From: Deltaproteobacteria bacterium | GTDB lineage: Bacteria > Myxococcota_A > UBA9160 > UBA4427 | Assembly: GCA_019310975.1 (NCBI GenBank) | Contig: JAFDDH010000006.1 | Location: 1-42,912 of the forward strand | DNA length: 42,912 nucleotides | Direction of reading: 5' to 3' | Shown: piece by piece, positions 1-42,912 of the stretch | How the letters are laid out: each line of letters starts with the position of its first letter | Position numbering within the stretch: the stretch's first letter is position 1 | Translations under genes and position numbers: made by a program | Notes under the pieces: generated by a model | Seen by the model: only the letters and a program-made list of their open reading frames with translations | What the model was told of the DNA's origin: nothing | The model's database searches: none

Positions 1-3000
1 GGCCGAGCGGCCAACGCGCTCGCCACGCTCTCCTGCGCGAGGAATTTCTCACACGTGATGTCCACGCCCGGAACCCAGATCTGGCCCGTCACGGGGACAC
101 CCGTCGCGTCGAGCGCCCGATTCGTACCCCGCCTGGCATCGTCGATCGCCTCCCCCACACCGGGGAGCCAGCGACGCACCGGTTCGAGAGCGCGCTCGAT
201 GATCGCCTGCGCGGCCAACCCGGCCGTCGCGAGCGGTTCCGGAGTCACCCGGGGATCGTCGATCGAGCCGTGGATTCGGACTGCGGCCGTCACCCGGCCG
301 GGAATCGTCTGCTTGAAGGCCGGCGTGAGCAGTACATTCAGCGTCCGCTCGGCAAAGTCGATGCGGCCCGAGGCCAGCACCTGTTGCTCGGGCGTATCGA
401 ATAGCACGCTCTCGAGCTCGACCTTGCCCTGGCTCGCCTCGAGATGGGCGATGATGCAGTTGATCCTCTCGAAATCTCCGAGCTCTGGATCCTTCAGCTC
501 CCTCGGTACGATCTCGAGCTGAAGGGCGCGACTGTACTTTCCCGCGACGGTCCCCTCACGTCCGTAGAGGACCAGCTTCCCGTCCATTCGGCCCAGCATG
601 GCCGCCAACGTCTCACCCCGCGATCTCAGGTCGATGCGCACATCGACCAGCCCGCGACCGAGATCTTCGCGCGTGAGTTGCGCCAGCACTTGCTTGACCT
701 CGGCGGCGTCCACCCATGCGCGGAGTGAGCCGACGGGCGGTGATTCGCGGCCGTCTACCTCGGCTGTGACGTACACCCGACCGCCGTCCCAGGTCATGCT
801 CAGATCAGCCAAGCGCACGCGTTGCGGACCGAGCGATCCGTGCAGGGAAAGATCCTGCAGGTCGAAGCCCTCTCGCCCGCTGATTCGATCGGCGCGAAGC
901 GCAACCCGCAAGTCGAACTCGCCGGATCCCTGGATCGGGAGGGGCTGGTTCCAGAAGTCGACCGCGCCGGATCGGGCCGCCTCGGCATCCCGCTCCGGTT
1001 CAAATCCGAAGTCGCGCAGATGGATCCTCTCGGAGTCGAGTGTGGCCACCAGCTGAGGCCGCTCGTGGCCGCGCACCCACTCCAAATCACCGGCCAGGCG
1101 GCTATCCCCCAAACGGAGACGAATCGCCCGAGCGAAGAGCCGATCGCGCCCCCCCTCTATGTGGGCGCGCAGCTCGAGGGGCCCCGCGTGCCAGAGCGAG
1201 CGGTCGAAGACCGCCCCGAGCTCGGCCAGGTCACGCGCGCTCACACTCAGCTTCAGCTCGGTATCGGACAGATCCTGGTGGAGCGCGAGGTCTCCGTTCA
1301 CACCGATGCTGAGGCGGTCGCCGCGAGCCACTACGAGCTGCAGCTCATCGAGCCTGAGCGCGTCGGGGTCGCCACGCAGCGTACCGCTGGCGCGAAGCCG
1401 ATCGACCCTCGGAACCTGGATGCCGATTCGCTGACCGAGGGCGAGCAGATCATCGCTACCCGCCTCGAGGCGGACCTCGATGCCTGAAATTTCCGGGATC
1501 ACACGCGCCACCTCCCCGCGTGCATGGAGCCAGTCGCGGCCCTCGTGCCCGGCGGACAGCTCTAGCCCGTGCAGCCCCCAACCTCCGCGCTCCTCGACGA
1601 GGCGCGCATCGACGGTCGCCGGTCCGATGCGAAGCAGCGCCTGATCGGTCGACGTGAGCACATAGGCACCCGGCAGTGTGACCGAAGCGCGTTCCTGGTG
1701 TGCGACGCGCCGGATCGTCTCGTCGACGAGGTCGAGTGCCTGGCCTGCGGAGTCGGCGTCGATGTGAAGACCCACATCGCCCGACCAGGCGCCGCCGGCA
1801 CGGACGAGGTCGCCCTCAAGCTTCACACGAGCGCCCTCCCGATGCACCAAGGTGAGCTGGACCGAGTTCAGCCGCAAGCCGGCCGCATCCAGATGCAGAA
1901 CGGCACTGCCCTGCCCTTTGCCGAGCGAGGGCGAGGGCAGACCGAAGCGCTCTACCCAGCGCGCCGTGTCGTGGGTCGCGATGCGCAAATCCGCCCGGAT
2001 CCTGCGTTCCGATATCAGATCATGGATTACACCGCTCAGATGGAGCGTCTCGTCTCGCTCTCCGCGGATCTGCACTGCGATCGCTTCGAGCCCTACGCGG
2101 CCATCGCCGCCCACGAGATGCGCGGTCGCCTCGGCGGGACCCAATCCGGTGAGATCCACCGTCTCCAGGATGCGCAGCCGTCGTTTCAGCGGGGATAGGC
2201 TCTCGGCCCTCACCACCAGCTTTAGATCCGCGCGTGCATCGCCGCGCGGATCGCGCAGAGAGCCGGTCATCTGGATCGACGTCTCCGCGAGCCGCGCGTC
2301 GAGGGTCAGCCGATGATCGCCACGTGCGATCAAGATTGGTTCGTCGTCATCCCACTCGACGCTGCCTTGGAGCGAGAAGTCCTCACGCTCGTAGCGGCCC
2401 TCGAGCGCCAGCGTGATCCGGCGCGGCGGGACGGTCGACACCGCCCGCATCTGCATCTCGTCCAGCTCGATCATGAAGCCCAGGCCGGAGGGACGGCCGT
2501 CGTAGCGGATCACCAGATCGCGGACCTCGACCGCCCCCACCTCGAGGCTGAGCTCCGTCGGCTCGGCCGACGAATCGGCCAACTCCACGTCCGCATCGAT
2601 CTGCCAGTTCGCGCTCCCATCCAGGCCGCGAACCAGCAGCAGCTCCGCATCCTCCATCTGTGCACTCGAGAGGATGAGCTTCCTCGAGCGAAGGCTTCGC
2701 AGCCCATCCGCCTTCAGAGTCAGCTTGCCGATCCTCGCCACCGGGCGGCGCCAGCGACTCGTATTCGGGTTGTAGAGCAGAAGCTCCTTGACCGAGATCG
2801 TCGGCCACAGGCTCGGGGCGAGCTCCAGCGCGCCCTCGATGCGGACATCGAGTTGCACCCGCTCGGTGAGCGCTGCGGCCACGGCCTCGCGGTAGTCGTC
2901 GATGTCGATGAGCTGCGTCGCGATCAGAATGGCAAGCGAAACGACGAGCAGCAGCGCACTCAGCAGCATCACCACGCGTCGCACGAATTTCCTCAACCGG

Positions 3001-3014
3001 GTCCTCGCATTCAT
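1..3014 (-). CDS. AsmA-family protein, partial (runs off left edge)
   Basis: About 1004 codons are visible without a stop, and the C-terminus lies outside the window. The ATG at 3014 is followed by a basic N-terminus and one membrane anchor (about residues 13-32, rich in Leu/Val). Next comes the AsmA-type opening with IDIDDYREAV and a DVRIEGALEL stretch. Long beta-rich sequence follows, and near residues 800-930 there is an AsmA_2-like C-terminal region containing MDGKLVLYGREGTVAG and INCIIAHLEASQGKVELES. AsmA-like proteins are anchored in the inner membrane, span the periplasm and are implicated in outer-membrane lipid homeostasis or phospholipid transport; the exact role here is inferred. 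The start overlaps the stop of the upstream MFS gene (ATGA, 3011-3014), so the two are probably translationally coupled. Confidence 0.85.
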   Translation of the reverse strand, partial: MNARTRLRKFVRRVVMLLSALLLVVSLAILIATQLIDIDDYREAVAAALTERVQLDVRIEGALELAPSLWPTISVKELLLYNPNTSRWRRPVARIGKLTLKADGLRSLRSRKLILSSAQMEDAELLLVRGLDGSANWQIDADVELADSSAEPTELSLEVGAVEVRDLVIRYDGRPSGLGFMIELDEMQMRAVSTVPPRRITLALEGRYEREDFSLQGSVEWDDDEPILIARGDHRLTLDARLAETSIQMTGSLRDPRGDARADLKLVVRAESLSPLKRRLRILETVDLTGLGPAEATAHLVGGDGRVGLEAIAVQIRGERDETLHLSGVIHDLISERRIRADLRIATHDTARWVERFGLPSPSLGKGQGSAVLHLDAAGLRLNSVQLTLVHREGARVKLEGDLVRAGGAWSGDVGLHIDADSAGQALDLVDETIRRVAHQERASVTLPGAYVLTSTDQALLRIGPATVDARLVEERGGWGLHGLELSAGHEGRDWLHARGEVARVIPEISGIEVRLEAGSDDLLALGQRIGIQVPRVDRLRASGTLRGDPDALRLDELQLVVARGDRLSIGVNGDLALHQDLSDTELKLSVSARDLAELGAVFDRSLWHAGPLELRAHIEGGRDRLFARAIRLRLGDSRLAGDLEWVRGHERPQLVATLDSERIHLRDFGFEPERDAEAARSGAVDFWNQPLPIQGSGEFDLRVALRADRISGREGFDLQDLSLHGSLGPQRVRLADLSMTWDGGRVYVTAEVDGRESPPVGSLRAWVDAAEVKQVLAQLTREDLGRGLVDVRIDLRSRGETLAAMLGRMDGKLVLYGREGTVAGKYSRALQLEIVPRELKDPELGDFERINCIIAHLEASQGKVELESVLFDTPEQQVLASGRIDFAERTLNVLLTPAFKQTIPGRVTAAVRIHGSIDDPRVTPEPLATAGLAAQAIIERALEPVRRWLPGVGEAIDDARRGTNRALDATGVPVTGQIWVPGVDITCEKFLAQESVASALAAR

Positions 3015-4252
3015 GCAGAGGGTACGTCGGAGGATCCCTTCATTGCACGTCTTGTGACAATCAGCCCCAACAAGCCCACGGCGGCGACCCCCGCACACGC
3101 CCTCAGCATGTCGAGGATGACGGCGGCATCACCCACCGAATCGGGGCCTGCCAACCCGCTCAGCCAGAGCAGCAGAAGCCCGTAGCCGAGACGGCCCGCC
3201 AGGCTCTCCAGCGACAAGAAGCTCGCCCGCAACGAAGCGTCGAGACGCGGAGTGACCTCGGCATTCAGAATCACCCGGGCGATGGCCGACTGACAGCTGC
3301 GCAGAACGAGCAACACGGCCACGATCGCCAAGATACCCTGCGCCATGGCGCCGATCAGACCCAGCTGCACGACTGCCGCCGCCAGCAACGCGCCACGTGC
3401 CCCCAGGCGTTCCCTCAACGCGAGACTGTACGCGGCCGCGAAGGCCGCCAAGAGCGTATTGCTCGCGACCACGACACCCGCCACCCAGGGTGTGCGCTGC
3501 ACGTCACGGATGTCGTCGCCCAGCACGGCGGCCAGATAGGGCTGAGCGAACTCCGAGGGAATATGGGCCAGGCTCACCATCACGACCGCGTAGGCGAAGA
3601 GCCAGGCCAGCTCCCGGTCGCGCAGAGTCCGCGTACAGTCGACAAGCTGCCCGAGCAGCCCGCGCCCACTGAAGTCGGCGCGGGCACTGCGCGGCTCGCG
3701 CATCACGAAGGCCAGGGCCAGCAACACCAACGCTGCAGCCAGGCCGAGTGCGTACGCGTACTCGAGCTCCTGCTGCGCGACGGCACCGGCGAGCAGCGCG
3801 CCAAGCGCGCCGGCCGCGTATCCGTTGCGGATCAGGCGCTGCTCGCGCTCGGCAAACTCGGCCTCGCGGCCGAGTCTCGCCAACGTATCGAAGTGCAGCG
3901 CCGTATCCGTACCGGAGATCGACGCGTAGCCAACGCCGAGCGCGATCTGCGCCACCACGAAGGTCGGAAAGCTCTCACCACCCACGAGGAAGAGCACATA
4001 CGAGACCGAGAGGCTGGCCGCCGAAAGGCGCAGCGCCACGGCCCTACCCAGCCGATCGCTCAAATATCCGGAGGGCAGCTCGACGAGCACGACGGTGAAG
4101 TAGTAGATGCTGCCGAGTACCAGAACCTGCCCGATCGAGAATCGGCTGCTGAAGAAGAGAAAGTAGATCGGAGTGAAGAAGTAGACTCGCGAGAGCGGCA
4201 GATACCACTCGTAGATATGCAGGTTGCGCTCCAGCGCGTAGCGATACTCCAA
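3011..4252 (-). CDS. MFS transporter
   Basis: A 413-residue polytopic protein with the usual length and hydrophobicity of a 12-helix major facilitator. The loop after the second helix reads GYLSDRLGRAVALR, matching the MFS motif A pattern (G-x-x-x-D-R-x-G-R), and a long hydrophilic central stretch separates the two six-helix halves. Translation appears to start at TTG 4252, preceded by GGTGGAAG; no ATG or GTG fits the first helix better. The substrate cannot be told from sequence. The last four bases overlap the AsmA-like gene (ATGA), so transporter and AsmA protein form one transcription unit. It is divergent from the translocase-like fusion gene at 4345, with about 90 bp between them. Confidence 0.85.
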   Translation of the reverse strand: MEYRYALERNLHIYEWYLPLSRVYFFTPIYFLFFSSRFSIGQVLVLGSIYYFTVVLVELPSGYLSDRLGRAVALRLSAASLSVSYVLFLVGGESFPTFVVAQIALGVGYASISGTDTALHFDTLARLGREAEFAEREQRLIRNGYAAGALGALLAGAVAQQELEYAYALGLAAALVLLALAFVMREPRSARADFSGRGLLGQLVDCTRTLRDRELAWLFAYAVVMVSLAHIPSEFAQPYLAAVLGDDIRDVQRTPWVAGVVVASNTLLAAFAAAYSLALRERLGARGALLAAAVVQLGLIGAMAQGILAIVAVLLVLRSCQSAIARVILNAEVTPRLDASLRASFLSLESLAGRLGYGLLLLWLSGLAGPDSVGDAAVILDMLRACAGVAAVGLLGLIVTRRAMKGSSDVPSA

Positions 4253-4304
4253 GGTCTTCCACCGGAGGGTCGGCCCGACATCGAGCCGGATCCCGGCCGG
4301 ATGT

Positions 4305-4310
4305 TACACT
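4305..4310 (+). promoter_or_regulatory. candidate -10 element (TACACT) for the translocase-like gene
   Basis: TACACT, preceded by TGT, lies about 35 bp upstream of the GTG start at 4345 in the divergent gap. It matches TATAAT at four of six positions. No good -35 was found at 16-18 bp, so this is only a candidate. Confidence 0.25.
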
Positions 4311-4344
4311 CGCCCCGGCATCCAGGAGCACCTCGATTGATGGT

Positions 4345-7300
4345 GTGGCATCGATGATTGAGCTTCTGTGGCGCGCCGTGCCCGGGGTCCGGCGCACCGA
4401 GCGCGATCGATTCCTCTTCTTCTTTGTGCTGGCCGGGCTCCTCTCGACATCCGCCACCCTCGGACTCGCCGGTAGTGAGGCACTCTTCCTGGCCGGGCTC
4501 GGGCCCGAGCACCTCCCGATGGCCTTCATCCTGGCTTCGGCGGCCACGCTGGTGAGCTCGATCCTCTACGCCATGGTGGTGGGACGCGCACGCAACGATC
4601 GCCTCTTCGTCGTGATGCTCTTGGCCACCGCGGCCACCCTGGTGGTGAACTACCGGCTGCTCGGGGACGGCTCGCCGGTCGTGTTGATCGTGCTCTTCTC
4701 GACCTTCTACGTCACTCAGGCCGTCTTCATCAGCCTGCACTTCTGGACCTTCGCCACCGACTTCTTCGACACGCTGGCCAGCAAGCGGCTCTTCCCTCTC
4801 TTCGCCGTCGGTGCGAGCACGGGCGGCATGCTGGGCGGCATCCTCGCCGTGGGCATCAGCCGCCTCTACTCCGGCGAATCGCTGGTGCTGGTTTGGGCAG
4901 TCGCCCTGCTGGCGACGGCGCTGCATATCCGCCTGGCGCGCAGCCGACTCCTGCGCTGGACCCCTGTCGGCGCGGCGGAGGCGGACGAGAGCTCCGTACA
5001 GGGACTCACGGGCGCGCTGCGTTATGTGACCCGCTCGCGCATGGCCAGCTGGCTGGTGCTCTCCGTGGTGGGCATGGTCTTCTCGCTGACACTGATGCAG
5101 TACGTCTACCTCGACGTCTTCTCGCGCGAGTTCGAGAGTGTCGAGGCGCTCGCCACCTTCTTCGGTCTCTACCTGGCCATCACCAACGGCATCGAGATCC
5201 TGGTGGGCAACGCGCTGACGCCGTGGCTGATCCGGCGCTTCGGCGTCGCCCAGGCGAACCTCGCGCATCCCCTGCTGACGATTCTGACCTTCGTCGCCCT
5301 GGCCGTGGACCCGCGGCTCTGGGTCGCGGTGGCCGCGCGTGCCAATCGGGAGCTGCTGGAGAACGCGCTGGCCGGCCCGGTGCGTGCGCTCTCCTACAAC
5401 GCCCTGCCCCGGCGCTTTCGCGGACGCACACGCGCGCTGCTCGAAGGCGTCGTATTCTTCGCCGCCATGTCGATCGCCGGCGCGGCTCTGATCGGCCTCG
5501 GCGATCAGATCTCGACCACCTGGCTCGCCCTGGTCGGCGGACTGGCCGCGATCCTCTACGCCGGTGCCAATCTGGCGGTGCGGCGCGAGTATTTGAAGAG
5601 CCTCGTCGACGAGCTGCGCCACGGGCGCGTCGACCTCGGCACGGTCGCGTTGGAGCTCGGCAGCCGAGAGCTCAGTGGGCTGGCAAAGCTCTGGGACGAG
5701 ACCATCGACGAGGAGCATGGGCGCATCACCCTGGCGCTGCTCGAGCTGGCCGATCCACTGGCGCGCCGTGGCTTCGGTGAGCACGTCCGCCGCCACGTCC
5801 ACCACCCGGATCCACGCGTGCGCCGGGCCTGCCTCGAGGCGCTGGCCGGGCACGGCGATCCCGAGCTCGACGCACTCCTCGCGGCCGGGCTCGACGACCC
5901 GGACGCACAGACCCGTCGCTGCGCCGCGGCGTTGGTCGGTCAGCTGAGCACACGCTCGGGCGCACTCGCGGAGCGACTGCGCGCGGGGCTGGAGGACCCG
6001 GACGTGGTGGTCCGCGCCGAGGCCGCGCTGCACCTCGGCCCGGAGGGCACACAGAGACTCCGCAGCATGCTGCGCGATCCGGACTCGAATGCCGCCATCG
6101 CGGCCCTCGAGCGCGCGCCGCGCGCCCTCTTGGAGGTGGTGAGCGAGCGGATCGACGCGCCCGAGCCGGCGGTGCGCGCGGCGGTCATCGAATGCTTCAC
6201 GCGCCTGGAAGACCGCGACCACCTGCCCGTCGAGCGCCTGGTTGCGGACCTGCACGATCCCGACGCTGGCGTGCGTCGCGCCGCGGCGGCCGCGCTGGCG
6301 GAGAGACGCGACGACTCTGCGATCCACTCCCTGGCCGCCGCGCTCGACGACGAGTCGCGCCTGGTCCGCACAGAGGCGCAGACCGCGCTGGCCACGCTTG
6401 GCGATGCCGGTGTGCTCGCCGCCGCCCCGCTCTGTCGCGGTTCGCGTACCTGGACTGTGGATGCGGCGCTCGGCACGGTTGGCGCTGCCGGCGGCGCCGT
6501 CGCGCAGGCCCTCCTGCGCCAGTGCTACGCCGACCGCGTCCAGGAAGCCTGGTGGACGCAGCTGGCGATTCGCTGCTGTGGAGAGGACGATGGGCTCGAT
6601 AGCAAATTCCTGCGCGCGGCCCTCGAGAACGCCCACACGCGCGCGCGATTCCTGGCCCTGCGCATCCTCGAGCTGATCGAGGATCCGGCCGTCGTCCGCA
6701 GTGTGGCCCGCGCGCTCGACCGCGCACCCTCGCGCACACGGGCCGATGCGCTCGAGGTGCTCAGCAACCTGGGCGATCGCGACGCGAGCCATCGCTTCGC
6801 ACTCCTGCTCGAGGAACACCCACTCGAGGACAAGCTGCCCGCGCTGGCGGGCTTCGTGAGCGTGCCCAGCGATCTCGATTCGGTCCTGCGCGAGGCGGCC
6901 CGCTCGGCGGATCGCTGGCTGCAGCTGGCTGCGGCCCGCTACCGTGACGGCGCGCCGGAGCCCGGCGACGAGCACGAGGAGGAGGGCCAGATCATGGAAA
7001 GACTTCTCGCCCTGCAGCGCGTCCCGCTCTTCACCCACCTCTCGCTGGAGCAGCTCGAGGTGATCAATCGCCTGCTCCAGGAGGTGCACTTCCTGGCCGG
7101 CGAGGTGATCGTGCGCGAGGGTGAGCCGGGCGGCGACCTCTACATCCTCGTCGAGGGCGAGGTCACCTACTACAAGTCCTGGCGCTCGGTCGGCGAACAG
7201 AAGCTCTCATCCATGCAGCCCGTCGGCTACTTCGGTGAGATGTCGGTGCTCGACGACGAGCCCCGCAGCGTAACGGTGATCGCAAGCCGCGACGCACGCC

Positions 7301-7437
7301 TGCTGGTTCTGGCCGGCGAACGTTTCAAGGAGCTGATCCTGCAGGCACCGGAGATATCCTTCGAGGTCTTCCCCGTCCTGATGCGGCGCATCCGCGAGGC
7401 AGAGGCGCAACTGACGGATCTCAAAGGCGGGACGTGA
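4345..7437 (+). CDS. NTT-like MFS translocase - HEAT repeats - cyclic nucleotide-binding domain fusion
   Basis: A 1030-residue fusion. Residues 1 to about 420 form a many-helix membrane domain resembling the ATP/ADP translocase (Npt/NTT) branch of the MFS superfamily. Residues about 465-835 are tandem alpha-helical HEAT-type repeats, recognisable from recurring DPDxxVRRAAAxAL patterns (e.g. DPDAGVRRAAAAALAERRDD). Residues about 883-1010 form a cNMP-binding domain that starts at VPLFTHLSLEQLEVINRLL and carries a phosphate-binding-cassette-like FGEMSVLDDEPRSVTV with the conserved Glu and Arg. By inference, transport or scaffolding through HEAT repeats could be gated by cAMP or c-di-AMP-like ligands; neither substrate nor ligand is shown. 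Start is GTG 4345 with AGGAG about 16 bp upstream; ATG 4354 is an alternative. NTT-like domains fused to HEAT repeats are, as far as I recall, known in free-living bacteria. Confidence 0.8.
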   Translation: MASMIELLWRAVPGVRRTERDRFLFFFVLAGLLSTSATLGLAGSEALFLAGLGPEHLPMAFILASAATLVSSILYAMVVGRARNDRLFVVMLLATAATLVVNYRLLGDGSPVVLIVLFSTFYVTQAVFISLHFWTFATDFFDTLASKRLFPLFAVGASTGGMLGGILAVGISRLYSGESLVLVWAVALLATALHIRLARSRLLRWTPVGAAEADESSVQGLTGALRYVTRSRMASWLVLSVVGMVFSLTLMQYVYLDVFSREFESVEALATFFGLYLAITNGIEILVGNALTPWLIRRFGVAQANLAHPLLTILTFVALAVDPRLWVAVAARANRELLENALAGPVRALSYNALPRRFRGRTRALLEGVVFFAAMSIAGAALIGLGDQISTTWLALVGGLAAILYAGANLAVRREYLKSLVDELRHGRVDLGTVALELGSRELSGLAKLWDETIDEEHGRITLALLELADPLARRGFGEHVRRHVHHPDPRVRRACLEALAGHGDPELDALLAAGLDDPDAQTRRCAAALVGQLSTRSGALAERLRAGLEDPDVVVRAEAALHLGPEGTQRLRSMLRDPDSNAAIAALERAPRALLEVVSERIDAPEPAVRAAVIECFTRLEDRDHLPVERLVADLHDPDAGVRRAAAAALAERRDDSAIHSLAAALDDESRLVRTEAQTALATLGDAGVLAAAPLCRGSRTWTVDAALGTVGAAGGAVAQALLRQCYADRVQEAWWTQLAIRCCGEDDGLDSKFLRAALENAHTRARFLALRILELIEDPAVVRSVARALDRAPSRTRADALEVLSNLGDRDASHRFALLLEEHPLEDKLPALAGFVSVPSDLDSVLREAARSADRWLQLAAARYRDGAPEPGDEHEEEGQIMERLLALQRVPLFTHLSLEQLEVINRLLQEVHFLAGEVIVREGEPGGDLYILVEGEVTYYKSWRSVGEQKLSSMQPVGYFGEMSVLDDEPRSVTVIASRDARLLVLAGERFKELILQAPEISFEVFPVLMRRIREAEAQLTDLKGGT

Positions 7438-7462
7438 GTTTCGATAGAGCCCCCCAAAAGGA

Positions 7463-7500
7463 GGCGCCCGGAGGAGAGATGGGATCTCCAACCGGGCGCC
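7463..7500 (+). terminator. two-part hairpin, probable terminator
   Basis: GGCGCCCGG (7463-7471) pairs perfectly with CCGGGCGCC (7492-7500). Nested inside, GGAGA (7473-7477) pairs with TCTCC (7485-7489) around a 7-nt loop. It begins 26 bp after the translocase stop codon. Only a weak T-rich stretch (TTCATTTTG) follows, so it may work as a terminator or as a 3'-end stabiliser. The remaining intergenic sequence to 7713 shows nothing I can interpret. Confidence 0.55.
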
Positions 7501-7713
7501 ATGCCGTTCATTTTGCCATGGCGCGCGATGCGGCGCGCGGCGGCGAAAGAGCAGCCCCTATTTCGTTGGGGGGAAGCAGGGTCCTCTCGTCGCGCGCCCG
7601 CGCGGAACACGCTCATCGCATCGCAGCAGGTCGAACGGCTGACCCGCTCGACACAATGATGCTTCGCCGGAGCGCCGCGGTCAATCGAGAAAAGGGGCAT
7701 TTGGACCCGACCC

Positions 7714-8373
7714 TCAATCGAGGCTGCGACCGGTCACGACCTGAAAGAGGATCCCGGCACATGTGTCGATGAGGTCGTCGCGCGAGATGCCCCTGTGCGC
7801 CAGCTCTCCCGCGTGCGCGGAGAGCTTCTCGAGGATCGAACCGAGCGCCGCCGCAGCCGCAAAGGGATGCAGGGTGCGCGATACGTGCGACGCCTCCTGT
7901 GCCTCAAGGATCCGATCCGCCAGCCGCTCCAAGACCGGCGCAAGCGCATCGCGGCGAACCTTCTGGAAACGCCGATCCCCGTTGTCGGCGGCGAGATTGC
8001 GGATCAGCAGTACCGCGTGATGGGTCTCCCAGTGCTGGAGAAAGGCCTCCGCGATGCCACGCGCGGTGTCGAAGCCCCGAGCTCCGTCCCAGCTGCCGTC
8101 GATCTGCTCGAGGACCGCCGGCATCTCCTCGATGGCCTGGCGCGCGAGCTGCAGCGTCGCCTCCTCGACATCCTTGAAGTAGTGATAGAAAGTCGCCGGC
8201 GAGGTCTCGGCCTTGCGCGCGATCTCGACGACCGAGATGTCGAGCACGCTCCGGTCGCGCAGCAGCTGGGCGGTGGCATCCAGCAGGCGCTGCCTCGTCT
8301 TGAGCGCGCGCGGCCCGAGCACGCGGCCGGTCTGCGCCATCACCCGCCCGGGCTGCGATCCTTGGCTTCCCAC
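7714..8373 (-). CDS. TetR-family transcriptional regulator
   Basis: A 219-residue protein with a TetR_N helix-turn-helix at about residues 25-75 (RQRLLDATAQLL, then IARKAETSPATFYHYFKDVE) and an all-helical ligand-binding C-terminal domain. Start is GTG 8373, because AGGAGGGAG lies 3 bp upstream; ATG 8340 has no ribosome-binding site. The gene is divergent from an acyl-CoA dehydrogenase, and the 235-bp gap contains two copies of a palindrome that recurs before three other catabolic transcription units here. I therefore infer autoregulation and control of the acyl-CoA region, probably relieved by an acyl-CoA or related pathway ligand. Regulators of this size often control fatty acid or steroid degradation (for example KstR-type proteins), but the operator here differs from the KstR and KstR2 consensus sequences. 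Confidence 0.9.
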   Translation of the reverse strand: MGSQGSQPGRVMAQTGRVLGPRALKTRQRLLDATAQLLRDRSVLDISVVEIARKAETSPATFYHYFKDVEEATLQLARQAIEEMPAVLEQIDGSWDGARGFDTARGIAEAFLQHWETHHAVLLIRNLAADNGDRRFQKVRRDALAPVLERLADRILEAQEASHVSRTLHPFAAAAALGSILEKLSAHAGELAHRGISRDDLIDTCAGILFQVVTGRSLD

Positions 8374-8481
8374 CGACTCCCTCCTGCGGCCTTCTGGCAG
8401 CGACTCTGAGGAGATCCCAGAGATCCTCCTCCGGGAGCGATCACGGCCGTAGAAGCGCTCTCGCGCGCTCTGCCGCCGGAA

Positions 8482-8496
8482 TTGACGTTACATCAA
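8482..8496. promoter_or_regulatory. putative TetR operator, site A
   Basis: TTGACG-TTA-CATCAA is an inverted repeat with one mismatch in the arms, lying 108 bp from the TetR start in the divergent TetR/acyl-CoA dehydrogenase gap. It shares the arm and 3-bp spacer design with sites at 8544, 13642, 19132 and 26228. Confidence 0.55.
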
Positions 8497-8543
8497 GAGA
8501 ATTTGGACAGGCCCAAGCAGCACGGCCGGGCCTTGCATCAAAT

Positions 8544-8558
8544 TTGACGATGTATCAG
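8544..8558. promoter_or_regulatory. putative TetR operator, site B
   Basis: TTGACG-ATG-TATCAG followed by ATT. On the same strand the left arm, the ATG spacer and the trailing ATT are identical to site E at 26228-26242 read in reverse complement. The right arm has two mismatches from a perfect palindrome. Its centre is 62 bp from site A and 58 bp upstream of the dehydrogenase start at 8609. Confidence 0.6.
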
Positions 8559-8564
8559 ATTATA
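8559..8564 (-). promoter_or_regulatory. candidate -10 (TATAAT) on the minus strand, abutting operator B
   Basis: The minus strand reads a perfect TATAAT immediately next to site B, and the plus strand reads TATACC one to two bases further on. Either could be the -10 of the TetR gene or of the dehydrogenase gene, placing the repressor site over the start of transcription. No convincing -35 is present on the minus strand. Confidence 0.3.
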
Positions 8565-8608
8565 CCGGCTCCGGCGCCGCCGGGGCACCAGGAAAGGCAG
8601 CGCGGCCA

Positions 8609-9757
8609 ATGGACGCCCGAATCAGCGAAGAGCAGGAGCTCCTGCGCCAGAGCGCGCGTGACTTCCTCGAGCGCGAGTGCCCGATTTCCCTCGTGCGGGC
8701 GCAGATGGATGATCCGATCGGCCTCCCCGAGGCGCTCTGGAAGCAGATGGCGGAGCTCGGCTGGCTCGGCCTCGTCATCGACGAGAGCCACGATGGCAGC
8801 GGGCTCGGTCTGGTCGACGTCGCCGTGCTGCTCGAGGAGATGGGTCGTGTGCTCTGCCCAGGGCCCTTCGTTTCGACGGCCGTGGCCGGCGCACTGGCGA
8901 TCCAGTGGGCGGGCAGCCCCGAGCAGAAGCGGACTCTTCTGCCCGAGATCGCGCGCGGCGGACTCCGCCTCGCCTTCGCACAGCTCGAGGACGAAGCCAG
9001 CTGGGCGGCTTCGGCGGTCGGCCTGCGTGCCGAGCCCGACGGCCGCGGCCATCGCCTGACGGGCCGCAAGCGCTTCGTCCTGGACGCGCCCTGTGCGAAT
9101 CGCCTGATCGTCGTGGCCCGCTGCCAGGATGCGGCACAGGGTCTGGCCGACGACATCGGGCTCTTCCTGGTCGACCCCGAGGCCGGCGGGGTCGAGACGC
9201 GCACGATCGCGTACAACGAAGAGACGCGGAAGCTCGGCGAGGTCAGATTCGACGGCGCCATCGCCGAACCGCTGGGCGATCCCAGGGGTGCGGGCCCGCT
9301 GCTCGACCGTGTGCTCGCCCTCGCCCGCGTCGCCACCTGCGCGGAGCTCTGCGGCAGCACTCAGAGAGTGCTGGAGCTATCCGTCGAATATGCCGGAAAT
9401 CGCGAACAATTCGGGCAGCCCATCGGCCGCTTCCAGTCGATCCAGCACAAGTGCGCCAACATGCTCGTGCAGACCGAGGGCATTCGCTCCGCCGCCTACT
9501 ACGCCGCCTGGGCGCTGAAGGCCGAGGAGCCGGATGCGCTGACGACGGCGTGTCTCGCCAAGGCCTACTGCGGCGAGGCGGCCGCGGCCGTCAGCGCGGA
9601 AGGCATCCAGATCCACGGCGGTCTCGGCTTCACCTGGGAGCAGGATCTGCACCTCTACTTCAAGCATGCCCGAGCTGCAGAGTTCGCCTGGGGTGACCCG
9701 ACCGAGTGCCGAGAACAGGCCGCCCGCGATCTGATCGACGTGCCCGCCCCCCTCTAG
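8609..9757 (+). CDS. acyl-CoA dehydrogenase
   Basis: A 382-residue flavoprotein of the acyl-CoA dehydrogenase (ACAD) family, predicted to introduce an alpha,beta double bond into an acyl-CoA. The helical N-terminal domain begins SEEQELLRQSARDFLE. The C-terminal domain has GNREQFGQPIGRFQSIQHK (FAD-contacting region) and IQIHGGLGFTWEQDLHLYFK. The canonical YEGT motif carrying the catalytic Glu of MCAD-type enzymes is absent; the tail reads HARAAEFAWGDPTECRE instead. This is usual for the partner subunit of heteromeric dehydrogenases. It starts at ATG 8609, is divergent from the TetR gene under the two operator-like sites, and is convergent with another dehydrogenase at 9786. The gap at 9758-9785 has only a 4-bp hairpin, too weak to call. 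Confidence 0.88.
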   Translation: MDARISEEQELLRQSARDFLERECPISLVRAQMDDPIGLPEALWKQMAELGWLGLVIDESHDGSGLGLVDVAVLLEEMGRVLCPGPFVSTAVAGALAIQWAGSPEQKRTLLPEIARGGLRLAFAQLEDEASWAASAVGLRAEPDGRGHRLTGRKRFVLDAPCANRLIVVARCQDAAQGLADDIGLFLVDPEAGGVETRTIAYNEETRKLGEVRFDGAIAEPLGDPRGAGPLLDRVLALARVATCAELCGSTQRVLELSVEYAGNREQFGQPIGRFQSIQHKCANMLVQTEGIRSAAYYAAWALKAEEPDALTTACLAKAYCGEAAAAVSAEGIQIHGGLGFTWEQDLHLYFKHARAAEFAWGDPTECREQAARDLIDVPAPL

Positions 9758-9785
9758 CCCGACCCAGGCTGGGGCAGGCTCCTCG

Positions 9786-10973
9786 CTAGCGCGGCAGGCC
9801 GAGTACGCGATTGGCGATGATGTTGCGCTGGACCTCGGAGGTCCCGGCGTAGATCGTGGCCGCGCGCGACCAGAGCGCCTCGTAGGCCCAGTAGCCGTCG
9901 TCGAGCGCCAGTGGGTCGCCCTCGGGCACCATGCCCCGCGGCCCCAGAATCTCGATCGCGGCCGCTTTCATGCGCTGGTCGAGCTCGCTCCAGAAGACCT
10001 TCAGGGTCGAGCCCTCGGGCCCGGGAACGCCCTTCTCCAGCAGCGCCCAGGCGTTCCGGTAGGCACCCATCCGCATCACCATCATCTCGGCCGCGAAGCC
10101 CGCGATCTTCTGGCGCACCAGCGGGTCATCGGCCGCCGTCCTGCCCGCGCGCGGCGTACGCCGCGCCGCCTCGATCAAGAGCTCCAGGTCCGCGAAGAGC
10201 TTGGCGTGCTGGGCTGACGTCCCGCGTTCGACCGAGAGCGTCGTCATGACGATGTCCCAGCCCTTGTCGATCTCGCCGACAAGATTGCGGATGGGTACGC
10301 GCACGTCATCGAAGAAGACCTCGTTGAACCAGGCGTGGCCGGTCATCTCGACCAATGGCCGGATCGTGATGCCCGGCGTCTTCATGTCGACCAAGAGGAA
10401 GCTCAGCCCGCGATGCCGCACCGACTCGGGATCCGTGCGCACGACCAGAATGCACCAGTCGGACTGGTGGGCGAAGCTCGTCCAGGTCTTCTGCCCGTTG
10501 ACCACGACCTCGTCGCCCACCAGCGTGCCGCGGGTGCGCAGGCTCGCTAGATCCGAGCCCGCATTGGGCTCGGAGAAGCCCTGACACCAGACCTCCTCGC
10601 CCTTGAGCATGGGTGCCAGGAATCGCTCCTTCTGCCACTCCTCGCCGCGGGCGATCAGGGTCGGGCCAACGAGGCTCGTGCCCACCGACATGCTGATCTG
10701 ATTCGGAGCGCGCAGGCGCATGTACTCCTCGTTCCAGATCATGTTCTGGATGATCCCGACATCGCGACCCCCGTAGGCTTCGGGCCAGTCGAGCCCGGCC
10801 CAGCCGCCGTCGTAGAGCTGGCGCTGCCAGTGCCTGAGAAAATCCACCTCCTCGGCCGGCGACTGCGGCTTCTGGTAGGCCGGCGTCCCCCAATCACAGG
10901 GCAGATTCGCCTCGAGCCAGGCGCGCGCATCGGCGCGAAAGGCCGCCTCTTCGGGATTGTCTCGCAGATCCAT
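9786..10973 (-). CDS. acyl-CoA dehydrogenase
   Basis: A 395-residue ACAD with all standard elements: middle-domain FAD/substrate segment CQGFSEPNAGSDLASLRT, then NGQKTWTSFAHQSDWCILVV, and the terminal IYAGTSEVQRNIIANRVLGL. In the last motif Ala stands where MCAD has its catalytic Glu (YEGT), so the base is likely elsewhere, as in steroid-type FadE enzymes. Start is ATG 10973, because AAGGA lies 5 bp upstream. It follows the tandem CoA transferase by 63 bp on the same strand, so the two probably form one operon: the transferase would activate the acid that this enzyme, or a complex with another ACAD, oxidises. Substrate unknown. Confidence 0.9.
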   Translation of the reverse strand: MDLRDNPEEAAFRADARAWLEANLPCDWGTPAYQKPQSPAEEVDFLRHWQRQLYDGGWAGLDWPEAYGGRDVGIIQNMIWNEEYMRLRAPNQISMSVGTSLVGPTLIARGEEWQKERFLAPMLKGEEVWCQGFSEPNAGSDLASLRTRGTLVGDEVVVNGQKTWTSFAHQSDWCILVVRTDPESVRHRGLSFLLVDMKTPGITIRPLVEMTGHAWFNEVFFDDVRVPIRNLVGEIDKGWDIVMTTLSVERGTSAQHAKLFADLELLIEAARRTPRAGRTAADDPLVRQKIAGFAAEMMVMRMGAYRNAWALLEKGVPGPEGSTLKVFWSELDQRMKAAAIEILGPRGMVPEGDPLALDDGYWAYEALWSRAATIYAGTSEVQRNIIANRVLGLPR

Positions 10974-11036
10974 GCCGTTCCTTCGGACCCGTCCGCCGAG
11001 CGTGCCGCTCAACCGACCGGTGGGTTGTTGGACGTC

Positions 11037-13523
11037 TCAGACCGTGATCTCTTCGGCTTCCAATCGATCGATCTCGGCCGCGTCGAGGCCCAGGATCGTC
11101 GACAGGATCTCGCGCGTATGCTCGCCCAGCCGCGGCCCGGCTGCCCGGAGCCCCCCGGGCGTATCCGAGAGCCGGAAGCCCGAGCGTTCGTAGAGCAGCT
11201 CGCCCAGGGACTCGTGGGGCAGTGGCGTGAAGTGGCCGCGCGCGGCCAGCTGCGGGTCGTCCACCAGCTGAGCGAAGTCGCACACCAATCCCGCCTCGAC
11301 GCCGACCGCTTGGAGCGCCTGCACGAGTGCTTCGGCCGGATGAGCGGCCGTCTGCTCGGCTACGCTGGCGTCGAGCTCGTCGACGTGAGCCAGCCGTGCC
11401 TCGAGCGATTCGAAGCGCTCGTCGGCCACCCACTCACGCGTCTCGAATACTTGGCAGAGCGCGCGCCACTGCGAGTCGTCGAGGGCCGCAATCGCGATGA
11501 AGCGCTCCCGCCCTGCCTCGGCGTCGGGCCTGCAGGGATAGATGCCGTGGGGCGCGGCGATCTCGCTGCGGTTGCCCATGCGCTCCATCACCTCGCCACT
11601 GGCACTGCAGCGAACGATCATCTCGGCCAGGCTGTAGACAGCTGTCTCGATCTGCGAAACGTCGATGGCCTGGCCCTCACCGGTGCGGCGCAGATGCAGC
11701 AGAGCGGCCAGCAGCGCCGAAGCGACGAAGCGGGGCGCGAGCGAGTCGGTGATGGTCGCGTACGGACCGAGGGCCTCCTGACCCGGCCAGCCGGTCATGT
11801 GGTTGAAGCCCGCGATCGCGGCCCCCTGGCCGCCGAAGCCCGGATAGCTGCGCTGCGGCCCGGTCTGGCCGAAGAGGCATCCGCTCACCATCACCAGGTC
11901 GGGGCGGCGCGCGCCGAGCACCGGATAGTCGAGGCCCCAGCGCTCCATCACGCCCGGCGCGAAATTCTCCGTCACGACATCCGCCCACTCGTCGATGAGC
12001 CGCAGCACGAGCGCACGACCCTCGGGCTGCTTCATGTTGATGGCGAGGCTCTGCTTGTCGGGGTTCAGCAGCGCGAACATCGGCGCCCGCTCGAAGATGT
12101 CGGGCTCGTCCCGATTGTCCTTGGTGACGTGCATGATGCGCAGAAAATCGGGGCGCTTGGCGGACTCGATCCGGATCACGTGGGCGCCCTGCTCGACCAG
12201 ATAGCGCGTGGCCACCGGACCCGCGGCGCCCGAGCCGAGCTCGAGCACCTTGAGTCCCTCGAGCACGCCCCGCTCGCCCACGTGCGTGGCGAGGCGGATC
12301 CGATCATCCGGCACCGGCTCACTCGGCCGCCGCGGCTGGCCGGCGAGCTCCGCGCGCAGCTCGGCGTCGTGCTCGCCCGGTCGCGGGGCCGGGCCGCGCA
12401 GCCCGATCTCACAGCGACTCGACCGGGCGAAGAAGCCCGGGTACTCGAGGACCGCATCGAGCCCCGGCGGCTCGACGCGCACGAAGAGATCGCGCGAGCG
12501 CAGCTGAGGCTGCTCGAGGATCTCGCGCGCATTGTTGCAGGGGGCCAGCAGAATGCTGCGCGCCAGTGCCTGCTCGTAGAGCTCGCGCATGCTCTTGCTG
12601 GCGAAGAAGGCCGCAAAGACCTCCTCGAGCCGATCGAGCTCGTCGTCCGAGAGCGTGAGCGGGCTGTAGCTCGCCCAGTCCATCTCCTGCAGCCAGGCCG
12701 GAGCCATCGCGCTCTCGGCCATGTATTCGACGCTGGCGACCAGGCTCCCGACGCGCGCGGGCCCGCCCCGCAGGCCGTACGACACGAAGCCGTCCTTGCA
12801 GCGCCAGATCTCGCGCGTTCGCCCGGTCCGGTAGCCGCTGCGCTGGCCCAGCCGCCCGGTCAGCGCGTATTGGCCGGCGCCTGTGATCAGCGTCGCCAGC
12901 TGGCACTCGTGAGCCGAGACATCCACGCCCTGTCCACGCCCGAGGTCACGCCGCGCGTAGAGGGCGAGCAGGATGCCCACCACCGCCTCCGGGCCGGCGT
13001 GCATATACGCCGTCGGCAGGCTCGAACGCAGGGGCGGACGCGCCGGGTCGCCGGTCATGAACGCATTGCCCCCCATCGCCACACAGATGAGGTCGTGCGC
13101 GCTTCTTCCCGCATACGGACCGTGCTGACCGAAGGGCGTGATCGCGCAGTAGACGAGACCCGGGTGCTCGTCCGGAAGCCCCGCCTCGAGTGCCGAACGG
13201 CCGATCCCCCAGCCCTCCATCGTGCCCGGTGCGAAGGACTCGAGCACGACGTCCGCACTGGCCACGAGCTGCCGGAAGGTGTCGCGGTCGGCATCGCTGG
13301 CCGCCAGATCGAGCAGCATGCTGCGTTTGCCCGGATTTGCGGCCAGCCAGGGAAGGCTTCGCTCGGGTGCCTCGATCCCAGCTACGAAGGGGCCCCTTCG
13401 CCGCTCCGCGTCCCCGCCCGGCGGCTCGATCTTGACGACATCGGCCCCGAGGTCGGCCAGCACCCGGCCGGCCAGGAAGCCGCGTTCGTCGGTCAGATCG
13501 AGCACGCGATAGCCGCTGAGCAC
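11037..13523 (-). CDS. tandem (fused) CaiB/BaiF-type CoA transferase
   Basis: An 828-residue protein consisting of two class III CoA-transferase domains in one chain. Domain 1 spans about residues 1-410 (opening GYRVLDLTDERGFLAGRVLADLGADVVKIE, shown here as landmarks only at each end). Domain 2 begins near residue 420 at LEGLKVLELGSGAAGPVATR. Typical family sequences occur in both: VLESFAPGTMEGWG and VTENFAPGVMERWGLDYP, each followed by a GQxGP motif. Around the active site the halves read GVDVSAHECQLA (about residue 196) and AIDVSQIETAVY (about residue 617), with Glu at the position where formyl-CoA transferase has its catalytic Asp; an alignment would be needed to confirm this. Predicted to move CoA between carboxylic acids. 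GTG start with AAGGAGA 8 bp upstream. Confidence 0.88.
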   Translation of the reverse strand: MLSGYRVLDLTDERGFLAGRVLADLGADVVKIEPPGGDAERRRGPFVAGIEAPERSLPWLAANPGKRSMLLDLAASDADRDTFRQLVASADVVLESFAPGTMEGWGIGRSALEAGLPDEHPGLVYCAITPFGQHGPYAGRSAHDLICVAMGGNAFMTGDPARPPLRSSLPTAYMHAGPEAVVGILLALYARRDLGRGQGVDVSAHECQLATLITGAGQYALTGRLGQRSGYRTGRTREIWRCKDGFVSYGLRGGPARVGSLVASVEYMAESAMAPAWLQEMDWASYSPLTLSDDELDRLEEVFAAFFASKSMRELYEQALARSILLAPCNNAREILEQPQLRSRDLFVRVEPPGLDAVLEYPGFFARSSRCEIGLRGPAPRPGEHDAELRAELAGQPRRPSEPVPDDRIRLATHVGERGVLEGLKVLELGSGAAGPVATRYLVEQGAHVIRIESAKRPDFLRIMHVTKDNRDEPDIFERAPMFALLNPDKQSLAINMKQPEGRALVLRLIDEWADVVTENFAPGVMERWGLDYPVLGARRPDLVMVSGCLFGQTGPQRSYPGFGGQGAAIAGFNHMTGWPGQEALGPYATITDSLAPRFVASALLAALLHLRRTGEGQAIDVSQIETAVYSLAEMIVRCSASGEVMERMGNRSEIAAPHGIYPCRPDAEAGRERFIAIAALDDSQWRALCQVFETREWVADERFESLEARLAHVDELDASVAEQTAAHPAEALVQALQAVGVEAGLVCDFAQLVDDPQLAARGHFTPLPHESLGELLYERSGFRLSDTPGGLRAAGPRLGEHTREILSTILGLDAAEIDRLEAEEITV

Positions 13524-13641
13524 GGCGCCTGTCTCCTTGTCGTCGTCGATCTCTCATGGATCCTTGGGGCCGCACCCGTGGCCCCTCGCCCCGAATCGAC
13601 CCATGGCGCGAGAAACGCTCTGGCCGACCCCAGAGGCAAAG

Positions 13642-13656
13642 TTAACACTTCGTCAG
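13642..13656. promoter_or_regulatory. putative TetR operator, site C
   Basis: TTAACA-CTT-CGTCAG followed by ATC. The right arm matches the consensus fully; the left arm has two G-to-A changes. It lies about 120 bp upstream of the CoA-transferase start and about 250 bp upstream of the SDR start, with the 22-bp repeat array between it and the SDR gene. Confidence 0.5.
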
Positions 13657-13670
13657 ATCCGCCTGCCAGG

Positions 13671-13802
13671 CTTCGTGGAGCGGTGCGCCGAGCTTCATGG
13701 AGCGGTGCGCCGGGCTGAATGGAGCGGTGCGCCGGGCTTCGTGGAAGAGTGCGCCGGGCTGAATGGAGGAGCGCGCTGGGCTTCATGGCGGAGCGCGAAC
13801 GG
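13671..13802. repeat. 22-bp tandem repeat, six copies
   Basis: Units begin at 13671, 13693, 13715, 13737, 13759 and 13781. The shared core is a CTTC or CTGA start, then RTGGAGCGGTGCGCCGGG. Copies 1-3 are nearly identical from position 5 onward; copies 4-6 diverge progressively. Starts alternate between CTTCRTGG and CTGAATGG. The 22-bp period is about two helical turns and is not a multiple of three, so it is not a coding repeat. Confidence 0.9.
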
Positions 13803-13907
13803 GGGGCGGGGCCGAGTTGGTCGCCCCGGGAGCGCACGGCTAACGTGCGCGCAGACAATGCAGGGCCGCCCGCGCGAGCGCGGCCACGACGCGCGTAGGA
13901 GATCCAC

Positions 13908-14699
13908 ATGCGAACGCCGGCACTCTTCGATCTCACCGGACGCGCCGCCCTGGTAACGGGCGGCGGACGCGGCATCGGACGGCATATCTCGATCGGGCTC
14001 GCCGAGGCCGGCGCCCACGTCTTCCTGGCGTCACGCAATCTCGAACATTGCCAGGAGGTGGCCGAGAAGATCGAGGCCGAGGGCGGACGCGCGACCGCCC
14101 TCCAGGCCGATGTCTCGAAGCTCGACGAGATCGATGCGCTCGTCGGCGAGGTGCTGGACCGCACCGATCGACTTCACGCACTCGTCAACAATGCCGCCAT
14201 CGTGTGGGCCGCGCCGCTGCTCGAATACCCGATGGAGGGCTGGGATCGCGTCTTCGATCTGAACGTGCGCGGCGTCTTCTACCTCTCGCAGCAGGTGGCG
14301 CGGCACATGAAGGAGCGCGGCGGTGGAAGCATCGTCCACATCAGCTCGATCTCGGCGTTTCGCAGCGGCAGCGACGAGCAGGAGCCGGTGGTGGCGTACA
14401 ACGCCAGCAAGGGAGCGGTCACGTCGCTCACCACCGACATGGCGGTCAAGCTCGCCCCCCACCAGATCCGTGTGAACGCGATCGCACCGGGCCCCTTCCT
14501 GACCTCGATGATGGACCACGTCCGGCATGACCCGTCCGCGCTCGAGGCCTTCAACCGCCAGGTTCCTCAGCGCCGCTCGGCCGGCGAGGACGATATCAAG
14601 GGCGCCGTGGTGTTCCTCGCCAGCGATGCCTCGGCCTTCGTCACCGGACACACGCTGGTGGTGGATGGCGGCATGCTGGCTGCTTCCCCGGCGATCTGA
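13908..14699 (+). CDS. short-chain dehydrogenase/reductase (SDR)
   Basis: A 263-residue classical SDR oxidoreductase. The NAD(P) motif TGGGRGIG is at residues 17-24, NNAA follows the fourth strand, the catalytic Ser is in the HISSIS segment (about residue 148), and the catalytic YNASK has Tyr164 and Lys168. The C-terminal family signature includes DASAFVTGHTLVVDGG. Expected reaction: NAD(P)-dependent alcohol/ketone interconversion, plausibly a 3-hydroxyacyl-CoA or ring-hydroxyl step of the surrounding pathway; substrate not determinable. Start is ATG 13908 with AGGAG 6 bp upstream. It is transcribed divergently from the CoA transferase under operator-like site C, and is followed after 50 bp by an MFS permease on the same strand. 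Confidence 0.92.
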   Translation: MRTPALFDLTGRAALVTGGGRGIGRHISIGLAEAGAHVFLASRNLEHCQEVAEKIEAEGGRATALQADVSKLDEIDALVGEVLDRTDRLHALVNNAAIVWAAPLLEYPMEGWDRVFDLNVRGVFYLSQQVARHMKERGGGSIVHISSISAFRSGSDEQEPVVAYNASKGAVTSLTTDMAVKLAPHQIRVNAIAPGPFLTSMMDHVRHDPSALEAFNRQVPQRRSAGEDDIKGAVVFLASDASAFVTGHTLVVDGGMLAASPAI

Positions 14700-14749
14700 C
14701 GCGCCGGAGGTGGGCTTGCGGCCCGGCTCCGCTGGCTACACTGCAGTCG

Positions 14750-16069
14750 ATGAGCGCGCCCGCCGCGGACCGGACCGCCCCCCCCTCCTACTCGCCGGGC
14801 TATCTCAGGTACGCGCTCGGGCTCCTGACCGTCGTCTACGTGATCAACTTCGTGGACCGGCAGATTCTCTCGATCCTGCTGCAGTCCATCAAACTCGACC
14901 TCGGGCTCCAGGATTGGCAGCTGGGGCTGCTCTCCGGCACGGCCTTCGGGATCTTCTACGCCACGCTCGGTGTGCCGATCGCACGGCTGGCCGACGTCTT
15001 CTCGCGCAGGGGTGTGATCGCCATCTGCCTGGCGATCTGGAGCGGCATGACGGCGCTCTGCGGCACGGCGGGTGGCTTCGCGCTGCTGCTCACCTATCGC
15101 GTTGGCGTGGGGATCGGCGAGGCCGGGGGCTCACCGCCGGCGCACTCCCTGATCTCGGACTACTTCGCGCCGGAGCGCAGGGCGACGGCGCTGGGGATCT
15201 TCTCACTCGGTGTGCCCCTCGGAATCCTCGTCGGCTTCATGGCCGGCGGCTGGATGGACGAAACCCTGGGCTGGCGAATGGCCTTCAAGGTCGTCGGCCT
15301 CCCGGGCCTGCTCCTGGCGGTCCTCGTGGCACTGACGCTGAAGGAGCCGCCGCGGGGCCATTCCGAGGGCATCGCGAGCGAGGGCGACGCCCCCTCCGCG
15401 CTCACCGTGATCGGATTTCTCTGGCGCTCACACTCCTTCCGCCACATCGCGATCGGGTCCGGCCTCTATGCCTTCGTCGGATACTCGGTGGTGACGTGGG
15501 CGCCGTCCTTCCTGATCCGATCGCACGGCATGACGACCGGCGAGATCGGGACCTGGCTGGCGTTGATCTTCGGAATCGGTGGCGGACTCGGCACGGTGGG
15601 GGGCGGCCTGATGGCCGACCGCTGGGCGGCGACCGATCTGCGCGGACGCGCCTGGGTGCCGGCGATCGCAATGTTCGCGGCATTGCCCTTCTCGTTCGTG
15701 ATCTACACGACCGAGAATACGACGCTCGCGCTCGTCACCTTGTGCGCGCCCTCGGTCTTTGGCCTGATGTACCAAGCCCCGGCCTTCGCGATCACGCAAT
15801 CCCTGGCCACGCCGCTGATGCGGGCGACGGCCGCGGCGGTGCTGCTCTTCGTGATCAACATCATCGGCCTGGCACTCGGGCCGGTCACAACGGGCGCGCT
15901 CAGCGACGTGCTGACGCCCCGATTCGGGGATGACTCACTCGGCTACGCGCTGCTCATCGTCTCGTGCACCTTGGCCTGGGCGGGTGTCCACTTCCTGCTC
16001 GGGGCCCGCACCCTGGCGGCGGACGTGGAGTATGTGCGTCGAGCCTCGGAGCAGACCGAGACCGGCTGA
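14750..16069 (+). CDS. spinster-type MFS transporter
   Basis: A 439-residue, 12-helix permease. The N-terminal segment YVINFVDRQILSILLQSIK and the following DWQLGLLSGTAFGIFYA are typical of the spinster-like branch of the MFS, which often carries lipids or organic acids in bacteria. The cytoplasmic loop has PIARLADVFSRRGVI in place of motif A. By context it may import or export the substrate of the adjacent acyl-CoA pathway; this is inference. No clear Shine-Dalgarno sequence precedes ATG 14750. A TACACT hexamer at 14737-14742 could be a -10 for a nearly leaderless transcript, otherwise it is read through from the SDR gene. Confidence 0.87.
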   Translation: MSAPAADRTAPPSYSPGYLRYALGLLTVVYVINFVDRQILSILLQSIKLDLGLQDWQLGLLSGTAFGIFYATLGVPIARLADVFSRRGVIAICLAIWSGMTALCGTAGGFALLLTYRVGVGIGEAGGSPPAHSLISDYFAPERRATALGIFSLGVPLGILVGFMAGGWMDETLGWRMAFKVVGLPGLLLAVLVALTLKEPPRGHSEGIASEGDAPSALTVIGFLWRSHSFRHIAIGSGLYAFVGYSVVTWAPSFLIRSHGMTTGEIGTWLALIFGIGGGLGTVGGGLMADRWAATDLRGRAWVPAIAMFAALPFSFVIYTTENTTLALVTLCAPSVFGLMYQAPAFAITQSLATPLMRATAAAVLLFVINIIGLALGPVTTGALSDVLTPRFGDDSLGYALLIVSCTLAWAGVHFLLGARTLAADVEYVRRASEQTETG

Positions 16070-16097
16070 TCTCGGCAGCTCCGCGCAACCCCGAGCC

Positions 16098-16115
16098 CGG
16101 CCGCTTCAGCGGCCG
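16098..16115. terminator. hairpin between convergent genes
   Basis: CGGCCGC-TTCA-GCGGCCG is a perfect 7-bp GC stem with a tetraloop. It covers the stop codon of the acyl-CoA ligase on the minus strand and lies 28 bp after the MFS stop on the plus strand. No T tract is present on either side, so it may be a bidirectional terminator of the T-less kind. Confidence 0.4.
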
Positions 16116-17809
16116 TAGCGGACGCCCTCGATCTCTGCGCCCTCGCGTTGTAGCCGCTCGAGCGCGAGCTCCCGGAGGGGCCCCACCTGCAGCTTCTGGT
16201 TCGATGTGAAGCTGAGCTCGTCGGGCTCGAAGAAGAGCACACGCCTCGGAACCTTGTAGGCCGAGAGCCGCTCGCGCAGGCGCGAGCGGAGCTCGGTCTC
16301 GTCGACGTCGGCTCCCGCCGCGCGCACGGCGCAGAGAACGATCACCTCGCCGAGCACCGGGTGCGGGATACCGACGGCCTGCGCGACGCTCAGCTCTTCG
16401 CAATCCCCGAGCGCCTTCTCGATCTCCAGTGGAGATACGTTGGCGCCGCCCGTCTTGATCAAATTCGAGAGCCGGCCGGTCCAATGCAGGAGGCCATCGG
16501 CGTCGAAGGAGCCGCCGTCCTGTGTATGGAAGAAGCCTTCCTGATCGAGATAGAGCTCGGGCTCGACCTTGTAGTAGCCGCTCATGAAGGTCACACCCTT
16601 GACGGCCACCTCGCCCCTGGCGCCGGTCTCCCCCAGGCGCTCGCCCGTCTCCGGATCGACGATGCGGAACATCATTCCGGGCAGCGGGCGACCGCTCGTC
16701 CCGCTGCGCAGGTCGGCCGGTGCCGAGGCGGCGAGCGATGAGGCCAGCGTGAACGTCTCGGAGAGACCGTAGGACCCGTACGTCCCCCAGACGTCCTTCT
16801 CGATGCCGGCCAGGCTGGCCAGCGGCGAGCTGAACTCGATCTTCTCGAGGCTGCTGAGATCCCGCAGGCCGGCATCGGGATGCTCCGCCATCGCCTTCTC
16901 CTGGTGGGGCCAGGCGTGGAGCGCGGTGATGCGCTGGCTCTCCACCAGCTCCAGGAAGCGCTCGGCTGCGAAGACCTCCTCGACGATCAGCGTCGCACCG
17001 GCACCGAGGCAGGCGCCGAGCGACATGGCGATGCCCGCCGTCCAGAAGAAGGGCTGTGCGCTCAGCACCCGGTCGTCGCGACCGAGCGCCATGGCCTCGG
17101 CGAATCGCCAGCTCTGGATCACCGGGGCCCGCTGCCGGTGGAGGACTCCCTTGGGGTGGGCGGTGGTGCCGGAGGTGTAGATCAGGATGGCGTCGTCCGA
17201 TGGGCGCACCTCGGACGCGGCCGCATCGAGCAGCGCCTCCGGGATGTCGACGCCCTGGGCGAGCAGATCCGCGCCGCTCTCGATGCCCCCGTGGGCCGCC
17301 GCGAGATCCAGGCAGACCACGCGGCGCAGGTGCGGCAGCGCCTGGCAGCGAATGCGCCCCGGCTCGGCGGACTCGATCTCCGGGTGGCTGGCAAAGATCT
17401 CGGCCACGAAGTCGTGCCTGCGCAGATGGCGGCGCATGAGCAGCACGGAGGTGTCGCTGTGGCGCAGGATGTAGTCGCGCTCGTCCGGGGTCGCAAAGGT
17501 GTTGACGGGCACCAGCACGCCGCCGGCCAGGCTGACCGCGAAGGCCGCAACCACCCACTCGGGCCGATTCGCCATCAGGACGCCCACGCGGGCGCCCTTC
17601 ACCACGCCAGCGCCCATCAACGCCCGGGCCAGCACGCGCGCCTCGGCCCGCAGCGCGTCGTAGGAGAGCGTCTGCCAGGCCACCTCGGGCGCCGACTGGA
17701 AGCGCAGCGCCGTGCGTTCGCCGTGGCGCGCGGCGACGTCGTCGAGGAAGGCCGGGAGCGTATAACGCTCGCGGTCGGGCTGTAGACCGAGCTCCAGGGA
17801 TTCGTCCAT
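16106..17809 (-). CDS. AMP-forming acyl-CoA ligase (FadD-like)
   Basis: A 567-residue member of the ANL superfamily: ATP + carboxylic acid + CoA gives acyl-CoA + AMP + PPi. Visible motifs are the P-loop IYTSGTTAHPKGV, A5 YGSYGLSETF, the hinge region GRLSNLIKTGGANVSPLEIE, and the C-terminal catalytic Lys in SFTSNQKLQVGP. The usual YRTGD motif reads HTQDGG, keeping the ribose-binding Asp. It starts at ATG 17809, 60 bp downstream of the hot-dog hydratase on the same strand, so both probably share the promoter near operator-like site D. Substrate class unknown; the second ligase in the window (26286) shares architecture but is clearly a separate gene rather than a recent duplicate. Confidence 0.9.
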   Translation of the reverse strand: MDESLELGLQPDRERYTLPAFLDDVAARHGERTALRFQSAPEVAWQTLSYDALRAEARVLARALMGAGVVKGARVGVLMANRPEWVVAAFAVSLAGGVLVPVNTFATPDERDYILRHSDTSVLLMRRHLRRHDFVAEIFASHPEIESAEPGRIRCQALPHLRRVVCLDLAAAHGGIESGADLLAQGVDIPEALLDAAASEVRPSDDAILIYTSGTTAHPKGVLHRQRAPVIQSWRFAEAMALGRDDRVLSAQPFFWTAGIAMSLGACLGAGATLIVEEVFAAERFLELVESQRITALHAWPHQEKAMAEHPDAGLRDLSSLEKIEFSSPLASLAGIEKDVWGTYGSYGLSETFTLASSLAASAPADLRSGTSGRPLPGMMFRIVDPETGERLGETGARGEVAVKGVTFMSGYYKVEPELYLDQEGFFHTQDGGSFDADGLLHWTGRLSNLIKTGGANVSPLEIEKALGDCEELSVAQAVGIPHPVLGEVIVLCAVRAAGADVDETELRSRLRERLSAYKVPRRVLFFEPDELSFTSNQKLQVGPLRELALERLQREGAEIEGVRYGR

Positions 17810-17869
17810 GCGCCGGCTCCCCTTCCCTTGGCTCCCTTGGCCGAGCGATTGACCGAGCGCGGGCCGCGG

Positions 17870-19084
17870 CTACCTCGGCTCCGGCTCCGGCAGCGTCTCG
17901 GTGGGTAGCCGAACCAACGCGTCCCCCTCGGCGAGTACCGCCGACTCGTGATTGCTCATCACGATGTGCAGCTGGGCGACGGGCTGACCCGACGGGTCGT
18001 CGTAGTTGATATCCGTGACCTCACCATCGAGCTTGGTGAGGTCGCCGGTCATCGCGGGGGAGCGGTAGGACATCTTGCTGTGCACGATATCCGACCACTC
18101 GCCGGCCCAGTTGCTGATGTAGTCCATGATCCACGCGCCCATCGAGGCCCCGTAACCGTATCCCCGCGGCAGGCCGATCAGCTGGGCGTATTTGGCCTGC
18201 ACGTGACCCCTGGAAGGGCCGTAGTAGAGTCCATCGCCAAGCGTCGGATCGATCTTGGCACCCTCCTGGTCGCGCGCCATCTCCGGCAGCCAGCCGGCGT
18301 CCAATGTCGAATCCGGACCCGGTACCTCGCGGAAGGCGTGCCAGATCGTCATCTGGAAGGCGCGCCACTCCGTCGTGAAGCTCGCGACGGTGTGCGGCCC
18401 GATCAGCCGCTGCGGCAGCCGGTCACCGACCTTGACGAAGAGCCGACGCCCGTGGCCGAGCTCCTGGACCGTCTTGAAGTACTCGAACTTCTGCTCCTCG
18501 ATCTCCATCAGCTGGTCTTCGGACCACTCGGGATCCTTGTCGTCGCTGAAGAGCCCGAGCTTGCGCGCCTCCTCGGCGAGGTAGCGAATCGACGTGGAGC
18601 GTTGCTTGCACAGGATCTCACCCGAGTCGTTGATGTAGGTGGTGTCGCCGCGCGAGAACATGGTCGGGCCCGCGAACTTCGTATTCGACACCTTGTAGTC
18701 GAAGAGCATGCGCTCGCGCGAGATCTTCTGGCCGGGCCGGATGCGCGGACCGAAGAACCACCACTCGTCGCCGCCGAAGAGCATATGGGTGCCCGGGATG
18801 TTGCCCTGGATGGCGGGTCCGGCGCCGTGGCTGTCATCGCACGCCACGGCGAACGACTGCGGGGCCACGAAGCGGCCGAAGCGCGACTCCGGCGCAGACG
18901 CATACTCGTCATCGAAGTAGAGCGGATTGCCGTTCTGCATGCCCTGCGACCAGCGCCGGATGTCGTTGGGTGCGACCGGATCCTTGAGCTGGCCGCCGCC
19001 GAGGGGAATGCCGATCCACTTGTCGACCGGGCTGGTGTCCAGGCTGACCTGGCCGTCGCCGCCTTGCTTGGAGTTGCTGCTCAT
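17870..19084 (-). CDS. MaoC-like double hot-dog hydratase/dehydratase
   Basis: A 404-residue protein resembling the FAS1-type dehydratase/MaoC hot-dog family. Recognisable segments are NDIRRWSQGMQNGNPLYFDD (N-terminal hot dog), PGTHMLFGGDEWWFFGPRIRPGQ cut across two parts, and a second half with AKYAQLIGLPRGYGYGASMG before a C-terminal strand region. Predicted to hydrate an enoyl-CoA made by one of the neighbouring dehydrogenases. I chose ATG 19084 because GGAGAGGG lies about 9 bp upstream and the operator-like palindrome at 19132-19146 would otherwise fall inside the coding region; an in-frame ATG at 19153 also exists. First gene of a two-gene unit with the acyl-CoA ligase. Confidence 0.82.
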   Translation of the reverse strand: MSSNSKQGGDGQVSLDTSPVDKWIGIPLGGGQLKDPVAPNDIRRWSQGMQNGNPLYFDDEYASAPESRFGRFVAPQSFAVACDDSHGAGPAIQGNIPGTHMLFGGDEWWFFGPRIRPGQKISRERMLFDYKVSNTKFAGPTMFSRGDTTYINDSGEILCKQRSTSIRYLAEEARKLGLFSDDKDPEWSEDQLMEIEEQKFEYFKTVQELGHGRRLFVKVGDRLPQRLIGPHTVASFTTEWRAFQMTIWHAFREVPGPDSTLDAGWLPEMARDQEGAKIDPTLGDGLYYGPSRGHVQAKYAQLIGLPRGYGYGASMGAWIMDYISNWAGEWSDIVHSKMSYRSPAMTGDLTKLDGEVTDINYDDPSGQPVAQLHIVMSNHESAVLAEGDALVRLPTETLPEPEPR

Positions 19085-19131
19085 ATGCGGGGCCCTCTCC
19101 ACGGGATTCTGATCTGAGCCTGCTACGGTAT

Positions 19132-19146
19132 TTGACGGTTCGTCAG
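19132..19146. promoter_or_regulatory. putative TetR operator, site D
   Basis: TTGACG-GTT-CGTCAG followed by ATT. The inner 13 bp TGACG-N3-CGTCA is a perfect palindrome. It lies 48 bp upstream of the hydratase start (minus strand) and 235 bp upstream of the VOC start (plus strand), so it could serve either or both. Confidence 0.65.
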
Positions 19147-19251
19147 ATTGCAACCGCCAGCCAGGCGGAAAGCAGGCGGGGCCGACGAAGGGGCGAGCTC
19201 GCGTCCCTCTGCGGCCACGCCTGCACGGCTTGCACTCCCTGCACTATAGGT

Positions 19252-19347
19252 CTTGATCCCGCCCTTGATCCCGCCCTTGATCCCACCCTTGATCCCACCC
19301 TTGATCCCACCCTTGATCCCACCCTTGATCCCACCCTTGATCCCACC
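19252..19347. repeat. 12-bp tandem repeat, eight copies
   Basis: Eight exact 12-bp units: two of CTTGATCCCGCC, then six of CTTGATCCCACC. The array ends 19 bp before the VOC start codon. The frame through it is open and in phase with the VOC gene: a TTG at 19253, with a TAG two codons upstream, would add a repeated Leu-Ile-Pro-Pro extension. No ribosome-binding site precedes that TTG. Confidence 0.97.
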
Positions 19348-19366
19348 ACAGGAGCCGGCCCGCCCG

Positions 19367-19831
19367 ATGACGATGCTACGTCTCTCGCATATTGGAATCT
19401 GTGTCTCCGATCTCGACGCCTCGATCCGCTTCTACGCAGAGGGCCTCGGGTTCAGCGAACGCCACCGGCTGCTGGCCACCGGCGCCGAGGCCGAACAGCT
19501 GCTCGAGCTCGAGAAGCTGGAGCTCGAGGCCGTCTACCTCGAGCGCGACGGCACGCGGATCGAGCTGCTCCACTACCGCTCGCCCGGCCACGTCGGCGAG
19601 CCGGTGCCGCGTCCGATCAATCGACTGGGACTGACCCATCTCTCGATGCGGGTGTCGGATCTCGACGCGGCGATCCGAAACCTGGTTGCGCTCGGGGCCA
19701 CGCTCATCGAAGGCACCCAGATGTACAATCCAGCCTACGAAGCGGGCGCGGTCTTCCTTGCGGATCCCGACGGCGTGCGGATCGAGCTCGTGCAGTCCCC
19801 CACCGACCCGGACTCCCTACCCGGCGAGTAG
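19367..19831 (+). CDS. VOC/glyoxalase-superfamily protein
   Basis: A 154-residue protein of two beta-alpha-beta-beta-beta modules. The likely metal ligands of the vicinal oxygen chelate fold are all present: His in LSHIGICVSDLD, Glu in TRIELLHY, His in LTHLSMRVSDLD and Glu in VRIELVQS. Such proteins include methylmalonyl-CoA epimerase, glyoxalase I and extradiol dioxygenases; at this size an epimerase or lyase is more likely than a dioxygenase. Within this region a CoA-thioester epimerase is a reasonable guess only. Start is ATG 19367, with AGGAG about 12 bp upstream. The 12-bp repeat array directly upstream leaves little room for an ordinary promoter, so expression may come from near operator site D. 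Confidence 0.85.
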   Translation: MTMLRLSHIGICVSDLDASIRFYAEGLGFSERHRLLATGAEAEQLLELEKLELEAVYLERDGTRIELLHYRSPGHVGEPVPRPINRLGLTHLSMRVSDLDAAIRNLVALGATLIEGTQMYNPAYEAGAVFLADPDGVRIELVQSPTDPDSLPGE

Positions 19832-20094
19832 ATGAAGAATTCGGCTGGGCGAGCGAAATGCAGTCGGCCCGCTCAAGCGCGAGCCCCGTCCGCCCGAGAA
19901 GAGGGGCGGGAGATTCCACGCCCACCGCGAGACTGGCTCGACGCTCACGCACCACGCTGCTCGCACCTGCCCTCTGGACCCGCGGCCCGACTGCTCCTCG
20001 GATCGCCGCCGTTGCATGGAGAGCTCTCCCAACCGATCCATCCCGGATTCGCCGCCACCCATCGGCATGCGCAGGATCGGCCCCGCGCTGCGGG

Positions 20095-21069
20095 TCAGTG
20101 CCCCGGTGCCAGCCCGCGCAGCACCGCATCGCGCCGGCCGTCCCAGTCCATCAGCGCGATCACGGGTGTCGTGACACCCGCCGCGACGAAGCGCTCGATG
20201 CCGGCTCGGCAGCGCTCCGCCGACCCGTGCACGAAGAGCGCGTCGACCAGCGCATCGGGGATCGCGTCCTGTGCGGCGCGCCGGTCACCCGCCTCCCAGG
20301 CCCGCCACATGGGTGCGAGCAAGTCGCCGCGCCCAAGCCAGCGGTGCAGGGCCGCGTAGCGGTCGACGCTGAGATAGCCGGCGATCAGGCGCCGGCAGCG
20401 ACCGCGCGCCCGTTCGGCGTCCTCGCTCACCACGACGCCGATGCGCTGCACCACCTCGAGCTCGCCGGCCCGCGCCCCGGCGGCGGCGCGCGCGACGTCC
20501 ACGATCCGGGCCACGTCCTCGGGCGCCACCAGGCTGAGCTGCACGCCATCCGAGGTCGCCCCGGCCAGCTCGAGCATGCGCGGCCCGAGAGCGGCCAGCA
20601 TCAGCCGCGGCGGGGTCTGAGGCACGCGCTCGAGGCGAAAGCCGTGGACGGCGAATGTCTCGTAGTCGCGATCGATGCGCTCGCCCGCCAGCGCGGCGCG
20701 CAGGAAGGAGAGGGTGTCGCGCATGCGTGCGAGCGGCCGATCGAAGGCCAGCCCGTTCCAGCCCTCGACGATCGGGCGCGAGGATGTCCCGAGACCCAGC
20801 ACGAAGCGGCCTGGCGCGGCCTCGGCCAGAGCGGCCGCGCTCATCGCCAGCAATCCCGGACCGCGCGTGAACACGGAGGCGATCGCTGTCCCGATGCGAA
20901 GCTCGGGCGCCCACGCCGCCACGCTGGCCAACGGCGTGAAGGCGTCCAACGCGGCGGTCTCCTGGCTGAAGACGTCCGTGTATCCGAGGTCCACCAGCGC
21001 GCGTACCGCATCGCGGTGCTCGCTCAGGGGAGCATCGGAAAAGGGAATCGTGATGCCCCAGCGCTTCAC
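20095..21069 (-). CDS. LLM-class flavin/F420-dependent oxidoreductase
   Basis: A 324-residue luciferase-like monooxygenase-family TIM barrel. Recognisable parts are the N-terminal strand KRWGITIPFSDAP, the ELRIGTAIASVFTRGP strand, the GRFVLGLGTSS motif and PPRLMLAALGPRMLELAGA. Members of this branch commonly use coenzyme F420 or FMN; which one cannot be decided here. GTG start at 21069, with AGGAG 8 bp upstream. It is the last gene of the six-gene operon starting at 26195, 16 bp after a dehydrogenase, and so probably reduces or oxidises a pathway intermediate. The 263 bp between its stop and the convergent VOC gene (19832-20094) contain no gene or clear terminator that I can see. Confidence 0.87.
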   Translation of the reverse strand: MKRWGITIPFSDAPLSEHRDAVRALVDLGYTDVFSQETAALDAFTPLASVAAWAPELRIGTAIASVFTRGPGLLAMSAAALAEAAPGRFVLGLGTSSRPIVEGWNGLAFDRPLARMRDTLSFLRAALAGERIDRDYETFAVHGFRLERVPQTPPRLMLAALGPRMLELAGATSDGVQLSLVAPEDVARIVDVARAAAGARAGELEVVQRIGVVVSEDAERARGRCRRLIAGYLSVDRYAALHRWLGRGDLLAPMWRAWEAGDRRAAQDAIPDALVDALFVHGSAERCRAGIERFVAAGVTTPVIALMDWDGRRDAVLRGLAPGH

Positions 21070-21085
21070 GTCTCGCGCTCCTGGC

Positions 21086-22207
21086 TCAGCGACGCGCGCC
21101 GAGCCCCAGGGCCTGCTTGGCCACGATGCTGCGCATGATCTCGGTGGTGCCGCCGCCGATCGTCTCCCACATGCTCTGGCGCCAGAGCAGCTGCGGGCGG
21201 CTCCCAATCACCAGCGCCTCGGGCCCACCGAGGTCGACGATCGCCCGCGCGATGTTCTGGCAGACCACGGTGTGGATGACCTTGTTCGCCGCCACCTCGG
21301 CGGCCGCCGACCGCCCCTTCTGCATCCGATCCAACACCAGCAACCCATAGATCTCCACCTCCCGGACCTGCACGGCGAGGTCCGCGAGCGTGCGGCGCAC
21401 CACGGGGTCGCCGGCCAGTCCGACGCCCTTCACCCACTCCACCATCTCGTCGAGGTCGCGCCGGACCCGCCCGGGCGGGAACTGGATGTGCCGCTCGTCG
21501 GCCAGGGCCTCTCCCATGATCGACCAGGCGCCGTTCTCGGGCCCGACGCGATCGCTGACCGGCACGCGCACGCCGTCGAAGTGCACCTCGTTCAGCTGAT
21601 CATCATCGAGCGTGGGCAGTGGCGAGACCGTCACGCCGGCTGCGTTCTTGTCACAGATGAAGAGGCTCAGCCCGCGGCCCCGACTCTCCTGTGTCCCGGT
21701 ACGCGCCAGCAGCCACAGATAGTCCATGTCCTGGGCGTAGCTCTGCCAGCACTTCTGGCCATTCACGATGTACTCGTCGCCCTCGCGGTCGGCCCGCACG
21801 CGGGCGCTCGCCAGATCCGAGCCCGCCTCGGGCTCGGAGTAGCAGAGCGAGAAGTGGAGCTCACCGCTGCGGATCGGAGGCAGCCAGCGCGCCTTCTGCG
21901 CGTCACTCCCGTAGCGGATCAAGCTGCGCGCCACGATGCCCGCCGAGAGCGGGTTGCGGGCGGCGCGCGCGTAGCCGACCTCGTCCCAGAGGATGTACTC
22001 GTACGCGGGACCGCGGCCGAGTCCTCCGAGCGCCTCGGGCCACGAGAGCGAGAGCCAGCCGCGCTCCCCCATGGCGCAGAAGAGCTCGCGCACCCGCTTC
22101 CATTTGAGCCCCTGCCCAAAGAAGCCGTCGAGGTCTCGCCAGGGCTCGAGGAAGACTCGAACCTCGGCTCGAAAGTCCTCTTCCTGCTTGGAGAATCGGA
22201 CGTTCAC
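21086..22207 (-). CDS. acyl-CoA dehydrogenase
   Basis: A 373-residue ACAD. The middle domain carries LCYSEPEAGSDLASARVRA and IVNGQKCWQSYAQDMDYLWL. The C-terminal helix reads ETIGGGTTEIMRSIVAKQAL, with Gly at the position of the MCAD catalytic Glu. GTG start at 22207, sharing a four-base GTGA overlap with the crotonase stop codon (22204-22207), which indicates translational coupling. Full-length relative to the two short dehydrogenases upstream in the same operon, with one of which it may form an alpha2-beta2 complex. Substrate unknown. Confidence 0.9.
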   Translation of the reverse strand: MNVRFSKQEEDFRAEVRVFLEPWRDLDGFFGQGLKWKRVRELFCAMGERGWLSLSWPEALGGLGRGPAYEYILWDEVGYARAARNPLSAGIVARSLIRYGSDAQKARWLPPIRSGELHFSLCYSEPEAGSDLASARVRADREGDEYIVNGQKCWQSYAQDMDYLWLLARTGTQESRGRGLSLFICDKNAAGVTVSPLPTLDDDQLNEVHFDGVRVPVSDRVGPENGAWSIMGEALADERHIQFPPGRVRRDLDEMVEWVKGVGLAGDPVVRRTLADLAVQVREVEIYGLLVLDRMQKGRSAAAEVAANKVIHTVVCQNIARAIVDLGGPEALVIGSRPQLLWRQSMWETIGGGTTEIMRSIVAKQALGLGARR

Positions 22208-23052
22208 GAATCGCTCCCGATGCGAGCATTGGGGTCCGGATTCCAGACCGGGTCGCGCTTCTCCGCGAAGGCGCGCGGACCCTCTGTGAAGTCGGGGTGG
22301 CCCCAGTGCACCCGCAGCAGACCCCAGGCCTTCTCGAGTGCGTCCGCGTAGCCCTGCTCGACGGCGCCCCATACCGCCTGTTTGGAGAGCGCCATCGCCT
22401 GCGGCGAGTTCTCGAGCATCTGCGCCGCCATCTCGTCGGCCAAGGCGAGCGCCGCCGCGGGCGTATCCGCCAGCTCGTCGACCAGCCCGAGCTGATACGC
22501 CCGCTCGGCCGGCATCCGGTAGTGGCGACCCATCAGCGTCATGCGCAGCGCCGAGCCCAGCGGTAGGCGCTTGGCCAGGCCGACGTTCTCGAGTGCCCCC
22601 ACCATGCCGACGTTCACGTGGGTATCCATGAACTTGGCGTTCCTCGAGGCGATCACGATATCGGCGTCCACCACCAGGTGGTGCCCGCCGCCCACGCAGA
22701 GACCATTCACGACGCAGATGACCGGCTTCCAGACCCGGTTCTGGTAGGACGACCAGAAAACGGCGTCGCTGAGCGGACGGTTGTTGAACACGTCGGCCGC
22801 GTCATCGGCCTCGGCCTCGCTGACGTCGAAGCCGGTGCAGAAGTGCCGCTCGCCGGCGGCCGAGACGATCGCGACCCGCACGTCCGGATCGTCGCGCACG
22901 TCGGCCCAGATCGCGCGGAAGATCGCCTGCATGGGGGGCGCGAGCGAGTTGCCGCGCTCGGGGCGGTTGAGGGTGATGCGCGCGACGTGATCGCGCTTGC
23001 TGTAGATCACGCCCTCGAGCGGGGCCGTGAGGTCGATATCCGGTCGGCTCAT
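22204..23052 (-). CDS. crotonase-family (enoyl-CoA hydratase/isomerase-like) protein with atypical active site
   Basis: A 282-residue crotonase. The oxyanion-hole regions are present (HFCTGFDVSEAE and VNGLCVGGGHHLVVDADIVI). The two Glu residues used by canonical enoyl-CoA hydratases both appear replaced by His: GGGHHL instead of GGGCEL, and MDTHVNVGMVG where the second Glu is expected. The enzyme may therefore be a hydrolase, isomerase or C-C bond-cleaving member rather than a simple hydratase; the ring-cleaving EchA20 type of steroid degraders is one possible comparison. Start is ATG 23052, with AGGAGGC directly upstream. It sits between three dehydrogenases upstream and one downstream in the same operon. 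Confidence 0.88.
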   Translation of the reverse strand: MSRPDIDLTAPLEGVIYSKRDHVARITLNRPERGNSLAPPMQAIFRAIWADVRDDPDVRVAIVSAAGERHFCTGFDVSEAEADDAADVFNNRPLSDAVFWSSYQNRVWKPVICVVNGLCVGGGHHLVVDADIVIASRNAKFMDTHVNVGMVGALENVGLAKRLPLGSALRMTLMGRHYRMPAERAYQLGLVDELADTPAAALALADEMAAQMLENSPQAMALSKQAVWGAVEQGYADALEKAWGLLRVHWGHPDFTEGPRAFAEKRDPVWNPDPNARIGSDS

Positions 23053-23093
23053 GCCGCCTCCTGATCGCGGATGGTGTCGCGCATGGGGTGTGA

Positions 23094-24077
23094 CTAAGTG
23101 AGCCCCAGCCCGATCGCCCCGAGTATGCGCTCGCGCGCGACCTCCGGCCCGGGCGGCTGCGAGGCCAGCTGGCGGATGCGGCGCGACACATGCCACGCGG
23201 GCCCCTCGGTGGTGATGCCCAGCGCGCCAAAGACCTGGTGACAGACGTGGGTGGCCTCCACCGCCGAGGCGCGCGCCGAGAGACGCGCAATCAGAGCAGC
23301 ATTCTGAAATTTGGGAATCTCATTCTCGCTAGAGTAATCGGAGCAATCGGAGTGATCGGAGCAATCGAAGTCGTAGGCGGCCGAGCGGGCCAGCTCGCGC
23401 GAGGCCAGAAGATGGATCTGGCAATCGGCCAGCGGATGCGCGACCGCCTGAAACTCGCCAATCGGGTGCCCGAACTGCTGACGCGTACGGGCATGCTCGG
23501 CCGCGTCCGCGACCAGGCGGGCGCCGGCCGCGGCCAGGTACGCGGCCGCCGCCATCTCGGAGAGCGCGAGTCCGCGCTCGGCATGCGGCAGCAGCTCGCC
23601 ACGCTCGAGCGCAACGCGCCCCCACGGCTCGCCACCCAAAGTCTCCACGGCCTCGACCGGCCCCGTTGGCGTGGCTCGGTAGACGCTCTCGCCGGCAATC
23701 TCGAGGAATAGGTCCGCCTGCGGTGCGAAGGGCATGAGCGGCCCCCGGCCGGCCGAGACGATGCGACGGCCATCGGCAATCGCATCGCGCTCTTCGGCCG
23801 GCAACACCTGCAGCGCCAGGAACGTGCCCACCAGCGGCCCGGGAAAAACGGCGGCGCCGAGCGCCTCCATCGCGGCGCACACCTCGAGCGCCCCACCCTC
23901 CTCGCCGGGCGCCCCCGCCGCCAGCACGCCGAGCTCCGCCAGCTCGCGCCACAGCGGGCCGGGCGCCTGGCCGGCCAGCGCCTTCACCGTGTCGTCGTCG
24001 CAGCGATCTGCACAGAACTGGGCCAGGGCATCGGCGATCGCCTGCTGGCCGTCATCGAAGGCCATGTCCAGGCTCAC
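23094..24077 (-). CDS. short acyl-CoA dehydrogenase subunit with a repeat-derived insertion
   Basis: A 327-residue ACAD, about 50 residues shorter than a typical one. C-terminal domain landmarks are TRQQFGHPIGEFQAVAHPLA and HQVFGALGITTEGPAWHVSR; no catalytic YEGT motif is present. After ARELARSAAY there is an unusual stretch rich in Asp, Cys and Ser (CSDHSDCSDYSSENEIPKFQ) where relatives have a short loop. It is encoded by a 9-bp tandem repeat (23331-23366) plus AT-rich sequence unlike the rest of the gene. GTG start at 24077, in a four-base GTGA overlap with the preceding dehydrogenase. The pairing of two short ACAD genes resembles the heterotetrameric FadE28-FadE29 type of cholesterol degraders. 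Confidence 0.85.
   Translation of the reverse strand: MSLDMAFDDGQQAIADALAQFCADRCDDDTVKALAGQAPGPLWRELAELGVLAAGAPGEEGGALEVCAAMEALGAAVFPGPLVGTFLALQVLPAEERDAIADGRRIVSAGRGPLMPFAPQADLFLEIAGESVYRATPTGPVEAVETLGGEPWGRVALERGELLPHAERGLALSEMAAAAYLAAAGARLVADAAEHARTRQQFGHPIGEFQAVAHPLADCQIHLLASRELARSAAYDFDCSDHSDCSDYSSENEIPKFQNAALIARLSARASAVEATHVCHQVFGALGITTEGPAWHVSRRIRQLASQPPGPEVARERILGAIGLGLT
23331..23366. repeat. 9-bp tandem repeat inside an acyl-CoA dehydrogenase gene
   Basis: Four 9-bp units on the plus strand: AGAGTAATC, GGAGCAATC, GGAGTGATC, GGAGCAATC. Read on the coding strand they give Asp-Cys-Ser, Asp-His-Ser, Asp-Cys-Ser, Asp-Tyr-Ser. The flanking 40 bp (23286-23330) are clearly AT-richer than the rest of the gene. 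The frame is kept. Confidence 0.85.
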
Positions 24078-25012
24078 GAACCGACCCCGCCCCAGCGCGC
24101 CGCCACGATCGCGCGTCGGTGCGCCGCCACGCCGCCGAGCTCGAGCCGCAGCGCCTGCAGCCGCATGCTCCAGACGTGAAGGTCATGCTCGCGCGTAAAG
24201 CCGATTGCACCAGAGAGCTGATGCATCTCGGAGAAAATTCGCCCAGCCGCCGAGAGCGCAAACGCCGCCGCCGTCGCGACGCCCTCGGTGGGCGCTCTCT
24301 GGTAGGCGGCCTCGCGCACCAGCCAGCGACTGCCCTCGACGTGGATCGCACACTCGGCCAGCCGGTGCTGGACGGCCTGGAAGGAGCCGATCGCGCGCCC
24401 GAATTGTCGCCTCTCCTTCAGGTAGCCCACCGTCTGCGCCAGCGCGGCCTCCATGCAGCCGACGGCCTCCGCGGCGATGGCGAGCTGCCAGGCGGTGTGC
24501 AAACGGGCCGCGCTGCCGACTCCGAGCCCATCTCCACGCGTGGTCCCCTCGGCCGAAACGCGGCCCATCGGATAGCCGAAGTTCGAGCGCACCGGCGCGC
24601 AGTCCCCGGGCTCGAGTGCCACCCAGCGGGCCTCGCGATCACCGAGCACCAGCAGGCTGCGGGCACTGGCGGCGTAGCGCACGGCACCGCCATGGCCGGC
24701 CGTCGCCAGCGCGATCGGCGTGGGCAGCGGCTCGTCGCGGAGCATCGGCGCCACCATCGCCTCGGCCCCAATGGCGACCACGCCGCCCGCACGGGCGACG
24801 GCCTCGACCACCAGTGTGGCCTCGAGCCCGCCCATATCGGGGTCGCGGCCCACGTCGCTGAAGCCCGCGTCGGCCAACGCCGCGTCGAGAGACGCGTCGT
24901 ACTCGCCTTTTGGCTGCAGCTCGATGGCGCGCGCGGCCCCGGCGTGCTGCTCGAGCAGAGCTTCGACGGCCTCCAGAATCGCCCGCTGATCGTCGTTCAG
25001 ATCGAAGTCCAA
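24074..25012 (-). CDS. short acyl-CoA dehydrogenase subunit
   Basis: A 312-residue ACAD. N-terminal helices start DFDLNDDQRAILEAVEALLE. The C-terminal domain has KERRQFGRAIGSFQAVQHRL (FAD-contacting Arg-Gln-Phe-Gly) and MHQLSGAIGFTREHDLHVW. It lacks the catalytic YEGT and much of the middle domain, fitting a partner subunit of a heteromeric dehydrogenase. Start is TTG 25012, preceded by GAGGGA; no ATG or GTG is better placed. Its stop overlaps the start of the next short ACAD (GTGA, 24074-24077), supporting equal co-translation of the two as a complex. Second gene of the operon, 37 bp after the full-length dehydrogenase. Confidence 0.85.
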   Translation of the reverse strand: MDFDLNDDQRAILEAVEALLEQHAGAARAIELQPKGEYDASLDAALADAGFSDVGRDPDMGGLEATLVVEAVARAGGVVAIGAEAMVAPMLRDEPLPTPIALATAGHGGAVRYAASARSLLVLGDREARWVALEPGDCAPVRSNFGYPMGRVSAEGTTRGDGLGVGSAARLHTAWQLAIAAEAVGCMEAALAQTVGYLKERRQFGRAIGSFQAVQHRLAECAIHVEGSRWLVREAAYQRAPTEGVATAAAFALSAAGRIFSEMHQLSGAIGFTREHDLHVWSMRLQALRLELGGVAAHRRAIVAARWGGVGS

Positions 25013-25049
25013 TGGATCCCTCTTCGGGTGGGGGTCGCACGCCGGCCCC

Positions 25050-26195
25050 TCACTCCTTCGGCAGCCCCAGGAAGCGCGATGCGATCAGGTTGAGCTGCAC
25101 CTCGGTGGCCCCCACCGCGACGCCCGCCGTCATCGCCAGCCGGAAGTTCGCATCGGCGAACGAGCCGTACTCGAGCGCCTCGGGGCCCATCAGCTCGAGC
25201 GCGAGCGTCCCGATCGCCGTATCGCAGGTCGTGCCGAGCACCCGCGCCAGCTGCGTGTCCGCCGTCGGCGGACTGCCCTTGGCGCGCAGGTCGATCACCT
25301 TGTACGAGAGCACACGCGCCGCCTCGCAGAGAGCGCGCGCCTCGCCGAGCCGGTCGACCACCATCGGGTCATCGAGCAGACCGCGCTCGCGGGCGATCTC
25401 CGCCAGCCGGTCCAGCGTGACGGCGGCCCGCGCATAGCGGGCCGCGCCGGCGCGCTCGTACTGCAGCGCGTAGCTGACGACACCCCAGCCCTGGTTCTCG
25501 TCGCCGAGCAGCGCCGAGGTGGGTACGTGCACATCGGTGAAGAAGACCTCGTGGAAGTAGCGCTCGCCCACCACCGAGGGAATCTCACGAATCTCGATGC
25601 CCGGCGTATCCATCGCCACGAGCAGAACCGAGATACCCCGATGGCGCGTGCTCTGGGGATCCGTGCGCACCAGCAAGATGATGAACTCGGCGTGATTGCA
25701 GTACGAGGTCCAGATCTTCGAGCCATTGATCACGTACTCGTCGCCCACGCGCAGCGCCTGCGTGCGCAGCGCCACCAGGTCACTGCCGGCCTCGGGCTCC
25801 GAGAAGCCCTGGCACCAGAGCACGCCACCGGCCGAGATGCGCGGTAGGTGGAAGGCCTTCTGCTCCTCCGTGCCGTACTGCATGATGGCCGGGCCGATCC
25901 AGTTGACGTTCATGTACTGGGCGCCGCGCGGCTCGCCAATCGCCCACATCTCCTCGCCCACGATCGCGTGGCGCCAGGACGTTGCATCGCGCCCGCCATA
26001 CTCGGAGGGCCAGTGCTGAGTCAGCCAACCGCGCTCCGCCATGCGTCCGCAGAAGTGCTTGGAAAACGCCGCTTGCCGATCTCCGCCGGGCCCATCCTTG
26101 GAGATCTCTTCCCAATCATCGGGTAGTTCCTCGGACAGGAAGGCACGCACCTCCTCGCGATGACTGGCGTCGCCCTCGGACCAATCGAACTCCAC
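25050..26195 (-). CDS. acyl-CoA dehydrogenase, first gene of the catabolic operon
   Basis: A 381-residue full-length ACAD. It opens EFDWSEGDASHREEVRAFL, the middle domain has CQGFSEPEAGSDLVALRTQ and NGSKIWTSYCNHAEFIILLV, and the end reads AVGATEVQLNLIASRFLGLP, with Ala or Gly rather than Glu at the MCAD catalytic position. GTG start at 26195, because AAGGAGAGG lies just upstream; the frame is open far beyond but codes antisense to the ligase there. Operator-like site E is 33 bp upstream. The operon continues with two short ACADs, a crotonase, another ACAD and an LLM oxidoreductase, with spacings of -4 to 41 bp. Confidence 0.9.
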   Translation of the reverse strand: MEFDWSEGDASHREEVRAFLSEELPDDWEEISKDGPGGDRQAAFSKHFCGRMAERGWLTQHWPSEYGGRDATSWRHAIVGEEMWAIGEPRGAQYMNVNWIGPAIMQYGTEEQKAFHLPRISAGGVLWCQGFSEPEAGSDLVALRTQALRVGDEYVINGSKIWTSYCNHAEFIILLVRTDPQSTRHRGISVLLVAMDTPGIEIREIPSVVGERYFHEVFFTDVHVPTSALLGDENQGWGVVSYALQYERAGAARYARAAVTLDRLAEIARERGLLDDPMVVDRLGEARALCEAARVLSYKVIDLRAKGSPPTADTQLARVLGTTCDTAIGTLALELMGPEALEYGSFADANFRLAMTAGVAVGATEVQLNLIASRFLGLPKE

Positions 26196-26227
26196 GCAGC
26201 CTCTCCTTCGTTGCGGCCAATCACAAT

Positions 26228-26242
26228 CTGACGCATCGTCAA
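26228..26242. promoter_or_regulatory. putative TetR operator, site E
   Basis: CTGACG-CAT-CGTCAA on the plus strand, preceded by AAT; the inner 13 bp is a perfect palindrome. In reverse complement it reads TTGACG-ATG-CGTCAG followed by ATT, nearly identical to site B. It sits in the 90-bp gap between the divergent dehydrogenase operon (26195) and acyl-CoA ligase (26286), so it can control both. Confidence 0.65.
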
Positions 26243-26285
26243 CTCTAGCGCGCCGCAGCGTGTACGCGAAGCGCGGAGAACCCCC

Positions 26286-27917
26286 ATGCCCTTCCCCGAC
26301 TACACGGCCACAGTCCCGACCTTCGTTCGCCTGCTGGCTGACGAACACGGCGACAAGGAGCTGATCGTCCTCGACGACCGGCGCCTCAGCTACCGCGACG
26401 CCGAAGCGCAGTCGGCGCGGCTGGCGCGTGGGCTGCTGGCGCGCGGCGTCGGCAAGGGGACGCGCGTGGGCCTGCTGATGCCGAACGGGCCGGACTGGCT
26501 GGTGGCCTGGCTCGCCACCACCCGAATCGGGGCGGTGCTCGTCCCGCTCAACACCTTCTTCCAGACCCGCGAGCTCGCCTGGCTGCTGCGCCACGGCGAC
26601 GTGCACACGCTGCTCACCGTATCGGGCTTCCTGAGCCACGACTACCTCGAGCGCCTCGAGGCCGCGGCACCCGGGCTGGCGGACTACACGACTGATCCAT
26701 ACCGGCTGCCGGACCTGCCCTACCTGCGCCAGATCTTCGTCTGGGGCGAGTGCGACCGGAAGTGGGCGCAGAGCGGTCCCGAGCTGATCGCCAGCGCGGG
26801 CGGCGAGGACGCGATCGACGACGCCTTCCTGGCGGCCGTCGAGCAGGACGTGACGCCGGCCGACCCGATGCTGCTGATGTACAGCTCGGGCAGCACCGCC
26901 GATCCCAAGGGTGCCATCCACACCCACAGCACCGTGATCCGCCACGCGTTCAATCTGGCCAGCCAGCGCGATCTCGTGCCCGAGGATCGCGTCTGGTCGC
27001 CGATGCCCTTCTTCTGGGTCGGCGGCTTCGTGTTCTCGCTGGTGGGCAATATGCACCGCGGGACGACCACGCTCTGCGAGGAGGTCTTCGATCCCGAGAC
27101 GACGCTGGCCTTCCTCGAGCGCGAGCGCGTGAGTGTGGCGCTCGGCTGGCCGCACTTCGGCAAGGCGCTCTCCGAGCATCCGAGCTTTGCGTCGCGCGAC
27201 CTCTCGAGCCTGCGCGCCGGCAACGTGCCCAACATCCTCCCCAAGGAGATCGTGCCGGACGACCCGCTGCTGCGTCCCAACGCCCTCGGCATGACCGAGA
27301 CCTGCGGCCCGCACACCTTTGCGCAGCTCGAGGGCGCACTCTCCGAGGACCGGCGCGGCTCGTTCGGCGTCACGGTCGAGGGTGTCGAGCATCGCGTGGT
27401 CGATCCGGAGAGCGGCGAGATCCTGCCCCAGGGTGAGTTCGGCGAGATCTGCGTGCGCGGCTACAGCCTGATGCAGGGCCTCTACAAGATGGAGCGGCAG
27501 GACGTCTTCGAGCCGGACGGCTTCTACCGCACGGGTGACGGCGGCTACTTCGATGCCGACGGCGTGCTCTACTTCAAGGGCCGGCTCGGCGAGATGATCA
27601 AGACCGCCGGTGCCAACGTGACACCCAGCGAGGTGGAGCAGGTCCTGATCGCGTATCCCGAGGTCAAGGAGGCGTACGTGGTCGGCGTCGATGATCCGGT
27701 GCGCGGGCAGAACGTCGAGGCCGCGGTGGTGCTCGAGCTCGATCAGGCAGTCGACGGCGAAACGCTGCGAGCGCGGATCAAGAAGGAGCTCTCGGCCTAC
27801 AAGGTCCCGCGCCACATCTTCATCTATCCGAGTGGCAGCCTGCCCTTCACCGACTCGGGCAAGATCGACAAGCGCAAGCTGGTCGCGATGCTCGAGGCAG
27901 GGCTGGCGTCCGATTGA
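26286..27917 (+). CDS. AMP-forming acyl-CoA ligase (FadD-like)
   Basis: A 543-residue ANL-superfamily ligase. Motifs in order: MYSSGSTADPKGAIHTH (P-loop), NALGMTETCGPH (A5), FYRTGDGGYFDADGVLYF (ribose-binding Asp), GRLGEMIKTAGANVTPSEVE (hinge), and the catalytic Lys near the end in PFTDSGKIDKRKL. Predicted to activate the substrate acid with CoA. Start is ATG 26286 with GGAGA upstream. It is divergent from the six-gene dehydrogenase operon, with a single operator-like palindrome between them, so activation and oxidation are probably induced together. Convergent with the seven-helix membrane protein gene at 27921, with only 3 bp between the stops. Confidence 0.92.
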   Translation: MPFPDYTATVPTFVRLLADEHGDKELIVLDDRRLSYRDAEAQSARLARGLLARGVGKGTRVGLLMPNGPDWLVAWLATTRIGAVLVPLNTFFQTRELAWLLRHGDVHTLLTVSGFLSHDYLERLEAAAPGLADYTTDPYRLPDLPYLRQIFVWGECDRKWAQSGPELIASAGGEDAIDDAFLAAVEQDVTPADPMLLMYSSGSTADPKGAIHTHSTVIRHAFNLASQRDLVPEDRVWSPMPFFWVGGFVFSLVGNMHRGTTTLCEEVFDPETTLAFLERERVSVALGWPHFGKALSEHPSFASRDLSSLRAGNVPNILPKEIVPDDPLLRPNALGMTETCGPHTFAQLEGALSEDRRGSFGVTVEGVEHRVVDPESGEILPQGEFGEICVRGYSLMQGLYKMERQDVFEPDGFYRTGDGGYFDADGVLYFKGRLGEMIKTAGANVTPSEVEQVLIAYPEVKEAYVVGVDDPVRGQNVEAAVVLELDQAVDGETLRARIKKELSAYKVPRHIFIYPSGSLPFTDSGKIDKRKLVAMLEAGLASD

Positions 27918-27920
27918 CCA

Positions 27921-28658
27921 CTAGCCCAGTGCGCGCTGCTCGAGGCTTGTTCGCAGCCATGCCGGTGGGAAGAAGGCGCACCACATTCCACCGCTCACCA
28001 CGAACACGGACAGCATGATTGCGCTCAGTGCCGGCCACCACTCGAGCGGGTGGACGTGCAGCACGAAGAGTGAGAGCACGATGACGAGCGCAGGCACGAC
28101 AGCGGCGACTCCCGAGATGCCCCAGAGCAGGATCTGATTCGTCGCCACCGGGTCCGCCAGGCCCAGCTTGAGCCGTCTGCGCAGCAGCGCGTGCCAGCGG
28201 AACGCCTCGAAGCACACCCAGCCGAGCAGCAGGATCCGGATCGCGTAGTGGGCCAGCAGGCCGCGCGAGGGGGCGACCGAGACCGCAAAGTCACCGTCCA
28301 CGATACGCAGCCCGTAGGCGGCGAGAGTCGCGAGACAGCCCATCCAACACAGCCATTTTGCCCACTCGTCGCCTGGTCGAAAGACCTTCGAGGTGACGTT
28401 CCACAGCGCCAGGCTGCCCAATACGAAGATTCCGAAGAAGAGGGTGTTGAGTGTCGTGGCCAGCACGCCCGGATCACTCCAGAGCAGGCGTTGGCCGATC
28501 TGGGGGAAGACCTGCCCGACGGCCGTGGCCACGAACGCGGTGCCGTAGAGCAGCTCGGGGATCTGACGCGTGCGCCTGGCCGCAAGCAACAGACGCACGC
28601 CCACCGTCAGTGTGACCACCGTGGTAATGAGCATGCTGAGTACGACGAGCGAGCGCAT
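27921..28658 (-). CDS. seven-helix membrane protein of unknown function
   Basis: A 245-residue hydrophobic protein with about seven predicted transmembrane helices, opening MRSLVVLSMLITTVVTLTVG. Charged connections such as RPGDEWAKW and a polar RIVDGDFAV loop separate the helices. I do not recognise the family. Start is ATG 28658 because GGAGGAA lies upstream; an in-frame extension to 28760 reads Arg-rich and unlike a membrane protein N-terminus. It follows the glycosyltransferase gene by 65 bp on the same strand and is probably the last gene of that transcription unit. Confidence 0.75.
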   Translation of the reverse strand: MRSLVVLSMLITTVVTLTVGVRLLLAARRTRQIPELLYGTAFVATAVGQVFPQIGQRLLWSDPGVLATTLNTLFFGIFVLGSLALWNVTSKVFRPGDEWAKWLCWMGCLATLAAYGLRIVDGDFAVSVAPSRGLLAHYAIRILLLGWVCFEAFRWHALLRRRLKLGLADPVATNQILLWGISGVAAVVPALVIVLSLFVLHVHPLEWWPALSAIMLSVFVVSGGMWCAFFPPAWLRTSLEQRALG

Positions 28659-28723
28659 CGCGAATTCCTCCACGCAGCGTATCGACGCCACGCGAGCGCC
28701 ACGTGAGCGAATCGCTCCCCCGC

Positions 28724-30742
28724 TCAGCCGACGAAGCCGAGAAAGAGCACGCTGAGGCACACCGCCACGAAGACGAAGAGCAACTCACGGGCGCCCTTGC
28801 CGCCGCGCCCCGAGACCACTCGGTCGGCCGCCTCGTATCCGCGGGCGAATCCGACCGCCAGCACCGGAGTCAGCGACAAACCGTAGAAGGCCTTGGCCTG
28901 GCCCCAATACGGCAGCAGGATGGTGCCGAGTCCGATCGCGAATCCGAGCGCGGCCAAGAAGACGAGGGGCAGGCCCAGCGCCGCACGACGCTGCGCGCTG
29001 GCGTCGCGAACGCAGTCGGCCACCCAACGCCCGAGCCCGATCAGCACGAGGGCGCTGATCGGCAGCGCAGTCCAATAGCCGAGCGCCATCCACTCGTAGT
29101 CCCAGACCGCCGTCCGGCCCGCCAGCGACGCCGATCCGCCGAGCATTCCATCGCCCCACGCCGTCGAGTAGAGGGCATCCCAGAAGGAAGCGAAGGCGGC
29201 GTACCAGGGCTCGACGAGCACACGCCCGAAGTGTGTGTAGTAGTCCAGCGTGTGGAAGCCCGGGGGCGACCACCAGAGCTGCCCCTCACCCGGTAGGTTC
29301 CAGTTGCCTACCCAGGGCCGCCCGTACACGAGCGCATTGCGCAGGTAGAACCAGCCCGAGATCAGAGCGGCCGGACCGAGCCACGCAACGCCCGCGCGCA
29401 CGCGAAGCCACGCTCGATCCTCGGTCCTGGCGAGCAGCCGGACCCCCACGAAGACCCCGACGGTAGCGGTCAGAACCACGGCCGTGATCTTCGTCAGCAG
29501 CGCCAGACCGATCCAGACCGAGAGAGCGGCCAGATCGCCAAGATCGCGCTCGGGCTGGTCGCGCAGCAGCACCCCCACGGCCGACACGAGTGCCGCGGCC
29601 GAGAACGCCGCCAAGAGCCCCTCGTTCGACACGTGCGCGGCCAGCAGCAGGTTCATCGGGAGCGCGGCTGCGAAGGCCATCGCGATCCAGCGCAGCCACG
29701 CACGCTCGGGGTGGAGGCGCTCGGCGAGCCGGCCGGATAGCCACACCAGGGCGAGCCCCGCCGCGAACGAGGGCAGGCGCGTCACGAAGCGCTCGGCGCC
29801 CGCGCCGAAGAGGCGGCCCGCATCACGAAGCAGGTCCACGATCAGGTAGTAGAGCGGCGGGTGGTACATCGCCCAGCCCTCGCTCGCCAAGGGGATGCGC
29901 CCCTCGCGGGCCAGGAAGCCGACGTACTCGAGGTGATCGGCGGCGTCGAATCCCTGTGTGAGCGGAATGTCGATGAACCTGCGCAGCAGTAGGATCCCCC
30001 AGGCCAGCAGCAGCAGAGCCGCCGCGACGCGGGCCGCCGCGCCGGCATCCGTCGCCGCATCCCGACCGCTGCCGGCACGCAGGCGCGTGCGCCCGATGGC
30101 GACGCCGGCCCAGAGTCCGATCAACCCAGCGAACGCCCACGCGCGGCTTCGCAGCGCCTCGTAGGGCGACGGCAATCCGCCCGCCTCGGGATGCCGGCGG
30201 AGGTCATCCGCGATCCGCACCGGCTCGAGCGGACGGCCGGCCACACCGGCCTTGAAGCGCGGCCCGCTCTCTATGAAACGGTCGCCGGCGACGAGCCGCA
30301 GCGAGAGCAGCCCGGGCCCGCGGCGATTGCGCACGTCGACCTCGAGCTGATTGCGCCCCGGGCTGAGCCAGCGCCCGACTTCGATCCGCTGGAAGGCCTT
30401 CCAGTCGCGGTCCTCGCCACCCTCCACGGGCAGGGGCGACCCGTTCAGGCGCACCTGCATGGCGCCGAAGGCCCGGATCATCAGCACACCCGCGTCCGCC
30501 TCCTCGAGGCGGAACGCGGCCCGGAAGCGTGTGACCGGCGCCTGGCTGCGTCCCCTCTGCCGCAGATTGGCCGAGAACGGCTCGACGGCCATGATCCAGG
30601 GCGCGATCGCATCGTGGACGAGGACGCGACCCGCGGACGACGAAGCGATGCGCTCTCCGAGTAGAGCCACGCCGCCGAGCACGGCGATGGTCAGCGCCAG
30701 CCAGGCATTTCGGTCTGCGCGGCTCTGAAAAATCCTTCGCAC
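28724..30742 (-). CDS. GT39/ArnT-like membrane glycosyltransferase
   Basis: A 672-residue GT-C type glycosyltransferase. After one N-terminal helix (about residues 12-30) comes a soluble region (about 50-180) with a beta-sandwich look (QVRLNGSPLPV, RNQLEVDVRN), then about ten helices. The first luminal loop, near residues 262-300, carries Asp-Ala-Ala-Asp-His-Leu-Glu and MYHPPLYYLI, the pattern of the dolichol/undecaprenyl-phosphate-sugar transferase superfamily. Expected to move a sugar from a lipid-linked donor to a protein or lipid on the outer face of the inner membrane. GTG start at 30742 with GGAG upstream, 11 bp after the crotonase stop, so the two are co-transcribed, an unusual pairing. 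Confidence 0.8.
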   Translation of the reverse strand: MRRIFQSRADRNAWLALTIAVLGGVALLGERIASSSAGRVLVHDAIAPWIMAVEPFSANLRQRGRSQAPVTRFRAAFRLEEADAGVLMIRAFGAMQVRLNGSPLPVEGGEDRDWKAFQRIEVGRWLSPGRNQLEVDVRNRRGPGLLSLRLVAGDRFIESGPRFKAGVAGRPLEPVRIADDLRRHPEAGGLPSPYEALRSRAWAFAGLIGLWAGVAIGRTRLRAGSGRDAATDAGAAARVAAALLLLAWGILLLRRFIDIPLTQGFDAADHLEYVGFLAREGRIPLASEGWAMYHPPLYYLIVDLLRDAGRLFGAGAERFVTRLPSFAAGLALVWLSGRLAERLHPERAWLRWIAMAFAAALPMNLLLAAHVSNEGLLAAFSAAALVSAVGVLLRDQPERDLGDLAALSVWIGLALLTKITAVVLTATVGVFVGVRLLARTEDRAWLRVRAGVAWLGPAALISGWFYLRNALVYGRPWVGNWNLPGEGQLWWSPPGFHTLDYYTHFGRVLVEPWYAAFASFWDALYSTAWGDGMLGGSASLAGRTAVWDYEWMALGYWTALPISALVLIGLGRWVADCVRDASAQRRAALGLPLVFLAALGFAIGLGTILLPYWGQAKAFYGLSLTPVLAVGFARGYEAADRVVSGRGGKGARELLFVFVAVCLSVLFLGFVG

Positions 30743-30753
30743 GGAGCTCCGGA

Positions 30754-31524
30754 TCAGCGACGCGGGGGGAGGTTTCGAAAGTCGGGCTCGCGCTTCTGCA
30801 CGAAGGCGCTAATCGCCTCGATGTTCTCGGGCGAGCCCGCCTGCAACAACATGCCGGCCTGCTCGGCCTCGTGGGCGGCGCGAATCGCGTCCAGATGCGG
30901 TGCGCGCAACGTGCGCTTGGTGGCCTGGAGTGCGGTCACCGGGAAGCGCGCAATCTCGCGCGCCCTGTCGAGGGTGCGATCCAGCAGCTCGCTGTCCGGA
31001 AAGGCGCGCAGTGCGATACCGGTCTCCACCGCCTTGGCGGCATCGATCCATTCGGCTGTGAAGAAGAGCTCCGCGGCGCGCTGATAGCCGATCACCGTCT
31101 GCAGCGTGTAGCTGCTCGCGGCCTCGGGCACGAGCCCGAGCTTCACAAAGGGCAGCCGCAGCCGCACGCTCTCGCCCACGTAGACGATGTCGCAGTGGAA
31201 GAGACAGGTCGCACCGAAGCCGACCCCGACGCCCTGCGCGGCGGCCAGTAGCGGCTTGTCGAAGGCGTAGAGGGCCTGTATCGCGCTCTCAAAGGGATGC
31301 GGGCCCTCGAAGTTCTCGCCGAAGGAGCCGAGATCGACGCCGGCCGAGAAGTCGCCGCCGGCACCGGTCAGCACGACGACGGCCACGCCCGGATCCTCGC
31401 GCGCGGCCAGAATGGCCTCGCGGAGCACCCTCCACATCTCGCTGTTGAAGGCGTTCTTCTTCTCCGGCCGATTCAGCGTGATCAGCCGAACGCCCTCGCT
31501 CGTATCCGTCAGAATCAGATCCAT
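30754..31524 (-). CDS. enoyl-CoA hydratase/isomerase (crotonase family)
   Basis: A 256-residue crotonase. Landmarks are ITLNRPEKKNAFNSEMWRVL, the oxyanion-hole segment DFSAGVDLGSFGENFE, and FVKLGLVPEAASSYTL, whose Glu matches the catalytic Glu of enoyl-CoA delta-isomerases; the first hydratase Glu is not conserved (GFGATCL). A delta3,delta2-enoyl-CoA isomerase-type role is therefore more likely than hydration. Start is ATG 31524 with GGAGCG 3 bp upstream. A TATACT hexamer directly before that would give a nearly leaderless transcript if used. First gene of a unit with the glycosyltransferase and the seven-helix protein. Confidence 0.85.
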   Translation of the reverse strand: MDLILTDTSEGVRLITLNRPEKKNAFNSEMWRVLREAILAAREDPGVAVVVLTGAGGDFSAGVDLGSFGENFEGPHPFESAIQALYAFDKPLLAAAQGVGVGFGATCLFHCDIVYVGESVRLRLPFVKLGLVPEAASSYTLQTVIGYQRAAELFFTAEWIDAAKAVETGIALRAFPDSELLDRTLDRAREIARFPVTALQATKRTLRAPHLDAIRAAHEAEQAGMLLQAGSPENIEAISAFVQKREPDFRNLPPRR

Positions 31525-31578
31525 TGCGCTCCAGTATAGGCACAGCCCTCGCTGGGGCGCGCCTTGGCGAACCCGCCG

Positions 31579-32202
31579 TCAGGCCGGCTTGACTCCCATG
31601 CCCTCGAGCAGGAGGTCCAGCAGCAGGTCGAACTCCGCGAGCCCCTGGCCCTCGAGCTTGCGACGCGCGAGGTTCAAACCGAAGACACTGGTCAGCACGA
31701 TGGCGGCCATGCGGTCGGGCTCGACGTCGCGCCGGAGCTCGCCGCGCGCCGCCGCCTCGGCGACGTGGTGAGTCAGCTCCTCGAGCAGGCCCAGCTCGCG
31801 CTCGGTGGGCTCTGCCTCCTCGACCCGTGCGCGCACGAACATCATCATGATCTCGCGCACCAGGCTCGAGGCCTCGAGGTCCGTGTGGACCTGCGTGATG
31901 GCCTCGACCAGCCGAGCCAGCACCTCGCGCAGCGACGCCCCCGAGCCGCGCAGCGACCGCATCTCCTGAACGATCTCGGCCTGGCGCCGCTCCATCAGCT
32001 CGCGGAGCACGTGCTCCTTGCTCGGAAAGTGGAAATAGAAGGTGCCGCGCACCACCCCGGCGGCCTCGGCGATGCGCTCGATCTGGGCCTCCGCATAGCC
32101 GGCGCGCAGGAACTCGGCGACCGCAGCCTGGAAGATCCGCTCGCGCGTGTCCGCGCGTTGGCGCTCGCGCCGGCTCAGAGACTGGGCAGCAGGATTGGAC
32201 AT
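31579..32202 (-). CDS. TetR-family regulator of the adjacent efflux operon
   Basis: A 207-residue TetR protein. The DNA-binding domain (about residues 15-65) reads TRERIFQAAVAEFLRAGY then IAEAAGVVRGTFYFHFPSKE; the C-terminal domain is helical. I chose ATG 32202; an upstream in-frame ATG at 32235 would place the operator-like palindromes inside the coding region. Divergent from an RND adaptor/permease pair, the classic arrangement of an AcrR-like local repressor of efflux induced by the pump's substrate. It differs in sequence and in operator type from the TetR protein at 7714. Confidence 0.9.
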   Translation of the reverse strand: MSNPAAQSLSRRERQRADTRERIFQAAVAEFLRAGYAEAQIERIAEAAGVVRGTFYFHFPSKEHVLRELMERRQAEIVQEMRSLRGSGASLREVLARLVEAITQVHTDLEASSLVREIMMMFVRARVEEAEPTERELGLLEELTHHVAEAAARGELRRDVEPDRMAAIVLTSVFGLNLARRKLEGQGLAEFDLLLDLLLEGMGVKPA

Positions 32203-32243
32203 GACGTTATTGTCATTAACAAACGTCATTGACACTTGTCAAT
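32201..32243. promoter_or_regulatory. putative operator cluster for the efflux TetR
   Basis: Two inverted repeats lie between the TetR start and the adaptor gene: ATGAC-GTTATT-GTCAT (32201-32216) and ATTGACA-CT-TGTCAAT (32228-32243). A further GTCATT half-site at 32226-32231 overlaps the second. The region is AT-rich compared with its surroundings. It covers the likely TetR start and would allow repression of both divergent units. Confidence 0.6.
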
Positions 32244-32354
32244 AGATCCGCCACACTGCCCGCGCGGTTTCGGGAAACCGATGCGGCCAAGCGCGCCCCA
32301 CACAAACCAACAGGCCCGCGCAGCGTGCGGGGCCGGTTCGCCCGTGCGCGGGCG

Positions 32355-33614
32355 ATGCGGGAATCGAGTGTGAGAGTGAGCGCAAAGATCATCGCCCCCG
32401 TCGCGGTCCTGGCCGCCGCGGGCGCCATCGTGGGCCTGATGCTGCTGGCCCGACCCAAGGTGGAATCGACCCGCCCGACCCCGCATGCCCCGCTGGTCCA
32501 GGTCATCCGCACCACCGTGGGCAGCGTGAAGCTCACGGTCAGCGCCCAGGGCACCGTGGAGCCCCGCACCGAGAGCGAGCTGGTGACCGAGGTCGCCGGC
32601 CGCATCGTCTGGGTCTCCCCGAATCTGGCCAGCGGCGGTTTCTTCGCCCACGACGAGGTCCTGGCGCGCATCGATCGACGCGACTACGAGGTCGCCCTCG
32701 AGGGTGCGCGCGCCGCCCAGGCGCGGGCGGAGAGCGACCTGACCCACGCGGACGCCTCGCTCAAGCGGCAGCGCTCGATGCGCGAGCGAAAGGCCTCGAG
32801 CCGCCAGGCACTGGACGACGCCGAACACGCCCGCGCCATCGCGGCGGCCGGCGTGCGCGAGGCGCGGGTCGCCGTGCGCCGCGCCGAGCTCGATCTCGAG
32901 CGCACCGAGGTCAGCGCGCCCTTTGCCGGGCGCGTGCGCACCAAGCACATCGACGTCGGTCGCTATGTGGGCCCCGGCGTGCCCGTCGCGCGTATCTACT
33001 CGATCGACTACGCCGAGGTGCGGCTGCCGATCAGCGACGCCGATCTCGCCTACCTGGAGCTGCCAGAGGGACGCCAGCTCGGCGTCCAGCGGGCGGAGGA
33101 AGGCGACCCCACGCCCGCGAGCAGCGCGCAGCCGGCCGTCGAGCTATCGGCCGAGTACGCGGGCCGGCGACATGCCTGGACGGCGCACGTGGTGCGTACC
33201 GAGGGCGCGCTCGACGCGCGCACGCGCATGCTGAATGTGGTCGCGCGCGTCGACGACCCCTACGGCCGCGTGAGCGGTGCGCAGCGTTCTCCCCTGCCGG
33301 TCGGTCTCTTCGTCGACGCCGAGATCGAGGGCATCGAGGTCGACGGTGTCTATGCGCTTCCGCGTGTCGCCATACGCCGCGGTGACACCGTCTGGGTGGT
33401 CGACGAGGAGAGTCGGCTGCGCGTGCGCCGGGTGGAGGTGCTGCGCTCCGGTCGCGAGCAGACATGGATCCAGGCCGGCCTCGAGCCGGGTGAGCGGGTC
33501 GTGACTTCGGCGCTCGAGACGGTCACGGAGGGTATGACGGTCCGCACCGTCGAGCTCCCCAGTCGCGCCGACGCCAGGGCGGGCGCCCCGCACGCGGAGG
33601 GCCCTGCCTCGTGA
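32355..33614 (+). CDS. RND efflux periplasmic adaptor (HlyD/AcrA type)
   Basis: A 419-residue membrane fusion protein. It has an N-terminal anchor (AKIIAPVAVLAAAGAIVGLM), a lipoyl-like half (VTEVAGRIVWVSPNLASGG), a coiled-coil hairpin rich in Ala, Arg and Glu (ALEGARAAQARAESDL), the second lipoyl half (VSAPFAGRVRTKHIDVGRYV) and beta-barrel/MP domains to the end. It connects the inner-membrane permease to an outer-membrane channel not encoded in this window. I prefer ATG 32355: an in-frame TTG at 32229 would lie inside the operator cluster and add a non-protein-like stretch. Its stop overlaps the start of the permease gene (GTGA, 33611-33614). Confidence 0.87.
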   Translation: MRESSVRVSAKIIAPVAVLAAAGAIVGLMLLARPKVESTRPTPHAPLVQVIRTTVGSVKLTVSAQGTVEPRTESELVTEVAGRIVWVSPNLASGGFFAHDEVLARIDRRDYEVALEGARAAQARAESDLTHADASLKRQRSMRERKASSRQALDDAEHARAIAAAGVREARVAVRRAELDLERTEVSAPFAGRVRTKHIDVGRYVGPGVPVARIYSIDYAEVRLPISDADLAYLELPEGRQLGVQRAEEGDPTPASSAQPAVELSAEYAGRRHAWTAHVVRTEGALDARTRMLNVVARVDDPYGRVSGAQRSPLPVGLFVDAEIEGIEVDGVYALPRVAIRRGDTVWVVDEESRLRVRRVEVLRSGREQTWIQAGLEPGERVVTSALETVTEGMTVRTVELPSRADARAGAPHAEGPAS

Positions 33615-36600
33615 ATGGAGCCATCGCCTGGTTCGCGCGCAATCACGTCGCCGCCAATCTGCTGATGGTCGTGCTGATCGTGGGCGGGGTGGCCACCATG
33701 CCCACGCTTACGCAGGAGCTGATCCCAGAGATCTCCCTGGACTTGGTGAGCGTGAGCACCCTCTACCCGGGCGCTTCCCCGCAAGAGATCGAAGCCTCGA
33801 TCACCAACCGGATGGAGGAGCAGCTACAGGGCCTGCAGGGGGTGAAGCACATCCATTCGACGTCGGCGGAGGGCGCGAGCGCCGTCACCGTCGAGCTGCT
33901 GGCGGGCGAGGACGTGCGTGCCCGCCTCGATGACATTCGCGCAGCCGTGGACGCCATCGATACGCTGCCCGACGAGGCTGAGGAGCCCACGGTCAAGCAG
34001 ATCGAAATCTCGACCCTCGTGCTCAACGTCGCCGTAGCCGGGACCGCGGACGAGTGGGCCCTCAAGCGGATCACGCAGCAGGTTCGCGACGAGATCGTCG
34101 CCCTGCCCGGCATCACGGAGGCCGACCTCGAGCTGGCCCGCCCCTACGAAATCTCGATCGAGGTCTCCGAATCGGCGCTGCACCGCTTCGGACTCACCTT
34201 CGACGACGTGGTGCACGCCGTGCAGCGCTCGAGCCTCGACCTGCCGGGTGGCTCACTCAAGACGAAGTCAGGTGAGATCCTGCTGCGCGCCAAGGGACAG
34301 GCCTACCAGGCGCGCGACTTCGAACAGATCGCTCTGGTGTCGCGCAGCGACGGCACCCGACTGGCGGTCGGAGACGTGGCGCGCGTAGTCGACGGCTTCG
34401 AGGAGTCGGACCAATCAGCCACCTTCGACGGCGACCCGGCCATGATGGTGCAGGTCTATCGCGTCGGGGCCCAGAAGGCACTGCAGATCTCGGCCACCGT
34501 GCGGGCGTACGTCGACGAGGCCTCGGCCCGCATGCCGGACGGCGTACACGTGACCGTCTGGCACGACAGCTCCGAGGTACTCGGAGATCGTCTCGACACC
34601 ATGGTCCGCAACGCGCGTGGCGGATTCATCCTGGTCGTGCTGGTGCTCGCCCTCTTCCTGCGCTTGCGGCTCGCGCTCTGGGTCAGCCTCGGCATCCCGA
34701 TCTCATTTCTCGGCGCCGTGCTGCTCATGCCCGTGATGGGCATCTCGATCAACTTCATCTCGCTACTCGGCTTCATCGTCGTGCTCGGCATCGTGGTGGA
34801 TGACGCCATCGTGGTCGGCGAGAACGTGCACACCCACCAGGCCCAGAGCGGAAAGAAGCTATTGGGGGCGATCCGAGGCACCCAGACGATCGTCGTGCCG
34901 GTCACTTTCGGCGTCCTCACCACGATGGCGGCCTTCGCGCCGCTGCTCTTCCTGCCGGGTCCGATGGGCCGAATCACTCGCATTCTGCCGATGATCGTGA
35001 TCGCCTGCCTCTTCTTCTCGCTGGTCGAGTCGATGTTCGTTCTGCCCGCGCACCTCGGACGCGGCCGCAAGCCGCTCGACCACCAGCCCACAACGGCGGT
35101 CTCGCTGGGCTGGCGCAACTTCCAAGACCGCATTGCGCGCGGTCTGGCGTACGTGATCGGCGACCTCTACCGCCCGACACTCGAGCGCGCCATCGAGTGG
35201 CGCTACTTGACCGTGGCCGTCGCGGTCGCAGTCTTCAGCATCTCGGCCGGGCTCGTCGGCGCGGGCTGGCTCAAGTTCGTCTTCCAGGAGAACGTGGAGG
35301 CCGACTTCATCGTCGCCGACGTCACCATGGCTCAGGGCACCCCCGCCGACATGACGGCCGCCGCGGTCGAGCAGATGCAGCGGGCGTTGGAGGAGATCCG
35401 CCGGGAGATCGACGCGGCGGCGGGTCCGGGCGACCAGCCCAGCATCTTTCCGCACGTCATGACCACCATCGGTCAGCAGCCCTTCGCCGATGGACGCGGT
35501 GGCTTCGGCGGCAGACGCGGCCGCAGCACCAGCAACGTCGGCGAGGTCCAGGTCGAGGTGCTCGGCTTCAGGCAGCGTGACGTCGAGGTCTCCGACATCG
35601 CCCAGCGCTGGCGGATTCGCGTCGGCGACATCCCCGGCGCCGTCAAGCTCGACTTCAAGTCGCAGCTCATGGACATCGGCGGGCCGATCGAGGTGGAGCT
35701 CAGCGGGCACGATCTGCGCCGCCTCCAGCTCGCCGCCGGCGAGGTCCGGCGCCTGCTTGCGACCTATCCGGGCTTGTACGACATCTCCGACTCGTTCCGC
35801 GGCGGCAAGCAGGAGCTCGAGTACCAGATTCTGCCATCCGCCGAGTCCTTGGGGCTCACGCTCGCGGATCTCGCGCGCCAGCTACGGCAGGGTTTCTACG
35901 GTGCCGAGGTACAGACCATCCAGCGCGGGCGCGACGAGGTGAAGGTCATGGTCCGCTACCCGGCCGAACAGCGCCGCTCGCTCGCGGACGTCGAGCAGAT
36001 GCGCATCCGCAGTGCCGACGGCAGCCAAGTGCCCTTCTCGCGGGTCGCCCGGGCCAGCCTCGGCACCGGCTACGCGACCATCCGTCATGTCGATCGACGG
36101 CGTGTCGTGAGCGTGACGGCCGAGGTCGATCTCGCCGCGGCGAACGCCAACGAGATCGTGCGCCAGCTGAAGAGGGGCCGGCTCGACGAGGCCATCGCGC
36201 CCTACCCGGGCGTCCGCTACTCGTTCGAGGGTGAGCAGGCCGAGCAGCGGGAGTTCCTGCGCGCCCAATTGATCGGAATGGGGGCGTCCCTTCTGGTGAT
36301 CTACGTCCTTCTCGCCGTCCCACTCGGCTCCTACCTGCAGCCCCTCATCATCATGTCGGCGATCCCCTTCGGCTTCGTGGGCGGGGCATGGGGCCACCTC
36401 TTGCTCGGCTACAACCTCACGATGTACTCAGTGATCGGGCTGGTGGCGCTGGCCGGCATCGTGGTGAACGACAGTCTCGTGCTCGTCGACTACGTGAACA
36501 AGCTGATCGAGAAGGGCATGGCACTCGAAGAGGCCATCGTCGAGGCGGGCCAGGCTCGCTTCCGGGCCATCCTGCTCACGTCGCTCACGACCTTCGTCGG

Positions 36601-36853
36601 CCTCAGCCCGCTGATGCTCGAGACCAGCATGCAGGCCCGCTTCATGATCCCGATGGCGATCTCGATCGCGTTCGGCGTGCTGCTCTCGAGCTCGGTCATC
36701 CTCTTCCTGGTGCCGGTGAGCTACCGCGTGCTGGAAGACGTGAAGCACCTCTTCGGCGCGCGCCCGCGCACGGGTCCCAGCGAGGGCCCGAACGTCATCC
36801 GGCATCCGGCGGTGATCGAGGAGCCGGACGAGATCGGGACGCGGCGCGCCTAA
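33611..36853 (+). CDS. RND efflux permease (HAE1-like)
   Basis: A 1080-residue resistance-nodulation-division permease of normal length with twelve expected helices and two large periplasmic domains. Helix 4 carries GIVVDDAIVVGENV, with the proton-relay pair Asp397 and Asp398. The N-terminus FARNHVAANLLMVVLIVGG and the YPGASPQEIE segment are typical. A Gly/Arg-rich loop (about residues 625-640, GRGGFGGRRGRS) in the second periplasmic domain is unusual. GTG start, translationally coupled to the adaptor. It expels small molecules by proton antiport; the substrate is not predictable. Controlled by the divergent TetR gene at 31579. Confidence 0.92.
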   Translation: MNGAIAWFARNHVAANLLMVVLIVGGVATMPTLTQELIPEISLDLVSVSTLYPGASPQEIEASITNRMEEQLQGLQGVKHIHSTSAEGASAVTVELLAGEDVRARLDDIRAAVDAIDTLPDEAEEPTVKQIEISTLVLNVAVAGTADEWALKRITQQVRDEIVALPGITEADLELARPYEISIEVSESALHRFGLTFDDVVHAVQRSSLDLPGGSLKTKSGEILLRAKGQAYQARDFEQIALVSRSDGTRLAVGDVARVVDGFEESDQSATFDGDPAMMVQVYRVGAQKALQISATVRAYVDEASARMPDGVHVTVWHDSSEVLGDRLDTMVRNARGGFILVVLVLALFLRLRLALWVSLGIPISFLGAVLLMPVMGISINFISLLGFIVVLGIVVDDAIVVGENVHTHQAQSGKKLLGAIRGTQTIVVPVTFGVLTTMAAFAPLLFLPGPMGRITRILPMIVIACLFFSLVESMFVLPAHLGRGRKPLDHQPTTAVSLGWRNFQDRIARGLAYVIGDLYRPTLERAIEWRYLTVAVAVAVFSISAGLVGAGWLKFVFQENVEADFIVADVTMAQGTPADMTAAAVEQMQRALEEIRREIDAAAGPGDQPSIFPHVMTTIGQQPFADGRGGFGGRRGRSTSNVGEVQVEVLGFRQRDVEVSDIAQRWRIRVGDIPGAVKLDFKSQLMDIGGPIEVELSGHDLRRLQLAAGEVRRLLATYPGLYDISDSFRGGKQELEYQILPSAESLGLTLADLARQLRQGFYGAEVQTIQRGRDEVKVMVRYPAEQRRSLADVEQMRIRSADGSQVPFSRVARASLGTGYATIRHVDRRRVVSVTAEVDLAAANANEIVRQLKRGRLDEAIAPYPGVRYSFEGEQAEQREFLRAQLIGMGASLLVIYVLLAVPLGSYLQPLIIMSAIPFGFVGGAWGHLLLGYNLTMYSVIGLVALAGIVVNDSLVLVDYVNKLIEKGMALEEAIVEAGQARFRAILLTSLTTFVGLSPLMLETSMQARFMIPMAISIAFGVLLSSSVILFLVPVSYRVLEDVKHLFGARPRTGPSEGPNVIRHPAVIEEPDEIGTRRA

Positions 36854-36882
36854 GCTACGCCCCCGGCTTCGCCTGCACGTGA

Positions 36883-36907
36883 GGCCCGGTCCGGTGAGAC
36901 CGCGGCC
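36883..36907. terminator. possible terminator between convergent genes
   Basis: GGCCCGGTC (36883-36891) can pair with GACCG-C-GGCC (36898-36907), giving nine base pairs with one bulged C around a 6-nt loop. It lies in the 86-bp gap between the RND permease stop and the convergent ABM gene. There is no T tract. Confidence 0.35.
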
Positions 36908-36939
36908 CAGCGGCAAGACCGTGCAAAGGGCCACACCTT

Positions 36940-37308
36940 CTATGCCCGCTCCTCGTCCGTGAAGAAGTCGGCCCGCGGCTTTCCCTGCGGATCGTAGACC
37001 GGCTCGCGCAGGTCCACGCGGTATTTCGCGATGTCGAGACCCACGATCCCGTAGGCCGAGATGCAGTCGCGCATGGCCGGGTAGTGGGGACTCTGGAAGT
37101 GCGCCTCGAGGTGTTCGCGGCTCGACCAGCGCTCGAAGACATGGATGCGCCCGGGCAGCAGTGGATCGGCGCTCCACACATATTCAGAGCAACCGGGCAT
37201 CGCACGCGTGGCGGCCATCGGACGCTTCGCCGCCTCGAGGGCGGCGTCTCGCCGGCTCGGATCCACATCCACGGTGCCCGCTATCACGATCTCCTGCAAC
37301 GCCTCCAA
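36940..37308 (-). CDS. ABM-domain (YgiN-like) monooxygenase
   Basis: A 122-residue protein of the antibiotic biosynthesis monooxygenase fold, a ferredoxin-like dimeric alpha/beta domain. Landmarks are IVIAGTVDVDPSRRDAALEA, the MPGCSEYVWSADPLLPGRIH strand pair, FERWSSREHLEAHFQSPHY (characteristic WxSxExLxxHxxxPH pattern), and a divergent C-terminal tail of about 30 residues beyond the fold. Relatives include quinol monooxygenases and proteins of unknown function. Start is TTG 37308, because AGGAGGGGAG lies immediately upstream. It stands alone, convergent with the RND permease and divergent from the phosphatase-like gene. Confidence 0.8.
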   Translation of the reverse strand: MEALQEIVIAGTVDVDPSRRDAALEAAKRPMAATRAMPGCSEYVWSADPLLPGRIHVFERWSSREHLEAHFQSPHYPAMRDCISAYGIVGLDIAKYRVDLREPVYDPQGKPRADFFTDEERA

Positions 37309-37423
37309 GCTCCCCTCCTCTCAACGTACGCTGGACCGACGCAAGCATAGTCGCGTGCGCACGCGGCTTCGATGCCAACCTGAAGTTGGTACGCTTGGTC
37401 GGCGATTCGAGGGGAGAGGACGG

Positions 37424-39382
37424 ATGAGCACGTCGAGCCAGATCCTGGGGCCTGAGCGTCAGCGAGACCAGGGGCTCGGCGCTGCGCAGGCCGAGTCCGG
37501 AGCGCGGGCGATTCTGAGCCTGCTCACCAACCCTGTGATCGGGCCACAGGTGGACCTCATCGCCACCTATCGCCATCAGACCGACGACGCCGACGGCGCC
37601 TACGAGGTCTGGTCGGCGCGCGGCATGGTTCGCTTCCAGCGCGTGATCGGTGCCGATGGCGGATTGGACTTCGAGGTGCTCGAGATCGTGGGCCAGAATC
37701 CGATCCAAGATCAGGACCCCGACGCGCTCCGCACGCTCGCGGCCGAGCGCCACGCCGCAGAGGCGTCCGGCTTCCAGGCCGATGACCCGAGGCGCCGATT
37801 CATCGCACCCGAGCACCAGAGCCATCCCTTCGCGTACGAGCGAATCGCGCAGCTCTTCGACTCGCCGCACGCACCGGATCTGATCCTCTCGCCCTGCGAC
37901 TGGTCATTCGGCCTACAAAAGGGTCAGCACGGCGGCCTGCACGTTCGCCAATCGCGTGCGCCGCTCTGGATCGCGGGCCGCGGCGTGGTGCCCGGCATCC
38001 ACGACCTTGCCGCGCGCGCTGTAGACCTGGCGCCCACGCTGCTCTCAGCACTGGGTTTCCCAGCCATCGACGGACGCGACGCCACCGGGCGCACATCCAG
38101 CGAGCGCGGCGTGGCTCCCGACGTATTGCTGCGCCGGCAGGACGGCGAGGTACTCGAAGTTCTGCTCGATCGCGCGCCCGAGCCGCCCCGCTACCTCTAC
38201 ATCTTTCTATTGGACGGCCTGCATCCGACCGAGCTCGAGGACCGGCTGGAGAACGACGCCGACGCCCTGCCGAATCTGCGACGTCTGCGCGAGCGCGCGG
38301 CGGTGCTGGCCTCCGGCAGCATCGTAAACTTCCCGTCCATCACCTGGCCCAGCCACACCACGATCGGAACTGGGGCCTGGTGCGGACACCACGACGTGGT
38401 CAATCCGAGCTACTACCTGCGTGAGAAGCGAGAGACTATTTCACCTCAGGGTCAGCAGCTCGAGACCGAGGGCTTCTCGAGCCGGGATGTAGAATCCATC
38501 TACGAGGCCTTCCGGCGGGTACGCGGCAGCGACTGTCTCTCCGCCGCCATCTATGCGCCCTTCGGACGCGGTGCCGACCACGCGGTGCTCGAGGGGCGCA
38601 ACCTCTGCGATCGAGGCCATCTGCGCGCACTGAACAACGAGCTCGCGCGCGACCAGGATCCGCGTTGGCACGAGGAGGGTTGCGCGGACGCTCAGCGCGA
38701 ATCCACGTTGGACACTCGCGGCGTCGCCCAGATTATCGACCTCTTTCGCCGCGACGACGTTCGCTCACCGGATCTGGTCTTCCACGAGCTGATCCTCACC
38801 GACGGCGTCGGCCACGAGTATGGACCGCACTCGGACGGCCTGCGCTCGGCCCTCGACGAGAGCGACCGGCGCATCGGGCGCGTACTGAACCTGCTCGACG
38901 AAGAGGGGCGCTTCGAGGACACGCTCTTCGTCGTCACCGCAGACCACGGCATGGCGCCTCAGGACACCACGCTGCGCGCCAACCCGGCGCGCCACGTGCT
39001 CGAGGCCGGACTCTCCGCGGTGGTCCACGACAATATGATCTGGCTGCTCGATCTGCAGATCGAAATCGAGCGCGCCCCCGACGGCCGCACGGCGCGCGTC
39101 TTCGTGCGCGACAACGATGCTCTTCCCAGTGGCGCACATCCGCCCGTGGAGGGGGCACGGGTCGATCTCTTCCAGCACCGCGACGCACGAACACCCGAGC
39201 GCCTCGCGCGTGGCCGTACCGGTCCGGGCGGTGTCTACGGCTTCTCGACCCCCGCGGAGATCCCCTCCAGCCAGCTCGTGCTCGACATTTCGGCCGACGG
39301 CTACAATCGACGCCGGCTTCACTTGGACGGACAATCGATGGTGCCCGACCTGCGAGCCATCCTCTACGGAGAGCAAGCTTGA
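37424..39382 (+). CDS. tandem alkaline-phosphatase-superfamily protein (NPP/phosphodiesterase-like)
   Basis: A 652-residue protein without signal peptide or membrane helix. The C-terminal domain (about residues 255-560) is an intact type I phosphodiesterase/nucleotide pyrophosphatase-like core: Asp264 in FLLDGLHP, nucleophile candidate Thr307 in FPSITWPSHTTIGTG, Asp460 and His464 in TDGVGHEYGP, and Asp507-His508 in VTADHGM. The N-terminal half (about 20-240) also looks like part of this fold, with GQHGGLHVRQSRAPLWIAG followed by DLAPTLLSALGFP as in sulfatases and phosphomutases, but with no nucleophile seen. The extreme C-terminus (about 585-652) is beta-rich. ATG 37424 follows AGGGGAGAGG. 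Its stop overlaps the next gene's start (TTGA), so the product probably works with the alkylsulfatase-like lipoprotein. Confidence 0.8.
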   Translation: MSTSSQILGPERQRDQGLGAAQAESGARAILSLLTNPVIGPQVDLIATYRHQTDDADGAYEVWSARGMVRFQRVIGADGGLDFEVLEIVGQNPIQDQDPDALRTLAAERHAAEASGFQADDPRRRFIAPEHQSHPFAYERIAQLFDSPHAPDLILSPCDWSFGLQKGQHGGLHVRQSRAPLWIAGRGVVPGIHDLAARAVDLAPTLLSALGFPAIDGRDATGRTSSERGVAPDVLLRRQDGEVLEVLLDRAPEPPRYLYIFLLDGLHPTELEDRLENDADALPNLRRLRERAAVLASGSIVNFPSITWPSHTTIGTGAWCGHHDVVNPSYYLREKRETISPQGQQLETEGFSSRDVESIYEAFRRVRGSDCLSAAIYAPFGRGADHAVLEGRNLCDRGHLRALNNELARDQDPRWHEEGCADAQRESTLDTRGVAQIIDLFRRDDVRSPDLVFHELILTDGVGHEYGPHSDGLRSALDESDRRIGRVLNLLDEEGRFEDTLFVVTADHGMAPQDTTLRANPARHVLEAGLSAVVHDNMIWLLDLQIEIERAPDGRTARVFVRDNDALPSGAHPPVEGARVDLFQHRDARTPERLARGRTGPGGVYGFSTPAEIPSSQLVLDISADGYNRRRLHLDGQSMVPDLRAILYGEQA

Positions 39383-41148
39383 TCCGACCCACACACTTCG
39401 CGGCGGCGTACCTGGCGCTCGTCGCTGCCGGCCTGCTCTGGATCGTGGGCTGCGAACGCACACCCGATCGCATCGAGGTCGCCGACACGAAGGTCGAGCT
39501 GGTCGATGGTGCGCACCCTCGGCTGCGCGCCCACTCGGCGGAGTTCGAGCGGCGAATCTACGAGGTGACCGAGGGCGTGCACGTCGCCGTGGGCTATGGG
39601 CTGGCCAATTCGATCCTGCTCGTGGGCGATGGCGGGGTCGTGATCGTCGACACAATGGAGAGCACGGAGAGCGCCAGCGCGGTGATGGCCGACTTCCGCA
39701 AGATCAGCCAGGCACCCATCGCGGCGCTGATCTACACCCACAACCACGCCGATCACGTATTCGGTGGGCGCGGTTTCGTGCCCGAGGGCGAGGTCGACGT
39801 CTACGCCCACGAGACGACCAGCGACTACATCGATCGGCTCATTGGGGTCGTGCGCCCGGTGATCAGTACGCGGAGTGGGCGCATGTTCGGCAGCGTGCTG
39901 CCCGCGGAGGGACCGGATGCCGTGGTGAACGCCGGCATCGGTCCGCGCCTCGCGCTCGGCCCCGACAGCGGCACGCCGAGCCTGATTCGCCCCAACAAGA
40001 CCTTCCGCGATCGCATGCAGCTGGAGATCGCAGGCATCCGCATCGAGCTGGTGCACGCACCGGGCGAGACCAACGACCAGCTCTTCGTGTGGCTCCCCGA
40101 AAAGCGCGTGCTCTTGCCGGGCGACAATATCTATCGGGCCTTCCCCAATCTCTATACGATCCGCGGAACGCCCTACCGCGACGTGCTCGACTGGGTGGCG
40201 AGCCTGGACGCCATGCGCGCGCTGCGACCCGAGCACCTCGTACCCAGTCACACGCGACCGCTATCCGGCGAGGTCGAGGTACAGACTGTCCTGACCGCCT
40301 ATCGGGACGCAATCCAGTACGTGCACGACCAGACCGTGCGCGGCATGAATGCGGGACTCACACCCGATGAACTCGTCGGGGTTGTCGCGCTGCCGCCCCA
40401 TTTGGCCGACCACCCCTATCTCGAGGAGTTCTACGGGACTGTGGAGTGGAGCGTGCGCTCCGTCTACGACGGCTATATGGGATGGTTCGACGGCGACGCG
40501 GCCACGCTCTCACCCGAGCCTCCGGATGTTCGCTCGCGTCGCCTGGTCGAGCTGGCCGGCGGTGCCGAGGCGATGCGCGGGGCCGCCCGAGCGGCCCTCG
40601 ATGCCGGCGACCATGCCTGGGCGGCCGAGCTCGCCCGCCACGCAATGCGCGCCGATCCCGATGATGGCGAAGCCCGACGCCTCGTGGCCGCCGCCTACCG
40701 GGCACTCGGCCGTCGCAGCAAGAGCCCCAACGGTCGCAACTACTACCTGACCCAGGCCGGCGAGGTCGAGGGCACGATTGGGGCCACAGCGCCGCAGATC
40801 AATGAGTCCGTCCTGCCGCTGATCCACGAGATCCCCATCGACCGTTTCCTGGCCGCCATGCCGAGCAGCCTCGACCCCAGTTTGGCTGGCGATGTGACCA
40901 TGACGGTGGGATTCCACTTCACCGACGTCGACGAGCACTACACGCTTGCACTGCGTCGCGGAGTGCTCGAGATGCAACCCGGTGCACCGACGGCGCAGGA
41001 TGTCGGTATCGTGGTGGACAGCCAGACCTGGCGCGAGGTGGTGACCGGTTTCCGTAGCCCCGCCGTCGCCTTCGCATCCGGGGACGTCGAGATCGAGGGC
41101 AGCGCGCTCGATCTGGTGCGCTTCCTTTCCTACTTCTCACGCAGCTAG
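39379..41148 (+). CDS. alkylsulfatase-like metallo-beta-lactamase lipoprotein (SdsA1-type)
   Basis: A 589-residue protein with a lipoprotein signal (AAAYLALVAAGLLWIVGC, lipobox Ile-Val-Gly-Cys) and a metallo-beta-lactamase domain with His121-x-His123-x-Asp125-His126 in THNHADHVFGG. Further family segments are APGETNDQLFVWLPEKRVLL and AFPNLYTIRGTPYRDVLDW, then the alkylsulfatase dimerisation domain (DELVGVVALPPHL onwards) and a C-terminal SCP2-like lipid-binding domain. This matches type III linear alkylsulfatases, which hydrolyse sulfate esters of fatty alcohols. The signal suggests a membrane-attached periplasmic enzyme. Start is TTG 39379, in a four-base TTGA overlap with the upstream gene and preceded by GGAGAG. 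Divergence in the second metal motif leaves room for another ester substrate. Confidence 0.87.
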   Translation: MIRPTHFAAAYLALVAAGLLWIVGCERTPDRIEVADTKVELVDGAHPRLRAHSAEFERRIYEVTEGVHVAVGYGLANSILLVGDGGVVIVDTMESTESASAVMADFRKISQAPIAALIYTHNHADHVFGGRGFVPEGEVDVYAHETTSDYIDRLIGVVRPVISTRSGRMFGSVLPAEGPDAVVNAGIGPRLALGPDSGTPSLIRPNKTFRDRMQLEIAGIRIELVHAPGETNDQLFVWLPEKRVLLPGDNIYRAFPNLYTIRGTPYRDVLDWVASLDAMRALRPEHLVPSHTRPLSGEVEVQTVLTAYRDAIQYVHDQTVRGMNAGLTPDELVGVVALPPHLADHPYLEEFYGTVEWSVRSVYDGYMGWFDGDAATLSPEPPDVRSRRLVELAGGAEAMRGAARAALDAGDHAWAAELARHAMRADPDDGEARRLVAAAYRALGRRSKSPNGRNYYLTQAGEVEGTIGATAPQINESVLPLIHEIPIDRFLAAMPSSLDPSLAGDVTMTVGFHFTDVDEHYTLALRRGVLEMQPGAPTAQDVGIVVDSQTWREVVTGFRSPAVAFASGDVEIEGSALDLVRFLSYFSRS

Positions 41149-41275
41149 GAGCAGCCTTGAGCCTGAGAACAGCCTTGAGCCCGAGAACAGCCTTGAGCTC
41201 GAGAACAGCCATGAGCTCGGAAGCAGCCTCGAGCTCGGAGCTGGCCCTGAGAGCTGGAACGACCTTGGGCGAGAG
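41149..41275. repeat. 18-bp tandem repeat, about seven degenerating copies
   Basis: Begins at the base after the alkylsulfatase stop codon. Units at 41149, 41167, 41185, 41203 and 41221 follow the consensus GAACAGCCTTGAGCYCGA; units from 41239 and 41258 are increasingly divergent. It ends 10 bp before the FGGY kinase start, so it forms essentially the whole intergenic region. It is not translated in the plus frame (TGA in each of the first units). Confidence 0.9.
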
Positions 41276-41284
41276 GCGATCGCG

Positions 41285-42912
41285 ATGAGCACGTACGTGA
41301 TCGGACTCGACTTCGGTGGCGGCGGCGGTCGCTCTCTGCTGCTCGATCTGCAGGGCGGCGGAATTGTCGTGGCTTCGCGTGCATGGCGCTTTCCGACCGC
41401 ACCAGGGACGGGCGGCCTGGGCTTCGACGTCGATCTCGACCGGGTCTGGACGCTCTTTGCCGATGCTACGCGTGAAGTCATGCGGAGGGCTGGCGCCCGG
41501 CCGGAGGAAGTCATCGGCATCGCGGCGACGGCGCTGCGCCTCGGCAACGTAATGCTCGACGAGGCCGGAGCCGCCGTTCTCGCCGTCCCCAACCGTGACG
41601 CACGCGCCGCCGGCGCCGGACTGATGCTGGGCGCGCAGCACGGCGACGCCCTCTACGAGGCCAGCGGGCGCTGGCCCTACCCGATCCACACCGCGGCCCG
41701 CCTGCAATGGCTGCAGGCCGAGCGGCCCGATGACTTTGCGCGCGTCCGCGACGTTCTGTCGATGAGTGATTGGGTCGCCTTCAAGCTCTCGGGCGAGCGC
41801 GCGTCTGATCCCAGCCAAGCCGGCGAGACCCTGCTCTTCGATCTGCACACGCGCAGCTGGTCGGAGAAGTGGATCGAGCAGCTGGAGCTCCCGCGTGAGA
41901 TCTTCCCCGAGATACGCGAGTCGGGAACGCAGCTCGGTCCCCTGCGCCCCGAGGCGGCCGAGGCGTTGGGGCTGACACCCGGGATCGTGGTCGCCATCGG
42001 GGGTGGCGACACCCAGTGCGGATTGCTCGGCGCCGGAGCGGTTCGCGTGGGCGACGCCGCCGCGGTGGCCGGCACCACCGGCCCAATCCAGCTCGTGGTC
42101 GACCGCCCGGCGATCGACGCCGAGCGTCGATTGTGGACCGGCCACCACGTGATTCCAGGTCACTGGGTCATCGAGAGCAACTGCGGCCCGCTCGGCGAGG
42201 CACTCGATTGGTTTGCCCGGCTGCTCTTTCCCGAGGCGCCAGTACCCGTGGTGCGCCTCCTGGGCGAGGCCGCGACGTCCACGCCGGGTGCGCGGGGCCT
42301 GATCTCGAGCCTCGGCGCCGAGGTCATGAACGCGAGGGCCATGGGGCTGCCCGTCGGCCATCTCACGCTGAGCCACCTCAGCAGCATCGACGAGGCGGCG
42401 CCGCGCAGACATCTGGCGCGCTCCGTCGTCGAGGGCATGGCCTGCGCGCTGCGCGCCAACCTCGAGCAGATCCTCGAGGTCTGGGGCGGCGATCACACAC
42501 CGCTGCGGGTCGCGGGCGGGCTGGCACAGAGCGAGACCTTCGTCGGCATCCTGGCGGGTGTACTGGGAGAAGAGATCGCGGTCCCCGGGCACGTCGGTGC
42601 GACTGCGCTCGGCGCAGCGCTCTGTGCCGGGGTCGGGTCGGGCGCATATCCGGATCTCCAGACTGCAGCGGGGCGGCACGTGAAGACCACCGAGCACGCC
42701 CCGGTCGCCGACCAAGCCGACGATTACGCCGCGCTCTATGCCCGTTGGAGTGCACTGCGCACGGCTCGCGCCGCGGCCGACACGGAGGCCGCCACACTCA
42801 GCATGCCCTTCGCCCTGGGTGCCCAGCGCCCGTCGACGACGCGAGCCGCCGACAAGCGGCGCCCGCGCGCGCTCGTGGCCGCGGGCTTCGATGCGGCCTC
42901 GGTGGTCGCCCT
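41285..42912 (+). CDS. FGGY-family kinase, LsrK-like, partial (runs off right edge)
   Basis: 542 codons are open to the window end. The N-terminal domain begins YVIGLDFGGGGGRSLLLDLQ (phosphate-1 motif); later segments are LSMSDWVAFKLSGERASDPS, which carries the region of the catalytic Asp, VVAIGGGDTQCGLLGAGAVR, AVAGTTGP and RVAGGLAQSETFVGILAGVL (ATP-binding C-terminal domain). The pattern FDVDLDRVWTL, NRDARA and SDWVAFKLSG is closest, among FGGY kinases I recall, to the autoinducer-2 kinase LsrK. The kinase fold should end near residue 498, but the frame continues through a Pro/Arg-rich linker to RALVAAGFDAASVVAL, which could begin a second domain. Start is ATG 41285 with GAGAGG upstream. Substrate unproven. 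Confidence 0.85.
   Translation, partial: MSTYVIGLDFGGGGGRSLLLDLQGGGIVVASRAWRFPTAPGTGGLGFDVDLDRVWTLFADATREVMRRAGARPEEVIGIAATALRLGNVMLDEAGAAVLAVPNRDARAAGAGLMLGAQHGDALYEASGRWPYPIHTAARLQWLQAERPDDFARVRDVLSMSDWVAFKLSGERASDPSQAGETLLFDLHTRSWSEKWIEQLELPREIFPEIRESGTQLGPLRPEAAEALGLTPGIVVAIGGGDTQCGLLGAGAVRVGDAAAVAGTTGPIQLVVDRPAIDAERRLWTGHHVIPGHWVIESNCGPLGEALDWFARLLFPEAPVPVVRLLGEAATSTPGARGLISSLGAEVMNARAMGLPVGHLTLSHLSSIDEAAPRRHLARSVVEGMACALRANLEQILEVWGGDHTPLRVAGGLAQSETFVGILAGVLGEEIAVPGHVGATALGAALCAGVGSGAYPDLQTAAGRHVKTTEHAPVADQADDYAALYARWSALRTARAAADTEAATLSMPFALGAQRPSTTRAADKRRPRALVAAGFDAASVVA

Follow-up and report, generated by a model that had tools for sequence, protein, structure and literature searches.

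A deltaproteobacterial fusion of an NTT-type membrane domain, HEAT repeats and a cyclic-nucleotide-binding domain in which the ATP/ADP residues of AtNTT1 are replaced

Results

The locus and its reading frame

The window, i.e. the whole stretch of DNA analysed, comprises 42,912 nucleotides of a Deltaproteobacteria bacterium (assembly GCA_019310975.1, contig JAFDDH010000006.1). Positions 4345-7437 of the plus strand hold an open reading frame (ORF) of 1030 amino acids counted from a GTG start, with the stop codon TGA at 7435-7437; the ATG at 4354 is probably the actual start rather than the GTG at 4345. The gene lies between a divergently transcribed MFS transporter gene (3011-4252, minus strand; Pfam MFS_1, 48.7 bits) and a convergent gene for a TetR-family regulator (7714-8373, minus strand; assigned by Pfam), and seems to stand alone. 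Pfam, codon usage and conservation support the gene call. ORF length alone is no proof, since the high G+C content also keeps an antisense frame of 1009 amino acids (4060-7089, minus strand) open across the gene. Codon usage prefers the plus frame, and its protein shares 42-53% identity with relatives in other genera over residues 2-1025 approximately. Conservation at full protein length together with codon usage thus identifies the plus frame as the gene, and the antisense frame, which loses on codon usage, was rejected as a high-G+C effect. Apparent N-terminal extensions of six relatives (L019, L025, L028, L037, L038 and L049) are arginine-rich shadow frames and were likewise discarded as not real.

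As the original prediction had it, three domains are fused in one chain: the Pfam families TLC, HEAT_2 and cNMP_binding all score above their cut-offs and follow each other in this order. The ORF thus encodes a real fusion of an NTT/TLC-type membrane domain, a HEAT solenoid and a cyclic-nucleotide-binding domain (cNBD).

The membrane domain is homologous to NTT proteins

The membrane domain covers residues ~20-433 (4402-5643, plus strand). Pfam TLC (PF03219) matches residues 118-317 with 30.7 bits (cut-off 21); a TLC match at E<=0.001 is obtained for 14 of 17 sequences, the score lying slightly under the curated cut-off in some orthologues. A single-sequence search of PDB sequences detected the plastid carrier AtNTT1 (9j3j) at 7e-5. 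With a profile of the orthologues the E-values were 4.3e-8 for AtNTT1 and 1.2e-5 for chlamydial CpNTT1 (9j3n), and profile-profile alignment of the membrane domain with the solved ATP/ADP carriers by hhalign gave an E-value of 2.7e-9 over 198 columns. As a control, the same membrane-domain profile was compared by hhalign with the neighbouring MFS transporter, and no match was found. Hydropathy averaged over 21 sequences predicts about 10-12 hydrophobic segments, presumably transmembrane helices, compared with 12 in the MFS-type fold typical of the NTT/TLC family. By sequence comparison the domain is therefore an NTT homologue, and the predicted alignment to this family was obtained. The match covers the central part; towards either end of the domain, alignment is obtained through intermediates only.

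The ATP/ADP residues of AtNTT1 are replaced throughout the clade

Mutants of AtNTT1 are impaired in ADP binding (K155), ATP binding (K527) or translocation (E245) (PMC3306366). Residue letters of AtNTT1 and CpNTT1 were taken from PDB chain alignments, in which the chain numbering plus 84 gives the native positions of the K, E, E and K residues. E385 of AtNTT1 is included here as the fourth residue tied to ATP/ADP binding or transport. The alignment contained the fusion protein, 16 orthologues, 17 more distant NTT-HEAT proteins and the two reference carriers.

In the fusion protein F61 (4525-4527), Y122 (4708-4710), Q252 (5098-5100) and M375 (5467-5469) stand opposite K155, E245, E385 and K527, respectively. 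The partners of K155 and E245 are less certain than those of E385 and K527, because one of three aligner modes leaves K155 unmatched (the other two place F61 there) and a gap of approximately four residues near E245 makes its exact partner uncertain. At all four positions the original residue is missing from the whole set of 16 orthologues in the alignment. An acidic residue occupies the 385 position in every one of the 17 other NTT-HEAT proteins (16 Asp, one Glu); E245 is retained as Glu in six of them, K527 as Lys in one and K155 as Lys in none. Among the polar residues common to AtNTT1 and CpNTT1, K270 (K147 in the fusion protein) is the only one unchanged clade-wide. Conservative exchanges occur at D137 and D519 (Asp or Glu in the clade) and at K511 and K515 (Arg). 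Apart from these, dozens of polar positions in the membrane domain do not vary across the clade, a pattern that a functional site of another kind would be expected to show.

The clade-wide replacement of all four residues makes canonical ATP/ADP exchange unlikely. This comparison of substrate residues did not bear out the designation "nucleotide translocase" in the original prediction, as all AtNTT1 residues mapped by mutation are replaced. Such losses speak against ATP/ADP exchange only; they name no substrate and imply no transport.

The HEAT solenoid

The HEAT-repeat solenoid extends over residues ~440-880 (5662-6984, plus strand) and is recognised by Pfam HEAT_2 (76.4 bits, five stretches) and HEAT. 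The repeats had been predicted correctly, and their extent, given as about 370 residues, was somewhat low, since helices were found between residues ~440 and ~880. AlphaFold was run with an alignment of two rows, the fusion protein and its relative L010. Of the three-domain prediction called for originally, this yielded a confident HEAT part (pLDDT about 70-91, residues ~441-690) and poor confidence for the other two domains: the membrane domain is modelled as all-helical with a pLDDT of about 40-42, and the cNBD reaches about 35. A Foldseek search was uninformative, with nothing returned at E<=0.001.

The cyclic-nucleotide-binding domain and the cyclases of the genome

The cNBD occupies residues ~885-1005 (6997-7359, plus strand). 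Pfam cNMP_binding (PF00027) matches residues 914-999 with 72.5 bits against a cut-off of 27.5, and PDB matches are of the PKA/PKG/CRP type. The phosphate-binding cassette FGEMSVLDDEPRSVT (7231-7275) contains E965 and R974, both invariant in 21 of 21 sequences, so that the expectation of a C-terminal domain equipped with the residues for cyclic-nucleotide binding held. The residue following the cassette Arg is Ser in 17 and Thr in four of these sequences, and the clade consensus reads FGE(M/I)A(I/V)L...(P)R(S/T)AT. In the genome Pfam recognises seven class III cyclase domains above its cut-off, so a cyclic-nucleotide ligand could be made by the cell. The canonical cassette and the cyclase domains together render cyclic-nucleotide binding plausible; as to cAMP or cGMP, the cassette would be compatible with either, its sequence being unable to tell the ligands apart.

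Distribution, phylogeny and constraint

Within the class, the fusion gene is present in 30 of the 91 genomes; since the other 61 lack it, the gene is dispensable for the group. All 24 carriers with an uninterrupted copy keep the three domains, as judged by full-length comparison and, for six more, by Pfam; the remaining copies are cut by contig ends. A scan of genome contigs for relatives returned one record, L010, from a Deltaproteobacteria MAG, and none were found in viral contigs. More distant NTT-HEAT proteins of the phylum (e.g. L050, L065 and L062) show no cNBD in the frames examined, and no split cNBD gene was seen among the ORFs downstream of L050. In a midpoint-rooted tree of the fusion proteins and more distant NTT-HEAT proteins of the phylum, the fusion proteins form a distinct, well-supported clade (99/99) with the long-branched L050 as its sister (99/98). 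Median identity to the protein of the window is 52% for the membrane domain, 38% for the HEAT part and 53% for the cNBD; the higher conservation of membrane domain and cNBD places both ends of the protein under constraint. The genome size of 5.35 Mb is no more than compatible with a free-living way of life.

No conserved operon naming a substrate was found around the fusion gene in the carriers. In 13 of 30 carriers the gene that immediately follows the fusion encodes an SRPBCC (PF10604) protein (L071, L073-L078, L080, L082, L083 and L144; also L125:6726-7178). This gene is conserved and mostly single-copy, and in the genome studied here it is unlinked to the fusion (contig C160). It occurs in 62 of the 91 class genomes, carriers or not, and was rejected as a dedicated partner. 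Because it is also frequent where the fusion is missing, it is kept as a lead rather than as a proven partner.

Two further NTT-type proteins were noted. The same genome encodes a second one, L004, on a short contig (G000:C15:657-1844, minus strand), with 27% identity to the NTT domain of the fusion and scores of 29.7 bits for TLC and 34.9 bits for MFS_1. The other, L146 (G039:C92:2530-3825), is an additional copy of the NTT domain in the relative G039, 46% identical and truncated by the contig end.

Discussion

Fusions of NTT, HEAT and cNBD parts are not new. Major, Embley and Williams (2017, PMC5381601) describe them in free-living bacteria, Deltaproteobacteria included, in bacteria broadly and in oomycetes, and propose cAMP control of ATP uptake. 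The protein described here shows this set of domains, and their order, in one chain, and it may also fall in the monophyletic NTT-HEAT clade of that study. The same text calls the function of these fusions unknown, in line with the original prediction, which held them to be uncharacterised. Our search for later experimental work found none after 2017; a 2019 review repeats the earlier account. In the portions of the 2017 paper available we found no discussion of a loss of ATP/ADP residues. What is added here is this loss, the invariant cassette and the distinct, supported clade.

Among known systems, AtNTT1 and CpNTT1 share the membrane domain with the fusion, most clearly over the middle helices, but are single-domain proteins that keep K155, E245, E385 and K527, all replaced in the fusion. 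L050, L065 and L062 combine membrane domain and HEAT repeats as the fusion does, at 24-33% identity; unlike the fusion, they have Asp or Glu at the 385 position, lack a cNBD in the frames read and fall on separate branches of the tree. The cNBD shares fold family and phosphate-binding cassette with PKA/PKG, CRP and the MloK1 channel, in which it is joined to kinase, DNA-binding or channel parts, whereas here its partners in the chain are the HEAT repeats and a membrane domain of the NTT type.

We favour, with a probability of roughly 45%, a cyclic-nucleotide-regulated membrane transporter whose activity is most likely not ATP/ADP exchange. The N-terminal NTT/MFS-type domain would probably move a solute across the inner membrane, and the cytoplasmic HEAT solenoid would form its connection with the cNBD at the C-terminus. 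Once occupied by cAMP or cGMP from the class III cyclases of the cell, the cNBD and with it the solenoid might shift in conformation, with consequences for transport or for a partner docked on the solenoid. This reading builds on the conserved order of the domains, the homology to NTT proteins, the cyclase domains, the intact cassette and the replaced ATP/ADP residues; ligand binding, gating, transport and substrate are inferred. Weighing against it are the low model confidence for membrane domain and cNBD, the lack of an operon pointing to a substrate and the 61 class genomes without the gene. Given the lost exchange residues, the branch probably moves or senses something other than ATP/ADP. 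A more far-reaching version, in which an NTT branch gave up nucleotide exchange and became, in free-living hosts, a second-messenger-gated transporter of another solute, controlled post-translationally by cAMP or cGMP with the HEAT part as a lever, is in our judgement somewhat unlikely.

The loss of the known transport residues would suit a protein that no longer transports, its NTT-type domain serving as anchor or receptor and its HEAT and cNBD parts as a cytoplasmic signalling platform. The cytoplasmic part is indeed large and conserved, and HEAT repeats are known for protein-protein interactions. An anchor, however, would need fewer constraints than are seen in a membrane domain conserved as strongly as the cNBD and rich in invariant polar residues, and we regard this reading as unlikely.

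Similarly little credence is given to a true transporter of nucleotides (ATP, another NTP or NAD) tuned by cAMP to the energy state. A free cell finds little external ATP to import, and the replacement of all four residues in the fusion clade tells against it; the 17 other NTT-HEAT proteins keep the 385 position acidic and in part E245 and K527, but not K155. In its favour are the NTT homology by orthologue profile and hhalign, the carriage of other nucleotides or NAD by some NTTs and the published proposal of Major et al. (2017, PMC5381601). Fusion, NTT alignment and cNBD residues of the original prediction stand; its "nucleotide translocase" finds no support, and gating by the cNBD is putative.

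That the cNBD is structural or degenerate, fails to bind cyclic nucleotides and leaves regulation of the protein to other means has precedent in some cNBD-fold proteins (FNR type), which bind no cNMP, and is quite improbable here in view of the invariant Glu and Arg and the cassette consensus of the clade.

Bacterial cAMP is mostly known to act via transcription factors. Should the favoured reading of a cyclic-nucleotide-regulated transporter be true, a secondary transporter under the immediate control of a cyclic nucleotide would be unusual in bacteria. The clade offers a compact test of the roles of NTT-type domains outside parasites and plastids, a question since 2017. The general suggestion made then is turned into two testable predictions, i.e. 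no ATP/ADP exchange, from the residue losses, and cyclic-nucleotide binding, from the intact cassette.

Other genes in the window

Elsewhere in the window, positions 11040-13553 (minus strand) encode a single chain of 838 amino acids that contains two domains of CoA-transferase family III (572 bits). At 33611-41145 (plus strand) a gene for an AcrB-type RND pump is followed by genes for a type I phosphodiesterase/sulfatase-like protein and an alkyl-sulfatase-like protein of the metallo-beta-lactamase fold, the latter two abutting each other.
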